DNA from: Hydrogenobacter thermophilus TK-6
GTDB taxonomy: Bacteria; Aquificota; Aquificia; Aquificales; Aquificaceae
Length of the DNA: 64,000 nucleotides
Assembly: GCF_000010785.1 (NCBI RefSeq)
Contig: NC_013799.1
Span: 1,054,001 to 1,118,000 of the forward strand
Reading direction: 5' to 3'
In this document: positions 1-64,000 of the stretch, piece after piece
Layout of the letters: every line of letters begins with the position of its first letter
Numbering within the stretch: position 1 is the stretch's first letter
Made by a program: the position numbers and the translations under genes
Notes under the pieces: generated by a model
Seen by the model: only the letters and a program-made list of their open reading frames with translations
Database searches by the model: none
What the model was told of the DNA's origin: nothing

Positions 1-160
1 CTTTGTACTTTTCCCTCTCCTTGAGCTGGACGAAAACCTCATTCACCCCACTTTAGGACAGCCCATAAAGCTCTTTGCCCAAAGTCTTAAAAACAACCTC
101 AAACCCTACGCCTGTATCACTTCTTACTTTTTACATACTGCTCCCAATTCTCGGGTGTAA
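1..160 (+). CDS. folK: FolK, 2-amino-4-hydroxy-6-hydroxymethyldihydropteridine pyrophosphokinase (3' fragment)
   Basis: This is the C-terminal end of a gene that starts outside the window, read in the frame beginning at base 2 and ending with TAA at 158-160 (about 53 residues). It contains FVLFPLLELDENLIHP, which matches the conserved FolK stretch around F-V-L-x-P-L-L-E. FolK pyrophosphorylates 6-hydroxymethyl-dihydropterin in folate synthesis. Its last 44 bases overlap the end of the convergent cysteine-desulfurase-like gene. Only the tail is visible, so the call is tentative. Confidence 0.6.
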   Translation, partial: FVLFPLLELDENLIHPTLGQPIKLFAQSLKNNLKPYACITSYFLHTAPNSRV

Positions 161-1337
161 AGGGTGAGATCTGTCTAAGAAGCTTTATAATCTTGGGAAA
201 TTCTTCTATTACATAGTCCACATCCTCTTCCGTATTGTCCCTGCCAAAGCTAAAAACCAGCGATCCGTTGGCTACCTCCTTTGGCACACCTACTGCAAAA
301 AGTACATGCGATTGCTTGAGTGCCAAAGAGACGCAAGCGGAACCTGAAGCGGTTTCTATACCCATAAGGTCAAGTCTTAAAAGCATAGCCTCGCCTTCAA
401 TCAAATGCACTATCAGAGATAGGTGATGTGGAAGCCTTTGAGTTGGATGTCCCGTAAATTCAATGTAATCAAGCCTTTCTTCAAGAGCTTTTCTTAACTT
501 ATCCCTGTAATGGGAAAGTCTTGTCATCCTATCCTGGAGTTCCTTCATGGTTAGCTCTGCGGCGGCACCAAAGCCTACTATACCTGGTACGTTTTCCGTA
601 CCGGCCCTTACACCTCTTTCCTGCGTACCACCTTCTATTAAGGGTCTTATTTTCACTCCCTTTCTTGTCCACAGAGCACCCACGCCCTTGGGTCCATACA
701 TGAGGTGTGCGGTAAAAGATGCAGCATCCACACCCCAGTCCTTTACATCTACAGGATAATGTCCGAGCGTTGGTGCGGCATCCGTATGGAATATAACTTT
801 GGGATTCTTAGACTTTGCTGCCTGAACAAGACTCTTTATATCCTGAACAGTGCCTATCTCTCTGTTGGAGTGGCCTATACTCACAAGGACTGTGTCTGTC
901 CTTACTGCCTCGCTTACCTGATCCGGATGTATGAGACCGTATCTATCTGGCTTTAGGTAGGTAACTTCCCAGCCCTTTCTCTCTAAGGTTTTTAGAGGGT
1001 GCAAAACTGAGTGGTGCTCTATCTCGGTGGATACTATGTGTCTGCCCTTCTTTTCGTAAGCTTCCGCTATTCCCTTTATTGCCAAGTTGTTGGCTTCTAT
1101 ACCACCCGAGGTGAAAACTATTTCTTCAGGGCTATTGGCATTTATGAGCGTTGCTATCTTTTCCCTCGCAGAGTTTATAGCTTTTTTGGTGACCTGACCA
1201 AAGCTGTGAAGGGATGTGGGATTTCCAAAATGCTCTCTAAAGTAAGGAAGCATAGCCTCCAGAACTTCCTGTGCAACAGGTGTGGTAGCAATGTGGTCAA
1301 GATAAACTACCCTCTGACCTACCTTTTTTATAAACAT
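117..1337 (-). CDS. Cysteine desulfurase-like protein lacking the PLP lysine (NifS/IscS fold)
   Basis: The 406-residue protein has the full layout of class-V aminotransferase cysteine desulfurases: an N-terminal YLDHIATTP, IEHHSVLH, FHTDAAPTLG, YGPKGVGALW and the sulfur-loop SGSACVSLA with Cys335. The PLP-binding lysine, which follows the histidine in S-x-H-K-x-Y-G-P-K-G of IscS and NifS, is replaced here: the sequence is TAHLMYGPKG, so His211 is followed by Leu212. The ATTP motif is preceded by H-I instead of the usual N-N or N-S. Without the lysine a normal PLP desulfurase reaction is not expected, although the persulfide cysteine is kept. A role as a sulfur carrier or non-catalytic subunit is inference. 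It lies 3 bases behind mrp (an Fe-S carrier) in the same direction, so the two are probably cotranscribed. Confidence 0.85.
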   Translation of the reverse strand: MFIKKVGQRVVYLDHIATTPVAQEVLEAMLPYFREHFGNPTSLHSFGQVTKKAINSAREKIATLINANSPEEIVFTSGGIEANNLAIKGIAEAYEKKGRHIVSTEIEHHSVLHPLKTLERKGWEVTYLKPDRYGLIHPDQVSEAVRTDTVLVSIGHSNREIGTVQDIKSLVQAAKSKNPKVIFHTDAAPTLGHYPVDVKDWGVDAASFTAHLMYGPKGVGALWTRKGVKIRPLIEGGTQERGVRAGTENVPGIVGFGAAAELTMKELQDRMTRLSHYRDKLRKALEERLDYIEFTGHPTQRLPHHLSLIVHLIEGEAMLLRLDLMGIETASGSACVSLALKQSHVLFAVGVPKEVANGSLVFSFGRDNTEEDVDYVIEEFPKIIKLLRQISPFTPENWEQYVKSKK

Positions 1338-1340
1338 GCT

Positions 1341-2378
1341 TTACCTCCTTAAAATTCTCTCTGAAACAAGCTTTGCTATGGCATAAAAAGCTTTGGAAAC
1401 TTCTGACTCAGGATTGGTAAGAGTAATAGGCATACCTGTATCGGATGTTTCTGCCACCTGTGGGTCCATGGGTATAGAGCCAAGAACCTGCAGCTGGTAC
1501 GCTCTGACAAACTCCAAAACCTTACCCTTACCAAAAACATAGTATTTGTTGCCGCTTTCTGGACAGATAAAGTAAGCCATGTTTTCTATAACACCAAGCA
1601 CCGGCACATTTACCTCCTTAAACATGGCTGTTGCCTTTTTCACATCAGCCAGAGCTACATCCTGAGGTGTGGTAACTACTATGGCTCCCGTCATATCCAC
1701 ATTCTGGGCAAGCGTCAATTGTACATCTCCTGTTCCCGGAGGAAGGTCAAGAACAAGATAGTCAAGGTTTCCCCAGTTTACATCAAAGAGAAATTGCGTA
1801 AGAGCTTTCATGAGCATGGGACCTCTCCAGATAACGGGCGTGTCTTCCGAAGGCAATAGAAAGCCTATGGAGAGTATCTTTATACCGTATTTTTCTATGG
1901 GTATTAGCCTGTTTCTTTCATCTACATGTACTCTCTCACCTTTTACACCAAAGAGGGTGGGGATGCTGGGACCGTATATATCCGCATCCAGAAGACCAAC
2001 TTGGTATCCAAGTTTTGAGAGAGCTACCGCCAAGTTAGCTGCCACTGTTGACTTACCAACTCCTCCCTTTCCACTGCCTACCGCTATGAGGTGTTTAACG
2101 CCTTCAACTCTTCTTCTTGTAAATGCTGGCTGTCCAAAAGCTGGTGGCACTTCAGGGACACCCTCCACAAACCTTATGTTTACATTTTTTACATCTGGCA
2201 AGTTTTCAAGGGCTTGATAGGTTTTTCGCCTTATTTCCTCCTCAAGCTCCTTTTTGGGGAGCCTGTAGACTACCTCAAGGGAAGAGCCTATGAGTTTAAT
2301 GTCCTTTATCAGTTCAGTCAGTTTAGTGTTGTCTACGCTCGCTTCCCTCAGGGCGTCCATTATGTCCTTTACTGCCAT
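1341..2378 (-). CDS. mrp: Mrp/ApbC family Fe-S cluster carrier P-loop ATPase
   Basis: This 345-residue protein has an N-terminal MIP18/DUF59 domain (about residues 1-90) and a MinD-type deviant Walker A GSGKGGVGKS (about 102-111), followed by LLDADIYGPSIP and LPPGTGDVQLTL. Mrp proteins bind and transfer Fe-S clusters in the cytoplasm. The family often carries a C-P-x-C pair near the C-terminus; here the position reads FICPESGNKY, so only the first cysteine remains. A strong ribosome site AGGAGG precedes the ATG. The neighbouring desulfurase-like gene fits a shared Fe-S or sulfur-handling operon. Confidence 0.92.
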   Translation of the reverse strand: MAVKDIMDALREASVDNTKLTELIKDIKLIGSSLEVVYRLPKKELEEEIRRKTYQALENLPDVKNVNIRFVEGVPEVPPAFGQPAFTRRRVEGVKHLIAVGSGKGGVGKSTVAANLAVALSKLGYQVGLLDADIYGPSIPTLFGVKGERVHVDERNRLIPIEKYGIKILSIGFLLPSEDTPVIWRGPMLMKALTQFLFDVNWGNLDYLVLDLPPGTGDVQLTLAQNVDMTGAIVVTTPQDVALADVKKATAMFKEVNVPVLGVIENMAYFICPESGNKYYVFGKGKVLEFVRAYQLQVLGSIPMDPQVAETSDTGMPITLTNPESEVSKAFYAIAKLVSERILRR

Positions 2379-2456
2379 GCTATCCTCCTTATTTTGAAAT
2401 ATAATTTATTTTGTGAAGGTTGATATGAGAATAATCAAATCAACTGGGGAAAGGCT

Positions 2457-3296
2457 ATGAATTATGTATCCCAGATCCTAAGCTACATAAGTAGTACACC
2501 TGATATAACCGAAATATACCTTGTTCCCAAGGCTCCACCTGTTGATAAGAAAGATGGTAAGCTCATAAAGATAACGGACAATGTGTTTACTCCTGAGGAT
2601 GTAAGGGACACTCTTTTAGCCTTGAAAAGCTATGCATCCCCCCTTTTGGGTCCTCTGGGAAGTGAAGGCACCTTCTCTTTTGGCATACAAAATGTAGGAA
2701 GGTTGAGGGTGAGTTATGTAACCCAGCGAGGAAGTTATGTGGTAAACATAGTTAAAATCCCTTATCAAGTACCGCTTTTAGAAAATGTGTGTCAAGACCC
2801 CAAGACAGTTCAGCACATAGATGAGCTGATAAGACTTTACACTTCTGGCATTGTGCTTGTACTTGGTAATAGCCATGCAAGAGTGAGTACCTTTGTATAC
2901 TCTTTCCTTCAACACATATCCAGAAACTACCAAAAGATCATCCTCGTTCTTGAAAAACCCCTTTCATTCCTTCTCAAGCACGACAAGTCCTTGGTTATAC
3001 AGAGAGAGGTAGGTTTGGATACGCCTACCTTTGAAGAAGGACTCAGAGATGTAGCTTATGTCAATCCAGACATAGTGTATGTAAGCTACAGGGAGATCCT
3101 TCTGGCGGAAGAGGTCCTTCACATAATAAATGTGGTGGACCTGAATACTCTGGTAATATTTCACTCACCTTACATGAGTGAGGAAGCTGTTTTAAAAAGC
3201 TTTGAGAGACATAAGAAATTGGTTAGGTCTGTTATAAAGGTTGGTCCATCCGATGATGGAAAGCTAAGTATTGCCATTACAAACACAGCACCTTAG
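2457..3296 (+). CDS. Degenerate PilT-like type IV pilus ATPase (pseudo-ATPase)
   Basis: The 279-residue protein aligns by eye with the PilT/GspE secretion ATPase family: an N-terminal domain, then GIVLVLGNSHARVST at the P-loop position (family: G-P-T-G-S-G-K-S-T), VLEKPLSF at the Asp box, SLVIQREVGLDT (PilT: Q-R-E-V-x-x-D-T), and NPDIVYVSYREI at Walker B (PilT: DPDIILVGEMRD). The P-loop lysine and the Walker B glutamate are both lost, so ATP hydrolysis is unlikely. It is shorter than PilT (about 340-370 residues). The reading frame is intact over 840 bases, which argues against a simple pseudogene. Its 3' end overlaps the convergent decarboxylase gene by 20 bases. It may be a regulatory partner of a true PilT encoded elsewhere. 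Confidence 0.75.
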   Translation: MNYVSQILSYISSTPDITEIYLVPKAPPVDKKDGKLIKITDNVFTPEDVRDTLLALKSYASPLLGPLGSEGTFSFGIQNVGRLRVSYVTQRGSYVVNIVKIPYQVPLLENVCQDPKTVQHIDELIRLYTSGIVLVLGNSHARVSTFVYSFLQHISRNYQKIILVLEKPLSFLLKHDKSLVIQREVGLDTPTFEEGLRDVAYVNPDIVYVSYREILLAEEVLHIINVVDLNTLVIFHSPYMSEEAVLKSFERHKKLVRSVIKVGPSDDGKLSIAITNTAP

Positions 3297-4449
3297 GCAT
3301 TGGGAAACCGTTAAAGTTGGAAGCGTAGACAGTAGTGTATGCTCCTGCGGAGAGGATGTAGAGGTGATCACCCACCTCAGGCTCTGGAAGAGCTACCATT
3401 TTGGCTATAACATCCATACTGTCGCACGACACACCTCCTATTGTCCACTCTTTTAGCTCTCCTTCCCTGTCTATATAGAAGGGATACCTTATACCCCCAA
3501 GAGCCTCTGCCAGACCGTTGAAGACACCCGTATCCACATAAAGCCAATTCTCATCATTTCTCTTAGCCTTTCCTATGATCCTTGTTATCATGATGCCTTG
3601 ATCGCCCACTATCCCTCTACCTGGTTCTATCTGCAGTTCGTGAGGGGGGTTTGGGAAGAACTTTTGTAAAAGCCCCTTTATGTAATAAGCTATGTCCTCT
3701 ATCCTGAGGGCTTCATAAGTGTACTTGACAGGTATGCCCCCACCCATGTTGAGCATCTGAAGCCTAAAGCCTCTCCTTTTTGCCTTTTCCCAAAGCTCCG
3801 CAGATTTTCTTATGGCTATAAACCAGTTTCTGTAGTTGTTGCACTGAGAGCCTACATGAAAGGTAATGCCGTAAGGTACAAGCCCTTTCTCCCTCGCATA
3901 CTCAAGTATATCAATGGCAGTATCCACATCAACACCAAACTTCTTAGAGAGTGGCCAATCACTACCCTCGTTGGGAACTACTAACCTAACATACACCCTT
4001 GCCCGCTTTGCCACCTTAGCTATTTTTTCCACCTCTGTAAAGGAATCCACCGCGAAACGATTTACATGGACAGAGTAAGCGTAATCTATAAACTCCTCTG
4101 ACTTTACAGGATTGCTGGAGATGATCCTTTCAGGCTCAACTTTCAGGCTAAGCACCTTTTTTAGCTCCTCCAAAGATGCTACCTCAAAACCTGAACCTTT
4201 CTCTGATAGCGCTTTTATTACACTCGTATGGTCGTTAGCTTTCACCGCATAGTATATTCTGAAGTTGGGCATGTAAAGCTCTATCTCTTTATACCTGCGC
4301 TTTATACCTTCAAGGTCCAGAAGCAAGAGGGGGGTTTCTTGGGGCTTTAGGTAAGGCTGAAGGTGAAGTCTTTGGGAGATAAACTCCTCAAAGTATCTTT
4401 TGGCAAACTGGAACTGAAGCTCCCGCCGGTCTAAGGACTCTTTAACCAT
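3277..4449 (-). CDS. Fold-III PLP-dependent ornithine/lysine/diaminopimelate-type decarboxylase
   Basis: The 390-residue protein has the landmarks of alanine-racemase-fold decarboxylases: PLP lysine in YYAVKAND, GFEVAS, HVGSQC, the glycine loop NMGGGIP, phosphate-binding EPGRGIVGD, and the catalytic cysteine in GVSCDSMD. The GVSCDSMD and EPGR motifs fit the ornithine/lysine decarboxylase branch feeding polyamine synthesis better than LysA. Long-chain polyamines are known in Aquificales, which makes this role plausible, but the substrate cannot be read from the sequence. It is a single gene convergent with the PilT-like gene, with queC 24 bases upstream. Confidence 0.85.
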   Translation of the reverse strand: MVKESLDRRELQFQFAKRYFEEFISQRLHLQPYLKPQETPLLLLDLEGIKRRYKEIELYMPNFRIYYAVKANDHTSVIKALSEKGSGFEVASLEELKKVLSLKVEPERIISSNPVKSEEFIDYAYSVHVNRFAVDSFTEVEKIAKVAKRARVYVRLVVPNEGSDWPLSKKFGVDVDTAIDILEYAREKGLVPYGITFHVGSQCNNYRNWFIAIRKSAELWEKAKRRGFRLQMLNMGGGIPVKYTYEALRIEDIAYYIKGLLQKFFPNPPHELQIEPGRGIVGDQGIMITRIIGKAKRNDENWLYVDTGVFNGLAEALGGIRYPFYIDREGELKEWTIGGVSCDSMDVIAKMVALPEPEVGDHLYILSAGAYTTVYASNFNGFPMPKVLCL

Positions 4450-4473
4450 AATGGAAGTAATAATAATCTCTTT

Positions 4474-5118
4474 TTACAGGAAGGAAAGTGCCTGTTTTCT
4501 CTGCAGACATGCTGCACACTCACCGCAGGGAGGCTCTGTTCCTACATAGCACGAGTAAGTTTTTTCAAAAGGCACTCCCAGGTCTCTACCAATAAGGGCT
4601 ATGTCTCTTTTGGACATTCCCAAAAAGGGTGCGTAGATGTGTATTCTTTTTTTGGTCTTTGCCACAAAGATGGAAGAGGCATTAACGGCTGCTTCTGCTG
4701 AGGTTATGAATTCTGGCCTGCAGTCAGGGTAAGGACTATCAAGGGCATGAACGCCTATACCTATGTGGTCTATCTCTAAGGTGTCCGCAAAAGAAGCTGC
4801 TATAGATATAAAGGTGAGGTTTCTCATAGGTACTGTGGTGATGGGAGGCTCTTCTTGAGGATACTCTCCCTTCGGTATGGATGCCTCTTGGTCTAAGAGG
4901 GCTGATCCCTTTAGGACACTGTAATGAGGCACCTCAACTATAAAATGTTCTTCCACCTGCGCCATTTTTGCAAGGTCCTTTGCGTACTTTATCTCCACTC
5001 TGTGCCTCTGACCGTAATCAAAGGAGATGGCATAAATCTTATCAAACTCTTTCTTGGAAAGCCACAAGAGAGTGGCGCTGTCCATTCCTCCAGAAAGTAG
5101 CACCAGTACACTCTTCAT
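4474..5118 (-). CDS. queC: QueC, 7-cyano-7-deazaguanine (preQ0) synthase
   Basis: This 214-residue cytoplasmic protein begins with the ATP-pyrophosphatase loop LLSGGMDSATLL and ends with the zinc-binding cysteines of QueC (CYVGTEPPCGECAAC). QueC converts 7-carboxy-7-deazaguanine to preQ0 with ATP and ammonia, a step in queuosine synthesis. queA, a later step of the same pathway, is at 56.2-57.2 kb in this window. Length and motif order are normal. A tRNA-Leu gene lies directly upstream on the same strand. Confidence 0.95.
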   Translation of the reverse strand: MKSVLVLLSGGMDSATLLWLSKKEFDKIYAISFDYGQRHRVEIKYAKDLAKMAQVEEHFIVEVPHYSVLKGSALLDQEASIPKGEYPQEEPPITTVPMRNLTFISIAASFADTLEIDHIGIGVHALDSPYPDCRPEFITSAEAAVNASSIFVAKTKKRIHIYAPFLGMSKRDIALIGRDLGVPFEKTYSCYVGTEPPCGECAACLQRKQALSFL

Positions 5119-5128
5119 TTTTACCTTA

Positions 5129-5212
5129 TGCCGGAGGCGGGAGTCGAACCCGCACGCCCTTTCGGGCGGGGGATTTTGAATCCCCTGCGTCTGCCAGTTC
5201 CGCCACTCCGGC
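5129..5212 (-). tRNA. tRNA-Leu, anticodon CAA
   Basis: Read on the minus strand, a complete class-II tRNA can be folded. The acceptor stem is GCCGGAG/CTCCGGC with discriminator A. The anticodon stem GGGGA/TCCCC holds loop TTCAAAA (anticodon CAA). A long variable arm CGCCC-GAAA-GGGCG and a T arm GCGGG-TTCGACT-CCCGC follow. No CCA is encoded. It decodes UUG. Confidence 0.97.
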
Positions 5213-5234
5213 TCTCTTAAAAAAAGATTATAGA

Positions 5235-5684
5235 CTATCCTAAGCTGGCCATGCCAGTTATGTAATCAGCTACAGTAGTTGCCGCAATGGACCTGGGTTT
5301 GACAACAGGTTTTAGTCCTTGAGCTAACACATAACCTATAGCTTCTTTGAGTATTACGCTTGAGTTGTGTTCAGGATTGGGATTTATGTCTAAATGCACC
5401 TCAAAGGGTCTATTTCCTATAACTTCTGAAATCTCAAGAGCCATAAAAACCGCTCTGCTTACTTCCTCCATCAGCCTCTGCCGTAAGGATCTTATCCTTT
5501 TGACTCTTTCTGTACGCCAGAAAATCTTTGCTCCTCTGCACGAATCTATATGTACCACCACAACGGTAACAAAAACAGTCTTTTCCCTCACTTGTCTTGA
5601 ATCACAACCCACATATACAGCAGTTCTCTCTGATGTACTTTTTATAAACTCCTTGACCTCCTCCATGTCCTTTATTAAGGGCAT
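5235..5684 (-). CDS. YkuK/DUF458 family RNase H-like protein
   Basis: This 149-residue protein matches the YkuK-type DUF458 family: an N-terminal VYVGCDSRQV, a central HLDINPNPEHNSS, and a C-terminal KPRSIAATTVADYITG. The family is predicted to have an RNase H-like fold with conserved acidic residues; its physiological substrate is not known. It is followed in the same direction by the tRNA-Leu gene and sits 4 bases downstream of the small Cys-rich gene, suggesting one transcript. Confidence 0.8.
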   Translation of the reverse strand: MPLIKDMEEVKEFIKSTSERTAVYVGCDSRQVREKTVFVTVVVVHIDSCRGAKIFWRTERVKRIRSLRQRLMEEVSRAVFMALEISEVIGNRPFEVHLDINPNPEHNSSVILKEAIGYVLAQGLKPVVKPRSIAATTVADYITGMASLG

Positions 5685-5688
5685 GTCT

Positions 5689-6045
5689 TCATACCCCTCT
5701 TTTAAAGTCTACATTCTTTACCCAAGAGGGTTTAAAGAGTATCCAGTCTTTTAGGTTTTCAGGGCTCCTTGAGTAGCACACTTCGCAAAGGAGACCTTCT
5801 TTGGTTAGCTTGGAGTTATCATCACAGCACTCGCTTAAGTTCCAAAACTCGTAATTGTCGTGGAAGACAAGCTTCTTACAGCTTACGCATTCGTAAAGGG
5901 TAAAACCCTTTGAGCTGAGGAAGGATGCCACATCTTCCTCCTCGGGCAGCTCTTCCACATCAAGAATCCTCTTTAGGAACTCCTTCTGTTGGTGCGTCAG
6001 CTCATGTATCTTCACATCAAATAATAATAGAACATAAAGCACCAA
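5689..6045 (-). CDS. Small Cys-rich protein of unknown function
   Basis: The 118-residue protein is not recognised. It has three cysteine clusters (CVSCKK, a CC pair, CEVC), suggesting a zinc-ribbon-like site, and an N-terminal helix after LTHQQKEFLKRIL. The true start may be the GTG at codon 11 (VKIHELTHQ), because the first ten residues are hydrophobic and poorly supported. It is probably cotranscribed with the YkuK-like gene. Confidence 0.6.
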   Translation of the reverse strand: MVLYVLLLFDVKIHELTHQQKEFLKRILDVEELPEEEDVASFLSSKGFTLYECVSCKKLVFHDNYEFWNLSECCDDNSKLTKEGLLCEVCYSRSPENLKDWILFKPSWVKNVDFKRGV

Positions 6046-6079
6046 AAGGCAAATGCTTTTGGTTTATAATTTCCTTCAG

Positions 6080-6637
6080 ATGATCAGAGCCTTCGTGGGT
6101 TTTTTTACCACAAAGAGATTGCAAGAGCATGTGGAAAAGCTTGAAAAACAGACAGAGCATTTTATAAGGGGCAAGTGGGTAGAACCGCAAAATCTTCATA
6201 TGACTTTTCAATTCTTAGGTGATGTTGAGGAGGAAAAACTTATGGACATTATCAAAAATATGCAAACCATCGTACAAAAATACAAACCCATACATGTAAG
6301 GTATAAATCTTTGGGCGTATTTCCTTCCTTGGACAAGGCAAGAGTGCTTTGGGTGGGTGTTGCAGAGGGTGCTAACCATCTTAAAGACCTTGCCAGAGAG
6401 ATAACTAAAGCCAACAGAAGGTCAGGCATAAGGGAGGAGGGCAAACCCTTTCATCCTCATGTTACCCTATGCAGGATAAAGGAGTTTGATCGCAGAAAGC
6501 TTAGAGAGCTTCTAAAACAGCACGAAAACACAAATTTTGGAGAGGATACTGTTGATCGTATAGCCTTGGTTAAAAGCTCGCTGAGCTCAGTAGGTCCCGT
6601 ATATACTATCTTGGAGGAGTTTTACTTTTATGGATAG
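6080..6637 (+). CDS. thpR: RNA 2',3'-cyclic phosphodiesterase (ThpR/LigT)
   Basis: The 2H phosphoesterase signature is present twice, as HMTFQFLG and HPHVTLCR, with the spacing expected of ThpR; the protein is about 185 residues. The family opens 2',3'-cyclic phosphates on RNA or tRNA halves. The ATG at 6080 (MIRAFVGFF) is preferred over an earlier in-frame start because a TATAAT box lies at 6065-6070, only 9 nt upstream. Its end overlaps purM by 8 bases. Confidence 0.9.
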   Translation: MIRAFVGFFTTKRLQEHVEKLEKQTEHFIRGKWVEPQNLHMTFQFLGDVEEEKLMDIIKNMQTIVQKYKPIHVRYKSLGVFPSLDKARVLWVGVAEGANHLKDLAREITKANRRSGIREEGKPFHPHVTLCRIKEFDRRKLRELLKQHENTNFGEDTVDRIALVKSSLSSVGPVYTILEEFYFYG

Positions 6638-7634
6638 GCTCACATATAGGTCTGCAGGTGTGGACGTGCAGAAGGCTGAAGAGTTTGTAGATTACATAAA
6701 GGATAAAGTAAAGCACCTTTCAAAAAGCGTTTTGCTGTGGGGAGCATTTTCAAGCGGTCTTGAAATAAAAGGATACAAACAGCCTGTGATTATGATGTCC
6801 GCTGACGGCGTTGGTACTAAGCTGAAGGTGGCTCAGCATGTAGGCATTCACGACAGCATAGGCATTGACCTTGTTGCCATGAATGTAAACGATGTGATAA
6901 CCTCAGGCGCAGAGCCTATAGCTTTTCTTGATTACATAGCTACTGGAAAGATAGAGCTTGAAGTTCTCAAGAGGGTGATGGATGGCATAATTGATGGGTG
7001 TAAAAAAGCTCATGTGCCTTTGGTGGGGGGAGAGACGGCAGAAATGCCTGACTTTTATCCAGAAGGTGTTTATGACCTTGCCGGTTTTTGCGTAGGAGTT
7101 TGTGAAAAAGGTCAGCTTATAACCGGTGAGGACATAAAAGAAGGAGATGTTTTGGTGGGTCTTCCCTCCTCCGGTTTTCACTCCAACGGGTACTCTCTCA
7201 TAAGGAAGGTGCTGGCGCAAAGGGGTATAGATTACAAGGAAAGGATAGAAGAATTTGGGAAAAGTGTATACGAGATACTTCTTGAGCCTACGCGCATATA
7301 CGCTGAGGACATAAGAAAGCTCAGAGGCAAAGTTAGCATAAAGGGTATGGCACACATAACTGGCGGAGGCATAAGGGGGAATCTTATAAGAATTCTGCCA
7401 GAGGGTGTAAGGGCTGTGGTGGAGAAGTCTCTAATACCAAGAAACGAGATTTTTTACTGGATAAAGGAGCTTGGCAATATAGAAGAGGAGGAGATGTATA
7501 AGACCTTCAACATGGGATTGGGCTTTGTTCTGGTGGTGGGAAAGGAAGATGTTAAAAAGGTGAGGGACCTTGTTAAGGATGCCTTTGTGTGTGGGTACAT
7601 AGAGGAGGGTAAAAGAGATGTCCTGCTTGTTTAA
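6630..7634 (+). CDS. purM: PurM, phosphoribosylformylglycinamidine cyclo-ligase (AIR synthetase)
   Basis: The 334-residue protein has the PurM landmarks MSADGVGTKLKVA, GIDLVAMNVNDV, GGETAEMP and SGFHSNGYSLIRK. It catalyses ATP-dependent ring closure of FGAM to AIR in purine synthesis in the cytoplasm. It overlaps thpR by 8 bases and bamA by 17 bases, so it belongs to a tight operon. Length is typical. Confidence 0.97.
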   Translation: MDRLTYRSAGVDVQKAEEFVDYIKDKVKHLSKSVLLWGAFSSGLEIKGYKQPVIMMSADGVGTKLKVAQHVGIHDSIGIDLVAMNVNDVITSGAEPIAFLDYIATGKIELEVLKRVMDGIIDGCKKAHVPLVGGETAEMPDFYPEGVYDLAGFCVGVCEKGQLITGEDIKEGDVLVGLPSSGFHSNGYSLIRKVLAQRGIDYKERIEEFGKSVYEILLEPTRIYAEDIRKLRGKVSIKGMAHITGGGIRGNLIRILPEGVRAVVEKSLIPRNEIFYWIKELGNIEEEEMYKTFNMGLGFVLVVGKEDVKKVRDLVKDAFVCGYIEEGKRDVLLV

Positions 7635-9954
7635 AAAGGTGCTTTTGTCTTCTGCCATCTTTGTGTCTTTATCCTTTGGTCAGGTTATACAGAAGGTGGA
7701 AATAATGGGGGCTAAGTATGTGCCTGACGAAGTTATAAAGGCTCTCATAAAAGCAAGGGAAGGTCTAACTTACACACCCGACCTGGTGAGAGAGGACATA
7801 AGGAGGTTATACAGGACCGGCTTCTTTGACAGGGTGGAGGTTTACGAGGAGAGGAAAGATGGTGGGGTAATCCTCTACTACGATGTTGTGGACCTTCCCA
7901 TCATATACAAGATAGAGTTTACGGGCAACAGAAAGATAAAGTCTGAAGACTTGGAGAAGAAAATAGGCATAGAGACTGAGGTAGGCAAAATTGATGTGGA
8001 AGAGCTTACAAAGGGCTATACCTCCTCTCCTGCTATAGAGGAGAAGGTGGAGATCCAAAGAAAGCTCAAATTGGGAAGAGTGCTAAGCAGGGAGGAGATG
8101 GAATACATAAAGAGAAAAATTGTTGAAGCTTATGCCAAAGAAGGTTATCCTAATGTAAAGGTTGACTACGAGCTTGTTCCCAAAAAGGGAGCTTCCAAGA
8201 TCGTTTACCATATCTTTGAGGGAAGTCCCGAGTATGTATCATCAATACATTTCAAAGGCAATAAAACCTTCCGAGCTGGTAAACTCCTTGACCACATGGA
8301 GACAAAACCGCCAAGCCTTCTGGCTCTCAGACTCCGTCCACCTTTCAGCGAAGATGTTTTGAAGGATGATATGACAAGACTTAGGGATTTTTACGTGTCA
8401 GAGGGCTTTCTTGATGCAAAGGTGTCCTATAAGATAGAAAAAAAAGATGCCAAGTACAGCATAGAGATAGACATAGATGAAGGCAAGAGGTACAAATTAG
8501 AGAGCCTGAAAATAGAAGGCAATACGCTTTTCTCTTACGACGAACTTGTTGGAGCATTCTTAAAGAAAAACAAAGGTGGATACTATAGGGAGGAGGTGAT
8601 AGACCAAATCATCAGCAACATAAAGAGGCAGTATTCTACCATAGGCTTTTTAAATGTTTCTGTAGTTAAGGATGAAAAAATAGACAGTGAAGGGAAGAAG
8701 GTAAGCCTGACTCTTAAAGTGAACGAAGGAGAGCCTGTTTACATAGACAGGGTGCAAGTAAGGGGAAATTATGAGTCACGCGATTATGTGATAAGAAGGG
8801 AGATGAGGGTTCAAGAAGGGGAGCTTGCCAACGAAAGAGAGATAGAGCGTTCAAGAACAAGGATATTCAACCTTGGTTATTACGAAGATGTATCTATAGA
8901 ACCTCTGCCGTCGGAGGGCAGAAGGTGGGACTTGGAGGTGAAAGTCAGGGAGAGATTTACCGGTCAGTTTTCTGTAGGTTTGGGCTACAACCAGGTCACA
9001 AAAGTGGCAGGCTTTGTCTCTGTGAGGAAAGGTAATTTCTTAGGTACGGGTGATATTGCGGGCATATCGGTCTCATATGGAAGCAATTACAAGGATAACT
9101 CTCTCTCTTATACAAAAAAGTGGTTTCTCAACAAACCTATGGACCTTACTGGGTCACTTTACGATAGGCGCATAGATTACACTACCTACACCGTATCCAG
9201 AACAGGGCTTGACTTTATTCTCTCTCGGGAGCTGGCGGAATTCTGGAGAGTAAGCGGTGGCTTTAGCATACAAAGGGTGAGATATTCCAACATATCCTCA
9301 GATGCATCAGCAGCAATAAGGCAGGAAGCTGGGACAAGGCAGTCAAGGAAGCTGCTTTTTGGCATAACAAGGGATACAAGAGACAACTACCTGTTTCCAA
9401 CAAAGGGAGCTCTCACAGAGCTTAGCTATTCAGTGGCGGTTCCTGTTTTGGGAGGTACAGAAAGATTTAACAAAGTAACCTTATCCCACCAGATGTTTAT
9501 GAAAGATACGCTCTTTGATACAGGGCTTATCTTATCCTTGAAGGGTGTAGTGGGAATGGCAGAGCCTTACGGTGGGAAAACCGTTCCCCTTGATGAGAGG
9601 TTCTTCGTGGGTGGTGATTTTACCATAAGGGGTTATAAATACGGTTATGCGGGACCTCTTGATCCCAATACTAATGACCCCATAGGCGCGAGCAGGGAGC
9701 TTATACTTTCCGCTGAGCTTAACTACCCAATATACAAGAATATTCTTTATGGCGCTGTTTTTTACGATACTGGCTTGGGTGCCAACAGCTGGAAGGACTT
9801 CAAACCCCAAAACTTCCGTGAAGGTTTTGGTGTAGGTATAAGGTTCATAACTCCCTTTGCTCCTATAAAGCTTGATTGGGCTTTCAAGACTAAAAAGGTA
9901 CCAGGCGATACCTCAAGAAGCAAGCTCCACTTTGTGCTGGGGGTATTTTTCTGA
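7618..9954 (+). CDS. bamA: BamA, outer membrane protein assembly factor (Omp85)
   Basis: This 778-residue protein starts with a signal peptide (Lys residues, a hydrophobic core, SFGQ cleavage region). It continues with several POTRA repeats (for example VEIMGAKYVPDE, IEFTGNRKI, IHFKGNKTF, LKIEGNTLF and VQVRGNYES) and a 16-strand-type barrel containing RGYKYGYAGP, the conserved R-G-Y/F motif on strand 15-16. The terminal residue is Phe, as usual for outer membrane proteins. BamA inserts beta-barrels into the outer membrane, so the cell has an LPS-type envelope. Five POTRA units can be counted roughly. It overlaps purM and abuts thiD. Confidence 0.96.
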   Translation: MSCLFKKVLLSSAIFVSLSFGQVIQKVEIMGAKYVPDEVIKALIKAREGLTYTPDLVREDIRRLYRTGFFDRVEVYEERKDGGVILYYDVVDLPIIYKIEFTGNRKIKSEDLEKKIGIETEVGKIDVEELTKGYTSSPAIEEKVEIQRKLKLGRVLSREEMEYIKRKIVEAYAKEGYPNVKVDYELVPKKGASKIVYHIFEGSPEYVSSIHFKGNKTFRAGKLLDHMETKPPSLLALRLRPPFSEDVLKDDMTRLRDFYVSEGFLDAKVSYKIEKKDAKYSIEIDIDEGKRYKLESLKIEGNTLFSYDELVGAFLKKNKGGYYREEVIDQIISNIKRQYSTIGFLNVSVVKDEKIDSEGKKVSLTLKVNEGEPVYIDRVQVRGNYESRDYVIRREMRVQEGELANEREIERSRTRIFNLGYYEDVSIEPLPSEGRRWDLEVKVRERFTGQFSVGLGYNQVTKVAGFVSVRKGNFLGTGDIAGISVSYGSNYKDNSLSYTKKWFLNKPMDLTGSLYDRRIDYTTYTVSRTGLDFILSRELAEFWRVSGGFSIQRVRYSNISSDASAAIRQEAGTRQSRKLLFGITRDTRDNYLFPTKGALTELSYSVAVPVLGGTERFNKVTLSHQMFMKDTLFDTGLILSLKGVVGMAEPYGGKTVPLDERFFVGGDFTIRGYKYGYAGPLDPNTNDPIGASRELILSAELNYPIYKNILYGAVFYDTGLGANSWKDFKPQNFREGFGVGIRFITPFAPIKLDWAFKTKKVPGDTSRSKLHFVLGVFF

Positions 9955-10748
9955 TGATACCGAGAGCTTTAACCATTGCAGGCTCTGATAGTGGTGGTGG
10001 TGCTGGTATTCAGGGGGATCTCAAGACTTTTACCGCTTTAGGTGTTTATGGTATGAGCGCCATAACATCCATAACTGTTCAAAACACCATCGGTGTCTTT
10101 GGAGTTTACGACCTTCCACCCGATGCCGTTTACAGTCAGATAAAGGTGGTGGTTGAGGATATAGGAGTTGATGCGGTAAAGACAGGTATGCTATCCTCTG
10201 AAGATATAGTAAAGGCTGTAGCAGAGGCTGTAAGAGAGTTTCGTCTAAGAAACCTGGTGGTGGACCCTGTGATGAGGGCAAAGTCAGGGGACCCGCTTCT
10301 AAAAGAGTCTGCAAGGAAGGCTCTCATGGAAGAGCTTTTACCTTTAGCTTTGATAGTAACACCTAACCTTCCGGAAGCTCAGGAGATGTGTGGGTTTAAG
10401 ATAAACAGCTTGAAAGACATGGAGGAGGCGTGCCGAGTAATACACTCCTTGGGACCCAAGTATGTGGTGGTCAAAGGTGGACATCTTGAAGGAGATAAAA
10501 AGGTGGATGTGCTGTACGATGGTAAGAGCTTTTACCACTTGGAGGGCAAGCATGTGCTTACCAAGAATACGCACGGCACTGGTTGCACTTTCTCCTCAGC
10601 CATAACAGCCTTTCTGGCAAAGGGTGAGGACCCTATAGAGGCTATAAAAAGAGCAAAGGAGTATGTGCAAGGAGCAATAGAGCATGGTCTTCCTCTGGGG
10701 CACGGACACGGTCCCCTGAACCATATGTGGATGTTTTACAGCTTATAA
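9954..10748 (+). CDS. thiD: ThiD, hydroxymethylpyrimidine/phosphomethylpyrimidine kinase
   Basis: The 264-residue ribokinase-fold protein carries the ThiD motifs AGSDSGGGAGIQGDLKTF, DPVMRAKSGDPLL, TPNLPEAQ and NTHGTGCTFSSA (anion hole and catalytic Asp region). It phosphorylates HMP and HMP-P in thiamine synthesis. Its start codon shares a base with the stop of bamA (TGATG). No other thiamine gene is in the window. Confidence 0.95.
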   Translation: MIPRALTIAGSDSGGGAGIQGDLKTFTALGVYGMSAITSITVQNTIGVFGVYDLPPDAVYSQIKVVVEDIGVDAVKTGMLSSEDIVKAVAEAVREFRLRNLVVDPVMRAKSGDPLLKESARKALMEELLPLALIVTPNLPEAQEMCGFKINSLKDMEEACRVIHSLGPKYVVVKGGHLEGDKKVDVLYDGKSFYHLEGKHVLTKNTHGTGCTFSSAITAFLAKGEDPIEAIKRAKEYVQGAIEHGLPLGHGHGPLNHMWMFYSL

Positions 10749-10755
10749 TGTTATC

Positions 10756-11529
10756 ATGCGCACTGTGGATGTGAGTTCAAAGCCTCTTACTCTCAGGACT
10801 GCAAGAGCTTATGGTAGAATAAGGCTAAAGCCACAGACGCTCAAAGCCATCTTGGAAGGAAAAGTTCCCAAGGGGGATGTGCTTCAGGCAAGCAGATTGG
10901 CAGGCATAATGGGTGCAAAAAACACCTCCCAGCTCTTACCCTTCTGTCATCCTCTGGGCTTTCAGCATGTAGAGGTGGACCTCCAAGTAAGAGAGGACGG
11001 CATAGAAGCCTTTTCCTTCGTAAAAGGCATAGAGAGGACAGGCTACGAGATGGAAGCTCTTACGGCTGTAAGTGTTGCACTGCTTACCATATACGACATG
11101 TGTAAAGGGCTTGACGATGGCATGACCATAGAGGAAATAAAACTCTTGGAAAAGTCCGGTGGTAAGTCCCAGTGGGGTAAAACTCTCAAGGGGAAAAGGG
11201 TATTGGTGCAGGCAGAAGGTGAGGTCTTAGAGCTAATAACCAAACATCTTCAAAAGCTACAGCCAGACCAGATACTAACTCAAAAGAGCCAGAACTACCA
11301 GCTTTTGATATCCACAGAGGAACTAAAGTTAAAGGAGGAGTTTTATGCGCTTGGCACAGTTATAAACCAGACACTTTTTAGCTTGTTTCCCTCCAGTGTA
11401 AGAAAAGGTGTAATCATAGGCAAAGACCAAGATGGAAAAACTTGTGTTTACATTGAACCTTCAAAGGAGGTTGTGTTGGCATTTTTTGAAAACTTTGGAC
11501 ACCTGTTGGGAACTTGGGTAGATGAGTAG
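10756..11529 (+). CDS. moaC: MoaC, cyclic pyranopterin monophosphate synthase, with an extra C-terminal domain
   Basis: Residues 1 to about 140 are MoaC, with LLPFCHPLGF (catalytic His), GYEMEALTAVSVALLTIYDM and CKGLD (catalytic Asp and Lys). MoaC forms cyclic pyranopterin monophosphate in molybdopterin synthesis together with MoaA. The protein is 257 residues, about 100 longer than MoaC alone. The extension beginning near KGKRVLVQAEG looks like a shortened, degenerate MoaB/MogA-type domain, but typical MoaB motifs are not clear. A TATAAT box at 10744-10749 lies 6 nt before the ATG and overlaps the thiD stop. moaA and moaE lie at 23.1-24.6 kb. Confidence 0.92.
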   Translation: MRTVDVSSKPLTLRTARAYGRIRLKPQTLKAILEGKVPKGDVLQASRLAGIMGAKNTSQLLPFCHPLGFQHVEVDLQVREDGIEAFSFVKGIERTGYEMEALTAVSVALLTIYDMCKGLDDGMTIEEIKLLEKSGGKSQWGKTLKGKRVLVQAEGEVLELITKHLQKLQPDQILTQKSQNYQLLISTEELKLKEEFYALGTVINQTLFSLFPSSVRKGVIIGKDQDGKTCVYIEPSKEVVLAFFENFGHLLGTWVDE

Positions 11530-12535
11530 CATCTATGACTGGCTTTTGTTAAAAGCTGTAAAAGGATTAGGAGAGAAGAGTATAAAGAAGCTATACGCTG
11601 TGTACAAAGACCCCTCTCTTATCTTAGAAGCCAGCGTAGAGGAGCTCAAGGCTTTAATAGGAAGAGAAAAAGCGGAAAGACTAAAAAGAAAGGAGCTTTC
11701 CTTTGACCCTCAAAAGGTACTTTACAGAGTAGAAAGAGAAGGCATAAGCACTCTCACCCTCTCAGACGGAAGTTATCCGGACCTGCTGAGACAAATAGAA
11801 GACCCTCCACCAGTGCTATTTTACAGAGGTGAGGTAAAGTCTAAGCCCCTTGTGGCAGTGATAGGCACAAGAAGACCTGATTATTACAGTGTCAGCTTTA
11901 CCAAGCATGTGGTAAAACAGCTTATAGAGCTCTCTTTTGGAGTTGTCTCGGGTGGAGCAAGAGGAATAGATTTTCTTTCCCACAGCTACTCTGTTGAGCT
12001 GGGTGGATACACGGTATGCGTGCTTGGTATGGGGATTTTGCAAGTACCTTCTCATCTTGAGAGCTTGGTAGCAAAGGGTGGCACCTTGCTATCAGAGTTT
12101 CTTCCTGATGAAGAGCCAAATGCTTTTACTTTTCCAAGAAGGAACAGAATCATAAGCGGTCTTTCCCGTATGGTTTTTATACTGGAGGCGGGTATAAATA
12201 GTGGTGCACTCATCACTGCAGAGTATGCTCACAAGCAAGGAAGAGAAGTTTATGTCCACATAGGTGTGGGAAAAAGCCAGAGGTGGGACGGATGCGTAAA
12301 GCTTCTTAACGAAGGTAAGGCAAAGTTCTTCAGAGATGTAAAAGATGTTTTGGGAGGGTTTTCTCTTCAAGAGGCTCAGGAAGACTTTCTGCTTAACTTA
12401 CTGACGACTCCTAAGACCTTTGATGAACTTGCTATCCTTTCTGGACTTGATGCGAAAGAGCTCACCGCTAAGCTCACAGAGTATGAACTTCTGGGTAAGC
12501 TCAGAAGAATAGGTGCTTATTACAGACTTGCTTAA
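11522..12535 (+). CDS. dprA: DprA/Smf, DNA-processing protein
   Basis: The 337-residue protein has an N-terminal helical (HhH-like) region, then the Rossmann-like DprA core: VIGTRRPDYYS, VVSGGARGIDFLSH, VCVLGMGI, FPRRNRIISGLS and EAGINSGALITAEYA. A short winged-helix tail (about 285-337) follows. DprA loads RecA onto incoming single-stranded DNA in natural transformation. Together with the PilC/GspF gene on the other strand it hints at competence, though both families have other uses. It overlaps moaC by 8 bases and the end of the GNAT gene by 4 bases. Confidence 0.94.
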   Translation: MSSIYDWLLLKAVKGLGEKSIKKLYAVYKDPSLILEASVEELKALIGREKAERLKRKELSFDPQKVLYRVEREGISTLTLSDGSYPDLLRQIEDPPPVLFYRGEVKSKPLVAVIGTRRPDYYSVSFTKHVVKQLIELSFGVVSGGARGIDFLSHSYSVELGGYTVCVLGMGILQVPSHLESLVAKGGTLLSEFLPDEEPNAFTFPRRNRIISGLSRMVFILEAGINSGALITAEYAHKQGREVYVHIGVGKSQRWDGCVKLLNEGKAKFFRDVKDVLGGFSLQEAQEDFLLNLLTTPKTFDELAILSGLDAKELTAKLTEYELLGKLRRIGAYYRLA

Positions 12536-13440
12536 GTGTCCTCATCGCCCAGCATGTAAAAAAACTTACCCTTTATCTCCTCCGCTCTTGGTCCTGTGAG
12601 CCTATTAGCTACAAGGTAGGTCTCACTTGGTAGCTCCTCAAAGCTCACATGCTTTAACAGCTTTACTGCCCACGGTGGCATCTTGACAAAAAAAGCACCC
12701 ACCTGCTTGGAAAGTGCCGAAAGAGCCCTGCCCATGTACTTTAGCTTTCCCACATAATCGTACAGTTTGGGTGGGTCTGTGTCTGTCCTCAAAAGGAGGA
12801 GAGCCTTTGGAGTAAAGAGGGAGCCATACATGAAAAAAGAGAATTTAGCATCAGGCATGGAAGAGCGCCACTCCAAGACAGCCCTATCTCTAACATTTAA
12901 GATAAGGTCATTTCTCTTCATCTTGTTCCACAGAAAGCTTGCCAAAGAAGGGTCTTTTACCTGTTCTAACCTTTCGTAAAACTTTCTACTTCCCTGCTTT
13001 ATCACAACTTCCTTGACCTTTTCTACATCCTCATAAAGCCCAAGCTTTATTGCCAACCTTCTCGCCCTTTCCATAGGAAAACCATAGCCAAAGTATATTT
13101 TTCTTTCTCCCTCTATTGGAGCATGGTGAAGTATGTACTCTTTAGCAAGCCTGTAAAAGATGTTTTCCTTTCTAAAGATAGCTCTGTAGTTGGGATGTAC
13201 CATGCTGTCTGATATAACCGCGGAGATAACTTCCCTTCCCAAGTAAAAGCATCTTCTTGGGATAGCACCGTAGTGAGCGATTATTCTTCCCTCGTGCTCT
13301 ACCACATAAACCATGGTTCCCAAGCGGTGCGCCTTGTACTTCCAGTGCCAAAGCTCTCTGCTCATCTCTTTGCCAAATACTAATCTAAAGAGTTCCCTTA
13401 TACCGTCTTCATCACCCTCCCTGTAAGGCCTTATTTCCAT
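12532..13440 (-). CDS. GNAT-family N-acetyltransferase
   Basis: The first about 150 residues fit a GNAT fold (IRPYREGDEDGIRELF, WHWKYKAHR, MVYVVEHEGRIIAHYG, DSMVHPNYR); the C-terminal half resembles the second domain of larger GNAT proteins (GYGFPMERARRLAIKLG). The substrate cannot be told from sequence. The start ATG overlaps the PilC/GspF stop (TGATG), so the two are translationally coupled. Confidence 0.75.
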   Translation of the reverse strand: MEIRPYREGDEDGIRELFRLVFGKEMSRELWHWKYKAHRLGTMVYVVEHEGRIIAHYGAIPRRCFYLGREVISAVISDSMVHPNYRAIFRKENIFYRLAKEYILHHAPIEGERKIYFGYGFPMERARRLAIKLGLYEDVEKVKEVVIKQGSRKFYERLEQVKDPSLASFLWNKMKRNDLILNVRDRAVLEWRSSMPDAKFSFFMYGSLFTPKALLLLRTDTDPPKLYDYVGKLKYMGRALSALSKQVGAFFVKMPPWAVKLLKHVSFEELPSETYLVANRLTGPRAEEIKGKFFYMLGDEDT

Positions 13441-14606
13441 CAGAGCCCCTCCGAAAGACTAAATACAGCCAGAATCATGGAAAAGACTATAATGCCCACT
13501 ATAAGACCCATGAAAAGAATTATTGCAGGCTCAAGGAGGCTCACAAACCTCTTTACTGATGTTTTAAACTCTTCGTTGTAGGTGGTATAAATCTGATAGA
13601 AGGCTCCTGCCAGCTCCCCAGTTTGCTCTCCCACAGCAACCATTTCTGTTACCATGTCTGGAAATAGCTGATGAGACTTCATAGCTTTTGAAAGAGATGA
13701 GCCTTTGACCACATCGTTTCTCACAGCTCTTATGGCATCCTTCATCCTGAGGGTAATAGGCACATTACCGGCCAGGTCCAGGGCGTGGTTGAGAGTTACC
13801 CCTCCCTTAATAAGCGTGTAAAGGGTTTGGAAAGTTCTTATTAGCTCCGTGTTTAAAAGGAGTTTTCCTAAAAGCGGTAGCTTATAAAGAAAGCTCTCCA
13901 GCTTCAGTCTTTGGTGCCTTTTTCTGAGGGCATACCTTAAGTAAACAAAGAGGAGCAGAAGAACCACAAGCGCACCCACTATGAGGTAGTTTATAATGTC
14001 CGTCAAAAAAAACATGGCTCTTGTCAGTAATGGGAGTTTTACATCCGTACTTTGAAACACCAGCCTGAACTTGGGAACTACATATGAAGAAATGATGAGC
14101 AGTGAAAATAGGGAAACGCCAAAAACAAAGGAGGGATAAAGCATAGCGGTTATTATGCTACTCTTTAATTCATTCTCTTCCTTTATAAAGTCCAGTATGA
14201 GACTTAGCGTCTCTTCTAAGCTACCACTCTCCTCTGCGGACCTTATCATCTGCACATAAAAGTCGGGAAAGAGGTTAGAAAGGCGCAGAGCCATGCTGAG
14301 TGTACTTCCTGACCTTATCTCTTCGTAAACTTTTAAGAGCTTTTGGTGATACTTCCTTTCCCTTTCCGCTATAAAGAGGAGAGCCTTATCCACCGTCAGA
14401 CCTGACTTTAAGAGCTGGAGTAGGTTGGATGTAAACCTCTCAAGAAACTTAGTATCTTTGCGGGACTCTTTGAGGCTCACCTCCTTCAGGCTTATCACCT
14501 TAATATTCTGTGCCTTCAGTTTTGATACAGCCTCGGCTTTTGTATCGGCTTCAAGAAGACCTTCCACTAAACTTCCGTTGTAAAGACCTTTGTAAGAAAA
14601 AACCAT
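13440..14606 (-). CDS. Type II secretion / type IV pilus inner membrane platform protein (GspF/PilC family)
   Basis: The 388-residue protein has two T2SF domains (about residues 55-180 and 255-380) and three hydrophobic segments typical of GspF/PilC (near 158-185, 205-230 and 355-385). The duplicated signature FYVQMIRSAEESGSLEETL and LFPDMVTEMVAVGEQTGEL is clear. It anchors the pilus or pseudopilus ATPase in the inner membrane. No ATPase gene is adjacent; the PilT-like gene at 2.5 kb is degenerate. Whether it serves pili, DNA uptake or secretion is open. Confidence 0.9.
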   Translation of the reverse strand: MVFSYKGLYNGSLVEGLLEADTKAEAVSKLKAQNIKVISLKEVSLKESRKDTKFLERFTSNLLQLLKSGLTVDKALLFIAERERKYHQKLLKVYEEIRSGSTLSMALRLSNLFPDFYVQMIRSAEESGSLEETLSLILDFIKEENELKSSIITAMLYPSFVFGVSLFSLLIISSYVVPKFRLVFQSTDVKLPLLTRAMFFLTDIINYLIVGALVVLLLLFVYLRYALRKRHQRLKLESFLYKLPLLGKLLLNTELIRTFQTLYTLIKGGVTLNHALDLAGNVPITLRMKDAIRAVRNDVVKGSSLSKAMKSHQLFPDMVTEMVAVGEQTGELAGAFYQIYTTYNEEFKTSVKRFVSLLEPAIILFMGLIVGIIVFSMILAVFSLSEGL

Positions 14607-14650
14607 GCTTTCAGAATATATTATAGCTCAGAGGAAGTAAATTAATTCTT

Positions 14651-15676
14651 ATGGAAAGCCTTGCTTGGATGAGTGAGAAAAGGAATGGTAAAGTGCTGTG
14701 TAAAGCCTGTCATCAAAGGTGCCTTTTGAAGGAAGGTGAATATGGAAAGTGTGGCGTGAGAGTAAACAAGGATGGTGAGCTTTTATTGACAGTTTATGCA
14801 AAAGTAGCATCCTACAACATAGACCCCGTGGAGAAAAAGCCCCTTTACCACTTTCTTCCTGGCACCTACACCCTTTCTATAGGAACAGTAGGATGCAACT
14901 TCTCGTGCCTTTTTTGCCAAAATTGGGAGATATCGCAGTATCCACAAACGCACAACTACAAAACCTTTGGTGAAGATCTATCACCTGAGGAGATAGTAAG
15001 AATGGCAAAAACATACAAAACACCCTCCATATCCTATACCTACAACGAACCTGTCATATTCTTTGAGTTTGCCTTTGATATCATGAAGATGGCTTACAGC
15101 GAAGGAATAAAAAACATCTTCGTTACGAGCGGGTACGAAACGGAGGAGGTAATTGATGCATCCCTCCCTTACCTTTCCGCAATGAATGTGGACCTAAAAT
15201 CCTTCTCAGACAAGTTTTATAGAGAGGTATGTGGGGCAAGGTTAAAGTCAGTTTTAAAAACTATAGAGTACGCATACAAGAAAGGAATATGGATGGAGAT
15301 AACCACGTTGCTTATACCTGGACTAAACGACTCACCCGAGGAGATAAGAGATATTGCTAGGTTTATAAAGAGTATTTCAGAAAACATACCCTGGCACATC
15401 TCCCGCTTTTTCCCAGCTTACAGGATGACACACATACCACCCACACCAATAAATAAGCTTATAAGGGCTTACGAGATAGGAAAGGAAGAAGGACTGAGTT
15501 ATGTTTATATAGGAAATTATCCTTTGGAGGACCTGGAGTCTACTTTCTGTCCTTCGTGTGGATACAAAGTGATAGAGAGGAGTGGCTATCTGGGTGAAAG
15601 AGTAAAGATGCATCTGAAAGATGGTAAATGTCCCAGCTGTGGAAAAGTTATAGATGGTGTTTTCGGCTCATCTTGA
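14651..15676 (+). CDS. amrS: AmmeMemoRadiSam system radical SAM enzyme (AmrS)
   Basis: This 341-residue radical SAM protein has the cluster motif CNFSCLFCQNW (C-x3-C-x2-C), an N-terminal Cys-containing segment CKACHQRC, and a C-terminal zinc-ribbon pair CPSCGY and CPSCGK. This matches the AmrS/PflA-like family that usually accompanies MEMO and AMMECR1 proteins. Neither partner is in the window. The substrate is not established. It converges with the antiporter gene, overlapping by 9 bases. Confidence 0.88.
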   Translation: MESLAWMSEKRNGKVLCKACHQRCLLKEGEYGKCGVRVNKDGELLLTVYAKVASYNIDPVEKKPLYHFLPGTYTLSIGTVGCNFSCLFCQNWEISQYPQTHNYKTFGEDLSPEEIVRMAKTYKTPSISYTYNEPVIFFEFAFDIMKMAYSEGIKNIFVTSGYETEEVIDASLPYLSAMNVDLKSFSDKFYREVCGARLKSVLKTIEYAYKKGIWMEITTLLIPGLNDSPEEIRDIARFIKSISENIPWHISRFFPAYRMTHIPPTPINKLIRAYEIGKEEGLSYVYIGNYPLEDLESTFCPSCGYKVIERSGYLGERVKMHLKDGKCPSCGKVIDGVFGSS

Positions 15677-16852
15677 TAGGAGTTTGAGGCTAATGGGTGC
15701 CAAAAAGGTAGTTATTGCAACTGCAAATATTACCACCGCATAAGTTAGCTCGTCAAAGAGTTTTGCCTGCCTTCCAAATTCTGCAAATATAAGCCCCACT
15801 TCACCGCGCGGTAGCATGGAAAAACCTATAAGAAGCTTTTCCTTGAGGTTTCCCTTCACGAAAAAACCCGATGCTACTTTACCTGCAATGGCTACAAAAA
15901 TCAGAATGGTGGACATAAGCCAAAACTTACCGGATGTAAAGTCTATAACTTTAAGATTTAGCTCAAGCCCAACATAAACAAAAAAGAGAGGGGTCAGTAC
16001 CCAAACTAAAGGCATGATGGTTTGCTCCACCTTGTGCGCCATCTTCTCGTCAGTTCTTAAAAAGACTGCAAAGGGCAGGGCAAATCTCCTTGAGAGGGCA
16101 AGGCCAGCGGTAAAAGCTCCCAATATCTCTGGAGATCCCACCTGATGAGCCAAGTAAGCAAAGAGGAAGATAACTGCCACAACAGTGGGGGGTATAAAGT
16201 CTTCCGTACCAAGTGCTTTTGACAAGTGCTGTATGATCTTTGCAAGCGCCTGTGCTATTATGGGAGAGAGTATAAAAAAAGTAGCTATATACAGTATAAG
16301 GGTGGTGATGGCTTCAAAGTGCACTACACCTTCTTTTGAAAACTCGTAAAGCGCCGCAAGCAGCACAACTCCAAATATGTCATCAAGCACCGCAGCACCA
16401 AGCACTATCTGAGCAAATCTTTGCTTCATCTTACCCAGGTCTTCCAGCACCTTCACCGTTATGCCTATGCTGGTGGCTGTAAGCGTTCCACCAATAAAGA
16501 GGCTCACAGTCAGAGGAAGTTCAAGAAGATAATACGAAACCGCAACGCCAAAAATCATGGGAAGGGAAGCGCCTACAAAAGCCACTACAAAAGCGGATAT
16601 ACCTACTTCTTTAAGCTTATGTACATCAGCCTCCAAACCAACCTGAAAGAGAAGGAGTATAACTCCTATCTCCGCAAGAAGTCTGAGGATCTGGTTAGGC
16701 TCCACCATGCCCAAAATACTCTGACCCAGCAATACTCCTACGAGTATCTCTCCCAGAACAGAAGGAATACCTATCTTGGAAAAGGTATCACCCACTGTGC
16801 GTGCAAGGAAGAGAATGATGGCAAGGTATAGAAATACAGTGTGTAGCTCCAT
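15668..16852 (-). CDS. CPA2-family cation:proton antiporter (Kef/NapA type)
   Basis: The 394-residue protein is an integral membrane protein with about 12 hydrophobic segments. It has the CPA2 hallmarks GEILVGVLLGQSILG in the second segment, LDDIFGVVLL (the ion-binding D-D/N-D pair) near residue 155, and LPRGEVGLIFAE near 345. It exchanges Na+ or K+ for protons at the inner membrane. It ends after the membrane part, with no TrkA-N domain, as in NapA-like members. The cupin gene is immediately upstream. Confidence 0.9.
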   Translation of the reverse strand: MELHTVFLYLAIILFLARTVGDTFSKIGIPSVLGEILVGVLLGQSILGMVEPNQILRLLAEIGVILLLFQVGLEADVHKLKEVGISAFVVAFVGASLPMIFGVAVSYYLLELPLTVSLFIGGTLTATSIGITVKVLEDLGKMKQRFAQIVLGAAVLDDIFGVVLLAALYEFSKEGVVHFEAITTLILYIATFFILSPIIAQALAKIIQHLSKALGTEDFIPPTVVAVIFLFAYLAHQVGSPEILGAFTAGLALSRRFALPFAVFLRTDEKMAHKVEQTIMPLVWVLTPLFFVYVGLELNLKVIDFTSGKFWLMSTILIFVAIAGKVASGFFVKGNLKEKLLIGFSMLPRGEVGLIFAEFGRQAKLFDELTYAVVIFAVAITTFLAPISLKLLSR

Positions 16853-17125
16853 TTACTTCTTCCTAGTTCCGCAGAGATACTTTACACCTTCCTCTGTCTT
16901 TGCCCAATGGCGCGTGCCGGCTGGCACTTCTAAAATATCTCCAGGCTTGAGATGATAAACCTTTTCTTCTGTGCCTATAGTGATAGAGCCCTCCAGCACC
17001 ATCCTTACTTCATCTTCAGCATGGGTGTGCCATCCGTAGTAGGTGCCAGGAGCATCCTCCCAAAGATAGATATTTTCATAACCGAGCTCCTCCAGTCTCT
17101 TTTTTGCCTGAAGCAAGCTGTTCAT
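16853..17125 (-). CDS. Small cupin-domain protein
   Basis: This single-domain cupin has GWHTHAEDEVRMVLEGSI (the first cupin motif, two His and one Glu) and LKPGDILEVPAGTRHW (the second motif with the third His), so a metal site is likely. Function is unknown. The start at 17125 (MNSLLQAKK) is preferred because the ATG lies one base after the dut stop and the earlier in-frame start would intrude into dut. It sits between dut and the antiporter in one directional run. Confidence 0.8.
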   Translation of the reverse strand: MNSLLQAKKRLEELGYENIYLWEDAPGTYYGWHTHAEDEVRMVLEGSITIGTEEKVYHLKPGDILEVPAGTRHWAKTEEGVKYLCGTRKK

Positions 17126-17126
17126 C

Positions 17127-17567
17127 TTACACTCCCGTTGAACCAAAGCCGTCAGAGCCTCTCCTAGTTGGAGATAAATCTTCTGTCTCGTGCAAATTCA
17201 CCTTCTGCACAGGGCATATTACCATCTGAGCTATTTTATCTCCTCGTCTTATAACAAATTCCTTTTCTCCTAAGTTTATAAGCAGGACCTTTATCTCTCC
17301 TCTGTAGTCCGCATCTATTGTCCCCGGTGAGTTAAGCAATGTGATACCGTAGTTTAGAGCCAAACCACTTCTTGGTCTTATCTGGGCTTCAAAGCCTTCT
17401 GGAAGCTCAATAGCGATACCTGTGGGAATGAGCCTCCTCTCCATAGGTTTTAAAGTTACGGGCTGCTCCACAGCAGCCAGAAGGTCTAATCCAGAAGAGC
17501 CCGGAGTAGCATAAGACGGAAGTGGTAGTCCCTTTCCATGGGGTAGTCTTTTTATCCTTATATTCAT
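17127..17567 (-). CDS. dut: Dut, deoxyuridine 5'-triphosphate nucleotidohydrolase
   Basis: All five trimeric dUTPase motifs are visible in the 146-residue protein: [45 protein letters not shown] and [12 protein letters not shown] at the C-terminus. It hydrolyses dUTP to dUMP, protecting DNA and feeding dTMP synthesis. It lies directly downstream of the tRNA-Thr gene on the same strand. Confidence 0.97.
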
Positions 17568-17577
17568 AGCTCTACAG

Positions 17578-17649
17578 AGCCGGCGGTGGGACTTGAACCC
17601 ACGACCTAGGCATTACGAGTGCCTCGCTCTGCCGCTGAGCTACGCCGGC
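17578..17649 (-). tRNA. tRNA-Thr, anticodon CGT
   Basis: On the minus strand a canonical 72-nt cloverleaf forms. The acceptor stem is GCCGGCG/CGCCGGC with discriminator T, and the D arm is GCTC/GAGC. The anticodon stem AGGCA/TGCCT holds loop CTCGTAA (anticodon CGT), and the T arm is GTGGG-TTCAAGT-CCCAC. CCA is not encoded. The pnp reading frame runs into this gene and stops inside it (TAG at 17606-17608), so the first 44 nt of the tRNA are also translated as the PNPase tail. Confidence 0.97.
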
Positions 17650-19723
17650 TATCATCCAAGCCCATATTGGTGAGTTTTGCTCTCCCTTGCTCGTCCACCT
17701 CCAGCACCTTGACCTTTAGAGTATCCCCTACACTAAAGACAGCCCTCACATCCTTCACATAGCCCTCCATCTTACTAACATGCAAAAGACCTACCTTGCC
17801 GGGGAGGATCTCCACAAAGACACCGTAAGGCTCCACTCTTGTCACCTTCCCTTCGTATACCTTACCCACCTCCACATCCCTTATGAGATTCTCTATAATC
17901 TCTTTAGCGGCATCTATGGCTGATTTGGAGGGTGCGGTCAGAGAAACTTTTCCACCCTCCAGCACCCAAACAGTGGTGCCTGTCTTCTCCTTTATGTCCT
18001 TAACCGTTTTACCACCCGGACCTATTATCAGCATAGCTTTCTCCTCTGGTACTGTTATGATTTCTATCCTTGGTGCATAAGGTGAAAGCTCCTTCCTCGG
18101 CTCTGGTATTGCCTCGTACATCTTCTCCAGTATATAGAGCCTTCCCCTTTTTGCCTGCATAAGGGATTCTATCATAATCTCTTTCTTTAGTCCCTTTATC
18201 TTTATGTCCATCTGCACGCTGGTTATTCCGTCCTTTGTGCCTGCAACTTTAAAGTCCATATCTCCCAGCTGATCCTCGTCACCTAATATGTCAGAAAGTA
18301 TCACATATCTTTCTCCTTCCATTATGAGACCCATGGCTATGCCAGCCACATGCTTCTTTATGGGAACTCCTGCATCAAACAGAGCTAAAGAACCTGCGCA
18401 CACGGTAGCCATAGATGTAGAGCCGTTAGACTCCAGTATGTTGGATACGATCCTTATGATGTAAGGAAACTCTTCCTCTGGAGGAATCAGTGGTTCTATG
18501 GCTCTTTCTGCCAGCGCTCCATGACCTATTTCTCTCCTTCTGGGTGGTCCCCATGGTTTTGCCTCACCTGTAGAAAAGGGAGGGAAGTTGTAGTGGAGCA
18601 TGAATCTTTTGAAAACCTCCCCCTCGTATATGCTCTCTACCAGCTGCGCTTCGTGAGGAGAGCCGAGGGTAACGGTTGCAAAAGCTTGCGTCTGTCCTCT
18701 GGTGAATATGGCGCTACCGTGAGGTCTTTCAAAAGGCTTTATCTCTATGCTTATAGGCCTTATCTCTTCGGGTTTCCTGCCGTCTATTCTTACACCTTCG
18801 TTTAGCACCTTTTGTCTCATCAGCTTACTTATGAGCTTTTTGTAGTGATAACCCACCTTAAAGTGAAGCTCCTCTGGTATCTGATGCCTTTCTATAAACT
18901 CCCTCAAAATAGCGGATGTGTTTTCCTTCCTTTCCCGCTTGTCCTGTATCTCAAAGGTTTTAAGAATTCTTTCTGTGCAGAACTCTTCCATAAGATCCTT
19001 TATCTCTTGAGGAAGATGGATGCCTTCAAAGCTCATCTTTGGAACGCCTACTTTTTCCCTCAACTCTTCCTGAGCGGATATGAGCTCTTTTCCAGCCTCT
19101 AAGCCAAAGTATAGAGCGTTGGCAAAGACCTCCTCATCCACCTCCTTTGCACCACCCTCTACCATAATTATGCTGTCTTTACTTACAGCTAAGATGATTT
19201 CAAGGTCAGCCTTCTGTCTCTCTTCGTATGTGGGGTTTGCCACAAACTTCCCCTCAATCCTGCATACCCTGAGCCCCGCTATGGGACCTTCAAAGGGTAT
19301 CCTGGAAATGTGGAGAGCCGCAGATGCACCAGTTATGGCAAGCACATCAGGATCATACTTGTCATCTGCGGAGAGAGTAAGTGCCGTTATAACCACATCA
19401 TGAAAAAAGCCTTCAGGAAAGAGAGGTCTTATAGGTCTGTCTATAACTCTTGACACAAGCACTTCCCTGTCTGTAGGTTTGCCCTCCCGCTTTACAAAAC
19501 CCCCTGGTATCTTCCCCCAGGCTGACGATTGCTCTCTATAATCAACAGACAGAGGCATAAAGTCTATGTCCTGCAAAGGCTCCTCTGAGACTACCGCAGT
19601 AACCAAGACGGCAGTATCACCCTGTCTTACAACTACCGCACCGTCAGAAAGTTTGGCATAGTGCCCCGTTTCTATAATTATAGGGTCTTTATCCCCCAAA
19701 TTGGCTATCACCTTATGCATCAT
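17606..19723 (-). CDS. pnp: Pnp, polyribonucleotide nucleotidyltransferase
   Basis: The 705-residue protein contains two RNase PH domains (about 10-230 and 310-550, with the catalytic [16 protein letters not shown]), a KH domain ([12 protein letters not shown]) and an S1 domain ([20 protein letters not shown]). PNPase degrades RNA phosphorolytically in the 3'-5' direction. Its start overlaps the rpsO stop by 4 bases, the usual rpsO-pnp arrangement. After the S1 domain, the final 14 or so residues ([14 protein letters not shown]) are encoded by the tRNA-Thr gene. Processing of the tRNA 5' end would therefore remove the pnp stop codon from the message. Confidence 0.97.
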
Positions 19724-19992
19724 CTTACCTTAAGACCCAACCTTTGGACCACTTCCAAATACCTTTTATAATTGGTGTTTTTAAGGTACTCCAAGTGCCT
19801 TCTTCTTGCGTGTATCATAGCTATAAGACCTCTCCTTGAGTGAACATCCTTCTTGTTGTTTTTTAGATGCTCTGTAAGTCTGTTTATCCTTTCAGTAAGC
19901 ACCGCTATCTGTACTTCCGGAGAACCCGTATCCTTTTCGTGTCTTTGAAAGCTGCTTATTATCTCCTGCTTTCTCTCCTTTGGTAATGCCAT
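19720..19992 (-). CDS. rpsO: Ribosomal protein S15
   Basis: The 90-residue protein is a clear S15 ([43 protein letters not shown]). It binds 16S rRNA in the 30S platform. It leads the rpsO-pnp operon and has an AGGAGG ribosome site before its ATG. Confidence 0.98.
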
Positions 19993-20023
19993 CTCTATAC
20001 CTCCTAAGATATAATATTATACA

Positions 20024-20332
20024 TCAACCACCGCCATACTCGGACTGCTCAATCTCCATGATGAACTCCTCTATCATGGCTGTCAGCATGTTTATTATTT
20101 CTTTTGTATCTTTGTCAAGATAGTAATCAAAAAGCTCTATCTTCCTTTCGTGAAAACGCTCTTCATCTATGTAGTACTTCACTAATATGTATGGCACCTC
20201 TCTGTCGTGGTAGAATCCCTCTTCGTAAGGCAAAAGTAGGCGCACTTCAACATCTGGGTTTGTAGCATAGTTCTTCTCAAGGTAATCTTTTAGTTCCCCC
20301 AGCTTCTTTTCATAAATTTTCCAATCCTTCAT
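20024..20332 (-). CDS. Conserved-looking acidic protein of unknown function
   Basis: The 102-residue protein is rich in Glu, Asp and Tyr, probably alpha/beta without a membrane segment, and not recognised. Features include an amphipathic start (KDWKIYEKKLGELKDYLE) and a C-terminal helix ending YGGG. It lies 32 bases upstream of rpsO on the same strand and is divergent from the phosphatase-like gene, 18 bases away. Confidence 0.6.
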   Translation of the reverse strand: MKDWKIYEKKLGELKDYLEKNYATNPDVEVRLLLPYEEGFYHDREVPYILVKYYIDEERFHERKIELFDYYLDKDTKEIINMLTAMIEEFIMEIEQSEYGGG

Positions 20333-20350
20333 AGTTTAATATTTTACTCT

Positions 20351-20755
20351 ATGAGACTTTGTTTTATATCCACGGCAGGTGCCGTGAGGAGTGTTATGGC
20401 AGAAGCTATAGCAAAAAAAATGTCCAAAGACGCACTGCTTCTCATGGAGATCTTTTCCGCTGGCGTAGAGCCACTTGACGCCATTCCACAGCAGGTAATA
20501 GAGGTGCTCAAAGAGAAGGGCTACCTGGTAGAAACTGCAAAGCCAAGATCTCTGCAGGAGATCCCATACGAAGATGCAGACATAATAATAACACTCTCCG
20601 CTGAAGCAAGGGACAAAAGCCCATATATGTATTCACACAAAAGGAGAGAACATTGGGTTTTGGAGGATGTAAAGGATTTAAGCAATTTGCAAGCCCTTAG
20701 AAAGCTCAGGGATCAGATAGAAGAGAATATAAGTTCTCTGTTTAAAATAAGGTAA
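20351..20755 (+). CDS. Low-molecular-weight protein tyrosine phosphatase/ArsC-like protein lacking the catalytic cysteine
   Basis: The 134-residue protein has the LMW-PTP fold signature near its start, but the P-loop C-x5-R-S reads S-T-A-G-A-V-R-S (FISTAGAVRSVMAEA), so the nucleophilic Cys is Ser while the Arg and Ser are kept. The IFSAG and ADIIITLS segments fit the family. A phosphatase or arsenate reductase reaction is not expected without the cysteine; a phosphate-binding or regulatory role is inference. It is followed by a LysR gene. Confidence 0.75.
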   Translation: MRLCFISTAGAVRSVMAEAIAKKMSKDALLLMEIFSAGVEPLDAIPQQVIEVLKEKGYLVETAKPRSLQEIPYEDADIIITLSAEARDKSPYMYSHKRREHWVLEDVKDLSNLQALRKLRDQIEENISSLFKIR

Positions 20756-20802
20756 ACTTATACTTGTCATAAGGTGTTTTTATACATATAATTTAAAAGA
20801 GA

Positions 20803-21711
20803 ATGATAGACATCACTAAGCTAAAAACCTTTATAGCTGTTGCGGACCTTGGGAGTTTTTCAAAGGCATCAGAGATACTCTACATAACACAACCGGCAGT
20901 TACTCAACAGATAAAAGCCCTTGAGAAGATAGTAGGTGCAAAGCTCTTTCAGAGGCAGGGTGGGAAAATAGTGCTTACCAACGAAGGAAGGAGAATTTAC
21001 GATATAGCCAGATCCCTTTTGAGCGATTACGAAAACCTGATGGAGGAGATGGCAAAGATAAAGAAGGATTTTAAAGATACTCTCTTTGTTGGAATAAGCA
21101 CCACGCTAAGCGAATATAAAGTTCCCGAGCTTATAGCAGAGTTCCACTCTCAGATGCCTGGCGTATCCATCAGGGTGTTTGTGGAAAATTCCCAGCAGGT
21201 AGAGGAAAACTTACTGGCAGGCGTTCTCAATGTTGGCATAATAGAGAGGACGCCGTCAGAGAGATTTCATTCCATCAAATGGTTCATGGACGAGATACTA
21301 TATGTCACCCATCCCGAGCATCCCTTTGCCAGAGAAGGCGAGATAGAGCCTGAGAGACTCTACGATACTGATATTATCTTTAGGGAAGTCAGTTCTGGCA
21401 CCAGGAAGATCGTGAAAGAAGAGCTTGAGAGACTTGGCATAATTTTTGAAAAGCTCAATATAAAGGTGGAGATAAATTGTGGTAGGTCCATACTGAGTAT
21501 GATAAGAAGCGGTTATGGCTCTTCCTTCCTTTCAAGAGGTCTTTTGGAAAGAGACCTGCAAGAAGGTAGCGTAGTTCAGGTGAAGATAAAGGGCTTTAGT
21601 GCAAGAAGATGGTACTACATTATATATCCCGAGAATGCCAAACTTAGCTTTTTGGCAGGAAGGTTCATAAGGTTCTTACTCTCCAAGTCAGAGAAAGAGA
21701 TAGCCGTATGA
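20803..21711 (+). CDS. LysR-family transcriptional regulator
   Basis: The 302-residue protein has an N-terminal winged HTH (LKTFIAVADLGSFSKASEIL, TQPAVTQQIKALE, LFQRQGGKIVLTNEG) and a periplasmic-binding-like effector domain from about residue 90 (LFVGISTTLSEYKVPE). A TATAAT box lies about 10 nt upstream of the start. It overlaps the HAD gene by 4 bases (ATGA), so the two form a unit. The effector and target genes cannot be read; CbbR/CysB-like LysR proteins of autotrophs are one possibility. Confidence 0.9.
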   Translation: MIDITKLKTFIAVADLGSFSKASEILYITQPAVTQQIKALEKIVGAKLFQRQGGKIVLTNEGRRIYDIARSLLSDYENLMEEMAKIKKDFKDTLFVGISTTLSEYKVPELIAEFHSQMPGVSIRVFVENSQQVEENLLAGVLNVGIIERTPSERFHSIKWFMDEILYVTHPEHPFAREGEIEPERLYDTDIIFREVSSGTRKIVKEELERLGIIFEKLNIKVEINCGRSILSMIRSGYGSSFLSRGLLERDLQEGSVVQVKIKGFSARRWYYIIYPENAKLSFLAGRFIRFLLSKSEKEIAV

Positions 21712-22376
21712 AGGGTATGCTGTTTGATGTGGATGGCGTAATAGTGGATGTCAAAAACTCTTATCACTATGCCATAAAGCGCACCGCTGAGGAGTTTTTG
21801 GGTATTGAGATCCCCATAGAGGAGGTAAGGCGTATAAAGTTCTCAAGAGGCATAAACAACGACTGGCTTGTAACTCTTGAAGTTATAAAGGAATACGGTG
21901 GTAAGGCAGAGCTTCACCAAGTTGTTGAGAAGTTTAACCAAGCTTACAGGTTGTTAAGAGATAAAGAGGAGCTAATCCTTGATCGCGGATTTTTTAAAAA
22001 GATAAAAGCCTTAGGTTATCCACTTGGAATAATAACGGGAAGACCGCGGGAGGATATTGAGTACACCTTTGAAAGATTTGGACTTTTTGAATACTTTGAC
22101 TTTATACTTGACGACGACTACATTCCCGACCCTGAGCTGAAAAAACCTCACCCTTTCGCCCTTCACCTGTGTATTGAAAGCATGAACCTTTCTGGATGTG
22201 TGTATGTGGGTGATAGCAAAGCGGACTGGGAGATGGTAATGTATTATAAGAAGATGTATGAAAAGCCAGCTGAGTACATACACTTTGGTAAAAATGTGAA
22301 TATAGATGGCGTAAAAACTGCACATACTCCCAAGGAGCTTATCTTAGCTCTTCAAGAGGCTTTGATGCATCTGTAA
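21708..22376 (+). CDS. HAD-superfamily hydrolase (subfamily IA)
   Basis: The 222-residue protein has HAD motif I FDVDGVIVDV, motif II in LGIITGRPR, a Lys in the LKKPHPFAL region, and motif IV YVGDSKADWEM. It is a predicted phosphatase with an unknown substrate. It is coupled to the LysR gene, and its last 38 bases overlap the convergent Trm112-like gene. Confidence 0.85.
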   Translation: MKGMLFDVDGVIVDVKNSYHYAIKRTAEEFLGIEIPIEEVRRIKFSRGINNDWLVTLEVIKEYGGKAELHQVVEKFNQAYRLLRDKEELILDRGFFKKIKALGYPLGIITGRPREDIEYTFERFGLFEYFDFILDDDYIPDPELKKPHPFALHLCIESMNLSGCVYVGDSKADWEMVMYYKKMYEKPAEYIHFGKNVNIDGVKTAHTPKELILALQEALMHL

Positions 22377-22515
22377 GCAAGATGGGTATGCCATCCTCAA
22401 TGGGATAAAACACCTGGCAGTTTTCACATATAAGCACATCTCTCTCTCTGTTATAAAAGAGCTCCTTTTTACACTTGGGACAGGCGAGTATTTTTAAAAG
22501 CTCTTCATCTACCAT
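22339..22515 (-). CDS. Trm112-family small zinc-ribbon protein (YcaR-like)
   Basis: This 58-residue gene reads MVDEELLKILACPKC, then a second pair LICENC, then QVFYPIEDGIPILL. It is the classic Trm112/UPF0434 pattern: L-x-C-P-x-C, C-x-x-C and Y-P-I-x-D-G-I-P. In eukaryotes and archaea such proteins activate methyltransferases; the bacterial role is less clear. It overlaps the HAD gene by 38 bases tail to tail, and the upstream gene ends one base before its start. Confidence 0.92.
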   Translation of the reverse strand: MVDEELLKILACPKCKKELFYNRERDVLICENCQVFYPIEDGIPILLTDASKPLEELR

Positions 22516-22516
22516 C

Positions 22517-22933
22517 TTAATCTTCCTTCACATACTCCCAAAGCTCTTTCATTAAGCTCACAAACTCTCTGTAGTCATCTCCACTTAGCTTCTTTCTTAG
22601 CTCTTCCTCATCAAAAAGAAGCGTGCCATCCACGGGCGAGAAATCCATGTACTGAAGGTCCGAGATGCTAAGGTCAAATATACACATGTATTGCTGTGCT
22701 TCCTTTTTGAATTTTACAAACTCCTCCTCATACGGCTCTGACATCTTTGTAGTCCACATGTAGGAACCGCCAAAGGGATTTAGCCAATACTGTTCATTGC
22801 TCTCAAGACAGAAGACAGCTCTCTTTATGGAGATAATGTCGTCCATAAGTTCCCCATCAGGCATGCTCACCGCCCAGACTCTGTTTTTTAAGGGATTGAT
22901 AAGGAACTCAACCTGCATCTCCTCAAGAGCCAT
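22517..22933 (-). CDS. Hypothetical protein
   Basis: Not recognised. From the preferred ATG at 22933 (MALEEMQVEFL) the protein is 138 residues, acidic and soluble. A TATAAT box on the minus strand (22941-22946) lies 7 nt upstream of this ATG, which favours it over the start 14 codons earlier. It is separated by one base from the Trm112-like gene and probably cotranscribed with it. Confidence 0.65.
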   Translation of the reverse strand: MALEEMQVEFLINPLKNRVWAVSMPDGELMDDIISIKRAVFCLESNEQYWLNPFGGSYMWTTKMSEPYEEEFVKFKKEAQQYMCIFDLSISDLQYMDFSPVDGTLLFDEEELRKKLSGDDYREFVSLMKELWEYVKED

Positions 22934-22968
22934 AGGTTTTATTATATAGCAAAGTTTTTTGAATAAAC

Positions 22969-22997
22969 TTGACAAAACATACCCGTATGGTTATAAT
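22969..22997 (+). promoter_or_regulatory. Consensus sigma-70 promoter for an orphan RNA
   Basis: TTGACA (22969-22974), a 17-base spacer and TATAAT (22992-22997) are an exact match to the housekeeping consensus. It points rightwards into about 125 bases without a reading frame on that strand. It overlaps the upstream region of the divergent hypothetical gene. Confidence 0.85.
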
Positions 22998-23003
22998 TAA
23001 AAG

Positions 23004-23124
23004 CGCTGTGAAAGTATCTCCCGAGTCCTTATGGATAGGGAGTAGTAAGCAGGGAAGTTTAGTCCCTGCAGGGCGGATGGAAAAACAGGTTTGTTTGGCT
23101 ACAGACGCCTAAAACCTTGTTTTT
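23004..23124 (+). ncRNA. Candidate small noncoding RNA
   Basis: Transcription from the consensus promoter would start near 23004 and end at a terminator-like hairpin near 23124, giving about 120 nt with no plausible reading frame. Hairpins visible in order are CTCCC...GGGAG with an inner GTCC-TTAT-GGAT (23018-23042), GCAGGGA...TCCCTGC (about 23049-23069), and the terminator stem. It does not match SRP RNA, tmRNA or 6S RNA by eye. The next gene on either side is on the opposite strand, so it is not a leader. The identity is unknown. Confidence 0.65.
23081..23124. terminator. Rho-independent terminator, probably bidirectional
   Basis: AAAACAGGTTT pairs with AAACC-TTGTTTT around an inner GGC/GCC stem. 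A T run follows on the + strand and, by symmetry, on the minus strand. It would end the orphan RNA and also lies just behind the moaA stop codon. Confidence 0.7.
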
Positions 23125-23131
23125 CTATGCC

Positions 23132-24136
23132 TCACCCGCCCACCTTGAACATTTCTACCTTTCTCAATATTTCACCACGCCTTATCCTTTCAAGCCTCTC
23201 TTCCGAATACCTGTCCTTCCTTGATTGCCACACACCTCTTATAAACTCTTGTAATTTCTCGTCACTGGCACCGCTTCTGATGAGCCTTTTAATGTCATAG
23301 CCATCCGTTGCAAACAAACATGTGAGAAGCTTCCCGTCAGCTGTGAGCCTAAGTCTGTTACAATCACCACAGAAGGGTTGAGTGATGGATGATATAACAC
23401 CAAACTCAAGCCCATCATCCTTGTATCTGTATCTGTCTGCTACCTCACCTCTGTAGCTCTTCTCCACTGGCTCTATATCAAACTCTTTGGATATGATATT
23501 TACTATATCTTTTGCGGAAACTACTCTCTCCAAAGACCATCCGTTTATGTTGCCCACATCCATAAACTCAATAAACCTCACCACCACACCCATACTTTTA
23601 AAAAACTTAGCTATGTCCAGCACTTCACTGTCATTAAGCCCTCTCACAACACACACATTTACTTTGACAGGATGAAAACCAACATCAATAGCAGTCTCTA
23701 TTCCCTTGAGTATATCAGAAACCTTTACATCTTTACCAACTACCTTAGAAAACACCTCATCTTTTAGGGAATGGAAACTGACGGTTATCCTTTTGAGTCC
23801 TGCATCCTTTAGAAGCTTTGCCTTCTGAGAGAGTAAAAAGCCGTTAGTAGTCATGCTAATGTCATGCAGACCATCCACATGCGAAAGCAGGTGTATGAGA
23901 TTTTCAATGTGCTTTCTCACAAGAGGTTCGCCACCGGTTATTCTAACCTTCCTTACTCCCAGCTTCGTGCTGACCCTCACTATGCGCTCTATCTCCTCAA
24001 AGGTAAGTATCTCTGACCTTGAATAAAACTCGTAATCCTGATTTTCCGGCATGCAAAACTGACACCTGAAGTTGCACCTATCGGTTACCGACACCCTAAG
24101 GTCATGAAGCTCTCTTCCGTAGGTATCTTTTATCAT
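23132..24136 (-). CDS. moaA: MoaA, GTP 3',8-cyclase
   Basis: This radical SAM enzyme has [10 protein letters not shown] (N-terminal cluster, C-x3-C-x2-C), [11 protein letters not shown], and the C-terminal cluster cysteines in [10 protein letters not shown] and LLTCLF. It ends in Gly-Gly, which MoaA needs. It makes 3',8-cyclo-GTP for MoaC. The start at 24136 ([10 protein letters not shown]) is chosen because its ATG forms an ATGA overlap with the moaE stop; the earlier in-frame Met would lie deeper inside moaE. Length is 334 residues, as usual. Confidence 0.97.
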
Positions 24137-24555
24137 GCTCCAAGCACCCACTGTCCTCTGCCATCAGAAAAAACTTCCTTCTTCCATATGGGAGCTCTCT
24201 TTTTCACTTCATCCACCACATACCTACAGGCTCTGAAAGTCTCGTCCCTGTGCCCGCCAAATACGCACACGAGGAAGGAAGGCTCTCCAACCTTTACAAC
24301 CCCCAACCTGTGGTGAACAAAGATCTCCTTAACGGAGAAAAGCTTTATTGCTTCCTCTCTTATCTGCTGCATAACTTTAAGAGCCATCTCAGGAAAAGCC
24401 TCGTAGTGTAGCTCTCTCACATCACCATCTTCCGGAGCGGACCTGGCTATACCTAAAAATGTCAGACTTGCACCGCAATCATGCGGAGTCTGGTAATGAG
24501 CAAGTATCCTCTCTATGCCTATCCATTCTGCACCTATGTAAACTCTTGGTATCAT
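24133..24555 (-). CDS. moaE: MoaE, molybdopterin synthase catalytic subunit
   Basis: The 140-residue protein has [36 protein letters not shown] and [15 protein letters not shown], with the active-site lysines of MoaE. Together with MoaD it inserts sulfur into cPMP to form molybdopterin. moaD is not in the window. It is translationally coupled to moaA. Confidence 0.96.
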
Positions 24556-24602
24556 GGTAGTATTTAAATATAATCCTGCTGAGGGAAGTATAATTTATCT
24601 TC

Positions 24603-24845
24603 ATGAGGGGGTTTGAGGAGTTATACAACGAACTCATAACTAAGGAGGAGCATAAGTTTCTCGGGTTTTTCAGGTCGGATGGGCTTCGCTTTCTGGAGGA
24701 GCTTTTGAGTGCCGACCTCGGTGTATCGGTAAGGGAGACAAAGGGAAGACAGCCCAGAAGCGCAAGACCTTTTATAGGCTGGTTTGAGGGAGAAGCTCTG
24801 AACCTGTGCTTCCTAACAAAAAAGAAAAAAATAATCGGAGCGTAG
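24603..24845 (+). CDS. Hypothetical protein (80 residues)
   Basis: Not recognised. It is a soluble protein starting MRGFEELYNELITKEE and ending with a basic KKKK stretch. A TATAAT box at 24589-24594 lies 8 nt before the ATG, the same layout as several real genes here. Divergent from moaE. Confidence 0.5.
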   Translation: MRGFEELYNELITKEEHKFLGFFRSDGLRFLEELLSADLGVSVRETKGRQPRSARPFIGWFEGEALNLCFLTKKKKIIGA

Positions 24846-24875
24846 ATAGAGGATGTCAACTTTTTAAAGAGGGAT

Positions 24876-24892
24876 CCCTCCAGAAAGGAGGG
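24876..24892. promoter_or_regulatory. Hairpin enclosing a Shine-Dalgarno sequence
   Basis: CCCTCC (24876-24881) pairs with GGAGGG (24887-24892) across an AGAAA loop. The 3' arm is the Shine-Dalgarno-like AGGAGGGG upstream of the small ORF at 24906, so the stem could sequester it. No T run follows, so a plain terminator is less likely. Confidence 0.4.
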
Positions 24893-24905
24893 GTAGAATT
24901 AAGAT

Positions 24906-25082
24906 ATGAGCGTGCTAAACCTTGTAAGAGAGATACTTGATAAAGTTTACCACTGGCACAGAGTTCCTGCAAGTGTAAAGGCAAAGGCTGTAATGAAAGC
25001 TTTATACACCTGTGCTCTGAGGTTAAAAGTTGACATGTTCTTATATTATAACACTTTTTCAACCGGTGGTAAGATTTTTTAA
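24906..25082 (+). CDS. Small ORF of unknown function (58 residues)
   Basis: The frame from ATG 24906 to TAA 25080-25082 encodes a helical basic peptide (LVREILDKVYHWHRVPAS, then KAKAVMKALYTC). It is preceded by AGGAGGGG, 14 bases upstream. It fills most of the gap before the VWA gene. No family is recognised; the frame could be fortuitous. Confidence 0.45.
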   Translation: MSVLNLVREILDKVYHWHRVPASVKAKAVMKALYTCALRLKVDMFLYYNTFSTGGKIF

Positions 25083-25116
25083 GCAGGTTCAGTGGATAAA
25101 GCCTATTATATAAAGA

Positions 25117-26979
25117 GTGAAGGAAAAGTGGAAGGCTATAGCTAGTCTTTTAGAAGGAGAGTATGATATTCAGGTTCAGGGAAGTTATGAAGGGTGGGGT
25201 GCCGGCTACGACCCTAAGGTTTTGCCTCTTGTGGAGATGTGGGCAAGGGGGGAGGTGCAAGATATACCTTCTAACATTAAAAGACCTGTGGGTGTTGTAT
25301 TTGGCATACCGGATCTGGTCAGAAAGAGTGAGGAATACATAATAAATGCCATAAGGCACGAGATAAGCTACCTGCTGAGCGCGGACCTGCCTCTCTGGAA
25401 AATGGGGCAGAGGGAGTTTTTCAGATTTGGCTACCAGCCTACTGCCTTTCTTGTTCTTTACACTGTGCTGGAATCCATAAGAGCGGATGAGCGCATTCTT
25501 GAGCAGTATCTCAACAGTGCATACACTCTTAGACGCAGGTACGAGGAGGTGCTTGCAAATTTAAAGAATACATACCCTTATCACGAGTTTGCCTTAGGTT
25601 TTCTTAGGCTCTGGCTCTCAAAACCGGAGGAGATAGACACAAGTGTTCGTAGGCAGGTTCTCTCCCTTGAGGACTTTTTCAAAGAATATATAAAAGCGGA
25701 CAGTCAGAGGGCATACTTGCTTCTTATGGAAGAAGCCTTTGGCAAGTACAGGGCTTGTATTGAAGATTCCTTAGAGTTCAATTACATAGATATGCTCATT
25801 GAGGAAGCTCTGGGAAAGACAAAACAGGGGCATAAAGGCAGAATAATGACGGACATACTGAAAAAACTACCAGAAGAATACCAACATTTAATGAGTAGCT
25901 TTAAATCTTCCCGGCAGGTTCCAGAGGAGTTAAGAAGGGATATATTAAAAAGGTTAAAAAACCTTCCAGACTGGATGAAAGATTACATAAAGCAGATGTC
26001 CTATATGAGCCTTCTTGAAAGGGATTTGGAATTTATCTCCTACTTTCTTCCCAAAACTCTGCAAACGGAGGTAGAGCACAGGGGGTTTGTGTCCTTTTTA
26101 ATAAAGGGGTGGGAGGAGACTTCCTCCGAGGGTTCTGGACTTTCTCAAAAAGACGCTAAAAGCTCCGAAGAGTCCCCCATCGACAGGAAGTATAAAAGGG
26201 AGTATGGGCTTGATCAGGAGGAGTTCAGAAGGTATCAGCTTCTCATGAGAGGCATAATGCCCTTTGTTGAGTCTATGAAAAGAAAGTTCAAAAGGCTTAT
26301 GCCAGAGGAAGAGGAGGGTTGGCTCTGGGGATACACTCACGGAAGGCGTGTAGATTACAGAAAAATGCATATAGAAATACCCACAAAACGCGGTCGCATA
26401 TACCAAAGGAGGGTTATTCCAGAAAAAAAACAGCTTGCCTTTAAGCTCCTTCTAGATGTATCTTCTTCCATGAAGAGGGAGGACAAGATAGAGAATGCCA
26501 TAAAGTCTCTTCTGCTCTTTAGTCAGGTGCTAAGTGAGATGAAAATGCCCTTTTCCATAGATGCCTTCGCCGAGAGGATTTTTAGCATAAAGTCCTTTGA
26601 AGAGGATTACATGAGTGCAAAGGCAAGGATACTGGAGCTAAACAAGATGCTTGGAGGAGGCACCAACATAGAGAAGGCTCTGCTTGTATCTGGCGAGGAC
26701 CTTCAAATCTTCTGTAGAAAGCAAGGGATAAAGGGTGTTATGCTGGTTTTTTCCGATGGTGAGCCTACAAGAGGTCTTAAGGGAGAAGCTCTCAAGGACC
26801 TCATAAGGGAGCTAAAAGCGAGGTTTCCTATTGTAGGCATAGGTGTAGGTGAGACTAAAAACTTCGTGGAGGAATACTTTGATAAAACAGGTATAAAGAT
26901 AAGGGATGTGTCCATGCTACCTTCCGCCTTTATGCTGGTGATGGAAAACCAGTTTAGAAGGCTTCAATCCTCGTCTTGA
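25117..26979 (+). CDS. Large VWA-domain protein (CobT/NorD-like layout)
   Basis: The 620-residue protein has a long helical N-terminal part, a charged linker near 340-360, and a C-terminal von Willebrand A domain (about 435-620) with the MIDAS residues DVSSSM, GGGTN and FSDGEP. This layout resembles CobT, NorD and CbbO, which partner MoxR-type AAA+ ATPases; no such ATPase is next to it. The GTG start is 6 nt behind a TATTATAT box. The substrate and partner are unknown. Confidence 0.75.
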   Translation: MKEKWKAIASLLEGEYDIQVQGSYEGWGAGYDPKVLPLVEMWARGEVQDIPSNIKRPVGVVFGIPDLVRKSEEYIINAIRHEISYLLSADLPLWKMGQREFFRFGYQPTAFLVLYTVLESIRADERILEQYLNSAYTLRRRYEEVLANLKNTYPYHEFALGFLRLWLSKPEEIDTSVRRQVLSLEDFFKEYIKADSQRAYLLLMEEAFGKYRACIEDSLEFNYIDMLIEEALGKTKQGHKGRIMTDILKKLPEEYQHLMSSFKSSRQVPEELRRDILKRLKNLPDWMKDYIKQMSYMSLLERDLEFISYFLPKTLQTEVEHRGFVSFLIKGWEETSSEGSGLSQKDAKSSEESPIDRKYKREYGLDQEEFRRYQLLMRGIMPFVESMKRKFKRLMPEEEEGWLWGYTHGRRVDYRKMHIEIPTKRGRIYQRRVIPEKKQLAFKLLLDVSSSMKREDKIENAIKSLLLFSQVLSEMKMPFSIDAFAERIFSIKSFEEDYMSAKARILELNKMLGGGTNIEKALLVSGEDLQIFCRKQGIKGVMLVFSDGEPTRGLKGEALKDLIRELKARFPIVGIGVGETKNFVEEYFDKTGIKIRDVSMLPSAFMLVMENQFRRLQSSS

Positions 26980-27721
26980 TATCACCAAGACCGTTTTTTA
27001 TAAACTCCCTTACAAAGCTTATGTCCGAGGAGAGTATCTCCTGAGGAGTCCCTATCTGCACTACCTGACCATCCTTTAGTACCATAAGCCTGTCGGATAT
27101 GCCAAAGGCTGAAACCAGGTCGTGAGAGACCACTATAGAAGTGCTGCCAGTCTTTTCCCTCAGGGAGACTATGAGATTATCTATCGTCCTGCTGGTGATG
27201 GGATCAAGCCCTGATGTAGGTTCATCGTATATAATTAACTTAGGGTTTGTTGCTATAGCTCTGGCTATACCTACTCTCTTTCTCATACCGCCTGAGAGTT
27301 CCGAGGGATAAAGCTCCAGGACATCTTCATCCAAACCAACCAGTTTGAGTTTTTCAAGAGCCAGCTTTTTTATCTCATCTTTACTTATATCTGTGCGCTC
27401 TAAGTAGTAAAAACCTACATTTTCCCAAACTCGCAGACTGTCAAAGAGAGCAGCGCCCTGAAAGACATAACCTATATTTTTTCTCAGCTTGTCCAGCTCT
27501 ATGATGCTAAGTGTGTTTATGTCCTTTCCAAACACCGCCACCTTACCGCTGGTGGGCTTCCATAAACCCACTATGCACTTGGTAATGGAAGTCTTCCCAC
27601 TCCCGCTACCCCCCACTATTGTAAAGACTTCCCCCTCAAAAACTTCAAAACTTATGTCTTTGAGTATCTGTCTGCCGTTTATACTCAAATAGAGGTTTTC
27701 AACCTGAACCGCTTTGTTCAT
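26954..27721 (-). CDS. ABC transporter ATP-binding protein (MlaF/Mkl type)
   Basis: The 255-residue ATPase has Walker A GGSGSGKTS, signature LSGGMRKRVGIARAIA, Walker B LIIYDEPTSGLDP and switch VSHDL. The LSGGMRKR form and TSGLDPITS are typical of the phospholipid/MCE transporter ATPase MlaF. The permease (MlaE) and MCE partner (MlaD) are not adjacent. It starts inside the upstream PPOX gene (4-base overlap) and converges with the VWA gene over 26 bases. Confidence 0.88.
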   Translation of the reverse strand: MNKAVQVENLYLSINGRQILKDISFEVFEGEVFTIVGGSGSGKTSITKCIVGLWKPTSGKVAVFGKDINTLSIIELDKLRKNIGYVFQGAALFDSLRVWENVGFYYLERTDISKDEIKKLALEKLKLVGLDEDVLELYPSELSGGMRKRVGIARAIATNPKLIIYDEPTSGLDPITSRTIDNLIVSLREKTGSTSIVVSHDLVSAFGISDRLMVLKDGQVVQIGTPQEILSSDISFVREFIKNGLGDIKTRIEAF

Positions 27722-28155
27722 TGTCCTTTCATAGCCCTTATAACCAAACCATCAAGCTCCACCATCTTTTCCAGATTGCCAGTATGCGCAAAAGGTATGG
27801 TGCCCGTAACCGTACCACCCGGAAACAGGTTATCCTCCACCCTGTTTATTTGCATCTCAAACACAGATACCGGAAACTTTATATCCTCTATCCTTTCAAC
27901 GACCATTCGCACATCACCATAACAGGCAAGAGCTTTGCCCAAGGAGAAAAACATCAAGCACGCAGCAGCTCTCTCTTGAAGATTTTTTGCACTTTTGGAG
28001 CCACTGCTTAAGGCAAATCGAAGCACCTTTTCGCTGATGGGATAAACCCATGTTATAAAAGTCATATGCACCTCTCCATCTTTGTTGGCAGTGCCAAGCA
28101 CAGCGGGAAATACACCCATACTTCTCATCAGCTCCACAAGGTCCGCAGGTAGCAT
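27718..28155 (-). CDS. Pyridoxamine 5'-phosphate oxidase-fold (FMN-binding split barrel) protein
   Basis: The 145-residue protein resembles small split-barrel flavin or F420-type proteins: VLGTANKDGEVHMTFITWV at the N-terminus, then a strand-rich core (LRFALSSGSKSAKNLQE). A binding site for a flavin phosphate is plausible around the S-G-S-K-S segment. The substrate is unknown. It is coupled to the ABC ATPase gene by an ATGA overlap. Confidence 0.65.
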   Translation of the reverse strand: MLPADLVELMRSMGVFPAVLGTANKDGEVHMTFITWVYPISEKVLRFALSSGSKSAKNLQERAAACLMFFSLGKALACYGDVRMVVERIEDIKFPVSVFEMQINRVEDNLFPGGTVTGTIPFAHTGNLEKMVELDGLVIRAMKGQ

Positions 28156-28237
28156 CTTTAAACCTCCACCATTTTAAAGTTATTGGCAAAAGATAAGGCA
28201 AGCTGTCCTCAGCGTCAAGAATTATTATAATAATAGT

Positions 28238-28696
28238 GTGTTTTTCCTTGTGCTAATACTGTGCCTTGTAGCTTATGCTCAAGATTGTGCATCCCTTATG
28301 TCAAGATATACAGCTCTTGAGAAGGATGCCATATACGAGGAGCTTATGAGTGAAGCGGATAAGCTTATAAAAGATGGATGCTCTACAGGAAACAAAAAGC
28401 TTCAGCGTTCTGCGGATAAGATCCTCTCTGCACTTGAGGTTCTCAAAGTAAATGACGCAAGACTTCCCGAAGATAAAAAACTCCTTAATGTAGTGGTGCA
28501 GAAAAGGTTAAGAAATGCCCTTTATACTCTAAATGCTTCAAGAAAGTACAAAGATAAACACAGCAACTTATACTCTTACCAGCTGCTCTTTTATCAGGTG
28601 GCAAAGGAAAACATCAGAGTGAAAGATTACGAATACGCATTAAGATACTCTCAAGCATCTTACCTTTTGGGAAGGGCTATACTGGAGCTGAGATGA
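28238..28696 (+). CDS. Exported hypothetical protein
   Basis: The 152-residue protein begins with a signal peptide (FFLVLILCLVAYAQ, cleavage after A-Y-A) and continues as a helical, charged, repeat-like (TPR-like) domain. It is not recognised. The GTG start lies about 6 nt behind TATAAT at 28226-28231. It overlaps trmI by 4 bases. Confidence 0.65.
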   Translation: MFFLVLILCLVAYAQDCASLMSRYTALEKDAIYEELMSEADKLIKDGCSTGNKKLQRSADKILSALEVLKVNDARLPEDKKLLNVVVQKRLRNALYTLNASRKYKDKHSNLYSYQLLFYQVAKENIRVKDYEYALRYSQASYLLGRAILELR

Positions 28697-29433
28697 GCTT
28701 CAAAGAGGGTGAACATGTTCTTATACTATACAAAGACAGGAAGTACCTAAAAAGGCTCGTAAAGGGTTTGCACCTGAGTGTAAGAGGTCATGCCATAAGC
28801 TTTCAGGATATACTGGGCAAGCAGGAGGGACAAAAGATAGGGGAGTTTTTTGTGCTAAAGCCTTCTCTGGAAGACATTTTGCTTTTGGGTTTCAAAAGGG
28901 GAACACAGGTAATTTATCCAAAGGATGCCTTTTACACAGCTTTCAAGCTAGATATCAGGCACACTGATAGGGTGCTGGAGTTTGGAACTGGAAGCGGTGC
29001 TATGACTGCTGTCCTCTCTCTTCTGGCGGGTGAGGTGTGGACCTACGAAGTCTCAGAACGATTTTATAAGATTGCCCTCAAAAACTGGGAGACCTTTGGT
29101 CTTTGTAGCAATGTAAAAGCTTTTAATATGAACTTTGCAGATGCGCCTCTGGAGGATGAGTTTTTTGATGCGTGCCTTGTGGATGTAAAAGAGCCTTGGG
29201 AATACTTAGAAAAGGTTTGGAGGGTGCTAAAAAGAGGAAAAACCTGCGCTTTTGTGATTCCCACCACCAATCAGGTGAGCAGACTTCTCTCCTCTATGGC
29301 AAACCTATTTACAGACCTTGAGGTGCTGGAGATGCTTCAGAGGCATTACAAAACCAATCCAGAGAGGCTCAGACCAGAAGACCAGATGCCTGCCCATACC
29401 GCTTACCTTCTCTTTGGAAGGAAGAGGATATAG
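28693..29433 (+). CDS. trmI: TrmI-type tRNA (adenine-58-N1)-methyltransferase
   Basis: The 246-residue protein has a small N-terminal beta domain and a Rossmann SAM domain with VLEFGTGSGAMTAVLS. The catalytic region reads DVKEPWEYL (family D-x-P-E-P-W), and the C-terminus RPEDQMPAHTAYLLFGRK is the TrmI signature. It methylates A58 of the T loop, important for tRNA stability in thermophiles. It converges with rsmG, overlapping 31 bases. Confidence 0.9.
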   Translation: MSFKEGEHVLILYKDRKYLKRLVKGLHLSVRGHAISFQDILGKQEGQKIGEFFVLKPSLEDILLLGFKRGTQVIYPKDAFYTAFKLDIRHTDRVLEFGTGSGAMTAVLSLLAGEVWTYEVSERFYKIALKNWETFGLCSNVKAFNMNFADAPLEDEFFDACLVDVKEPWEYLEKVWRVLKRGKTCAFVIPTTNQVSRLLSSMANLFTDLEVLEMLQRHYKTNPERLRPEDQMPAHTAYLLFGRKRI

Positions 29434-29993
29434 CTGTCTTTTATGTCGTAGGTGTTTATCTTGCAGTATTCATACCCTTTGGGAAGTTCTTTGCCCTTCA
29501 TAATAAAGACAAATTCCCGAGAGAGTCTGATAAGCATGGGGACTATATCTTCAAGCTTTCCTAAGGCTCTACACACAACTATGTCAAAGCTATTTTCTCT
29601 GAGCTGCTCTGCCCTCTTACACAAAACTCTGTAATCAAGACCGAGTTTTGCTTTTACATACTCAAGGAAGGCGCACTTTTTTGAAACGGACTCTACAAGC
29701 GTCAAGTTTATCTGGGGACCGTAGTATATCTTGAGAGGCACTCCCGGAAAGCCTCCCCCCGAACCTACATCGCACACGCTTTTGCCTTTCACATCCAATC
29801 CTTTTTGCTCAAAGCACAGTGCCAAAGTAAGAGAATCAACAAAGTGTCTTATGACTATTTGCTCCTCTTCTTCAATAGCCGTGAGCCTGTGGACCTTGTT
29901 CCACTTTTTTAGCTCCTGCATGTAGGTGTAAAAAAGCTCTACCTGTTGGTCAGATAGGTCAAATCCGTTTCTTTTGAAGATATCTTCTATCAA
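29403..29993 (-). CDS. rsmG: RsmG, 16S rRNA (guanine-527-N7)-methyltransferase
   Basis: The 196-residue protein has RHFVDSLTL, VCDVGSGGGFPGVPLKI (SAM motif) and SVSKKCAFLEYVKAKLGL, all diagnostic of RsmG/GidB. It overlaps the sco1 start by 4 bases, suggesting coupling. Confidence 0.95.
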   Translation of the reverse strand: MIEDIFKRNGFDLSDQQVELFYTYMQELKKWNKVHRLTAIEEEEQIVIRHFVDSLTLALCFEQKGLDVKGKSVCDVGSGGGFPGVPLKIYYGPQINLTLVESVSKKCAFLEYVKAKLGLDYRVLCKRAEQLRENSFDIVVCRALGKLEDIVPMLIRLSREFVFIMKGKELPKGYEYCKINTYDIKDSYILFLPKRR

Positions 29994-30580
29994 CTCTTTA
30001 AAAGATACTCCATATCTTTAGCCATCTTTTCAGGGCTTTGCTTTGTGGGTGTGTAGAGGAGTTTTATTTTCATGTCGGGTGTCACCACATATATGGTGGC
30101 GGTGTGATCAATAAGATAGCCTGCGGCGGATTCGCCTTTGACTTTTCTGTAAAACACCTTATACTCTTTTGCCACCTTTTTTATCTCATCTTGGCTACCT
30201 GTGAGCCCCACAAAGGTAGGGTAAAAAAAGGGGACATAACCCTTTAGGACGCTGGGAGTGTCCCTTTCGGGATCAACGCTTATAAAAAGCACCTGAACCT
30301 TATTCCTCTCATCCTCCTTGAGGTTTTTCATCATGCTGGCAAGGGTAGTAAGAGCTGTGGGACAAACATCCGGACAGTGAGTATAACCAAAAAATATGAC
30401 TACTATCTTACCTTGCCTTGTGTAATCGGAGAGGCTCACCTGCCTTCCTTCTTGGTCGGTTAGCTTAAAGTCGTAAGCAGGCTGGTCATACACAAAGCCG
30501 TAAAACTCGTGTTTTTTCTGGCAGGATGGAGCAAAAATCAGAAGAGCTAACCATGTTATAAATAACGCTAACTTTTTCAT
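29990..30580 (-). CDS. SCO1/SenC family copper chaperone or thioredoxin-like lipoprotein
   Basis: The 196-residue protein has a lipoprotein signal (LLIFAPSC lipobox), the copper-binding GYTHCPDVCPTAL (C-x3-C), SVDPERDTPSVLK and the distal histidine in YLIDHTATIYVV. SCO proteins deliver copper to the CuA site of cytochrome c oxidase on the outer face of the inner membrane. No oxidase gene is in the window. Confidence 0.93.
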   Translation of the reverse strand: MKKLALFITWLALLIFAPSCQKKHEFYGFVYDQPAYDFKLTDQEGRQVSLSDYTRQGKIVVIFFGYTHCPDVCPTALTTLASMMKNLKEDERNKVQVLFISVDPERDTPSVLKGYVPFFYPTFVGLTGSQDEIKKVAKEYKVFYRKVKGESAAGYLIDHTATIYVVTPDMKIKLLYTPTKQSPEKMAKDMEYLLKS

Positions 30581-30618
30581 AATGTTTAAATTATAGCTTG
30601 TGTGATAAAATTGGTGCT

Positions 30619-32040
30619 ATGGAGTTTGAGCCTGTTATAGGTCTTGAAATACATGTGCAGATGGACACACAAACTAAGATGTTTTGTTCTTGTCCTGTGG
30701 AGTTTGGCGCAGAACCCAACACTAAGGTGTGTCCTGTATGTCTTGCCCTTCCCGGAAGCCTTCCCGTTCTGAATAAAAAAGCTGTGGAATATGCCATAAG
30801 AGCTGCCCTTGCTCTTAACTGCGAGATAAGGCAGAAAAGCTTGCTGGCAAGAAAAAATTACTTTTACCCTGACCTTCCAAAAGGTTATCAGATATCTCAG
30901 TACGAAGAACCTCTTGCGGTAAACGGATGGCTTGAGATAGAAGGAAGGAAGATAAGAATAAGGAGACTTCATATAGAGGAGGATGCAGGTAAGAATATAC
31001 ACGAAGGAAATAAAACTTATGTGGACCTCAACAGAGCAGGCACTCCGCTGATGGAGATAGTTACAGAGCCAGATATAAACTCGCCGGAGCTGGCAAGGCT
31101 CTTTTTAGAAGAGCTTAGAAATATCATGAGATATACAGGTGTGTCAAAGGCTGATATGGAAAAGGGACAGCTAAGGTGTGATATAAATGTTTCCGTAAAA
31201 CCAAAAGGCTCCAACACACTCGGCACGAGGGTGGAGATAAAGAACGTAAACTCCTTTAGATTTGTGCAAAAGGCTATAGAGAGTGAGGTCCAAAGGCAGA
31301 TAAAGATACTATCCTCGGGTGGAGAGATAAAGCAAGAGACCAGAACCTTTGACCCGGCAACAGGCCTGACTCACCCTATGAGGACAAAAGAGGAGGCGGA
31401 GGATTACAGATACTTTCCAGACCCAGACCTTTTGCCTCTGATAATTTCCAGCGAGTGGATAGAGGAGATAAAAAGGAACATGCCAGAACTTCCATCAGAA
31501 AGAAGGAAAAAGCTCGTGGAGTTTTACGGTCTTAGTCCTTATGAAGCCAAAGTTATGACTGACCTGAAGGCTGTGGGTGATTTCTTTGAGAAAGCAGTAA
31601 AACTCTGTCAGGAGCCTAAACTCTTATCCAACTGGCTTTTGAACGACCTTCTTGGGCTTTTAAACGAAGCGGGCAAGAGCATAGAGGAATCTTTGGTAAG
31701 TCCCGCGCATCTTGCAAAGCTTATAAACTTTATAAAAGATGGGACACTTTCCTCAAAGCTTGCCAAAGAGGTGCTAAAGCTCATGGTAGAAACAGGGAAA
31801 GACCCAGAGCTCATCATAGAGGAGAGAGGGCTAAAGCAGGTCAGCGACGAGGAGAGTATAAAAAAGCTTGTAGAGGAAGTGCTTAAAAATCATCCCAAAG
31901 AGGTGGAAAGGTATCTAAAAGGTGAGGAGAAGGTCATTGGATTTCTTGTAGGTCAGGTGATGAAGGCAGCCGGAGGTAAGGCAAATCCACAGTTGGTAAA
32001 CAAAGTTCTCAGAGAGCTTCTAAAAGTCTATACAGTTTGA
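30619..32040 (+). CDS. gatB: GatB, Asp-tRNA(Asn)/Glu-tRNA(Gln) amidotransferase subunit B
   Basis: The protein is a typical Gat[52 protein letters not shown] and the C-terminal YqeY-like tail. The ATG at 30619 ([11 protein letters not shown]) is preferred to one 7 codons earlier because a TAAAAT box at 30606-30611 sits just upstream. GatB transfers ammonia in the indirect route to Gln- and Asn-tRNA. Its last 13 bases overlap the end of lgt. Confidence 0.96.
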
Positions 32041-32837
32041 GCCTTCCTATTTCCTCTTAGTAAAAACATCAGCACAGGTGAGAGGACTATCATAAGCAAT
32101 GAAACCACTTGATTCCATGTAAGACCCAAACCCGGGATGGGAGGTGTAACTCCTCTGTAAAACTCAAGAAAGAACCTGAGAACACCGTAAAGAAGCATGT
32201 ACAAGGAAAAGACAAAACCATCAAAAGGTTTTTTCCTGTGTGCCAAAAGCAGAAGAGAAAAGATAAAGATAAGCCCGATAAACTCCATAAGTTGTGTAGG
32301 GTAGAGTGGCGTGTAAGGTGGTGCTACCGCACCTTCAGGAAAGACTACATAAAAGAAGGGAAACTTATGGGAGAAGTGTATGCCAGGGGTAGATACACCC
32401 TGTGTTGGAAACGGTTGACCGTAGCAGCACCCTGCAGAAGTGCATCCGAGCCTTCCCACTGCGTGTGCTATCGTCAAAGACAGCACTGCCATATCGGCCA
32501 CCTTCCAGACAGGGAGCTTATACCACATTATGGCTAAAATGGCACCCAAAACACCTCCTACAAGCCCTCCAAAAAAATCCATGCCACCGTTCCATATGGC
32601 AAATACGTCTATAAAATTCCTCATCTGCTCGGGATGCTCTATCACATAGGCAAGCCTTCCACCAATCACTCCCAGCAGTAAAGCAAAGAGTAATGTATTC
32701 TCTATTTGGGAAGTATTTAGACCCTCCCTTTTTGCAAGCCTAAGACTTAGAAAGTAAGCCAAAAGCGCACCTGTTGCAACAAGCACGCCATAGGTGTATA
32801 TCTTGATACCAAAGACCTCAATTAAAACAGGAAACAT
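32028..32837 (-). CDS. lgt: Lgt, prolipoprotein diacylglyceryl transferase
   Basis: The 269-residue membrane protein has seven hydrophobic segments, the Lgt motif [16 protein letters not shown] (close to the family R-x-G-C/N-x-x-N-G-C-C-Y-G) and the conserved [10 protein letters not shown]. It attaches diacylglycerol to the lipobox cysteine of prolipoproteins, consistent with the lipoproteins found in this window. Confidence 0.95.
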
Positions 32838-32864
32838 GACTTTTCCTCCTCCAAAAGAGTATTT

Positions 32865-33125
32865 TTACCCATAGCCAAACATCAGATCAAGTATGCCTGC
32901 CTCTATCTGCACCTCCCAGCGCTTGAAGCTCTCGTCTTTGTTAAGAACCGTAAGGTAGCCTTCCCTCTCAAGGTAAAGGATGAGCTTGGCAAGGTTAGAA
33001 AGCCCGCATATTTTGGCACTCTGAAGGTCCTCTATCTTTATACGAGGTTGAGGTACTTCCGCTTCCTTGTAAATCCTCAGAAGCTCATCCTTGAGATGAT
33101 AGTAAAGGCTGTCAAAGTCGCACAC
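32865..33125 (-). CDS. Small hypothetical protein downstream of murE
   Basis: The 86-residue protein is not recognised; segments IKIEDLQSAKICGLSNL and LILYLEREGYLTVL suggest a winged-helix fold. It overlaps the murE end by 14 bases, so it belongs to the same operon (aroB', murE, this gene). Confidence 0.6.
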   Translation of the reverse strand: MCDFDSLYYHLKDELLRIYKEAEVPQPRIKIEDLQSAKICGLSNLAKLILYLEREGYLTVLNKDESFKRWEVQIEAGILDLMFGYG

Positions 33126-34503
33126 TCAAAACCTCCTTCACCACATCTGAGTCCTTAAAGGGGTATTTAACACCTTTTATCTCCTGATAGTCCTCGTGTC
33201 CTTTACCTGCAATGAGAACTGTATCACCTTCCTCTGCAAGGCTTATGGCCATTTTTATGGCTTTTTTCCTGTCTTCCTCTACAAGCACCTTGGAGGTGTC
33301 TTTTACTCCTTGAAGTATATCCCTTATTATGTCCATGGGGTCCTCGTCTCTGGGATTGTCAGATGTGATAACCAGAAGGTCTGACCACTTTTCTGCAACG
33401 CTTCCCATGATGGGTCTTTTTGTTCTGTCTCTGTTGCCTCCTGCACCAAAGAGGGTTATAACCCTCCCCGTAGAGAGCCTTCTTATACTTTTTAGCACAT
33501 TTTCAAGGGCGTCAGGCGTGTGTGCATAATCCACAATAACTAAAAACCCATCTCCCCTGTATGTTTCAAACCTTCCCGGTACATAAACCTTTTTTAGACC
33601 TTCCTCAATGGCTTGCACCTCTATCCCAACAAGCATGCAACACAAAATACCAAGCGCCAGATTGTATGCCTGAAAGTCTCCAACTAAGTTAGAGTAAAAT
33701 TTGTAAGTTTTTCCCTCATACGCTACTTTCAGTTTTGACCCTTCAAAGCCGGTGTCAAAATCCAGTATCTTAAAATCTCCTTCCCTTCCATAAGTTATAG
33801 CTCTGCCTTTGAGCTCCCTTACTATCCTCTTTCCATACTCATCGTCAGAATTCACAACTGCATACTCGTAAGTGTACTCTTTGAAGAGTCTTAGCTTTGC
33901 TTTAAAGTATTCCTCCATGCTTTTGTGATAATCAAGGTGGTCGTGAGATAGATTTGTAAAGCCCACTATGTGAAAGTGCGTTGCCCAGATTCTCTTCTGA
34001 TCAAGAGCATGAGATGATACCTCTGCCACCAGAGCCTGCGCACCGTCTTCGAGCATTTTTTTAAGCGTTGCATGCCACACAGCAGGGTGTGGAGTTGTTC
34101 TACCCTCATACTCGTATATCTTGTCCATGAGCCTGTAGTATATAGTGCCTACAAGACCAGTTTTTATACCACCTGCGTTAAGCAATGCTTCCACTATGTG
34201 AGTGGTGGTAGTCTTACCGTTGGTGCCTGTTATGCCTATAACTTTGAGCTTCTTGGAAGGCTTTCCGTAAAAGGCACTGACAAGCTCTCCAAGAGCTTCC
34301 CGAGTGTCTTTTACTTTTACGATCCTGTTATCTGTTATGCCTACATCCTTTTCCACCAGCACCCACTTGGCACCTCTGCTGAGCGCTTCTTTTACAAAGT
34401 TATGTCCATCATTTTGAGAACCCTTTATAGCTACGAATATATAACCTTCCTTCACCTCTTTGGAGTTATCGGTAATGCCTTTGACATCTTCAAAAAGCTT
34501 CAT
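33112..34503 (-). CDS. murE: MurE, UDP-MurNAc-tripeptide synthetase
   Basis: The 463-residue Mur ligase has ITGTNGKTTTTHIVEALL, the Mg/carbamate lysine region, HDHLDYH, and the substrate motif SDNPRDEDP, which in MurE specifies meso-diaminopimelate. It adds DAP to UDP-MurNAc-Ala-Glu in the cytoplasm. dapA at 60.7 kb supplies the DAP pathway. It overlaps aroB' by 4 bases. Confidence 0.96.
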   Translation of the reverse strand: MKLFEDVKGITDNSKEVKEGYIFVAIKGSQNDGHNFVKEALSRGAKWVLVEKDVGITDNRIVKVKDTREALGELVSAFYGKPSKKLKVIGITGTNGKTTTTHIVEALLNAGGIKTGLVGTIYYRLMDKIYEYEGRTTPHPAVWHATLKKMLEDGAQALVAEVSSHALDQKRIWATHFHIVGFTNLSHDHLDYHKSMEEYFKAKLRLFKEYTYEYAVVNSDDEYGKRIVRELKGRAITYGREGDFKILDFDTGFEGSKLKVAYEGKTYKFYSNLVGDFQAYNLALGILCCMLVGIEVQAIEEGLKKVYVPGRFETYRGDGFLVIVDYAHTPDALENVLKSIRRLSTGRVITLFGAGGNRDRTKRPIMGSVAEKWSDLLVITSDNPRDEDPMDIIRDILQGVKDTSKVLVEEDRKKAIKMAISLAEEGDTVLIAGKGHEDYQEIKGVKYPFKDSDVVKEVLSVRL

Positions 34504-35495
34504 TTTTCTGTGATGGTTTCTTCCACCTTCATGCCAAAGTGTCTTCCTGCCTCCTCTATGTACCCTAACACTTCATCCCCTTCTTTTAACTCCACCACAG
34601 ATACTGGTGTTCCATCTGGTCTTGTAAGCCTTATGGTTTCCGCATTTTGAAGTACCGCACTCACCTTTTTGTTCTCCACTTTCCCTTCCACCAGAATCAT
34701 GGGGCGCCTCTCCACCTTAGCCCTTCCCACATACACCACCCTTCCTCTTCCCTTGTAGTCATAAACCATCACCGCATCTGACGAAGAAAGCTCGCAAAGA
34801 TACTTGGTTTTATTGCCCGGCACTCTTATATACATGTGAACCGCTCCCGCATTTACTCTAAAGGGTCTTGATGCCACATAGGGGTTCTCTTCCGTCTCCG
34901 CATGCACCAAAAACATACCACCCGAAGAGTTTCCCACCAGCATACCCTCACCTCTGTCAAGCAAGGAGATGGTATCTACACACACCCTGTCCCCCAAACC
35001 AAGGGGAAGTATGCGCGTGATTTTGACAACGGAGAGATGGAGCTCTTCCTCTCCCTCTTCAAGGACTCTTCCCACCCTCTTTATGGTGTTTACATCTTGA
35101 CTTTTTAAAACTATACCTTTAACGCCCTTTTCTAATATCCTTAAGGCGGTTTTTGCCTCTTCCTCATTTTTTACAACGGCATAAAGCTCCTCCCTCTGGG
35201 CTATGAGATTCTCAAGGGGAATTATGGTCCAGTCAGTGGTTTCCACTATCACCTTCACCTTAGGAGGATACTTGGCAGCCCTTTCTTCATCTTCTTTGCC
35301 TTTTATAAGCACATAAACCACATCTTCACCCAGCTTTAAGTCCCCGTTTTGGGATACTATACTTACCCTTCCCAGCCTTTTGACCTCCTCCTTTTTGGAA
35401 GGGTCTTGCAGAAGTATTGTGGTAGCTCCGGATTCAATGGCAGTGGTTATGAGCTTCTTATCGTAATTTTCAGCCCAATACCAAAACTCCTTCAT
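34500..35495 (-). CDS. 3-dehydroquinate synthase II (archaeal-type AroB')
   Basis: The 331-residue protein matches the archaeal 3-dehydroquinate synthase family: the N-terminal KEFWYWAENYDKKLITTAIE, then PLENLIAQ, GLGDRVCVDT, GEGMLVGNSSGGMFLVHAE, PFRVNAGAVHMYI and YLCELSSSDAVMVYD. It converts the ADTH intermediate, not DAHP, to dehydroquinate, so this bacterium likely uses the archaeal entry to aromatic amino acids; this is known for some Aquificales. Its partner ADTH synthase is not in the window. Confidence 0.92.
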   Translation of the reverse strand: MKEFWYWAENYDKKLITTAIESGATTILLQDPSKKEEVKRLGRVSIVSQNGDLKLGEDVVYVLIKGKEDEERAAKYPPKVKVIVETTDWTIIPLENLIAQREELYAVVKNEEEAKTALRILEKGVKGIVLKSQDVNTIKRVGRVLEEGEEELHLSVVKITRILPLGLGDRVCVDTISLLDRGEGMLVGNSSGGMFLVHAETEENPYVASRPFRVNAGAVHMYIRVPGNKTKYLCELSSSDAVMVYDYKGRGRVVYVGRAKVERRPMILVEGKVENKKVSAVLQNAETIRLTRPDGTPVSVVELKEGDEVLGYIEEAGRHFGMKVEETITEK

Positions 35496-35504
35496 TTAAG
35501 TAAA

Positions 35505-36416
35505 TTATACCAGCAAAAACTTTAAAAGTGCCTTTTGTGCATGTAATCTGTTTTCCGCCTGCCTGAATATGAAATCCGCATGAGCTTCAAAAACATCCTC
35601 CGTTATCTCCTCACCCTTTCTGGCAGGAAGACAGTGCATCACCTTAACATCGCTCCTTGCATAAGACAGCAGCTTTTGGTTTACCTGATAAGGCTTTAAC
35701 AGGTTTAGCTTCTCCTCGTCCCTCTCCTGATTCATACTCACCCAAACATCCGTATAAACTACATGCGCGTCTTTTACAGCTTCCACTGGATTGGTAGTCA
35801 AGTATATGCTTCCACCTGTAATCTTACAGAGGTCTTCGCCGGCTTGGTAGTAATAACTGCTGGGTTCATAACCTTCGGGAGTTGCCACAAAGAGGTTAAG
35901 ACCAAAAAGACCAGCGGCCACAAGCCAAGTGTTGCAAACATTGTTTCCATCACCTACATAAGCTATCTTTATATTCCTCAAGTCCTCTTGGAAGGTCTCA
36001 TAAAGGGTAAAAACATCACTGAGCACCTGACAGGGATGCGACATATCCGTTAAAGCGTTTATCACCGGCACCGTGGAGTATCTAGCATACTCTTCCAACT
36101 TTCTGTGGGAGTCTGTTCTTATCACTATACAGTCCAGGTATCTGGAAAGAGTCCTTGAAGTATCCTTTAGGTCTTCACCTCTTGAAACCTGCAAGCTCTG
36201 CTCCGCAAGATATATGGCATTTCCTCCCAGCTGATGGACTGCCACCTCAAAAGATACCCTTGTCCTTGTAGAGGGTTTTGTGAAAAAAAGCCCCACATTT
36301 TTCCCCAAAAGATACTTTTGATTATCCCTACCAGTTTTTATGCTCTCCGCATCCAGCAAAATAGCCCATCCTTCGTCAGGAGTAATCTCCCACAGATCCA
36401 CAAAATTCCTTATCAT
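35505..36416 (-). CDS. argF: ArgF, ornithine carbamoyltransferase
   Basis: The 303-residue enzyme has the carbamoyl phosphate motif STRTRVSFE, HPCQVLSD and the ornithine/Cys motif HCLPARKGEEI. It makes citrulline in arginine synthesis. It sits 9 bases upstream of aroB' in the same direction. Confidence 0.96.
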   Translation of the reverse strand: MIRNFVDLWEITPDEGWAILLDAESIKTGRDNQKYLLGKNVGLFFTKPSTRTRVSFEVAVHQLGGNAIYLAEQSLQVSRGEDLKDTSRTLSRYLDCIVIRTDSHRKLEEYARYSTVPVINALTDMSHPCQVLSDVFTLYETFQEDLRNIKIAYVGDGNNVCNTWLVAAGLFGLNLFVATPEGYEPSSYYYQAGEDLCKITGGSIYLTTNPVEAVKDAHVVYTDVWVSMNQERDEEKLNLLKPYQVNQKLLSYARSDVKVMHCLPARKGEEITEDVFEAHADFIFRQAENRLHAQKALLKFLLV

Positions 36417-36446
36417 TTATACTATTATATCTCAGGAGGTTAGAAG

Positions 36447-36815
36447 GTGAGGCGTGTTAATGTGGCTATAGCTGGTCTTGGCAGAGTAGGCAGTCAATTT
36501 CTTGAGGCGCTTCTTGGAGTGAGCGCTGACAGCGTTAAGATCATTGCAGTTGCTGAGCCTAAGGAGAACTTAGAAAGTGTGAAGATAGCAAAGGAAAGGG
36601 GAATAGCTTATTACAGGGATGCAAGGGACATGCTCAGATCCCTTGAGGACGCCATAGATGTGCTTTTTGAGCTTACTGGGGATGCGGTGCTTAGAACGGA
36701 GCTTCACGAGATCCTAAGCCAAAGCGGTAACAGAAAGACGGTTATAGTGCCCGAGCCTGTTGCCTTCTTAATATGGAGTTTGATAGTGCAAGGCAAGTGT
36801 GAATATCCAAGATAG
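36447..36815 (+). CDS. Rossmann-only NAD(P)-binding protein (homoserine dehydrogenase-like N-terminus)
   Basis: The 122-residue protein starts with GTG behind an ideal AGGAGG (36434-36439). It contains IAGLGRVGSQFLEALL (a G-x-G-x-x-G dinucleotide fold) and a short regulatory-like region (IDVLFELTGDA). It is only about a third of a homoserine dehydrogenase, with no catalytic domain, so it may be an NAD(P)-sensing module. It overlaps rimI by 17 bases. Confidence 0.7.
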   Translation: MRRVNVAIAGLGRVGSQFLEALLGVSADSVKIIAVAEPKENLESVKIAKERGIAYYRDARDMLRSLEDAIDVLFELTGDAVLRTELHEILSQSGNRKTVIVPEPVAFLIWSLIVQGKCEYPR

Positions 36816-37278
36816 CGTACTTGTCATAAGACCTATGGAAAAGGAAGATATGGATGCGGTGGTGGAAATAAACAGAGAATGCTTTACTTCTGACGCCTGG
36901 AGCAAAAGCGCTTTTGAAAGGGAGTTTAGCCTAAATTACTCTCATAAGTATGTGCTTGAACTTAACGGTAGCGTAATAGGATACCTTATAGCCTGGACCG
37001 TGTACGATACAGCAACTCTGATGAACTTTGCGGTGAAAAAAGAATATTGGGGGAAGGGCTACGGGAAAAAATTACTCACCTATCTAATAGAGAACTTTAA
37101 GGATAAGGTGAGCGCTATACATTTGGATGTCAGAAAGTCCAACATGCGCGCCATAAGGTTGTATAAGTCCTTAGGCTTTAAGATAATCAGCGAAAGACCT
37201 AAGTATTATTCGGACGGTGAGAGCGCTTATCAGATGGTGCTGGAGCTTTCCACACCCTCAGACAGTCTCAAGGGGTGA
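36799..37278 (+). CDS. rimI: RimI, ribosomal protein S18-alanine N-acetyltransferase
   Basis: The 159-residue GNAT protein has IRPMEKEDMDAVVEINRECF, MNFAVKKEYWGKGYGKKLL (acetyl-CoA loop) and HLDVRKSNMRAIRLYKSLGF, all as in RimI. It acetylates the N-terminus of S18 in many bacteria. GTG start. It overlaps the prenyltransferase end by 21 bases. Confidence 0.88.
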   Translation: MNIQDSVLVIRPMEKEDMDAVVEINRECFTSDAWSKSAFEREFSLNYSHKYVLELNGSVIGYLIAWTVYDTATLMNFAVKKEYWGKGYGKKLLTYLIENFKDKVSAIHLDVRKSNMRAIRLYKSLGFKIISERPKYYSDGESAYQMVLELSTPSDSLKG

Positions 37279-38052
37279 TATGACTGCTCTTATTAGAGAG
37301 CTTATAAAAGGTGTTAGTATGCCCATGCTTTCTAACATATTTATGCACTCTGCGTGCTTTTCTTCTACTAGGCGCGTTATGTCATCACCGTATAACAGAT
37401 AAAAACCGTCTTTGTCTTTATAATCGTCAATTAACTGGAAAAGGAGACCTACTTGAGTGCCGGCTTTGCTAAGATACTCCACACGCTCATACTTTTTTGA
37501 GATTATCCCGCCGCACGCAAAAACCGCAGAAAACATGGAGGCTGTCTTTTTGAGGCTTATGCTCCAGGGGTCTCCCAACTTTTTTACATCCATAACCTGT
37601 CCACCTACCATGCCTTGAAAACCAGAACTTTCTGATACAAGTCTTATTATGTAAATAAGGTCTTTTTCGCTCAAGGAGATGAAGTTTTCTCTGTTGGAAA
37701 GGGTCTCAAAGGCAAGGTTCAAAAGAGCGTCACCGGCAAGTATAGCCATGTCCTCACCGAAGAGTACATGACAGGAAGGTTTACCTCTCCTAAAATCGTC
37801 ATTGTCTAAAGCAGGAAGGTCGTCGTGCACCAGAGAGTAATTGTGTATAAACTCAATGGCACATCCCACAGTTATAGCGTCCTGCAGATTACCTCCCAAA
37901 GCGTTAGATACAGCACACAAAAATAGAGGTCTTATCCTTTTGCCTTCCTGAAAGACATAGTAAGACATGGCATCGTAAAGGATGCGTGGCTCAAAGGGCT
38001 TTAAAAGCTCCCTTAACCTGCTTTCTATTTGGGATTTCCAAAGTTCCAACAT
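37258..38052 (-). CDS. Short-chain polyprenyl synthetase (farnesyl/geranylgeranyl diphosphate synthase type)
   Basis: The protein has GKRIRPLFLC, the first aspartate-rich motif VHDDLPALDNDD (D-D-x4-D as in bacterial FPP synthase), GGQVMDVK and the second motif QLIDDYKDKDG. The start at 38052 (MLELWKSQIE) follows a TTTTAT box and is preferred to an earlier Met that lies in the upstream gene. It supplies C15/C20 precursors; the longer-chain enzyme is at 40.2 kb. Confidence 0.9.
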   Translation of the reverse strand: MLELWKSQIESRLRELLKPFEPRILYDAMSYYVFQEGKRIRPLFLCAVSNALGGNLQDAITVGCAIEFIHNYSLVHDDLPALDNDDFRRGKPSCHVLFGEDMAILAGDALLNLAFETLSNRENFISLSEKDLIYIIRLVSESSGFQGMVGGQVMDVKKLGDPWSISLKKTASMFSAVFACGGIISKKYERVEYLSKAGTQVGLLFQLIDDYKDKDGFYLLYGDDITRLVEEKHAECINMLESMGILTPFISSLIRAVISPLETV

Positions 38053-38063
38053 GTGATAAAATT

Positions 38064-38528
38064 TTAAAGCTCTTTTGGTGTATACAAAAGTCCAAGCGTG
38101 CCACCCCAAATAAGGTGAAGGAGGAATAGAGAAATGTGGCTTGTGTAAGGCGAATGTAGCATACTTATTGCAAATTTAGAGCCACCTATGGAGGCAAAGA
38201 GGAGAAAAACCAACACCCACACATGCCACACAGCTCCAAAGAAAATACCCTTTGCCAAACCCCCTCTCAGCGGTATTCTATTGTAAACTCTCACATCAAC
38301 GAAGAAAAGAGCTAAAACTAAGGAATTTATCGTGTGACCCACCACCAAAGCTATACCCTCAAAGCCCTGGAAAATTCCAAACTGCCTTACCATCTGCAGG
38401 TACTCCCTGTAAGTGCCAAAAAGACCCAAAAAGCCGTCCATTATCATATCCACAGCCATCATCACATAGCCTGCTACGAAAGAGGAAAAGACATAACTTG
38501 GAAAGTTAACATTCTTAATCACCTTCAA
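38064..38528 (-). CDS. Integral membrane protein of unknown function
   Basis: The 154-residue protein has about four hydrophobic segments (near 12-32, 52-76, 94-113, 127-148) and is not recognised. It overlaps the uvrC end by 14 bases and ends 11 bases before the prenyl synthase start. Confidence 0.6.
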   Translation of the reverse strand: MKVIKNVNFPSYVFSSFVAGYVMMAVDMIMDGFLGLFGTYREYLQMVRQFGIFQGFEGIALVVGHTINSLVLALFFVDVRVYNRIPLRGGLAKGIFFGAVWHVWVLVFLLFASIGGSKFAISMLHSPYTSHISLFLLHLIWGGTLGLLYTPKEL

Positions 38529-40200
38529 GATACCTTCTGACCTCCTGCTTTATCTGTGGGCTTATGCCAAGCCTTTTTAGCCTCTCATCATCCGCCACCA
38601 AAAGCTCGTAGAGATTTTCAAAGTTTCTGTATATGATACGCCTTTTGACCTCACCTACGCCTTTTATATAATCAAGCACATGCGTAGTATCTTCCCTTAT
38701 CTTTAGCCTTCTGCTATAAGATAGCGCAAAGCGGTGAGCTTCATCCCTTATGAGTCCAAAAACCCTGTAAAGGATGGGATGTTCCTTAAGAGGTATTTCT
38801 TTGCCATCTTCACACAGAAGTATCTCCTCCTGCTTTGCCAGTGCAAACACCAAAACAGGGAGAGACATTCTTCTCTTTACCTCTATGGCAACCCTTAGCT
38901 GTCCATAGCCTCCGTCTATGAGCCAAGCATCAGGCATCACTTCCTCACCGCTTTTTAACTTTTTTGCTCTTCTTTCTAAGACTTCCCTAAGAGATGCGTA
39001 ATCATCCACCTTTTTTACACTTTTTATCTTATATCTTCTGTAGCGCCTCTTGTTCATATATCCTCTTTCCCACACCACACAAGAGCCTACCAGATGCTCA
39101 CCGTAAAAGTGAGACACATCAAAACCTTCTATTATGTGTAAAGACTCAACACCCAGCTTCTCTTTAAACTCTCTCTCCAGCAGCGCCAGGTCCACATGGT
39201 CGCCCATATTTTCTTTTATGATGTTTTCAAGCTCTCTGTCTTTGAGAGTGTCAAAGCTTACCCTACCGCGTTGGCTAAGCCACTTTAACACCTCATCAGG
39301 AAGGTCAAAGTTGGTAATTAGATGCTGTGGAAGGGGATTTGAGTAATAAAAACCTAAGATGACTTCCTCTTTTTGCTGCTCATCCTCAAGAAGTATGACC
39401 TCTTTATCCACCAGCTTGGAAGACCTTATCAGGAATATGCCCAAAAGCCTACCCATGGAATAAAATATGTCAGCGCTATGGATGGGAATGTTGGACACCT
39501 TTTGCCCCTTTGCAAGGTTCTCAAGAGCTATTATCTGATCCCTTATCTGAGCGCACTTTTCAAACTTTAGCTCCTGAGAGTACCTATCTATAGCTTTATA
39601 AAGCTCAGGAAGCACAGAAGAAACATCACCCGACAGCAGGCTGATGGCAGACCTTACACTAAGCTCGTACTCCTCTCTGCTTATGTATCCACAGCAGGGA
39701 GCAGAGCAGAGCCCTAAGTGATAATCCATACACGGCTCTTTCCTCTGGGGCATAGGGTCGCAGGTTCTAAGCCTGAAAAGCCTGTGAAGGAGTCTTTTTA
39801 CCTTCTTTGCCTTGCCTGTGCTAAAGAAGGGACCAAATACCATGCCTTCTGAGTGGCCTCTTACCACTTTAAGCGTAGGGTATGCGTCTTGTGTGATAAG
39901 CAGGAGAGGATAACCTCCTCCGTACTTATAAAGCACATTGTACTTAGGTTTGTGTAGCTGGATGAGGTCTATCTCTAAGGTGAGAGCTTCAAACTCATTT
40001 CTGGTAATGATCCACTCAAGGTGCCGAGCTTCTGACATTATAGCTCTCTCTTTGGCATCCGTCTCCTTCTGTCTGTAGTGCTGTAAGAGTCTTTCCCTTA
40101 TATTCTTTGCCTTTCCTATGTATATTACCTTGCTGGAGTTTTTAATTATATAAACGCCAGTTTTTTCAGGTGCGGACAGAATATCTTCCAGCCTTAGCAT
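38515..40200 (-). CDS. uvrC: UvrC, excinuclease ABC subunit C
   Basis: The protein is full UvrC: a GIY-YIG domain (GVYIIKNSSKVIYIGKAKN), the Cys-rich region (CMDYHLGLCSAPCCG), a UVR segment, and the C-terminal RNase H-like nuclease (IEGFDVSHFYGEHLVGSCVV, DGGYGQL, DEAHRFALSYSR) with a HhH end. It makes both incisions in nucleotide excision repair. The ATG at 40200 (MLRLEDILSAPEKTG) is chosen because the earlier Met would overlap the divergent ispB gene. Confidence 0.96.
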   Translation of the reverse strand: MLRLEDILSAPEKTGVYIIKNSSKVIYIGKAKNIRERLLQHYRQKETDAKERAIMSEARHLEWIITRNEFEALTLEIDLIQLHKPKYNVLYKYGGGYPLLLITQDAYPTLKVVRGHSEGMVFGPFFSTGKAKKVKRLLHRLFRLRTCDPMPQRKEPCMDYHLGLCSAPCCGYISREEYELSVRSAISLLSGDVSSVLPELYKAIDRYSQELKFEKCAQIRDQIIALENLAKGQKVSNIPIHSADIFYSMGRLLGIFLIRSSKLVDKEVILLEDEQQKEEVILGFYYSNPLPQHLITNFDLPDEVLKWLSQRGRVSFDTLKDRELENIIKENMGDHVDLALLEREFKEKLGVESLHIIEGFDVSHFYGEHLVGSCVVWERGYMNKRRYRRYKIKSVKKVDDYASLREVLERRAKKLKSGEEVMPDAWLIDGGYGQLRVAIEVKRRMSLPVLVFALAKQEEILLCEDGKEIPLKEHPILYRVFGLIRDEAHRFALSYSRRLKIREDTTHVLDYIKGVGEVKRRIIYRNFENLYELLVADDERLKRLGISPQIKQEVRRYLEGD

Positions 40201-40224
40201 AAGTATTAAAGTATACTTATTTAG

Positions 40225-41148
40225 ATGCATGTGGTGGATTATGCGGTGCGTCTTTTAGAGGAAGAGCTACTCAGGCACCTGGAGCCTGAAGTAAAGGCTA
40301 TTTTGGAGGTGGGTAGCTACATAATATCCTCAGGTGGCAAAAGAATGAGACCTGTTCTTAGTTTGCTCACATGCAAAGCTTTGGGAGGGGATGAAAGAAA
40401 GGTTTTACCTCTTGCTGTAGGCATAGAGTATATACATGTTGCTTCACTGCTTCACGATGATGTGGTAGACGGTGCGGACAGAAGGAGAGGGAGGCTCTCC
40501 GCCAATTTGGTTTTTGGAAACGACCTTTGCGTACTGACGGGTGATTACATGTATGCAAAAGCTCTCTGGCTTTACTCTCGCTATGGTGATATAAAAAGTA
40601 TAGAAATAGTAAGCAGGGCTGTTATGGACATGGCTCAGGGGCAGGTGCTGGAACTAAAAAGCATAGGGGACATTATAGACCAAGAAACTTACTTTAGCAT
40701 AATAGACAGAAAGACGGGCGTGCTTTTTGGAGCAAGTATGGCTGTGGGAGCTTTGATGGCAGGCAGAGAGGATTATGAAAGGTTTTACCAAATGGGTTTA
40801 AAGGTGGGGAGAGCCTTTCAGCTGGTGGATGATGCTTTAGATTACTCAGGGTCGGAGGAAAAGCTTGGCAAACCTGTAGGGAATGACCTTAGAGAGGGCA
40901 AATGCACCTATCCCCTCATAAGCGTAATGGAAAACTTAGATACAGAGGCAGTCAAAAGCTCCCTGAGAAACTCAGACACTGCTTGGATAAGGGAAAAGGT
41001 GATACAGCTGGGTGGTGTAAAAAAGACTTACCAGATGGCAAGGATGTACATAGAAGAAGCACTCAAAGAACTCCGTCAGTTGATGGGAGAAAATAATGCA
41101 AAAGTCTTAGAGACTCTTGTACTTTCAGTGATAGAAAGGGAGAGATGA
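40225..41148 (+). CDS. ispB: Long-chain polyprenyl diphosphate synthase (octaprenyl/solanesyl type)
   Basis: The 307-residue protein has GKRMRPVLSLL, the first aspartate motif LLHDDVVDGADRRRG (D-D-x2-D, the long-chain type) and the second QLVDDALDYSG. It makes the side chain of the respiratory quinone. A TATACT box at 40212-40217 is 7 nt from the ATG. Confidence 0.94.
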   Translation: MHVVDYAVRLLEEELLRHLEPEVKAILEVGSYIISSGGKRMRPVLSLLTCKALGGDERKVLPLAVGIEYIHVASLLHDDVVDGADRRRGRLSANLVFGNDLCVLTGDYMYAKALWLYSRYGDIKSIEIVSRAVMDMAQGQVLELKSIGDIIDQETYFSIIDRKTGVLFGASMAVGALMAGREDYERFYQMGLKVGRAFQLVDDALDYSGSEEKLGKPVGNDLREGKCTYPLISVMENLDTEAVKSSLRNSDTAWIREKVIQLGGVKKTYQMARMYIEEALKELRQLMGENNAKVLETLVLSVIERER

Positions 41149-41532
41149 TCACCTGACTGTGCTAAGCACTTTGTAAACCTTCCACACATACTTACTTATA
41201 TCCTTTGCCTTACTTCCCTTATTGTAACAATCTACCGCTCTCCAGCTGAGGTCATAAATGGCTATGCACTCTTTGAGCAAATATGCACCAGCTCTTATGT
41301 TAGTACATGTATCCCAGAGGTCCTCCTCCTTTTGTATGATACCCATCCTTTTTAACTTGGGTATGTTGGAGGAGTTTATTTGCATCAAGCCTATGTCGTA
41401 AGTTCCGTTGCTGTTTCTGTTTAAGGCATCGCTTCTTAGTCCGCTCTCTACATAGGCTATAACTACAAGGAGTTTTCTATTCACCCCCGTCTCGTAGGAA
41501 GCCTTGTCAAAACATGCTGAAATGTCAAGCAC
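41149..41532 (-). CDS. Soluble lytic transglycosylase-type protein without a visible signal peptide
   Basis: The SLT domain is clear: CFDKASYETGVNRKLLVVIAYVESG (catalytic Glu in VESG), then YDIGLMQINSSNIPKL, as in the IpgF/VirB1 branch. A likely GTG start at 41532 has GGAGG 5 bases upstream and gives 127 residues with no signal peptide. Longer starts give only a weak hydrophobic leader. The 5' end lies inside the S8 protease tail (52-base overlap from this start), so the two are coupled. Such enzymes open peptidoglycan in the periplasm, which makes the missing signal puzzling. Confidence 0.75.
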   Translation of the reverse strand: MLDISACFDKASYETGVNRKLLVVIAYVESGLRSDALNRNSNGTYDIGLMQINSSNIPKLKRMGIIQKEEDLWDTCTNIRAGAYLLKECIAIYDLSWRAVDCYNKGSKAKDISKYVWKVYKVLSTVR

Positions 41533-43526
41533 TGCAACCTCCGTAGCTTCTTGATTAACACTAATAGCATCAGAAAGGCGTAAGGTAGAACACTGGAAGG
41601 TGAGGAGGAAACCATACTGCATCCACCTCCACCGCCTGATGACTGAGGTGAGGTAGCAGAGGCAGAGTCCTTCCATACCGCTTTACCATATCCGTAAGCC
41701 ACATTGGGAGGTGTCCCTTCCGTATCGTAAAAAGCATTGCTGGTAAGCCAGTTTTTGATTTGTGATGGGTCTGCGGATGGATGACTTTGCAAGTAAATGG
41801 CTACTAGGGATGTAACCACCGGCGCGGAGAAGGATGTTCCTGCTATTGCCATATAGTAAGCTCCACTACCTGGCGGTCCGCACAGATTGGGGTCAGTGCT
41901 TCCAGAAAAATTAGGGTTTGCGGTGCACTGGAAGAAGCCATCCGCCACCACATCCGGCTTTATCCTACCGTCCCTTGTGGGACCTCTTGAGGAGAAGAAG
42001 GCTATGCGACCATAGTTGTCAAAACGCGACTGACTTATGTAGCTGGCTCCTATGGCTCCTACCGTTATAACACTTCTGGCAGTTCCTGGTGAGGAAACTG
42101 TGTAAGAAAAACCTCCAAACCCATCGCTAACCTGACCATCTGTAAACTCACCATCCCCAGAGATCCATAAATCTACAGTCCCACCACCACTTAGCCTTGT
42201 AAGTCTGAGTATCAGGTTGGTCTGACTAAGGCAGGAGACCTCTGCGTATATCTCACCATCACCGTTTACAGGAGATGAGAGCGTCCTGTTGTCAATATAG
42301 ACATAGCAGGATGTGGTGCTAACTTGTCCCTGAGAGACATTACCCGGCTCAGCGCCTATGCAGTTTATCCCAGTTTCATCACACACCCGCACCCTATAGG
42401 AAGCACCCCTTGTGTACCAGCCATCTATAGCCACACTTGAAGAAACAGACATGTGTATATCCCCCATATCTGAAGTTAGTCTGGCGTGTATTTTGTCGCT
42501 TCCTTCGTTGCCCGCAGATACAACCACTATAAATCCCGGACCTGATAACTGGTCTATATACCTATCTAAAAGACCCGTGCCGTCATGAGGGTCAAGGTGT
42601 CCACCTAAGGATAAATTCACAACCACAGGCATTCCAAGACTTTGAGCCTTTGATTTAATGTAATCAAGCCCCGCCATCACATCCGTGTCGTAAAGGTTAG
42701 TTTTATACACTATAAACTTCACATCCTTAGCTACGCTGTTGTATCTACTTGCAGACCAATAACCTCCAGCAATACCTGCTACTGCGGTTCCGTGCCCTTC
42801 ATTATCATAATTGCAGTTCCCTATATTTATCCTGTCGTTTATCTGCGCCTCGTTAAATTCTATACCCATGTGATCTTTGTAAAATAGCACTCTTGTAGTG
42901 CCGTCGGGATTTCTGAAAGCTGGATGGCAGAAGTTTATGCCCGAATCTATTATGCCCACTATTACGCCCCTGCCGGTGCTTTGGCTGGCACTTGCCCTTG
43001 TGCCTACCAGGTACTTCCTTTCACCCCCGCTTATATCAGAAGCATTCATATCAGGTGCGTAGAGTATGAGCCTGTAATCACTTAGTGCGGTAATGCTTAA
43101 ATCTGTAGCAGAGCTGCATTGAAAAAAGATGGAGCTTTGTGTACATCCTTGACCGCTGACATTTCCCCCAAATATATAACCATAGAAGGGCTTGTTGTAG
43201 CTTACGCTCACCGAGGTGTTTCCACGCCCCCACAAGACATAAGAGGAGTTGCTACTTATATCGTCAAGCAGCCTGAGCTTTTTGGGTGCTTCTATGTAGA
43301 GAACTTTTTGGTCCATTTGAAGATGCTTAATATCTGTGTTTGAAAGGTCTACCAGCTCAACCTTGCCATCACTTCTTAGCACCTTCACCTTTTGAAGGGA
43401 CATATAAGACTTGGAAGCAAGGTCTCTCTCGCCATAGGAGAGCATTTTTCTCAGCACAGGGTCCAGCTTATCTGAGCTGTAAGCGAAGGACAAAAGGGCA
43501 TAAAAAAGCACAAAGAACCTAACCAT
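41481..43526 (-). CDS. Exported S8 subtilisin-family protease with a C-terminal sorting-type tail
   Basis: The 681-residue protein has a signal peptide (FFVLFYALLSFAYS) and an N-terminal propeptide-like part. The catalytic triad is Asp in GIIDSGINF (about 190), His in GHGTAVAGIAGGY and Ser in GTSFSAPVV. Near the C-terminus a Gly5-Cys stretch (GGGGGCSMV) is followed by a hydrophobic segment and KKLRR, the tripartite form of GlyGly-CTERM/Synerg-CTERM-type sorting signals. An 18-residue run-on after KKLRR overlaps the transglycosylase gene. The enzyme probably acts outside the cell or on its surface. Confidence 0.9.
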   Translation of the reverse strand: MVRFFVLFYALLSFAYSSDKLDPVLRKMLSYGERDLASKSYMSLQKVKVLRSDGKVELVDLSNTDIKHLQMDQKVLYIEAPKKLRLLDDISSNSSYVLWGRGNTSVSVSYNKPFYGYIFGGNVSGQGCTQSSIFFQCSSATDLSITALSDYRLILYAPDMNASDISGGERKYLVGTRASASQSTGRGVIVGIIDSGINFCHPAFRNPDGTTRVLFYKDHMGIEFNEAQINDRINIGNCNYDNEGHGTAVAGIAGGYWSASRYNSVAKDVKFIVYKTNLYDTDVMAGLDYIKSKAQSLGMPVVVNLSLGGHLDPHDGTGLLDRYIDQLSGPGFIVVVSAGNEGSDKIHARLTSDMGDIHMSVSSSVAIDGWYTRGASYRVRVCDETGINCIGAEPGNVSQGQVSTTSCYVYIDNRTLSSPVNGDGEIYAEVSCLSQTNLILRLTRLSGGGTVDLWISGDGEFTDGQVSDGFGGFSYTVSSPGTARSVITVGAIGASYISQSRFDNYGRIAFFSSRGPTRDGRIKPDVVADGFFQCTANPNFSGSTDPNLCGPPGSGAYYMAIAGTSFSAPVVTSLVAIYLQSHPSADPSQIKNWLTSNAFYDTEGTPPNVAYGYGKAVWKDSASATSPQSSGGGGGCSMVSSSPSSVLPYAFLMLLVLIKKLRRLQCLTFQHVLTRLPTRRG

Positions 43527-43560
43527 ATCTCTTCCCCCTTACTTCATAGCTTACCATATT

Positions 43561-44958
43561 TTAGTGCCTCTTTGCCCAAGTTAATGGACCAAAATGAACT
43601 TCCATAGCTGACTGACCTATAGCTTCCGAGAGAGATGGGTGTGCATACATGGATTTGGAGAGAAACTCCACATCTTTGCCTGCCTTCATAAGATGCACCA
43701 CCTGATGTATAAGCTCACCTGCATAAGGTCCAAGTATGTGGCAACCCAGAATACCCCCATTCTCCGCATCCACCACAAGCCTCACAAAACCTTCGTTCTC
43801 CCCGTCATCCATAGCCTTTGGATTTGGCACAAAAGACACCACACCTACCTTGACCTCATAACCCATCTCCTCCGCTTGCTCCTCTGTGAGTCCCACCGAT
43901 GCTATCTCGTACGCAGAGTATATAATCTTAGGAACTATCCTTTCGTCCCTTTTGAGGTCCCTATCACCCAGCATGTGGCTCACCGCCACCCTACCCTCAT
44001 ACATGGACTTGTGGGCAAGCATAAGCGGAGAAGTTATATCACCACAGGCGTATATGTTTTCTACACATGTCTGGCAATACTCATTGACTAATAAAAACCC
44101 TCTCTGGTCTTTTTTTATACCAACATTCTCAAGCCCTATCCCTTCCGTGTTGGGCTTTCTTCCCACCCCAAGTAGCACAGCATCCACTATAACCTCCGAA
44201 CCATCAGAAAGCTTTATATTTAAGCTTTCCCCCTTCCTTTCCCAACTCTCAACAGATGTTTTTAGCCTTATGTCAACGCCAAGCCTTTTTAACTTTCTTG
44301 CCAAGTACCTGGAAGACTCCTCTGGTATGTCATTGGACGGCAAAAGCCTATCCTTTATCTCTACCAGAACCACATCACACCCATACATTTTGAATATGTA
44401 TGCAAACTCAACACCCACAGCTCCGCCCCCTACGATCAGCATCCTTTTGGGAAAGCTCTCCAGGTTCCATATCTGGTCCGTGTCGTATATATACCTACCA
44501 TCAGGCACCAAGTTGCCCAAGCTGGTTGTCGAAGAACCTGTAGCAAGAAGAATAAAGCCAGTCTTTAGCTCTATATCCTCACCCTCCACATAAACAGTCC
44601 TTTCATCTTTGATAACTCCCCTTCCGTAAAAAATAGGTATCTTAAGTTGCTGTGCAAACTTCTTAAAACCCTCTCTTATGCTCACCACCACATGATCCCT
44701 TCCTTCTCTGAGCTTCTTCATGTCCAGGTCATAACCCTTGGGAAGTATTCCGTAGCTTGGCATCTTTTGGAACTTTTCTAGAAGGTAAGCTCCGTGCCTC
44801 ATGTATTTGGAAGGAATACACCCTCTATTTAGGCAATTTCCACCAACGCTTTCGGGAGAAAGCTCCACTAAAGCCACCTTCATACCTCTCCTGTGAGCAT
44901 AAAGACCAGCCTCATAACCGCCACTTCCAGCCCCAACTATAACAAGGTCAAACCTCAT
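43561..44958 (-). CDS. lpd: Dihydrolipoamide dehydrogenase-type flavoprotein
   Basis: The 465-residue protein has the FAD fold VIVGAGSGGYEAGLYA, the redox pair GGNCLNRGCIPSK, the NAD fold LIVGGGAVGVEFA, YACGDITSPLM and the C-terminal catalytic HAHPSLSEAIGQ. It reoxidises dihydrolipoyl groups. No E1/E2 or lipoyl carrier gene is adjacent, so its complex is unknown. A decayed fragment of a different lpd copy is at 53.9-54.1 kb. Confidence 0.93.
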   Translation of the reverse strand: MRFDLVIVGAGSGGYEAGLYAHRRGMKVALVELSPESVGGNCLNRGCIPSKYMRHGAYLLEKFQKMPSYGILPKGYDLDMKKLREGRDHVVVSIREGFKKFAQQLKIPIFYGRGVIKDERTVYVEGEDIELKTGFILLATGSSTTSLGNLVPDGRYIYDTDQIWNLESFPKRMLIVGGGAVGVEFAYIFKMYGCDVVLVEIKDRLLPSNDIPEESSRYLARKLKRLGVDIRLKTSVESWERKGESLNIKLSDGSEVIVDAVLLGVGRKPNTEGIGLENVGIKKDQRGFLLVNEYCQTCVENIYACGDITSPLMLAHKSMYEGRVAVSHMLGDRDLKRDERIVPKIIYSAYEIASVGLTEEQAEEMGYEVKVGVVSFVPNPKAMDDGENEGFVRLVVDAENGGILGCHILGPYAGELIHQVVHLMKAGKDVEFLSKSMYAHPSLSEAIGQSAMEVHFGPLTWAKRH

Positions 44959-45152
44959 CCCTTCCTTCTCCTCTCTTTATAAACTTCTTTCCTACACTCC
45001 TTTATGATACCTTTGTATTTGTAATATACAGACGGTACCCTTACAGGAAGCCCATAATACCTTTCTAGCAAAAGCATTATATCCTCCACTGTTAAATATT
45101 TGTGATTCCTTATAAGAGACTTTATATACTTCACTATACGGGTTTCCTTCAT
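44955..45152 (-). CDS. Small basic helical protein of unknown function
   Basis: The 65-residue protein is rich in Lys, Arg and Tyr with a predicted helix-turn-helix-like pattern (YLTVEDIMLLLERYYGL); not recognised. It overlaps lpd by 4 bases and is probably cotranscribed with it. Confidence 0.55.
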   Translation of the reverse strand: MKETRIVKYIKSLIRNHKYLTVEDIMLLLERYYGLPVRVPSVYYKYKGIIKECRKEVYKERRRKG

Positions 45153-45211
45153 CAGGACTTTTATTATACTTTAGTGTGTTTAATATCTCCAGAGCATTAC
45201 CCGCCAGTGCC

Positions 45212-45668
45212 AGCGTGTTTAAAAAATCCCAAAGCGTTGATTAACAACACTTTGCCCGCCCGCCCATACTGACAGCGAGCTAACCCTGTTTGTTCCTTCC
45301 AGAGGCTCTGACACTCTCTCTGACTCACAGGCTTCCCTTTATGCGTCTTCTTTATAGCTTCTCAAATAACTCTCTTCCTCTAATAGCTTAAAGGTTTCTT
45401 GGAGCTCTTTTGTGATGGTGTTGAAGGTGTGTAAGGACTTTGGGTTATTACTCTCCAGCAGTCTATTGTAAGCGTATCTTACTGCTGAAGATTGGACTCT
45501 CATAATGTCAAGGAGTTTCTTTTTGTCTTTTTTATCAAGTATTAGCTTGCATTGAAGGGTTAGCATGCGGAGTATTGTAAAACTAAACTTACTGTGCGGA
45601 AAGCTCTTGGAGGCGTGTTAGCTTTCAAGCTGTTGATATACAAGAATTTAAGGATTTTTAAACAGGCT
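45212..45668. mobile_element. Decayed insertion sequence with TnpB fragment, left boundary of the PQQ segment
   Basis: The left end AGCGTGTTTAAAAAATCC and the right end, read inward, AGCCTGTTTAAAAATCC form an imperfect inverted repeat. A transposase fragment lies inside. The element ends 10 bases before the first pqqA promoter. The same end sequence bounds the remnant at 52974-53286. The exact borders are judged by eye. Confidence 0.6.
45339..45566 (-). pseudogene. N-terminal fragment of IS605 OrfB/TnpB-type protein
   Basis: The 75 residues start MLTLQCKLILDKKDKKKLLD and continue with VQSSAVRYAYNRLLE, the standard N-terminus of TnpB-like transposon proteins of about 350-400 residues. The frame stops early and no RuvC domain follows, so it is a broken remnant. 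Confidence 0.75.
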
Positions 45669-45678
45669 CCCAAAGAAC

Positions 45679-45707
45679 TTGACATAAAAATTCCAAGTCG
45701 TTATAAT
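45679..45707 (+). promoter_or_regulatory. Consensus sigma-70 promoter P1 upstream of pqqA
   Basis: TTGACA (45679-45684), a 17-base spacer and TATAAT (45702-45707) match the consensus exactly and point to pqqA, about 118 bases downstream of the -10. It begins 10 bases after the insertion sequence end. Confidence 0.85.
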
Positions 45708-45741
45708 TTTCAATAAAAGAATGTTTAAGGATGTTTATGAT

Positions 45742-45757
45742 TGTGATCATAATCACT
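45742..45757. promoter_or_regulatory. CRP/FNR-family operator upstream of pqqA
   Basis: TGTGA-TCATAA-TCACT matches the CRP half-sites TGTGA/TCACA with a 6-base spacer, inside a larger imperfect palindrome TGATTGTGATCATAATCA. It directly abuts the P2 -35 box, giving a centre near -43 relative to the expected start, a typical class-II activator position. Confidence 0.65.
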
Positions 45758-45787
45758 TGACAAAATACTTTCTTTAATTATTATTAC
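45757..45787 (+). promoter_or_regulatory. Second pqqA promoter P2
   Basis: TTGACA at 45757-45762 is followed 18-19 bases later by an AT-rich TTATTA/TATTAC -10. It lies 38-68 bases before the pqqA start. The weaker -10 suits an activator-dependent promoter with the abutting CRP-like site. Confidence 0.55.
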
Positions 45788-45824
45788 TAATTAAAACTTA
45801 ATATCTTTAAAGGAGGTGATAGCC

Positions 45825-45908
45825 ATGAGGAGAGAGTGGCGCAAACCCACCCTCAAGAAGGTAAGCGTTGGCTCAGAGTACAGCGCTTACTCTATGGTCA
45901 AAGTATAA
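45825..45908 (+). CDS. pqqA: PqqA, PQQ precursor peptide
   Basis: The 27-residue peptide MRREWRKPTLKKVSVG continues with SEYSAYSMVKV. The E-x3-Y pair (Glu18, Tyr22) that PqqE crosslinks is present as E-Y-S-A-Y, with a second Tyr at position 19. The AAAGGAGGTGAT ribosome site (45809-45820) is a full anti-Shine-Dalgarno match. It precedes pqqC, pqqE and pqqB, which makes the call firm. The N-terminal half is more basic than in proteobacterial PqqA. Confidence 0.92.
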   Translation: MRREWRKPTLKKVSVGSEYSAYSMVKV

Positions 45909-45923
45909 GTATCTTTCTTCTAT

Positions 45924-45952
45924 CCCGCATGTCCAAAAGAGGGGCATGCGGG
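45924..45952 (+). terminator. Hairpin between pqqA and pqqC (attenuator or stabiliser)
   Basis: CCCGCATG (45924-45931) pairs perfectly with CATGCGGG (45945-45952) around a 13-base loop. Only CTTGTT follows, so it may be a weak terminator or an RNA stability stem that lets the peptide gene be expressed above the enzyme genes. Confidence 0.55.
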
Positions 45953-45977
45953 CTTGTTAAGCTTAAGGAGGTGTGCT

Positions 45978-46673
45978 GTGTCTTCAAGTGATACTTTTCA
46001 AGATTTTGTAGAGGTTCTGAAGCTTGAAGGATATAAAAGGTACCATATCCATCATCCTTTTCACAGATTGATGGTAGAGGGCAAACTAACGCCAGGGCAG
46101 ATAAGGGCATGGGTGGTAAACAGGTTTTATTACCAAAGGATCTTGCCCATGAAGGATGCTGCCATCATATCCAACTGCCCCTTTCCAGAAGTAAGACGCA
46201 TATGGATAAAGAGAATACTCAACCACGATAACTATGGTATAGAGATGTGGATAAAGCTCGGTGAAGCGGTAGGTCTTAGCAGAAGTGACTTATTGGAAGG
46301 TGCCGTATTACCGGGAGTAAAACTTGCCTGTGATGCGTATCTGGATTTCTGTAAAAACAGATCGTGGCTTGAAGGAATAGCTTCTTCTCTTACAACACTT
46401 GTAGCTCCCAATGCACACATGGAAAGACTTGAACACATGAGAAAGCATTATGAGTGGATAAAACCAAATGGTTTTGAGTACTTTGAGTGGAGACTTAAAG
46501 AGGGACCAGAGGATAGTCATATGGCTCTCAATATACTTAAAGAATACATAAAGACAGAGGATGAAAAGGAAAGATGCATAGAGGCTCTCATTTTTAAAAC
46601 AGCCGTACTTTGGAACATGCTAGATGCTCTATACATGGAGTACGTAATTAATGGGAGAAGGGATTATGAATGA
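45978..46673 (+). CDS. pqqC: PqqC1, pyrroloquinoline-quinone synthase (first copy)
   Basis: The protein is 231 residues from the GTG at 45978, which has AAGGAGGTG 4 bases upstream; an earlier in-frame start is less likely. PqqC closes the ring and oxidises AHQQ to PQQ without a cofactor. Visible are YHIHHP, WVVNRFYYQ, LNHDNYGIEMW, APNAH and FEYFEWRL. By alignment with Klebsiella PqqC the residues matching H24, R50, Q54, H84, H154 (here His147), Y175, R179 and K214 are kept, while the E147 position is Thr140. Bases 46040-46267 are almost identical to pqqC2. It overlaps pqqE by 8 bases. Confidence 0.93.
   Translation: MSSSDTFQDFVEVLKLEGYKRYHIHHPFHRLMVEGKLTPGQIRAWVVNRFYYQRILPMKDAAIISNCPFPEVRRIWIKRILNHDNYGIEMWIKLGEAVGLSRSDLLEGAVLPGVKLACDAYLDFCKNRSWLEGIASSLTTLVAPNAHMERLEHMRKHYEWIKPNGFEYFEWRLKEGPEDSHMALNILKEYIKTEDEKERCIEALIFKTAVLWNMLDALYMEYVINGRRDYE
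46040..46267 (+). repeat. Gene-conversion tract, copy 1 (in pqqC1)
   Basis: These 228 bases match 47825-48052 with only two differences (A/G in the GTAGAG/GTGGAG triplet region and G/A in CCAGGGC/CCAGGAC). Sequence on both sides diverges sharply. The tract covers YHIHHP through GEAVG of PqqC. Confidence 0.92.
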
Positions 46674-47754
46674 GATAAAAGAGCCTGAAGTATTGGTAGC
46701 TGAGCTGACATATAGATGCAATATGCACTGTTGGTACTGTTACAATCCACAGGATCTCAACGAATACGCCCCTCAAAAAGAACTTACCACAGATGAATGG
46801 AGAAAAGTCATTAGAGAAGCTGCAGAACTTGGTATAATTCACATTCACATAACAGGTGGGGAACCTACAATAAGACAGGATTTACCTAATATAGTACAAG
46901 AAGCTAAAAATTGTGGGCTGTATGTTAATCTTATAACAAATATAACTCTGTACGATAAGAAATATTGGGAAGAACTTGTCAAAAAGGGAGTTGATCATGT
47001 ACAAGTTAGCTTTCAGGCACACACAAAAGATTTGAATGATCTAATTGGGGAAGTAAAGACTTATGAAAAAAAGTTAAAAATATTATCATGGCTTAAAGAA
47101 ACAGGGGTATTTTTAACTATAAATATTGTCCTTCATCGATGGAATATAGATTACATAGAGGAAGTCATCCAATTTGTTTATAATCTTGGAATACCAAGGT
47201 TTGAGATAGCCATGCTCCAATTTGGTGGATGGGATTGGAAGAATAGGCTTTCGCTTATACCGAGCAGGGAGAGTGTTGAAAGAGCTTATAGGATAGCCCA
47301 GAAGTATAAAGAAAAGTTTATGGGAGAAATGAACATAACTATGGTTGCTCTTGATATATATGAAGGCAGGCCAAAACCTTGTACTTATGGCTGGGGAAAC
47401 AAGTACATGGTAATAAATCCCATTGGAGAGGTGCTTCCATGCCATGGAGCAAAGGTTATAAAAACCTTAACCTTTGAGAATATACGAGATAAAAGCCTAT
47501 ATGAAATATGGCATAATTCAGAATCCTTTAATGCTTTTAGAGGTTTCGCATGGATGAAGGAACCCTGCAAGAGTTGTCCAGAGAAAGAAAAAGATTTTGG
47601 TGGTTGTAGATGTTTTGCATATCTATTAACAGGAATGGCAGATGCTACAGATCCAAGCTGTGAATTATCACCCCACAGGTACTTGGTGGATAAGCTTATA
47701 CAAGAAGCAAAAGAGCGCTATATGTCACCAGTAAAAAGAGGTATTATAAAATGA
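46666..47754 (+). CDS. pqqE: PqqE, radical SAM enzyme crosslinking PqqA Glu and Tyr
   Basis: The protein is 362 residues from ATG 46666. The N-terminal ELTYRCNMHCWYCYNP holds the SAM cluster C-x3-C-x2-C; ITGGEPTIR follows. The C-terminal SPASM region has CTYGW, LPCHGAK, CKSCPE, GGCRCF and the last Cys in DPSCELSPH. PqqE forms the C-C bond between Glu and Tyr of PqqA and needs the chaperone PqqD. It lies between the two pqqC genes with 8- and 4-base overlaps. AT content rises in this gene compared with flanking housekeeping genes. Confidence 0.94.
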   Translation: MNEIKEPEVLVAELTYRCNMHCWYCYNPQDLNEYAPQKELTTDEWRKVIREAAELGIIHIHITGGEPTIRQDLPNIVQEAKNCGLYVNLITNITLYDKKYWEELVKKGVDHVQVSFQAHTKDLNDLIGEVKTYEKKLKILSWLKETGVFLTINIVLHRWNIDYIEEVIQFVYNLGIPRFEIAMLQFGGWDWKNRLSLIPSRESVERAYRIAQKYKEKFMGEMNITMVALDIYEGRPKPCTYGWGNKYMVINPIGEVLPCHGAKVIKTLTFENIRDKSLYEIWHNSESFNAFRGFAWMKEPCKSCPEKEKDFGGCRCFAYLLTGMADATDPSCELSPHRYLVDKLIQEAKERYMSPVKRGIIK

Positions 47755-48470
47755 TTGAGTTAGGAAGCTCTCTTTTACCCTTCGAGGAGTTTATAAACAC
47801 CTTGAAAGATTTTGGTAAGGATAAGTACCATATCCATCATCCTTTTCACAGATTGATGGTGGAGGGCAAACTAACGCCAGGACAGATAAGGGCATGGGTG
47901 GTAAACAGGTTTTATTACCAAAGGATCTTGCCCATGAAGGATGCTGCCATCATATCCAACTGCCCCTTTCCAGAAGTAAGACGCATATGGATAAAGAGAA
48001 TACTCAACCACGATAACTATGGTATAGAGATGTGGATAAAGCTCGGTGAAGCAGTTGGACTAAATAGAGAGCAGATTGTGGAGGGAAATGTACTACCAGC
48101 GGTAAGGTTTGCCGTAGATACTTACCTTAACTTGTGTAAACATAGAAGCTGGATATATGGAGTTGCAACCACGCTTACTGAACTTTTTGCTCCTCAAGCT
48201 ATAGAGGAAAGGATAGTAGCCCTGAAAGATAAATATCCTTGGATTAAGCCAGAAGGCTTTGAGTATTTTGAGTGGAGATTGTCGCAAAAAGGAATAAGTG
48301 AAGATTTCTCAGGTACAATTAACATATTGAAAAGTCATGTTAAAAGCCCGAAAGATCAAATGGAGTGTATAGAAGCACTCTCTTTTAAGCTTGATCTTCT
48401 ATGGTCTTTACTTGATGCAGTTTATTATGAATACATTTTGAAAAATGACGGAAAAACGCCTTACGATTAA
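47751..48470 (+). CDS. pqqC: PqqC2, second PQQ synthase-like protein
   Basis: The 239-residue paralogue overlaps pqqE by ATGA. Residues from KYHIHHP through GEAVG are identical to pqqC1 at protein level. After this the two differ at about half of positions (GVATTLTELFAPQAIEERI against GIASSLTTLVAPNAHMERL). The Klebsiella H154 position is Ile151 here, while the E147 equivalent is kept (Glu144). R157, Y175, R179 and K214 equivalents are present. Loss of the conserved His suggests it may not complete the full oxidation alone. A heterodimer with PqqC1 is possible. Confidence 0.9.
   Translation: MIELGSSLLPFEEFINTLKDFGKDKYHIHHPFHRLMVEGKLTPGQIRAWVVNRFYYQRILPMKDAAIISNCPFPEVRRIWIKRILNHDNYGIEMWIKLGEAVGLNREQIVEGNVLPAVRFAVDTYLNLCKHRSWIYGVATTLTELFAPQAIEERIVALKDKYPWIKPEGFEYFEWRLSQKGISEDFSGTINILKSHVKSPKDQMECIEALSFKLDLLWSLLDAVYYEYILKNDGKTPYD
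47825..48052 (+). repeat. Gene-conversion tract, copy 2 (in pqqC2)
   Basis: This is the partner of 46040-46267, 226 of 228 bases identical, offset 1785 bases. Flanking sequence belongs to a diverged paralogue. Confidence 0.92.
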
Positions 48471-48491
48471 AGCTCTTAGGAGGCACACAAT

Positions 48492-49385
48492 ATGGAAGTT
48501 CTGTTTCTTGGAACCGCTGGGGGTGGTGGTCTTCCTCAATGGAACTGTAACTGTCCATACTGTAACAAAGCAAGAAGGGGAAGCATTCCAAAAAGGGAAG
48601 AGTGCTGTGTTGCACTGTCGGTGGATGGAAACAGTTGGATCCTTGTAGATATGCCTCCAGCTGCGGGTTCGCTGATCACAAGATATGAGGTACTTGCTCC
48701 TGCCCATGTAAGAGAGACTCCAATCGTATCTCTGTTCTTAACACATACAGATATAAATCATATGCTCGGCATGTTCACCTTTAGAGGCCCAACTACACAT
48801 ACAGATGCATATCTTACACTTTACTCAACAGAAGCTACAGAAAGGCTTCTGAGAGATTACTTTAAAGCTCACAGCATAATAAAAGTAAAATGGCACACTT
48901 TGGAGCTAAATACATGGAATGACATAGTGGATGTTCGGGGAAAAAGATTAGGCTTACAGGTATTTCCTCTCCCCATACCTGGTAAACCGCCTACCTATCA
49001 CTGGCACGAAGAAGAGGGTACATCTGTGGCACTTTTCATAAGATCCGACAAAGGAAAAAGCTTACTCTATGCTACCGTTGTAAGAACTGTAACAGAGGAG
49101 CTTAGAAAACTTATGGATGAAAGTGATTGCGTTATATTTGATGGGACCTTCTGGGAAGAAGAGGAGTTACTTAAGTATGATCCTAAAGGAAAAAGATCAA
49201 AGGAAATAGGACATATAACTGTGAAGGAAAGCCTTGACATCTTAAAAAGCTGCAAAGCAAAATATAAAATTTATACGCACATAAATAACACGAATCCCAT
49301 TAACGATCCCACTTCCCAGGAGTATATGAGTATTTTGAGTGCGGGTATTATTGTTGCTTATGACGGTATGGAACTTTCTATTTAG
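48492..49385 (+). CDS. pqqB: PqqB, metallo-beta-lactamase-fold PQQ synthesis protein
   Basis: The 297-residue protein has FLGTAGGGGLPQWNCNC with the structural zinc cysteines, LTHTDINHMLGM at the metal-binding loop, FDGTFWEEEEL, and the C-terminal HINNTNPINDP. PqqB has been implicated in hydroxylation of the PqqA-derived tyrosine. AGGAGG precedes the ATG. Confidence 0.95.
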   Translation: MEVLFLGTAGGGGLPQWNCNCPYCNKARRGSIPKREECCVALSVDGNSWILVDMPPAAGSLITRYEVLAPAHVRETPIVSLFLTHTDINHMLGMFTFRGPTTHTDAYLTLYSTEATERLLRDYFKAHSIIKVKWHTLELNTWNDIVDVRGKRLGLQVFPLPIPGKPPTYHWHEEEGTSVALFIRSDKGKSLLYATVVRTVTEELRKLMDESDCVIFDGTFWEEEELLKYDPKGKRSKEIGHITVKESLDILKSCKAKYKIYTHINNTNPINDPTSQEYMSILSAGIIVAYDGMELSI

Positions 49386-49390
49386 TTATT

Positions 49391-50569
49391 ATGAGGAAAA
49401 GCACTGCACTTTTCTTCGTAAGTTTATCTCTTTACCAAGCAAGTAACTGGTTACAAAATACTACCCTAAACTTTTATGTATATTCAAAGGCTGGATCTAC
49501 TTTAAGCGTGGGTATTGTACAGTTTTTACAGTACTTGCCACTTCTATTTTTACCTCTTTTCGGAGGTATACTTATAGACAAATTTGACAAATACAGGATG
49601 CTTTTATTTACCCAATTTACCTTAATGATTTTATCCTTCCTGCTTTACTCAGTTGCAAAGGATGATATCAATAGTACGCTGCTCAATGTATTTTGTGTAG
49701 TTGTGCCCATGGGTATTTTAAAGACCCTTGATATACCCCTAAGACAGACTGTTATGGCACACCTTGTAAGCACGGATAAGCTCAGAAATGCTACATCCTT
49801 TTACTCTACAATAGTTAATTTCTCAAGATTTATAGGTCCTTTCCTTTTTGGTATAACTGTGTCTATTTTTAGTGTAAGGTCTGGCTTCTTAATATCCGCA
49901 TTGCTTCTTATTCCCAATGTGTTTCTTCTGAGCCTCTTAAAAGAACATATAAAAAGTGGTGGTAAAACCCCCACTTCGGGTAATGTTTTTAGCGCTATAA
50001 GTTTTCTATTACAAAGGAAAGATGTGAGGAATATCTTTGTCTTTGTATTCACAGTGGGTATATTCGGATGGTTCTTCTATGTGCTATTGCCAGAATACAT
50101 TTACAAAATTTTAAATTTGCCTCCATCCGCTTATGGCTATTTAACTTCTCTGTCAGGTGTTGGTTCTGTACTTGGCTCTCTCTTACCACTGGCACTAAAA
50201 AATGTGTATGCATACACTCTTATGAAATTGGGGATACTTTTATACGCTTTTGGAACATCCCTGTGGTTTGCATCCCTTTACTTTTACCCTTTATTGGGCT
50301 TAGGTATATTCTTAAATGGCTTTGGCTTGTCTCTATTTTATGCGTGCGCAAATGCTCAAGTACAGATAGCTTCTCCTAGACATATAAAAGGAAGGATATT
50401 GAGCCTATACACATCCATCTTTATTGGCTCTCAACCCTTAAGTTTTATGATTGGAGCATTGATACATAGGTACTTAGGCATATGGATGACTCTTCTTTGC
50501 GTTATCCTTGTATGTATCATTCTTTTTGTTTTCATGAGGAGAAAAAGTCCAATAGGCACTCCTTTTTGA
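49391..50569 (+). CDS. MFS transporter in the PQQ operon (candidate PQQ exporter)
   Basis: The 392-residue protein has about 11-12 hydrophobic segments with the loop-2 motif GGILIDKFDKYRML, resembling EntS-like (MFS_3) efflux carriers. It begins 5 bases after pqqB. Since PQQ is made in the cytoplasm and used in the periplasm, an export role is attractive but is inference. The 3' end overlaps convergent pqqD by 38 bases. Confidence 0.85.
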   Translation: MRKSTALFFVSLSLYQASNWLQNTTLNFYVYSKAGSTLSVGIVQFLQYLPLLFLPLFGGILIDKFDKYRMLLFTQFTLMILSFLLYSVAKDDINSTLLNVFCVVVPMGILKTLDIPLRQTVMAHLVSTDKLRNATSFYSTIVNFSRFIGPFLFGITVSIFSVRSGFLISALLLIPNVFLLSLLKEHIKSGGKTPTSGNVFSAISFLLQRKDVRNIFVFVFTVGIFGWFFYVLLPEYIYKILNLPPSAYGYLTSLSGVGSVLGSLLPLALKNVYAYTLMKLGILLYAFGTSLWFASLYFYPLLGLGIFLNGFGLSLFYACANAQVQIASPRHIKGRILSLYTSIFIGSQPLSFMIGALIHRYLGIWMTLLCVILVCIILFVFMRRKSPIGTPF

Positions 50570-50807
50570 GTTCCATAAGGAGCTGTAGAGTATCCTCCTC
50601 AATGATTTTGGGATCACCCGTATAAACACTTTTTAATTCCTCAATAATCTCGCCGAGCTTTTTTGTTCCATCGCACCTTCTGAGTATGTCCCAAGACACA
50701 TCGTCTAATTCTATGTAGCCTTCGGGTATAAGAAGTAGCTTTCTGTTTGCTGTCTCTCGTAGCACTACACCCTTTTTCAAAATTGGTATCTTTTCATACT
50801 CTATCAT
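50532..50807 (-). CDS. pqqD: PqqD, PqqA-binding peptide chaperone
   Basis: The 91-residue protein fits the PqqD/RRE fold: [46 protein letters not shown] and a C-terminal helix. PqqD binds PqqA and presents it to PqqE. It is not with the other pqq genes: it lies on the opposite strand and its start overlaps the rpmI stop by ATGA, so it is read from the ribosomal protein transcript. Confidence 0.9.
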
Positions 50808-51004
50808 TCCTTCAAAAGACCTCTTATCTTATCCTCCCAACCGCTATTTACCAGCGTGGGCTTCCTGAGTCTCCTCTTCCTATCCTTAGCCTTTTTAGTG
50901 TTGTAGTGAGAACCTCCTGCGTGCCACCTCTTTATCTTTCCTTTTGCAGTTATCTTAAACCTCTTCTTAGCGGACCTGTTGCTTTTCATCTTCACCTTAG
51001 CCAT
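50804..51004 (-). CDS. rpmI: Ribosomal protein L35
   Basis: The 66-residue basic protein has [20 protein letters not shown], then [11 protein letters not shown], as in L35. In most bacteria rpmI is followed by rplT; here pqqD follows with a 4-base overlap and rplT is not in the window. Confidence 0.97.
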
Positions 51005-51034
51005 TAGATCTAACCTCCGTAATATAATTATAAC

Positions 51035-51454
51035 ATGATACTTCTCCTTCTCTGGGTTAGTTTAGCCTTTGCCGCCGAGTTTTGTATAAAACCCGTTGAG
51101 AATCCTTACAATGAACCATACCTGAATTACGCTCTGCAAAAAAGAGTAGAAAGTGCAGTTCTTGAAAGTGGCCACAGTCTGAAGTGTGGGAAGGATTCCA
51201 TAGATATACTCCCGCTGGTAAAAGAACTCAGAGAGGTCCCTATAGCCTACACACCCTATCAAAGGGTAAGTGCATACAACTTGACATTAACCGTAGCTAT
51301 CAAAGACAAGAAGGAGGAAAGGGATTTTTCCTTTACGGTACCCTACAGCTTGCCAACGGGCGGTCTTGGAGACCTACCAAGGAGGCAAGCCATTGATGAC
51401 GCTCTTGGTATAATATACATAGAGTTTGTCCAGTACTTTAAGAGGAGGTACTAA
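51035..51454 (+). CDS. Exported protein, possibly LptE-like
   Basis: The 139-residue protein has a short signal peptide ([14 protein letters not shown]). The central [20 protein letters not shown] and the C-terminal [15 protein letters not shown] recall the LptE/LPS-assembly fold, but there is no lipobox. TATAAT at 51023-51028 lies 6 nt from the ATG. The call is weak. Confidence 0.5.
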
Positions 51455-51455
51455 C

Positions 51456-51836
51456 ATGCTTATAAATGTTGAGAGCAAGAAGAGTGTAGAAGAGATCAGA
51501 AGTGCCATAGAGGAAAAAGCCAAATCAAAGGGCTTTGGCGTCATGGCTATTCATGAAGTTACAAAGATACTGGAAAGTAAGGGGGTACCCATAAACTACC
51601 AGTGTCTGATAATTGAAGTATGCTCTCCAAAGCATGCAAGCACTATGCTTCAAAAGAATCCTTATGTATCTACAGCCATGCCTTGCAGGATAGCCGTGAT
51701 AGACCAAGGAGACAGGAGAATTCTCAGCACCATAGCTCCAACCGCAGTGCTTGACATGTTTAACATGCCAGAAGAAAAAGCCCTGGTGGAGGAGGTGGAA
51801 AAGCTGATGAAAGAGATAATGGAGGAGGCAAGCTAA
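51456..51836 (+). CDS. DUF302-family protein
   Basis: The 126-residue protein (start at 51456 after GAGGAGG) fits DUF302: KSVEEIRSAIEEKAKSKGFGV, IHEVTKILESKG, IIEVCSPKHAS and MPCRIAVID. DUF302 proteins are common in sulfur and metal oxidisers; their function is not settled. An upstream in-frame Met lies inside the preceding gene and lacks a ribosome site. Confidence 0.85.
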   Translation: MLINVESKKSVEEIRSAIEEKAKSKGFGVMAIHEVTKILESKGVPINYQCLIIEVCSPKHASTMLQKNPYVSTAMPCRIAVIDQGDRRILSTIAPTAVLDMFNMPEEKALVEEVEKLMKEIMEEAS

Positions 51837-51838
51837 CT

Positions 51839-52423
51839 TTAGCTTTCTAAGTCCTTTATCAGCTCAGCTTTTACATTTTCTGGAATGTCTGCCATAGTCT
51901 TGTAATTAGGGTGGTTTATCTCCAGCTTGAGAGGTAGATTTTTAAGGTCCTCCACCTGCTGGTCTGTCAGGTTGAACTTTAAAAAGTGCACCACCGCTGC
52001 CTTGCCATACTCGTAGTCTTCTTTGCTCCTCTCATCCGCAATAGCTCTCACTGTGTGCTTGTTGCCTATGTGAAGATAAAGATGGTCATGTATGCCAACC
52101 AGCTTCGGAAGAAGCCTCTTCCTCTCCTCCTCGTCCGGTATCTCTATGAACATGGTCACGGAAAGCTGGTTTTTATCCGGAACAAGCTCGTTGTAAACTT
52201 CTATTTCCTGCATTATCTCTTCGTCCTTTACCATCCTCTCAGCTCTTATCATCTCCTGTATCTGGAACCATACAGTTTGTCTGTTTTCAAAAACAAGATG
52301 AACCAGATCACCCAAAAATACCCTTCTGTTCTTCTTGAGTTCTATAATTTCTCTTTTCCTCTCTTCCCTTACCTTTTCGTACTCGTATATGTTGAGTATC
52401 TCATCAAAGCTTATCTTCTTCAC
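51839..52423 (-). CDS. DUF3501-family protein
   Basis: The 194-residue protein has the DUF3501 pattern: YEKVREERKREIIELKKNR, VWFQIQEMIRAERM and GIHDHLYLHIG. The family is often found next to rubrerythrin and heterodisulfide-reductase-like genes; here rubrerythrin lies 49 bases upstream. Function is unknown, with a link to peroxide or sulfur redox suspected. Confidence 0.85.
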   Translation of the reverse strand: MKKISFDEILNIYEYEKVREERKREIIELKKNRRVFLGDLVHLVFENRQTVWFQIQEMIRAERMVKDEEIMQEIEVYNELVPDKNQLSVTMFIEIPDEEERKRLLPKLVGIHDHLYLHIGNKHTVRAIADERSKEDYEYGKAAVVHFLKFNLTDQQVEDLKNLPLKLEINHPNYKTMADIPENVKAELIKDLES

Positions 52424-52449
52424 CTTTCCACCCCCAAATGGTCTAAAGA

Positions 52450-52464
52450 CCCGGCAGAGCCGGG
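52450..52464 (-). terminator. Hairpin between rubrerythrin and the DUF3501 gene
   Basis: CCCGGC and GCCGGG pair across a 3-base loop between the two genes. Only TCTTTAG follows on the coding strand, so it is more likely a partial attenuator lowering expression of the second gene. Confidence 0.5.
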
Positions 52465-52472
52465 CTCAAGCT

Positions 52473-52901
52473 TTAGGCTTTTAGGCTCTCAAGAGCCTTT
52501 TGGAATCTGCCTGCGTGGGACTTTTCTGCCCTTGCGAGAGTCTCAAACCATTCGGCTATGTCGTCAAAACCTTCTTCCCTTGCTGTCTTGGCAAATCCCG
52601 GATACATCTCCGTGTACTCGTAAGTCTCTCCCGCTATTGCAGCTTCAAGGTTCTGCTCCATACTGCCAATAGGCTTGCCTGTAGCAGGGTCTCCACCTCC
52701 GTACTTTTCAAGAAACTCAAGATGACCAAAGGCGTGTCCAGTCTCTCCTTCTGCGGTCTCTCTGAAGACATTGGCTATGTCAGGGTACCCTTCTATATCT
52801 GCCTTTCTGGCAAAGTAGAGGTACCTCCTGTTGGCTTGAGATTCGCCCGCAAAGGCGTGCTTAAGGCACTCAAGGGTCTTGGTACCTGCTAAACTCTTCA
52901 T
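52473..52901 (-). CDS. Rubrerythrin (ferritin-like domain only)
   Basis: The 142-residue protein has the di-iron residues in [43 protein letters not shown] and [12 protein letters not shown]. The C-terminal rubredoxin domain of classical rubrerythrin is absent, so an outside electron donor is needed. It reduces hydrogen peroxide. A perfect sigma-70 promoter drives it and DUF3501. Confidence 0.95.
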
Positions 52902-52935
52902 GGCTAAACCTCCTTAAAAAGTTTTACTATTATTT

Positions 52936-52964
52936 ATTATATGCAAAATTTTTGCAACTGTCAA
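52936..52964 (-). promoter_or_regulatory. Consensus promoter of rubrerythrin with a palindromic spacer
   Basis: On the minus strand TTGACA (52964-52959), 17 bases and TATAAT (52941-52936) match the consensus. The spacer holds the perfect inverted repeat TGCAAAATTTTTGCA (52942-52956), a likely repressor site. A related palindrome is at 53341-53360. Confidence 0.8.
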
Positions 52965-52973
52965 GGGGGAATG

Positions 52974-53286
52974 AGCCTGTCTAAAAAATCCCAAATGTTT
53001 GATTTTGAACGCTCATAAACACACCACGGCAAAAAGGTAAAACAAAAGGAGCTCCACAAGAACCATAAACTGGGACTTTGGTTTTGATAAGCAGTGCAGA
53101 GATTATTATGTAGTCTTCATACACTTTAGGTCTTCCTCTTTTGGTGTTCTGGCTTTTGCTTATGCTCTTGCATATTTCCTTGCTTTTGGCTAAAATGAGT
53201 TTTATCAGTTGTTTGTTTTTCTTCTTTCTCATTCTTCTTTTTTCTACCCTTTTTCCCTCAATGTGTCAAGATTTTCTAAACAGGCT
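52974..53286. mobile_element. Decayed insertion sequence, right boundary of the PQQ segment
   Basis: The left end AGCCTGTCTAAAAAATC and the right end read inward AGCCTGTTTAGAAAATC are near-identical inverted repeats. The element is only 313 bases and holds a short transposase remnant. The ends match those of the remnant at 45212-45668. Confidence 0.6.
52981..53232 (-). pseudogene. Transposase N-terminal remnant
   Basis: The 83-residue frame starts with a basic helix and has KRGRPKVYEDYIIISALLI, typical of the start of DDE transposases. It runs into the element end without a catalytic domain. Broken. Confidence 0.55.
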
Positions 53287-53340
53287 TGGGGAAAAAGCCT
53301 TCTAAGGAACTACAGATGGTATGCTCAATTTATGAGCAAG

Positions 53341-53360
53341 GGTGCAAAATTTTTAGCACC
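53341..53360. promoter_or_regulatory. Palindrome upstream of the V4R gene
   Basis: GGTGCAAAATTTTTAGCACC is an imperfect inverted repeat about 70 bases upstream of the sigma-54-like promoter, a usual place for an enhancer. It shares TGCAAAATTTTT with the palindrome in the rubrerythrin promoter. Confidence 0.45.
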
Positions 53361-53412
53361 TTTCTAAGGGTAAAAAATCCTTAATCCCTTTATTTCAACG
53401 CTCCCCACCATA

Positions 53413-53428
53413 TGGTATCTTTTTTGCA
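53413..53428 (+). promoter_or_regulatory. Sigma-54-type promoter for the V4R gene
   Basis: TGGTATCTTTTTTGCA has GG and GC separated by exactly 10 bases, with TTGCA at the -12 element. The match at -24 is partial (TGGTAT against TGGCAC). Transcription would start near 53439, leaving room for the AGGAGG ribosome site at about 53450. Confidence 0.5.
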
Positions 53429-53462
53429 TAAAAAAGGTAAAGGACAGCAGGAGGCGCAGACC

Positions 53463-54002
53463 ATGGACGAGCTTGAAGCGGTTTCAAAGATAAGGGTGTT
53501 TTTAAAGGACGAGGGTTTTATAGTGCCTAAGAAGCCTGTGCAGGAGTTCTATTCAAGCATAATAAAGCTTTCGGGCTTTGGGGTTGGTGGAATTCTCAAC
53601 ATGTCTGGAAGGAAGGCAGGCAATATAGCTGGACAGATCATAAAGGAACTCATAGGGAATCACGAACCCAGTATTGAAGAGATAGAATTATATTTGAGGG
53701 TTTTTCTCAGCGAGGCGGGCATATGCGAGATAACCCGTTGGGAAAATCAGGAGAAGCAGGTAAAAATCTACGCAAAAAACTCTGTTTTTGCGGAAGAGCA
53801 GGAAAGCTCCAAACCTGTGTGCATACCGTTGCAGGGCGCTCTTGCAGGATGCTTTGAGGAGCTAACAGGTAAAGAGTGGGACTGTAAGGAAACTCAGTGC
53901 CAAGCGCAGAAAAAGGAAGAGTGCATATTTGAATTGTGGTTTTACCACCGCTCTTCATTTAGCTATGAACAAACTCAAGACCGCTCTTGTGGAGGGGGAT
54001 AA
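53463..54002 (+). CDS. V4R-domain protein with an aberrant C-terminal tail
   Basis: From ATG 53463 (MDELEAVSKIRVFL), preceded by AGGAGG, the protein is 179 residues. The second half fits the V4R small-molecule-binding domain: GALAGCFEELTGKEWDCKET, then CQAQKKEECIFELWF. V4R domains occur in sigma-54 activators such as XylR and in stand-alone proteins. The final about 20 residues (YHRSSFSYEQ onward) are read out of frame through a broken lpd fragment, so the natural end has been lost or extended. Confidence 0.75.
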   Translation: MDELEAVSKIRVFLKDEGFIVPKKPVQEFYSSIIKLSGFGVGGILNMSGRKAGNIAGQIIKELIGNHEPSIEEIELYLRVFLSEAGICEITRWENQEKQVKIYAKNSVFAEEQESSKPVCIPLQGALAGCFEELTGKEWDCKETQCQAQKKEECIFELWFYHRSSFSYEQTQDRSCGGG

Positions 54003-54075
54003 GCTGGGAGGTACATGTCTAAACAGGGGTTGCATACCCAAAGAGGGGCTTTGCAGAATAGCCAAGGAAGCTCTA
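53941..54075 (+). pseudogene. Fragment of a second dihydrolipoamide dehydrogenase gene
   Basis: In a frame different from the V4R gene the sequence encodes GFTTALHLAMNKLKTALVEG, then DKLGGTCLNRGCIPKEGL and CRIAKEAL, the FAD and redox-disulfide region of Lpd. The first about ten residues and everything after residue 55 are missing. The fragment is not a copy of the lpd at 43.6 kb (different wording around the motif). Confidence 0.8.
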
Positions 54076-55282
54076 TTCTTAATTCAAGGTTCATGTGTTT
54101 ACCAAGGTTTGCGGTGAAGGTCACTCCTGCTTCCGTACCGAGGTTTTTACCATTGCCTCCCATGTCTTTGTTAGACCTAAAGGTGCCTACTACCCCTTGG
54201 ACAGAAAGCTTCTTCTCTATTATTGGCAGGTCCACCTTTGCCTGCAGAGTGGTAAGACCGTACCCTCTGTTGCCCGGCTCAAGCCCAAAGTCGTTCACAT
54301 CGGAGGGTCCGTGTGGTGTGAATATGTAAGTATATGCCCAGTAACCACCTGTACCAAGAAGACCATGAACTGTTTGGAATCCTCTTCCGTTTTGTTTACC
54401 AGAGGAGTAAATGCCCAGAAGGCTTACGCCTGCAGGACCCAGCTTGGTAGAACCTTCAAGTCTTGCAAGCCACCCGCTGTTGCTTCTCACGCTTACACCG
54501 TCAAAGGATCTTTTACCTGTATTTGCCAGAACCACACCGTGCAGTGTAATGGGGTCAAACTTTACCGTTGCGTGAGGTCCTATCCATGTCTGCTCAAGCC
54601 TTAAAAAGTCCGCGGGTGTGCAGTTATTGGGATAGTTGGGATTGTTGGGATAACATATCTTCCCATAAGTTCCATAGTAGTGAAGTCCCACATGGGCTAT
54701 GCCAAGCTTAGTGTTGAGGTCAGCAACAAAGAAATGCTGGTCCTTGTCCTTTACTGCTGTGTTTCTGTAGAATACACCCTCCACAAGCCTCACATAGGCG
54801 AGCCTCCAGTCAAGATTTCCCACATTCCCGGCGTAAGCTATACCTCCTACATTGAGGTCCCAGTCTGCAGAAAAGAGCATCTGGTCCACCTGATCGTTGG
54901 CAGGCAGGATACCAGCCAACACCGTACCAGGACCAACCGGGAAGTACAGGTATCCGTACCTCACACCCCTTGCCTGAAGCCTGTTGAAGGCATTCACCGC
55001 ATAAACCCCTCTCGGGTCGCTTGCCGCAGGTGAAGAGCCACCCCATCCGCCTCTGTACTCAAGCTGGAAAAAGCCCCCTACTCCACTTTCCGTTTTGACA
55101 TCAAAGTTTAGCCTGAACCTCTGCCTGAAGAAGTCATACTGATTGTTGGACTGGATGTTGGAGTTGTTGTACATGACCCTGTACTGGATGCCAAAGTCAA
55201 TGTCTGCATCCCTGAGCTTAATGGCATAACTGGGGACCGCCATAACTGCTGAGAGTAAAACCGCTCCCGCTACTCTCTTCAT
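53975..55282 (-). CDS. Outer membrane beta-barrel porin with replaced C-terminus
   Basis: The 435-residue protein has a signal peptide (VAGAVLLSAVMAVPSYA) and an alternating beta-strand pattern rich in Gly, Tyr and Asn (IDFGIQYRVMYNNSN, FRLNFDVKTE), as in porins. The last strand breaks off after NLELRIE, and about 30 residues (LPWLFCKAPLWVCNPC onward) come from the antisense of the lpd fragment. It lacks the usual terminal aromatic residue, so barrel assembly by BamA may be impaired. Confidence 0.82.
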   Translation of the reverse strand: MKRVAGAVLLSAVMAVPSYAIKLRDADIDFGIQYRVMYNNSNIQSNNQYDFFRQRFRLNFDVKTESGVGGFFQLEYRGGWGGSSPAASDPRGVYAVNAFNRLQARGVRYGYLYFPVGPGTVLAGILPANDQVDQMLFSADWDLNVGGIAYAGNVGNLDWRLAYVRLVEGVFYRNTAVKDKDQHFFVADLNTKLGIAHVGLHYYGTYGKICYPNNPNYPNNCTPADFLRLEQTWIGPHATVKFDPITLHGVVLANTGKRSFDGVSVRSNSGWLARLEGSTKLGPAGVSLLGIYSSGKQNGRGFQTVHGLLGTGGYWAYTYIFTPHGPSDVNDFGLEPGNRGYGLTTLQAKVDLPIIEKKLSVQGVVGTFRSNKDMGGNGKNLGTEAGVTFTANLGKHMNLELRIELPWLFCKAPLWVCNPCLDMYLPAYPPPQERS

Positions 55283-55458
55283 GCTTCACCTCCGTAGAAG
55301 TTTTTCCTATTCTTTTGCAAAGAGCGTGCCATTAAGGAGGACTTTAAAAACAAGGATTTACCTATGCTAAAAGGTGGTGGTGATTCCAAAGATGCTCACT
55401 TAATTAGCAAGTGGAGCTTAAATTTTGAGCAGTATGTTCTTGGGTTATAATGACTAAC

Positions 55459-56193
55459 ATGATTGATAAAAAGCCCATCCTTGAACTTTCCGCACCTGTT
55501 ATAGAGATAATAACCGAAACGCCTACCACCAAAACGCTCGTTTTTGATATAAAGGGTGTGGACCTGGATTTTTATCCGGGTCAGTATGTGATGCTGGAAG
55601 TGCCATATCCCACCACAGGTGAGGTGCTAAAGAGAGCTTATTCCATAGCTAACTCGCCGCTAAAAAAGGGTGTCCTTGAGCTTACCATAAAGAGAACGCC
55701 CAACGGTAAAGCTTCTGTGATACTTACAGAGCAGGTAAAAGTTGGAGATGTCTTTAAGATAAAGGGTCCTTACGGGAAGTTCATCTGGCTACCCGAGATG
55801 TCTGATAAGGTGGTTTTCATAGGTGCTGGGAGCGGTATAGTGCCTCTCATGTGCATGCTCAGATACATAATAGATGCTAACTTGCACCATGTAAAGGCTA
55901 CTCTGCTTTACTCCAACACCTCTTACGAAGAGATCATATATAGGGAGGAGCTGGAAAAGATGGAAAGACACTCAAACATAAAAGTGGTGCATACTTTGAC
56001 AAGGTCTGTGCCAGAAGGATGGAGGGGCTACACGGGAAGGATAAATCCAGACATGATCCTCAAAGAGGTGGACGATATACCTCTTAACCTTTATTACCTG
56101 TGTGGTCCCCCCAAGTTTGTTGACGATATTACCTCCATGCTGGTGGATTTAGGAGTTCCTAAAGAGAGGATAAAGAAGGAAAAGTACGAGTAA
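55459..56193 (+). CDS. FAD/NAD(P)-binding oxidoreductase of the ferredoxin reductase type
   Basis: The protein is about 244 residues with the FAD motif RAYSIANSP, the GPYGKF segment, the NAD(P) motif GAGSGIVPL and the C-terminal YLCGPPKFVDD. TATAAT lies at 55446-55451 and overlaps an earlier ATG at 55450, so the ATG at 55459 (MIDKKPILEL) is the better start. The electron partner is unknown. Confidence 0.88.
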   Translation: MIDKKPILELSAPVIEIITETPTTKTLVFDIKGVDLDFYPGQYVMLEVPYPTTGEVLKRAYSIANSPLKKGVLELTIKRTPNGKASVILTEQVKVGDVFKIKGPYGKFIWLPEMSDKVVFIGAGSGIVPLMCMLRYIIDANLHHVKATLLYSNTSYEEIIYREELEKMERHSNIKVVHTLTRSVPEGWRGYTGRINPDMILKEVDDIPLNLYYLCGPPKFVDDITSMLVDLGVPKERIKKEKYE

Positions 56194-57195
56194 TCAGAGT
56201 ATAAGCATACCATCGCCGTAGCTGTAAAATCTGTATCTTTCTTTTATGGCAATTTGGTAAGCTGATAATATAAACTCTCTGCCTGCAAAGGCTGAAACCA
56301 GCAAAAGCAGGGAGGACCTTGGCAGGTGAAAGTTGGTGATCATAGCATCCACCACTTTAAAGGTGTATCCTGGATATATGTAAAGGTCAGTTTTACCGCT
56401 AAAGGGTGAGAAAGGTTTTGTCTCCAGAGCCCTAACAACTGTTGTTCCAACCGCAACCACTTTTTTTCCCTCTTGCTTTACTTTTTTAATTAGCTCCACC
56501 GTCTCCTCAGGCACCTCCATATACTCTTCATCCACTTTGTGCTCCCTTATATCCGACACCTTAATGGGTTTGAAAGTACCATACGAAACATGCAGAGTGA
56601 TGAAGGCTTTTCTTATGCCATACTCGTCAAGCCTGTTTAGGAGCTCCTCAGAAAAGTGTAAAGATGCAGTAGGTGCAGCCACAGATCCTTCCTTTTGAGC
56701 AAAGACTGTTTGGTAATAAACTCTGTCTATATGCTCTTCTTCCCTTTCTAAGTAAGGAGGTATGGGTATGTGCCCGTATGTATATAGAGCTTTTATAGGG
56801 TCTTGGGATAGGAGTTCTACCAAAAACTTTCCCTCGCTTATGTGCTTTAGTATGTTAACACTCAAATCCTGAGCAATATAAACACAGAGCCCTTCCCTTA
56901 TGTTTTTACCACTAACTAAAGCATACCATAGGTGTTCTTTTAGCATATCGGTGAGGAGTATCTCCACCCTTCCACCTGTTGGCTTCTTGCCGTAGAGCCT
57001 TGCAGGAATTACTTTTGTGTTGTTAAAGACAAGGAGGTCTCCCTCCTCCAAGTAAAGGGGCAGGTTCCAAAAAATGTCGTGCTTTATGGATTTGTCCTTT
57101 CTGTTTAATACCATAAGCCTTGCCATATGGCGCTCTTTAAGGGGATACTTGGCTATAAGTTCAGGTGGCAACTCAAAATCAAAATCTTCCAGCCT
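56194..57195 (-). CDS. queA: QueA, S-adenosylmethionine:tRNA ribosyltransferase-isomerase
   Basis: From ATG 57195 ([16 protein letters not shown]) the protein is 333 residues with [24 protein letters not shown]-like [25 protein letters not shown] and [17 protein letters not shown]. It adds the epoxyqueuosine side chain to tRNA. The longer upstream frame would overlap the divergent gene. It works with queC (4.5 kb). Confidence 0.96.
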
Positions 57196-57222
57196 CATGA
57201 CAAACTTATATATTTTATATCC

Positions 57223-58749
57223 ATGCAGGAGGTTATTTTTGAAAAGGGCATAAAGCACACCGCTCACGGGCTTAACTTTTACCTTTCTTACTTTGACGAC
57301 ATAGCAAGAGTTTTACCAAGGGATGAGTTTTGCTTTGTGGTGGGTGGATGGGTAAGGGACAGACTGTTGGGTGAGCCTGTGGGTTATCACATAGATGTGG
57401 ACCTTTTGGTGAGCTGCGATCCTACCAAGGTGGCGAGGGATTTTGCTAACCTGGTAGGAGGCGCTTACTTTGAGTTTGAGAAGAAGGGGCTCCTTATAAA
57501 GAGACCCACCATAGCTACTGTGATCCTCAGACTCCCACCATACAAGTACCGCTTTGACTTTGCCCAGATAAAAGGTAAAGACCTTGAAAAGGCTCTAATA
57601 GAAGACCTTCTCTCAAGGGACTTTACCGCAAATGCCATGGCGGTAAGCATAGATGATGTCCTAAGTATAGGTGCAAAGCAAACCATCATATATGACCCTG
57701 CAAAGGGTATAGAGGACTTGGAAAGAGGGCTTTTAAGACCAGTATCTTTGAAGAATCTGGAAGATGATCCTGTAAGGATGCTAAGAGGCTTTAGGCTCTC
57801 TGTGGAGAAGGACCTTAGTCTAACTGAGGATTTTTACGACTTTGTCAAAAGAAAGGGACACCTCATAAAGAAGGCACCTGCAGAAAGGATAACCCTTGAG
57901 CTTTTGAAAATACTAAGACACCGCCGTAGCGGAAAGGTGATAAGAGACCTGTATAATCATGGGATTTTGGAAGCCATCTTTCCAGAGATAGAAAAGCTGA
58001 GAGAGGTAAACTTTCAGGGAGACCATCACCTTTACCCTCTTGATGAGCACACCCTTAGAGTTGTAGAGAGTATAGACCAAGTTATTCAAGAGAGGGAGAG
58101 ATACCTTGATGCGGACCTTTTGAAAGAGTTTGGAAGTATGCATGTGCATGGAGAGTTTTCTGATATAGAACTTTTGAAGCTCTCAGCTCTCTTTCACGAC
58201 ATAGCAAAGCCTCACACCTTTGAGCTAAAAAATGGCAAGGTGACCTTTTATAACCATGATAAGTTAGGTGCCAGTATAGTAAGGGATATAGGAAAGAGGC
58301 TCAAATGGGGTGATGATGCTACGGAGTTTGTTTCCAAAATAGTGGAGCACCACCTAAGACCTTTTTATTTGAGAGAATCTTTGAAAAAGGGACAGCTTAC
58401 CGACAGGGGCAAAGCCAAGTTCTGGAGGGAGTGCTCTGATATAGCGGCACATCTTTTTCTTCATGCCATTGCCGATGCCATAGGTAGCGGTGATAGTAAG
58501 GAAGAGATAGATGACCTTCTAAAAACCATAAAGGAGCTTGTAAGGTACAAAAGGGAAAGATACGATAAACTACCCACAAAGGCTCTTTTGAGTGGAAGGG
58601 AAATAATGGATATCCTTGGTATACCAGAGGGACCAATGGTAGGTTATGTAAAGAGAGCTTTGGAAGAGGCACAGATAGAAGGCGCTGTGAGAACCAAAGA
58701 GGAAGCCATAGAGTTTGTAAAAAACATCACCTTTCCAGCTCAAAGCTAA
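57223..58749 (+). CDS. tRNA nucleotidyltransferase/poly(A) polymerase family protein (A- or CC-adding type) with HD domain
   Basis: From ATG 57223 ([11 protein letters not shown]) the protein is 508 residues. The class-II nucleotidyltransferase head has [12 protein letters not shown], then HIDVDLLV (catalytic Asp pair) and [22 protein letters not shown] follows. A C-terminal HD domain has [10 protein letters not shown]. Aquificales split CCA addition between A-adding and CC-adding enzymes; which of the two this is cannot be decided here. Neither tRNA in the window encodes CCA. Confidence 0.88.
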
Positions 58750-59221
58750 GAGGTGCACCGTCTTTGTCCCTCAGCTCCAACATAATACCGCATACATCCC
58801 CTTGCTTTCCCACCTTGCCCAGCACCTGCCAACTTCTAACCCTTTCTCCCTTTCTTACAAAGAGCTTTTGAGCTTTCCCATAAACAGCTATGTACTGCCC
58901 CGTATCAATCATAACAAGCCAGCCATAGCTTTTGAGGTCATCACCTGCGTATAGCACCCTCCCGCTCTCTGGAGATCTGAAAAACTCATCGCAGGAAGTC
59001 TTTATAAAATACCCTCTTTTGGTCTTTATAGGAGTCCCCCTTACGGGCATTTTGACGCTAAGAGGAGTGCCATGCTCCTTCTCTTCCTCCTTCCTTTTGG
59101 GCATCCGTTTTTCCTCAGGTTTGGGCGTTTTCTTTTCCTGGGGAGTGATGTCTCTTAGCTCTATATGGATAAGCCCGCACCCGCTAAAAAAGAGTGCAAA
59201 AAACAGGAGGATAGCTTTCAT
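58727..59221 (-). CDS. Lipoprotein with degenerate LytM/M23 domain
   Basis: From ATG 59221 it starts with a lipoprotein signal ([11 protein letters not shown] lipobox), a Lys/Glu/Pro-rich spacer (about 30-60) and a LytM domain: [21 protein letters not shown] and [17 protein letters not shown]. The metal ligands are missing: the place of H-x-H reads [12 protein letters not shown]. Such domains activate cell-wall amidases (NlpD/EnvC type). Its start lies inside nnr (38-base overlap). Confidence 0.8.
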
Positions 59222-60710
59222 TCTCCATCTGATTATAAGCCTCTGGGATCTCCTCCACAAGGTCAAGCGCTTTTACACTCTCTGTGTGCCTCTTTGACTG
59301 GGCTATCTCACCACAAAGTCCGTGCAAAAACACACCTATTTTTAGTGCTTCAAGTATGGGAATTTTTCTGCCTATTAGTGATGTTAGGATGCCCGAAAGG
59401 ACATCTCCCGTACCCCCCTTTGCCATGGCAGGACTGCCCCTTAACGATACAAAAGCTTCTCCATCAGGCGTTGATATGACGGTTCTTGAGGACTTTAGCA
59501 CCAAAAAGCAGTTCCACTTTTGAGAAAACTCCTGAGCCACATCTATAAGATGGTGGATTATGTGTGTCTTGTCGTATCCGCTGAGCCTTGCAAACTCACC
59601 CACATGAGGTGTAAGCACTGTTGGGTGTTCTCTCTCTTTTAGAATACTAAGGTCTCCCGTGTCCGCAAGGTTGTTAATGCCATCAGCATCCAGAAGCAGG
59701 GGTTTTTTAATGCCCAGAAGAAGTTTTTTAATAATGACTCTTCCCTCCTCATACCTTCCCATGCCCATGCCAACACCTATCGCCGTAAAATTCTCCTGCA
59801 CACTAATTATAGTGTCTGCACTTTTTTCCTTTAGCCTCTCCTCTCCCTCAAGTGGCAAACTCATCTCCTCTATTAGTGAAATTTCAAAGATATGGTTCAG
59901 GCTCTCTGGGACACCTACGCTGACAAGTCCAGAGCCTGTCCTGGTGGCAGCCCTTGCCGACATTATAAGAGCGCCAGTCTTTCCTACGCTTGAACCTACA
60001 AGAAGCACATGCCCCATATTCCCTTTGTGTACATCTGGCTCCCTCTTTAACGGTTTGACCTTTTCCAGTACATGTCTGTTTATGTGCTTAGCAAGAGACT
60101 CAGGTATGCCTATGTTAGCCACATAAACCTTCCCGCATCTTTTGGCAGAAGGATAAAGCACATGGCACACTTTGGGAAACTGGAAGGTTATGGTAAGGTT
60201 AGCCCTGACGCTTGGCTCGTAGTCTTGCCCGCTGTCTGCACAAAGCCCGGAGGGAATATCCACAGCCACCACAGGCTTGCCGAGGGAGTTTATAAACTCT
60301 ATCCAGCGACGAGCTTCACCCCTAACGGGAGGCTCAAAGCCAGTTCCAAATATGGCATCCACCACAAGGTGATAATCATCTGAGGGTTTGTCTTTGAGAG
60401 GCTCACATCCAAGACGCTTTAAAACTTCAAGGTTTAATCTGGCATCGCCCTTTAGATCCTCTCCAAAAACTAAAAAGTAATCTGCTTTGTATCCCAAAAG
60501 ATGAAGGTGTCTAACTGCTACAAGCCCGTCCCCTCCGTTGTTGCCCTTGCCTATAAAAAAGAGCAATTTTTTGACATGGGGAAACTCCTTCCTTATAACT
60601 TCTACCAGCCTTAGCCCTGCATTCTCCATAAGCAGAAGGGAAGGGATGCCTATATCCTTTATGGCTAACGAGTCTATCTGAGACATTTCCAAAGCCTTCA
60701 GGATTCTCAT
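59184..60710 (-). CDS. nnr: Bifunctional NAD(P)H-hydrate epimerase / ADP-dependent dehydratase (Nnr)
   Basis: The 508-residue protein joins an epimerase domain (1 to about 215: [28 protein letters not shown]) and a ribokinase-like dehydratase (about 220-500: [49 protein letters not shown]). It repairs hydrated NAD(P)H, which forms faster at high temperature. Divergent from dapA with only 18 bases between starts. Confidence 0.95.
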
Positions 60711-60728
60711 GTTATAATTTTAAGCACT

Positions 60729-61616
60729 ATGTTTCAGGGTTCAATGGTGGCACTTATAACACCCTTTAAAGACGGTGAGGTGGATTACGCTTCTCTGGAC
60801 CAGCTTATAGAGTTTCACATAAACAATCATACAGATGCCTTGGTGGTGTGCGGTACCACGGGCGAGTCTGCAACCCTTACTTTTGAAGAGCACGAAAAGG
60901 TGGTTGAGTATGTAGTCAAAAAAGCCGGTGGAAGGATAAAGGTGATAGCAGGAACGGGAGCTAACGCCACCCACGAAGCTATAGAGCTTACCACTCATGC
61001 AAAGCGCGTGGGAGCCGATGCATGCCTTTCGGTGGTTCCTTACTACAACAAACCTACGCAGGAAGGCATATACAGACACTTTAAGACAATAGCGGATGAG
61101 GTGGACATTCCCATCATCATATACAACATACCTTCCAGAACGGGTGTAGAGATAGCTCCCGAGACCATATACAGGCTGGCAAAAGACTGTCCTAACATAG
61201 TAGGCTCCAAGGAATCCACTCCCAACATGGACAGGATATCCGAGCTGATAAAACTTCTGGGAGATAACTTTACGATACTTTCCGGTGATGATTCTCTCAC
61301 CCTTCCTATGATGGCACTGGGTGCCAAAGGGGTTATATCAGTAGCCAACAACATAATGCCAAGAGAAGTAAAAAATATGGTGGATTACGCACTAAGAGGG
61401 GATTTTAAGAAGGCAATGGAGCTTCACTACTACCTTTTTGACCTCTTTAAGATACTCTTTATAGAAACAAATCCCATTCCCGTAAAAACCGCCTGCTGGG
61501 CACTGGGTATGTGCGAAAAGGAGTTTAGGCTACCACTCTGTGAGATGAAACCAGAAAATGAGAGAAAGCTTATAGAAACCCTCAAAAAATACAACCTTCC
61601 CGTTGTGAGGGAGTAA
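60729..61616 (+). CDS. dapA: DapA, 4-hydroxy-tetrahydrodipicolinate synthase
   Basis: The 295-residue aldolase has ALITPFKDG, GTTGESATLTFEEHEKVVE, YYNKPTQEGIYRHF, IYNIPSRTGVEI (with the conserved Arg) and VGSKESTPNM (Schiff-base Lys). It starts the lysine/DAP pathway, feeding MurE. TATAAT at 60713-60718 is 10 nt from the ATG. Confidence 0.97.
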   Translation: MFQGSMVALITPFKDGEVDYASLDQLIEFHINNHTDALVVCGTTGESATLTFEEHEKVVEYVVKKAGGRIKVIAGTGANATHEAIELTTHAKRVGADACLSVVPYYNKPTQEGIYRHFKTIADEVDIPIIIYNIPSRTGVEIAPETIYRLAKDCPNIVGSKESTPNMDRISELIKLLGDNFTILSGDDSLTLPMMALGAKGVISVANNIMPREVKNMVDYALRGDFKKAMELHYYLFDLFKILFIETNPIPVKTACWALGMCEKEFRLPLCEMKPENERKLIETLKKYNLPVVRE

Positions 61617-61617
61617 A

Positions 61618-62010
61618 ATGTTAAAGCTATTACTCTTCTTAAACTCCTTTTACCTGGGTTTGGGAACCTTTTTCAGTTTTTATGTGGCACCCACCCTCTT
61701 TAGAGTACTGGAAAAAGAGCAGGCAGGCAGAGTTGTAGAGAAGGTCTTCCCCGCCTACTTTGGGGTCGGATTAGTGATAGCCTTAGTATCTTTGGTTTTA
61801 AGCCTTAAGCTTGGCAGGTGGTTGGCACTTTTGGCGCTTATCAATCTTTTGGTGCTTGCCTTTCAGGAGTTTTACGTTCTTCCCCTGTCGCATCAGCTCA
61901 AGCTTATAGACTATCAAGCTTTTATGAGGTGGCACGGCATATCAATGGTTCTTAATGTCCTGAGCCTTCTTCTGGTCTTCGTTTTCTGCCTTTTACTTTT
62001 AAAAAGATGA
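61618..62010 (+). CDS. DUF4149-family membrane protein
   Basis: The 130-residue protein has four hydrophobic segments and the DUF4149-type start FYLGLGTFFSFYVAPTLFRVL, plus FYVLPLSHQ and MRWHGISMVLN. Function is unknown. It starts one base after dapA and overlaps rusA by 4 bases. Confidence 0.82.
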   Translation: MLKLLLFLNSFYLGLGTFFSFYVAPTLFRVLEKEQAGRVVEKVFPAYFGVGLVIALVSLVLSLKLGRWLALLALINLLVLAFQEFYVLPLSHQLKLIDYQAFMRWHGISMVLNVLSLLLVFVFCLLLLKR

Positions 62011-62372
62011 TAGAAATTGTGCTTTCGCAGGTGCCGGTACCCAAAAGCAATCGTTATGTACGCAGAAAAGGTGGTAAGGTCTTCAAACCCCCAAGGGTAA
62101 AAAATTGGGAGGTAAGAGCCTTATGGGAAATATCCCAACAGTATAGCGGAAAGCCTCTTGAGGGAAAGCTGTCTATGGATGTGGTGCTGGTGCTTCCCAA
62201 CAACAGAAAGAGGGATATAGACAACATGCTAAAAAGTCTTTGGGATATACTGGAAAGAGCAGGCGTTATAAAAAACGACCATCAGATATACGAAATAAGA
62301 ACCATCAAGAAGGTGATAAAGGGTGAGCAGAAAACCATCGTAAGGATAAAGGAGTTTACAGAAGATCACTGA
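62007..62372 (+). CDS. rusA: RusA-family Holliday junction endonuclease
   Basis: The 121-residue protein has VPVPKSNRYVRRKGG at the N-terminus and the catalytic acidic motif RKRDIDNMLKSLWDIL with KNDHQIYEI, all typical of RusA (D-x-D-N). RusA resolves four-way DNA junctions; the gene is often phage-borne, but nothing else phage-like is nearby. It overlaps the LysM gene end by 7 bases. Confidence 0.85.
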   Translation: MIEIVLSQVPVPKSNRYVRRKGGKVFKPPRVKNWEVRALWEISQQYSGKPLEGKLSMDVVLVLPNNRKRDIDNMLKSLWDILERAGVIKNDHQIYEIRTIKKVIKGEQKTIVRIKEFTEDH

Positions 62373-63781
62373 GCATTCCTGAGATATTCGGTGGGATCAA
62401 GTGGCACACCATCTTTTGTTCTAAGCTCAAAGTGAAGCATGCACTCCCCCGAGTTGTTTTTTGTACCTGCGGTTGCTATTTGCTGTCCCTTACTGACTGT
62501 TTCACCCCTTTTTACCATATTTTTGGAGTTGTATGCGTAAAGTGATATAAAATCTCCGTGTTCTATTATCACCATGTTGCCGTATGCTTGAAGGTCATCA
62601 CCGCTGTATATAACCTTTCCGTCGTCAACGCTTCTTACAGCTTCTCCACAGTTGGTTATAATGTCCACACCCCTCGTAGATTTTACCACCTTGCCGTCAA
62701 CAGGCATGGGTATACTGCCCTTTGAGACCTTTATCTCTGTTGGTGGTGCCTGTCTCTCTTCGGGAATGCTTGCCGTGTTTTTCTCACCGAGTTTTGGAGT
62801 TTTTTCCTCCTTTGCTACCGCTGAGACTGGAATTTTTAACACCATACCCACATGCAGCTTTTTGCTTTTTAAATGATTTACTCTCATGACCTCCTTTGTG
62901 GACACGCCATACTTCTCTGCTATAGAGCTAATGGTCTCTCCCCTTCTTACCCTGTGTTTGACATAGCTTACTTTAGTTTTCCCCCCCGGTATTTCCTCGC
63001 TTTTTGCCGTTCCCTTGGGTATCTTTACTCTTGTACCTTTTTTGAGCCAGACACCTTTGTACTCTGGATTTAACTTTTCTAAGGTTTTTAGCGATATGCC
63101 AAGTTTTTTGGATATGTGCTCAAGTTTTGCACCACGCTCAACGGTGTAAAAGTCGTAGCTTTCTTCTGCAACTTTCTTCTCCTCTTTTTCTTCTCCTTTA
63201 GGCACCTTTACCTTAGTACCTTTGCTCAAAAATTTACCCTTGTATTCTGGATTTAAAGCTTCTAACTCTTTTAGAGGCACACCCAACCTTTTAGCTACAT
63301 GTTCAAGCTTCCCTCCTTTCTGCATCACATAGTAGTCGTAATCTTGTTTTGCTCTTGTGGTTGCTTCTTTGGTTTGCTCGGCTTTTAAAACTCCCTTTGG
63401 TACTTTTACCTTTGTGCCTTTTTCAAGCCAAGCACCCTTATACTTTGGATTTAGCTCCTCTAACTCTTTTACAGGCAGTCCTAACCTTTTGGCTACATGC
63501 TCAAGCCTTCCTCCTCTTTCCACCACATAGTAATCATACTCCTTAGTTTTTGCCCTCACTGACTTTACATAACCCGTAGGTATGCATATCTTTTCACCAA
63601 CCTTTACCCTGTTAGGGTCAAGGTGCTTGTTATGGCTCAGTATATCTTCTACGCTCACACCTTTTTTCTTAGCTATGCCTGTTAATGTGTCACCTTTTTG
63701 AATTTTGTAGTATTCGCACTCTTTGGCATACGCAAAACCCAACAATACACTAATACCTAACGCTAAAACCTCTCTCTTCAT
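62366..63781 (-). CDS. LysM-repeat protein with degenerate LytM/M23 domain (NlpD/EnvC-like)
   Basis: The 471-residue exported protein has a signal peptide (LALGISVLLGFAYA) and five LysM repeats (about 25-67, 83-127, 149-194, 209-254, 271-313), the middle three very alike (LEHVAKRLG, LEELNPKYKG, KGTKVKVPKG). A C-terminal LytM domain (about 350-470) follows. The H-x3-D ligands read GVDIITN, and of the H-x-H only the second His remains (CMLHFELR), so it is probably an amidase activator that binds peptidoglycan. Confidence 0.88.
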   Translation of the reverse strand: MKREVLALGISVLLGFAYAKECEYYKIQKGDTLTGIAKKKGVSVEDILSHNKHLDPNRVKVGEKICIPTGYVKSVRAKTKEYDYYVVERGGRLEHVAKRLGLPVKELEELNPKYKGAWLEKGTKVKVPKGVLKAEQTKEATTRAKQDYDYYVMQKGGKLEHVAKRLGVPLKELEALNPEYKGKFLSKGTKVKVPKGEEKEEKKVAEESYDFYTVERGAKLEHISKKLGISLKTLEKLNPEYKGVWLKKGTRVKIPKGTAKSEEIPGGKTKVSYVKHRVRRGETISSIAEKYGVSTKEVMRVNHLKSKKLHVGMVLKIPVSAVAKEEKTPKLGEKNTASIPEERQAPPTEIKVSKGSIPMPVDGKVVKSTRGVDIITNCGEAVRSVDDGKVIYSGDDLQAYGNMVIIEHGDFISLYAYNSKNMVKRGETVSKGQQIATAGTKNNSGECMLHFELRTKDGVPLDPTEYLRNAQ

Positions 63782-64000
63782 CTCTTATTACCTCCTTTCT
63801 TATCTCCATGAGTTCCACCTTAGAAAGGGGTGGACCTTCGGAGAGTTTTTTAAAAAAGTCCCACACTGTGTCTTTGTCCCCCTGAACAAAAACCTCAACC
63901 CTTCCATCGGGCATGTTTCTAACCCATCCATCAAGACCATAACTCTCCGCAAGGGTTTTTGTGTATGCTCTAAAGCCTACTCCCTGAACGATCCCGCTCA
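63750..64000 (-). CDS. acyP: Acylphosphatase (5' end outside the window)
   Basis: The partial protein (83 codons with TAG at 63750-63752) reads SGIVQGVGFRAYTKTLA and GLDGWVRNMPDGRVEVFVQG, with the catalytic Arg and Asn of acylphosphatase. It hydrolyses acyl phosphates. Its 3' end overlaps the LysM gene start by 32 bases. Confidence 0.92.
   Translation of the reverse strand, partial: SGIVQGVGFRAYTKTLAESYGLDGWVRNMPDGRVEVFVQGDKDTVWDFFKKLSEGPPLSKVELMEIRKEVIRDEERGFSVRY

Follow-up and report, generated by a model that had tools for sequence, protein, structure and literature searches.

Recurrent gene conversion limited to one block of the paired pqqC genes of Hydrogenobacter

The PQQ operon of Hydrogenobacter thermophilus TK-6 contains two diverged pqqC genes that share a nearly identical internal block, and the same block has been homogenised separately in this organism and in a sister species, with its flanks following gene orthology (recurrent partial concerted evolution). 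Our explanation, to which we assign a probability of about 0.94, is that two paralogues that arose before the species split exchange one block of ~190-230 bp by gene conversion, so that the block is homogenised within each species and the flanks diverge. PqqC catalyses the last step in the synthesis of PQQ, a vitamin-like cofactor.

The window (the whole stretch of 64,000 nucleotides that was analysed) contains a pqq cluster whose features are listed in Table 1. Both pqqC genes exceed the 240-bit cut-off for the PqqC equivalog family TIGR02111, and they lie ~1.1 kb apart in one operon. Among 136 Aquificota genomes, only two carry pqqC (this one and its congener G004), with two copies each. A match to the PQQ_2 family is found in two of the five genomes of the genus, which are the same two that have the pqq operon. 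In the window genome, this protein belongs to the methanol/ethanol PQQ dehydrogenase family (TIGR03075, 646.8 bits). (The gene for this PQQ-dependent alcohol dehydrogenase is in the region G000:C1:396365-396811, or L052:286-2190 on the − strand, and its product contains the motif WDYDGVN, which we take to suggest the lanthanide-dependent type.) The co-occurrence of the operon and the dehydrogenase makes it likely that this genome encodes a working PQQ pathway with a consumer enzyme.

Table 1. Features of the pqq cluster, with positions in the window
Feature	Position	Strand	Evidence or remark
pqqA, precursor peptide MRREWRKPTLKKVSVGSEYSAYSMVKV	45825..45908	+	translation; ExxxY motif
pqqC1, PQQ synthase	45978..46673	+	TIGR02111 275.6 bits (cut-off 240); 1otw TM 0.92; GTG start, after AGGAGGTG; His154 retained
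Converted tract in pqqC1 (recipient)	46040..46267	+	2/228 differences; informative sites all concerted; encodes Tyr23-His24 to ~residue 102 (Klebsiella PqqC numbering)
His154 codon in pqqC1	46416..46418	+	
pqqE, radical SAM maturase, between the two pqqC copies	46666..47754	+	TIGR02109 431.8 bits
pqqC2, PQQ synthase paralogue	47751..48470	+	TIGR02111 264.1 bits (cut-off 240); 1otw TM 0.90; His154 replaced by Ile
Converted tract in pqqC2 (probable donor)	47825..48052	+	codons 88-102 of the copy-2 type in both copies
His154-equivalent position (Ile) in pqqC2	48201..48203	+	
pqqB	48492..49385	+	TIGR02108 248.7 bits
MFS transporter, final + strand gene of the cluster	49391..50569	+	PF05977/PF07690
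pqqD, convergent with the MFS gene	50532..50807	−	TIGR03859 49.4 bits (cut-off 46)

The start of the operon has features of its own. A perfect sigma-70-like promoter (TTGACA, 17 bases, TATAAT; 45679-45707) lies 5' of pqqA and is also visible in the aligned sequence of the sister species. Between the species (L007 orthologue), pqqA has only three differences in 84 bases, all of them synonymous, and the identity runs on through the Shine-Dalgarno region, unlike in pqqE, pqqB, and the MFS gene, which are only 71-76% identical. At the operon's synonymous rate, the chance of such conservation is ~0.0005; an RNA element could be responsible, as could a constraint on codons that is driven by expression. 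Between pqqA and pqqC1 there is a GC-rich hairpin (cccgcatg...catgcggg, 45926-45960), which is absent from the list of a simple terminator scan. A corresponding hairpin is present in the sister species, although bases in it have changed. The hairpin is a possible attenuator, or a processing site that would yield an excess of pqqA.

A sequence-only reading of this DNA had proposed a recent gene conversion between the two pqqC genes, with two differences in 228 bases between 46040-46267 and 47825-48052 and clearly diverged flanks. Comparing the bases at the fixed offset of 1785 reproduced this count and these coordinates exactly. Both mismatches are synonymous and at third codon positions (46076, A/G, GTA/GTG for Val; and 46097, G/A, GGG/GGA for Gly). 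The edges of the tract are exact (46039/46040 and 46267/46268), as the nearest outer mismatches are at 46039 and 46268. Per 30 bases, identity is 0.97-1.00 within the tract and 0.47-0.63 directly outside it, and it falls to ~60% within a few bases on both sides. The divergence of the flanks was borne out as well: 3' of the tract, the paralogues differ with pS ~0.83 and pN 0.34. In a GENECONV-like permutation test, polymorphic sites were identical over a run of up to 46, as compared to at most 15 in 20,000 shuffles, and the runs of both species were matched by none of 20,000 permutations of the polymorphic sites. When the 64-kb window was searched for other long direct repeats, the tract pair was the sole one.

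The sister genome (G004, locus L007) has the identical operon order pqqA-C1-E-C2-B. Its two pqqC genes also share this block, with a 63-codon core that differs at two synonymous sites, and the sequence of the block is unlike that of the window species. Within each genome, dS in the core is 0.055; between the genomes, pS in the core is 0.72-0.79, which is near saturation, and orthologue dS in the flanks of the tract is 1.1-1.7. As synonymous sites change freely between the species, the identity within each genome does not come from codon constraint. And as the same segment was homogenised with different sequences in the two species, these must have been independent events in each lineage. The informative sites change allegiance at the edges of the block. 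In codons 25-98, all 52 of them unite the two copies of each species; in codons 1-24 all of them group by gene, as does the large majority beyond codon 103. AU tests of topology gave the same picture: in the core, the tree that pairs the sequences by gene was rejected (delta lnL 102), and the tree that pairs the paralogues was rejected for the 54-base 5' flank (P = 0.005) and with a far smaller P value for the 3' part. The two species share the exact base of the 5' edge and differ in the 3' edge. These incongruent trees and the freedom of the block at synonymous sites support the earlier reading of a conversion tract. The word "recent" also stands, but it is incomplete, since conversion has recurred across two species. 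(The recurrence rests on two lineages, as only two of the 136 Aquificota genomes carry the pair.) Beyond that reading, our data supports a conversion that is recurrent, occurs in both species, has a direction that can be inferred in the window species, and affects a single structural segment of the protein.

Could the identity have arisen without recurrent exchange? A single old conversion, or the original duplication, might have been followed by very strong constraint on codons or RNA. At the protein level the block is indeed the best-conserved part of the family, but its synonymous sites are near saturation between the species and every informative site in it is concerted, so we consider this account extremely improbable. 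That saturation rules out constraint on codons or RNA as the explanation of the identity. A third pqqC elsewhere in the genome as the donor is also ruled out: when the block was searched against the full genome (1,743,135 bases in a single contig), these two sites were the only matches. Assembly collapse, in which reads from one copy would have been used to fill the block of the other, is very unlikely. Short-read assemblers can misplace a near-repeat of 228 bases, but the two copies of the tract differ at two sites, the genome is a single contig, and the independently assembled genome of the sister species has this architecture too, while its block differs in sequence and in the 3' edge. Furthermore, two finished genomes of H. 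thermophilus TK-6 have been described, one from clone and fosmid libraries and the other at 346x coverage (PMC3111988).

The direction of the latest event can be read from codons 88-102, which encode a loop and the end of a helix. Copy 1 of the sister species keeps a longer, outgroup-like loop (GENGG-L-E-KW). The loop is shortened in its copy 2 (SWGIEMW) and in both copies of the window species (NYGIEMW; the shared form is xxGIEMW). In codons 90-99, pqqC1 has 23 of 30 bases in common with the sister's copy 2 and 13 of 30 with its copy 1, and it also has the two-codon deletion. Both copies in the window species thus have the short loop of the copy-2 type, which identifies pqqC2 as the donor; by parsimony on the two species and outgroups, the latest event here was a non-reciprocal copying of pqqC2 into pqqC1. 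In the sister lineage, a shared patch of 22 bases in codons 9-16 is a hint of the same direction (copy 2 into copy 1), but it is short.

If the orthologue dS of the flanks (1.1-1.7) is taken as the age of the species split, then the last homogenisation in each lineage would fall within roughly the last 5% of the time since the split. If each lineage had undergone a single event at a random time, then the chance that both would be so recent is ~0.0025. This rough argument from two lineages makes repeated events in each lineage more likely than one event per lineage.

The pair itself is older than the split. A tree of the C-terminal part of the protein, which included 22 outside PqqC sequences and Klebsiella PqqC, groups the sequences by gene, as (H1,G1),(H2,G2), with 99% support for all four together and 100% for copy 2. 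(H1 and H2 are the copies of the window species and G1 and G2 are those of the sister.) The tree of the core is (H1,H2),(G1,G2). The grouping of the C-terminal parts by gene indicates a duplication that predates the split and is specific to this lineage among the sampled sequences. No similar block is present in G149 (L037/L046) and G150 (L030/L045), which also carry two pqqC genes each. Identity between their copies is flat at ~0.45-0.77, so duplicated pqqC genes do not generally behave in this way. We found no further two-copy genomes in the phylum of G149 (298 genomes) or in that of G150 (297 genomes).

Both proteins are predicted to have the seven-helix-bundle fold of PqqC. Their AlphaFold2 models have pLDDT of 95.4 (PqqC1) and 92.7 (PqqC2), and the top PDB match of both is 1otw, Klebsiella PqqC. 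On the PqqC2 model, the tract corresponds to residues 26-100 and covers helices 2-4: it begins directly after helix 1 (residues 11-25) and runs to the end of helix 4 (residues 74-101), so that its edges are at helix boundaries in this species. In the sister species, the 3' edge is inside helix 4. The tract contains Tyr23, His24, Arg50, Tyr53, Gln54, Lys60, Arg80, and His84 (Klebsiella numbering), which we take to be PqqC active-site residues, and it holds all of the N-terminal ones. The alignment used the Klebsiella PqqC sequence, which agrees with the PDB sequence. Of the 15 active-site positions compared, pqqC1 keeps 15 and pqqC2 keeps 14. The exception is His154, which is replaced by isoleucine in pqqC2 of both species. 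His154 and Arg157 are reported to move into the active site of PqqC on binding, and Tyr175 is another active-site position (PMC2294125); the PDB entry 3hml is the structure of an H154S mutant. (His154 is also missing from L045, L044, and L050, so its loss is not unique to copy 2 of Hydrogenobacter.) Other residues that are nearly invariant in the family have been lost outside the tract: Glu147 and Phe149 from copy 1, and Ala127, Glu139, Ser143, and Ser144, along with His154, from copy 2. In the divergent part of the genes, orthologues have pN of 0.11-0.14 at pS of 0.58-0.67. These low ratios in both copies imply that both are maintained, and we take both to be PqqC-type proteins under purifying selection. 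The two proteins may act as isoenzymes or pair as a heterodimer, or one may be active and the other regulatory.

We propose that ectopic homologous recombination without crossover occurs between pqqC1 and pqqC2, only in the block that is still similar enough to pair. A break or gap in one copy would be repaired from the other, perhaps through the Holliday-junction pathway, as for tuf in Salmonella (PMC5485169). A crossover between the blocks would instead delete a 1,785-base unit with pqqE, and selection would purge such products. As the block encodes helices 2-4, with active-site residues that are common to both enzymes, chimaeras would be functional, and the N-terminal and C-terminal parts could stay specialised. 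Repeated events would keep the block young and would raise its GC3. The ends of the tract would be set by the loss of homology, by selection for paralogue-specific sequence, or by both. The purely selective version of this account is that conversions occur across the whole gene and only those in helices 2-4 are kept, because this module is needed in the same form by both enzymes, for example in a hypothetical PqqC1-PqqC2 heterodimer. The position of the edges (the 5' edge just after helix 1, at one base common to the two species, and the 3' edge here where helix 4 ends) and the complementary losses of family-invariant residues outside the block would fit. We nevertheless think that it is rather unlikely, because the divergence of the flanks would by itself halt strand exchange at the same places, and because the sister's 3' edge falls within helix 4. 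More speculative still is a heteromeric PQQ synthase with PqqC1 and PqqC2 as partners. Helices 2-4 would be kept identical by selected, repeated conversion as the shared half of the active site, and the C-terminal parts would split the family-invariant residues between them (the His154 side in copy 1, the Glu147/Phe149 side in copy 2). We consider this improbable.

The block also stands out by composition. GC3 at degenerate codons is 0.51 in the converted core, as compared to 0.28-0.30 elsewhere in the same genes (z 3.5-3.9), and the maximum of the GC3 profile is inside the tract. When the remaining genes of this operon were scanned in 63-codon windows (n = 870), GC3 never exceeded 0.393. Relative to codons for conserved residues across the operon, the excess in the core is 3.9 standard deviations in the window species, as compared to 2.6 for the sister. 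This is suggestive of GC-biased conversion as the source of the block's high GC3. The argument is weaker in the sister species, because its copy 2 has a second GC3-rich patch (codons 98-126) just 3' of the tract. Alternatively, the high GC3 could reflect codon selection: conserved residues may prefer host-like codons, and the block's GC3 is near that of host genes (~0.46). We think this possible but doubtful, as equally conserved residues elsewhere in the operon or in the C-terminal part of pqqC have GC3 of just 0.24-0.34, except for 0.45 in the sister's copy 2.

More broadly, GC3 is 0.30-0.35 in pqqE, pqqB, and the MFS gene versus ~0.46 in neighbouring genes, and the low GC3 of the cluster is consistent with acquisition by transfer. 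A 40-base direct repeat with 78% identity (45212-45251 and 52974-53013) flanks the AT-rich pqq cluster, and parts of the sequence of this repeat region recur at several sites in the genome. Beside the second repeat, a short open reading frame (52981-53232, − strand) has a weak, transposase-like match to PF13737, below the cut-off. The repeats are possible remnants of insertion sequences that flank a transferred island.

The mechanism is already known, and pqqC is a new, clean, and well-resolved case. One close precedent is the conversion of domain 3 of the release factors RF1 and RF2 (prfA/prfB; Ishikawa et al., 2015, PMC4530459). As in pqqC, this is partial conversion between functionally diverged bacterial paralogues, in a module with a shared function, and by more than one independent event. 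In contrast, the direction varies between the RF1/RF2 events and the paralogues are ancient, while the pqqC genes belong to one operon, at a distance of ~1.1 kb, and conversion of the same block is seen again in a sister species. Prokaryotic concerted evolution that is long-lasting and recurrent has been described for tuf, for nuoL in Aquificales, and for others (Wang and Chen, 2018, PMC6053082). There too, paralogues within a species are closer than orthologues, including at synonymous sites, in several species, but the cases are 26 genes at full length. That text does not mention pqq, and its authors leave partial-gene cases to future work. Conversion between tufA and tufB of Salmonella (PMC5485169) is likewise a non-reciprocal transfer by break repair between two copies in one chromosome, but those genes are nearly identical throughout (12 differences) and the tracts are not bounded by divergent flanks. 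As for composition, recombining segments of bacterial genomes are enriched in GC (Lassalle et al., 2015, PMC4450053); that proposal is from genome-wide correlations, whereas in pqqC the bias would have left one island inside a gene of an AT-rich operon. A limited phrase search of the literature found no paper on duplicated pqqC.

The pqqC pair is thus a natural example of recurrent conversion that is limited to part of a gene, which is the class left open by Wang and Chen (2018). It provides one locus at which to ask whether the edges of tracts are set by the loss of homology or by selection, whether bacterial conversion is GC-biased, and why a PQQ operon retains two pqqC genes, one of them without His154. 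As the parts of pqqC have different histories, a single-gene tree of pqqC from these organisms would be misleading: in these two diverged copies, one part of each enzyme evolves jointly and the rest drifts apart.
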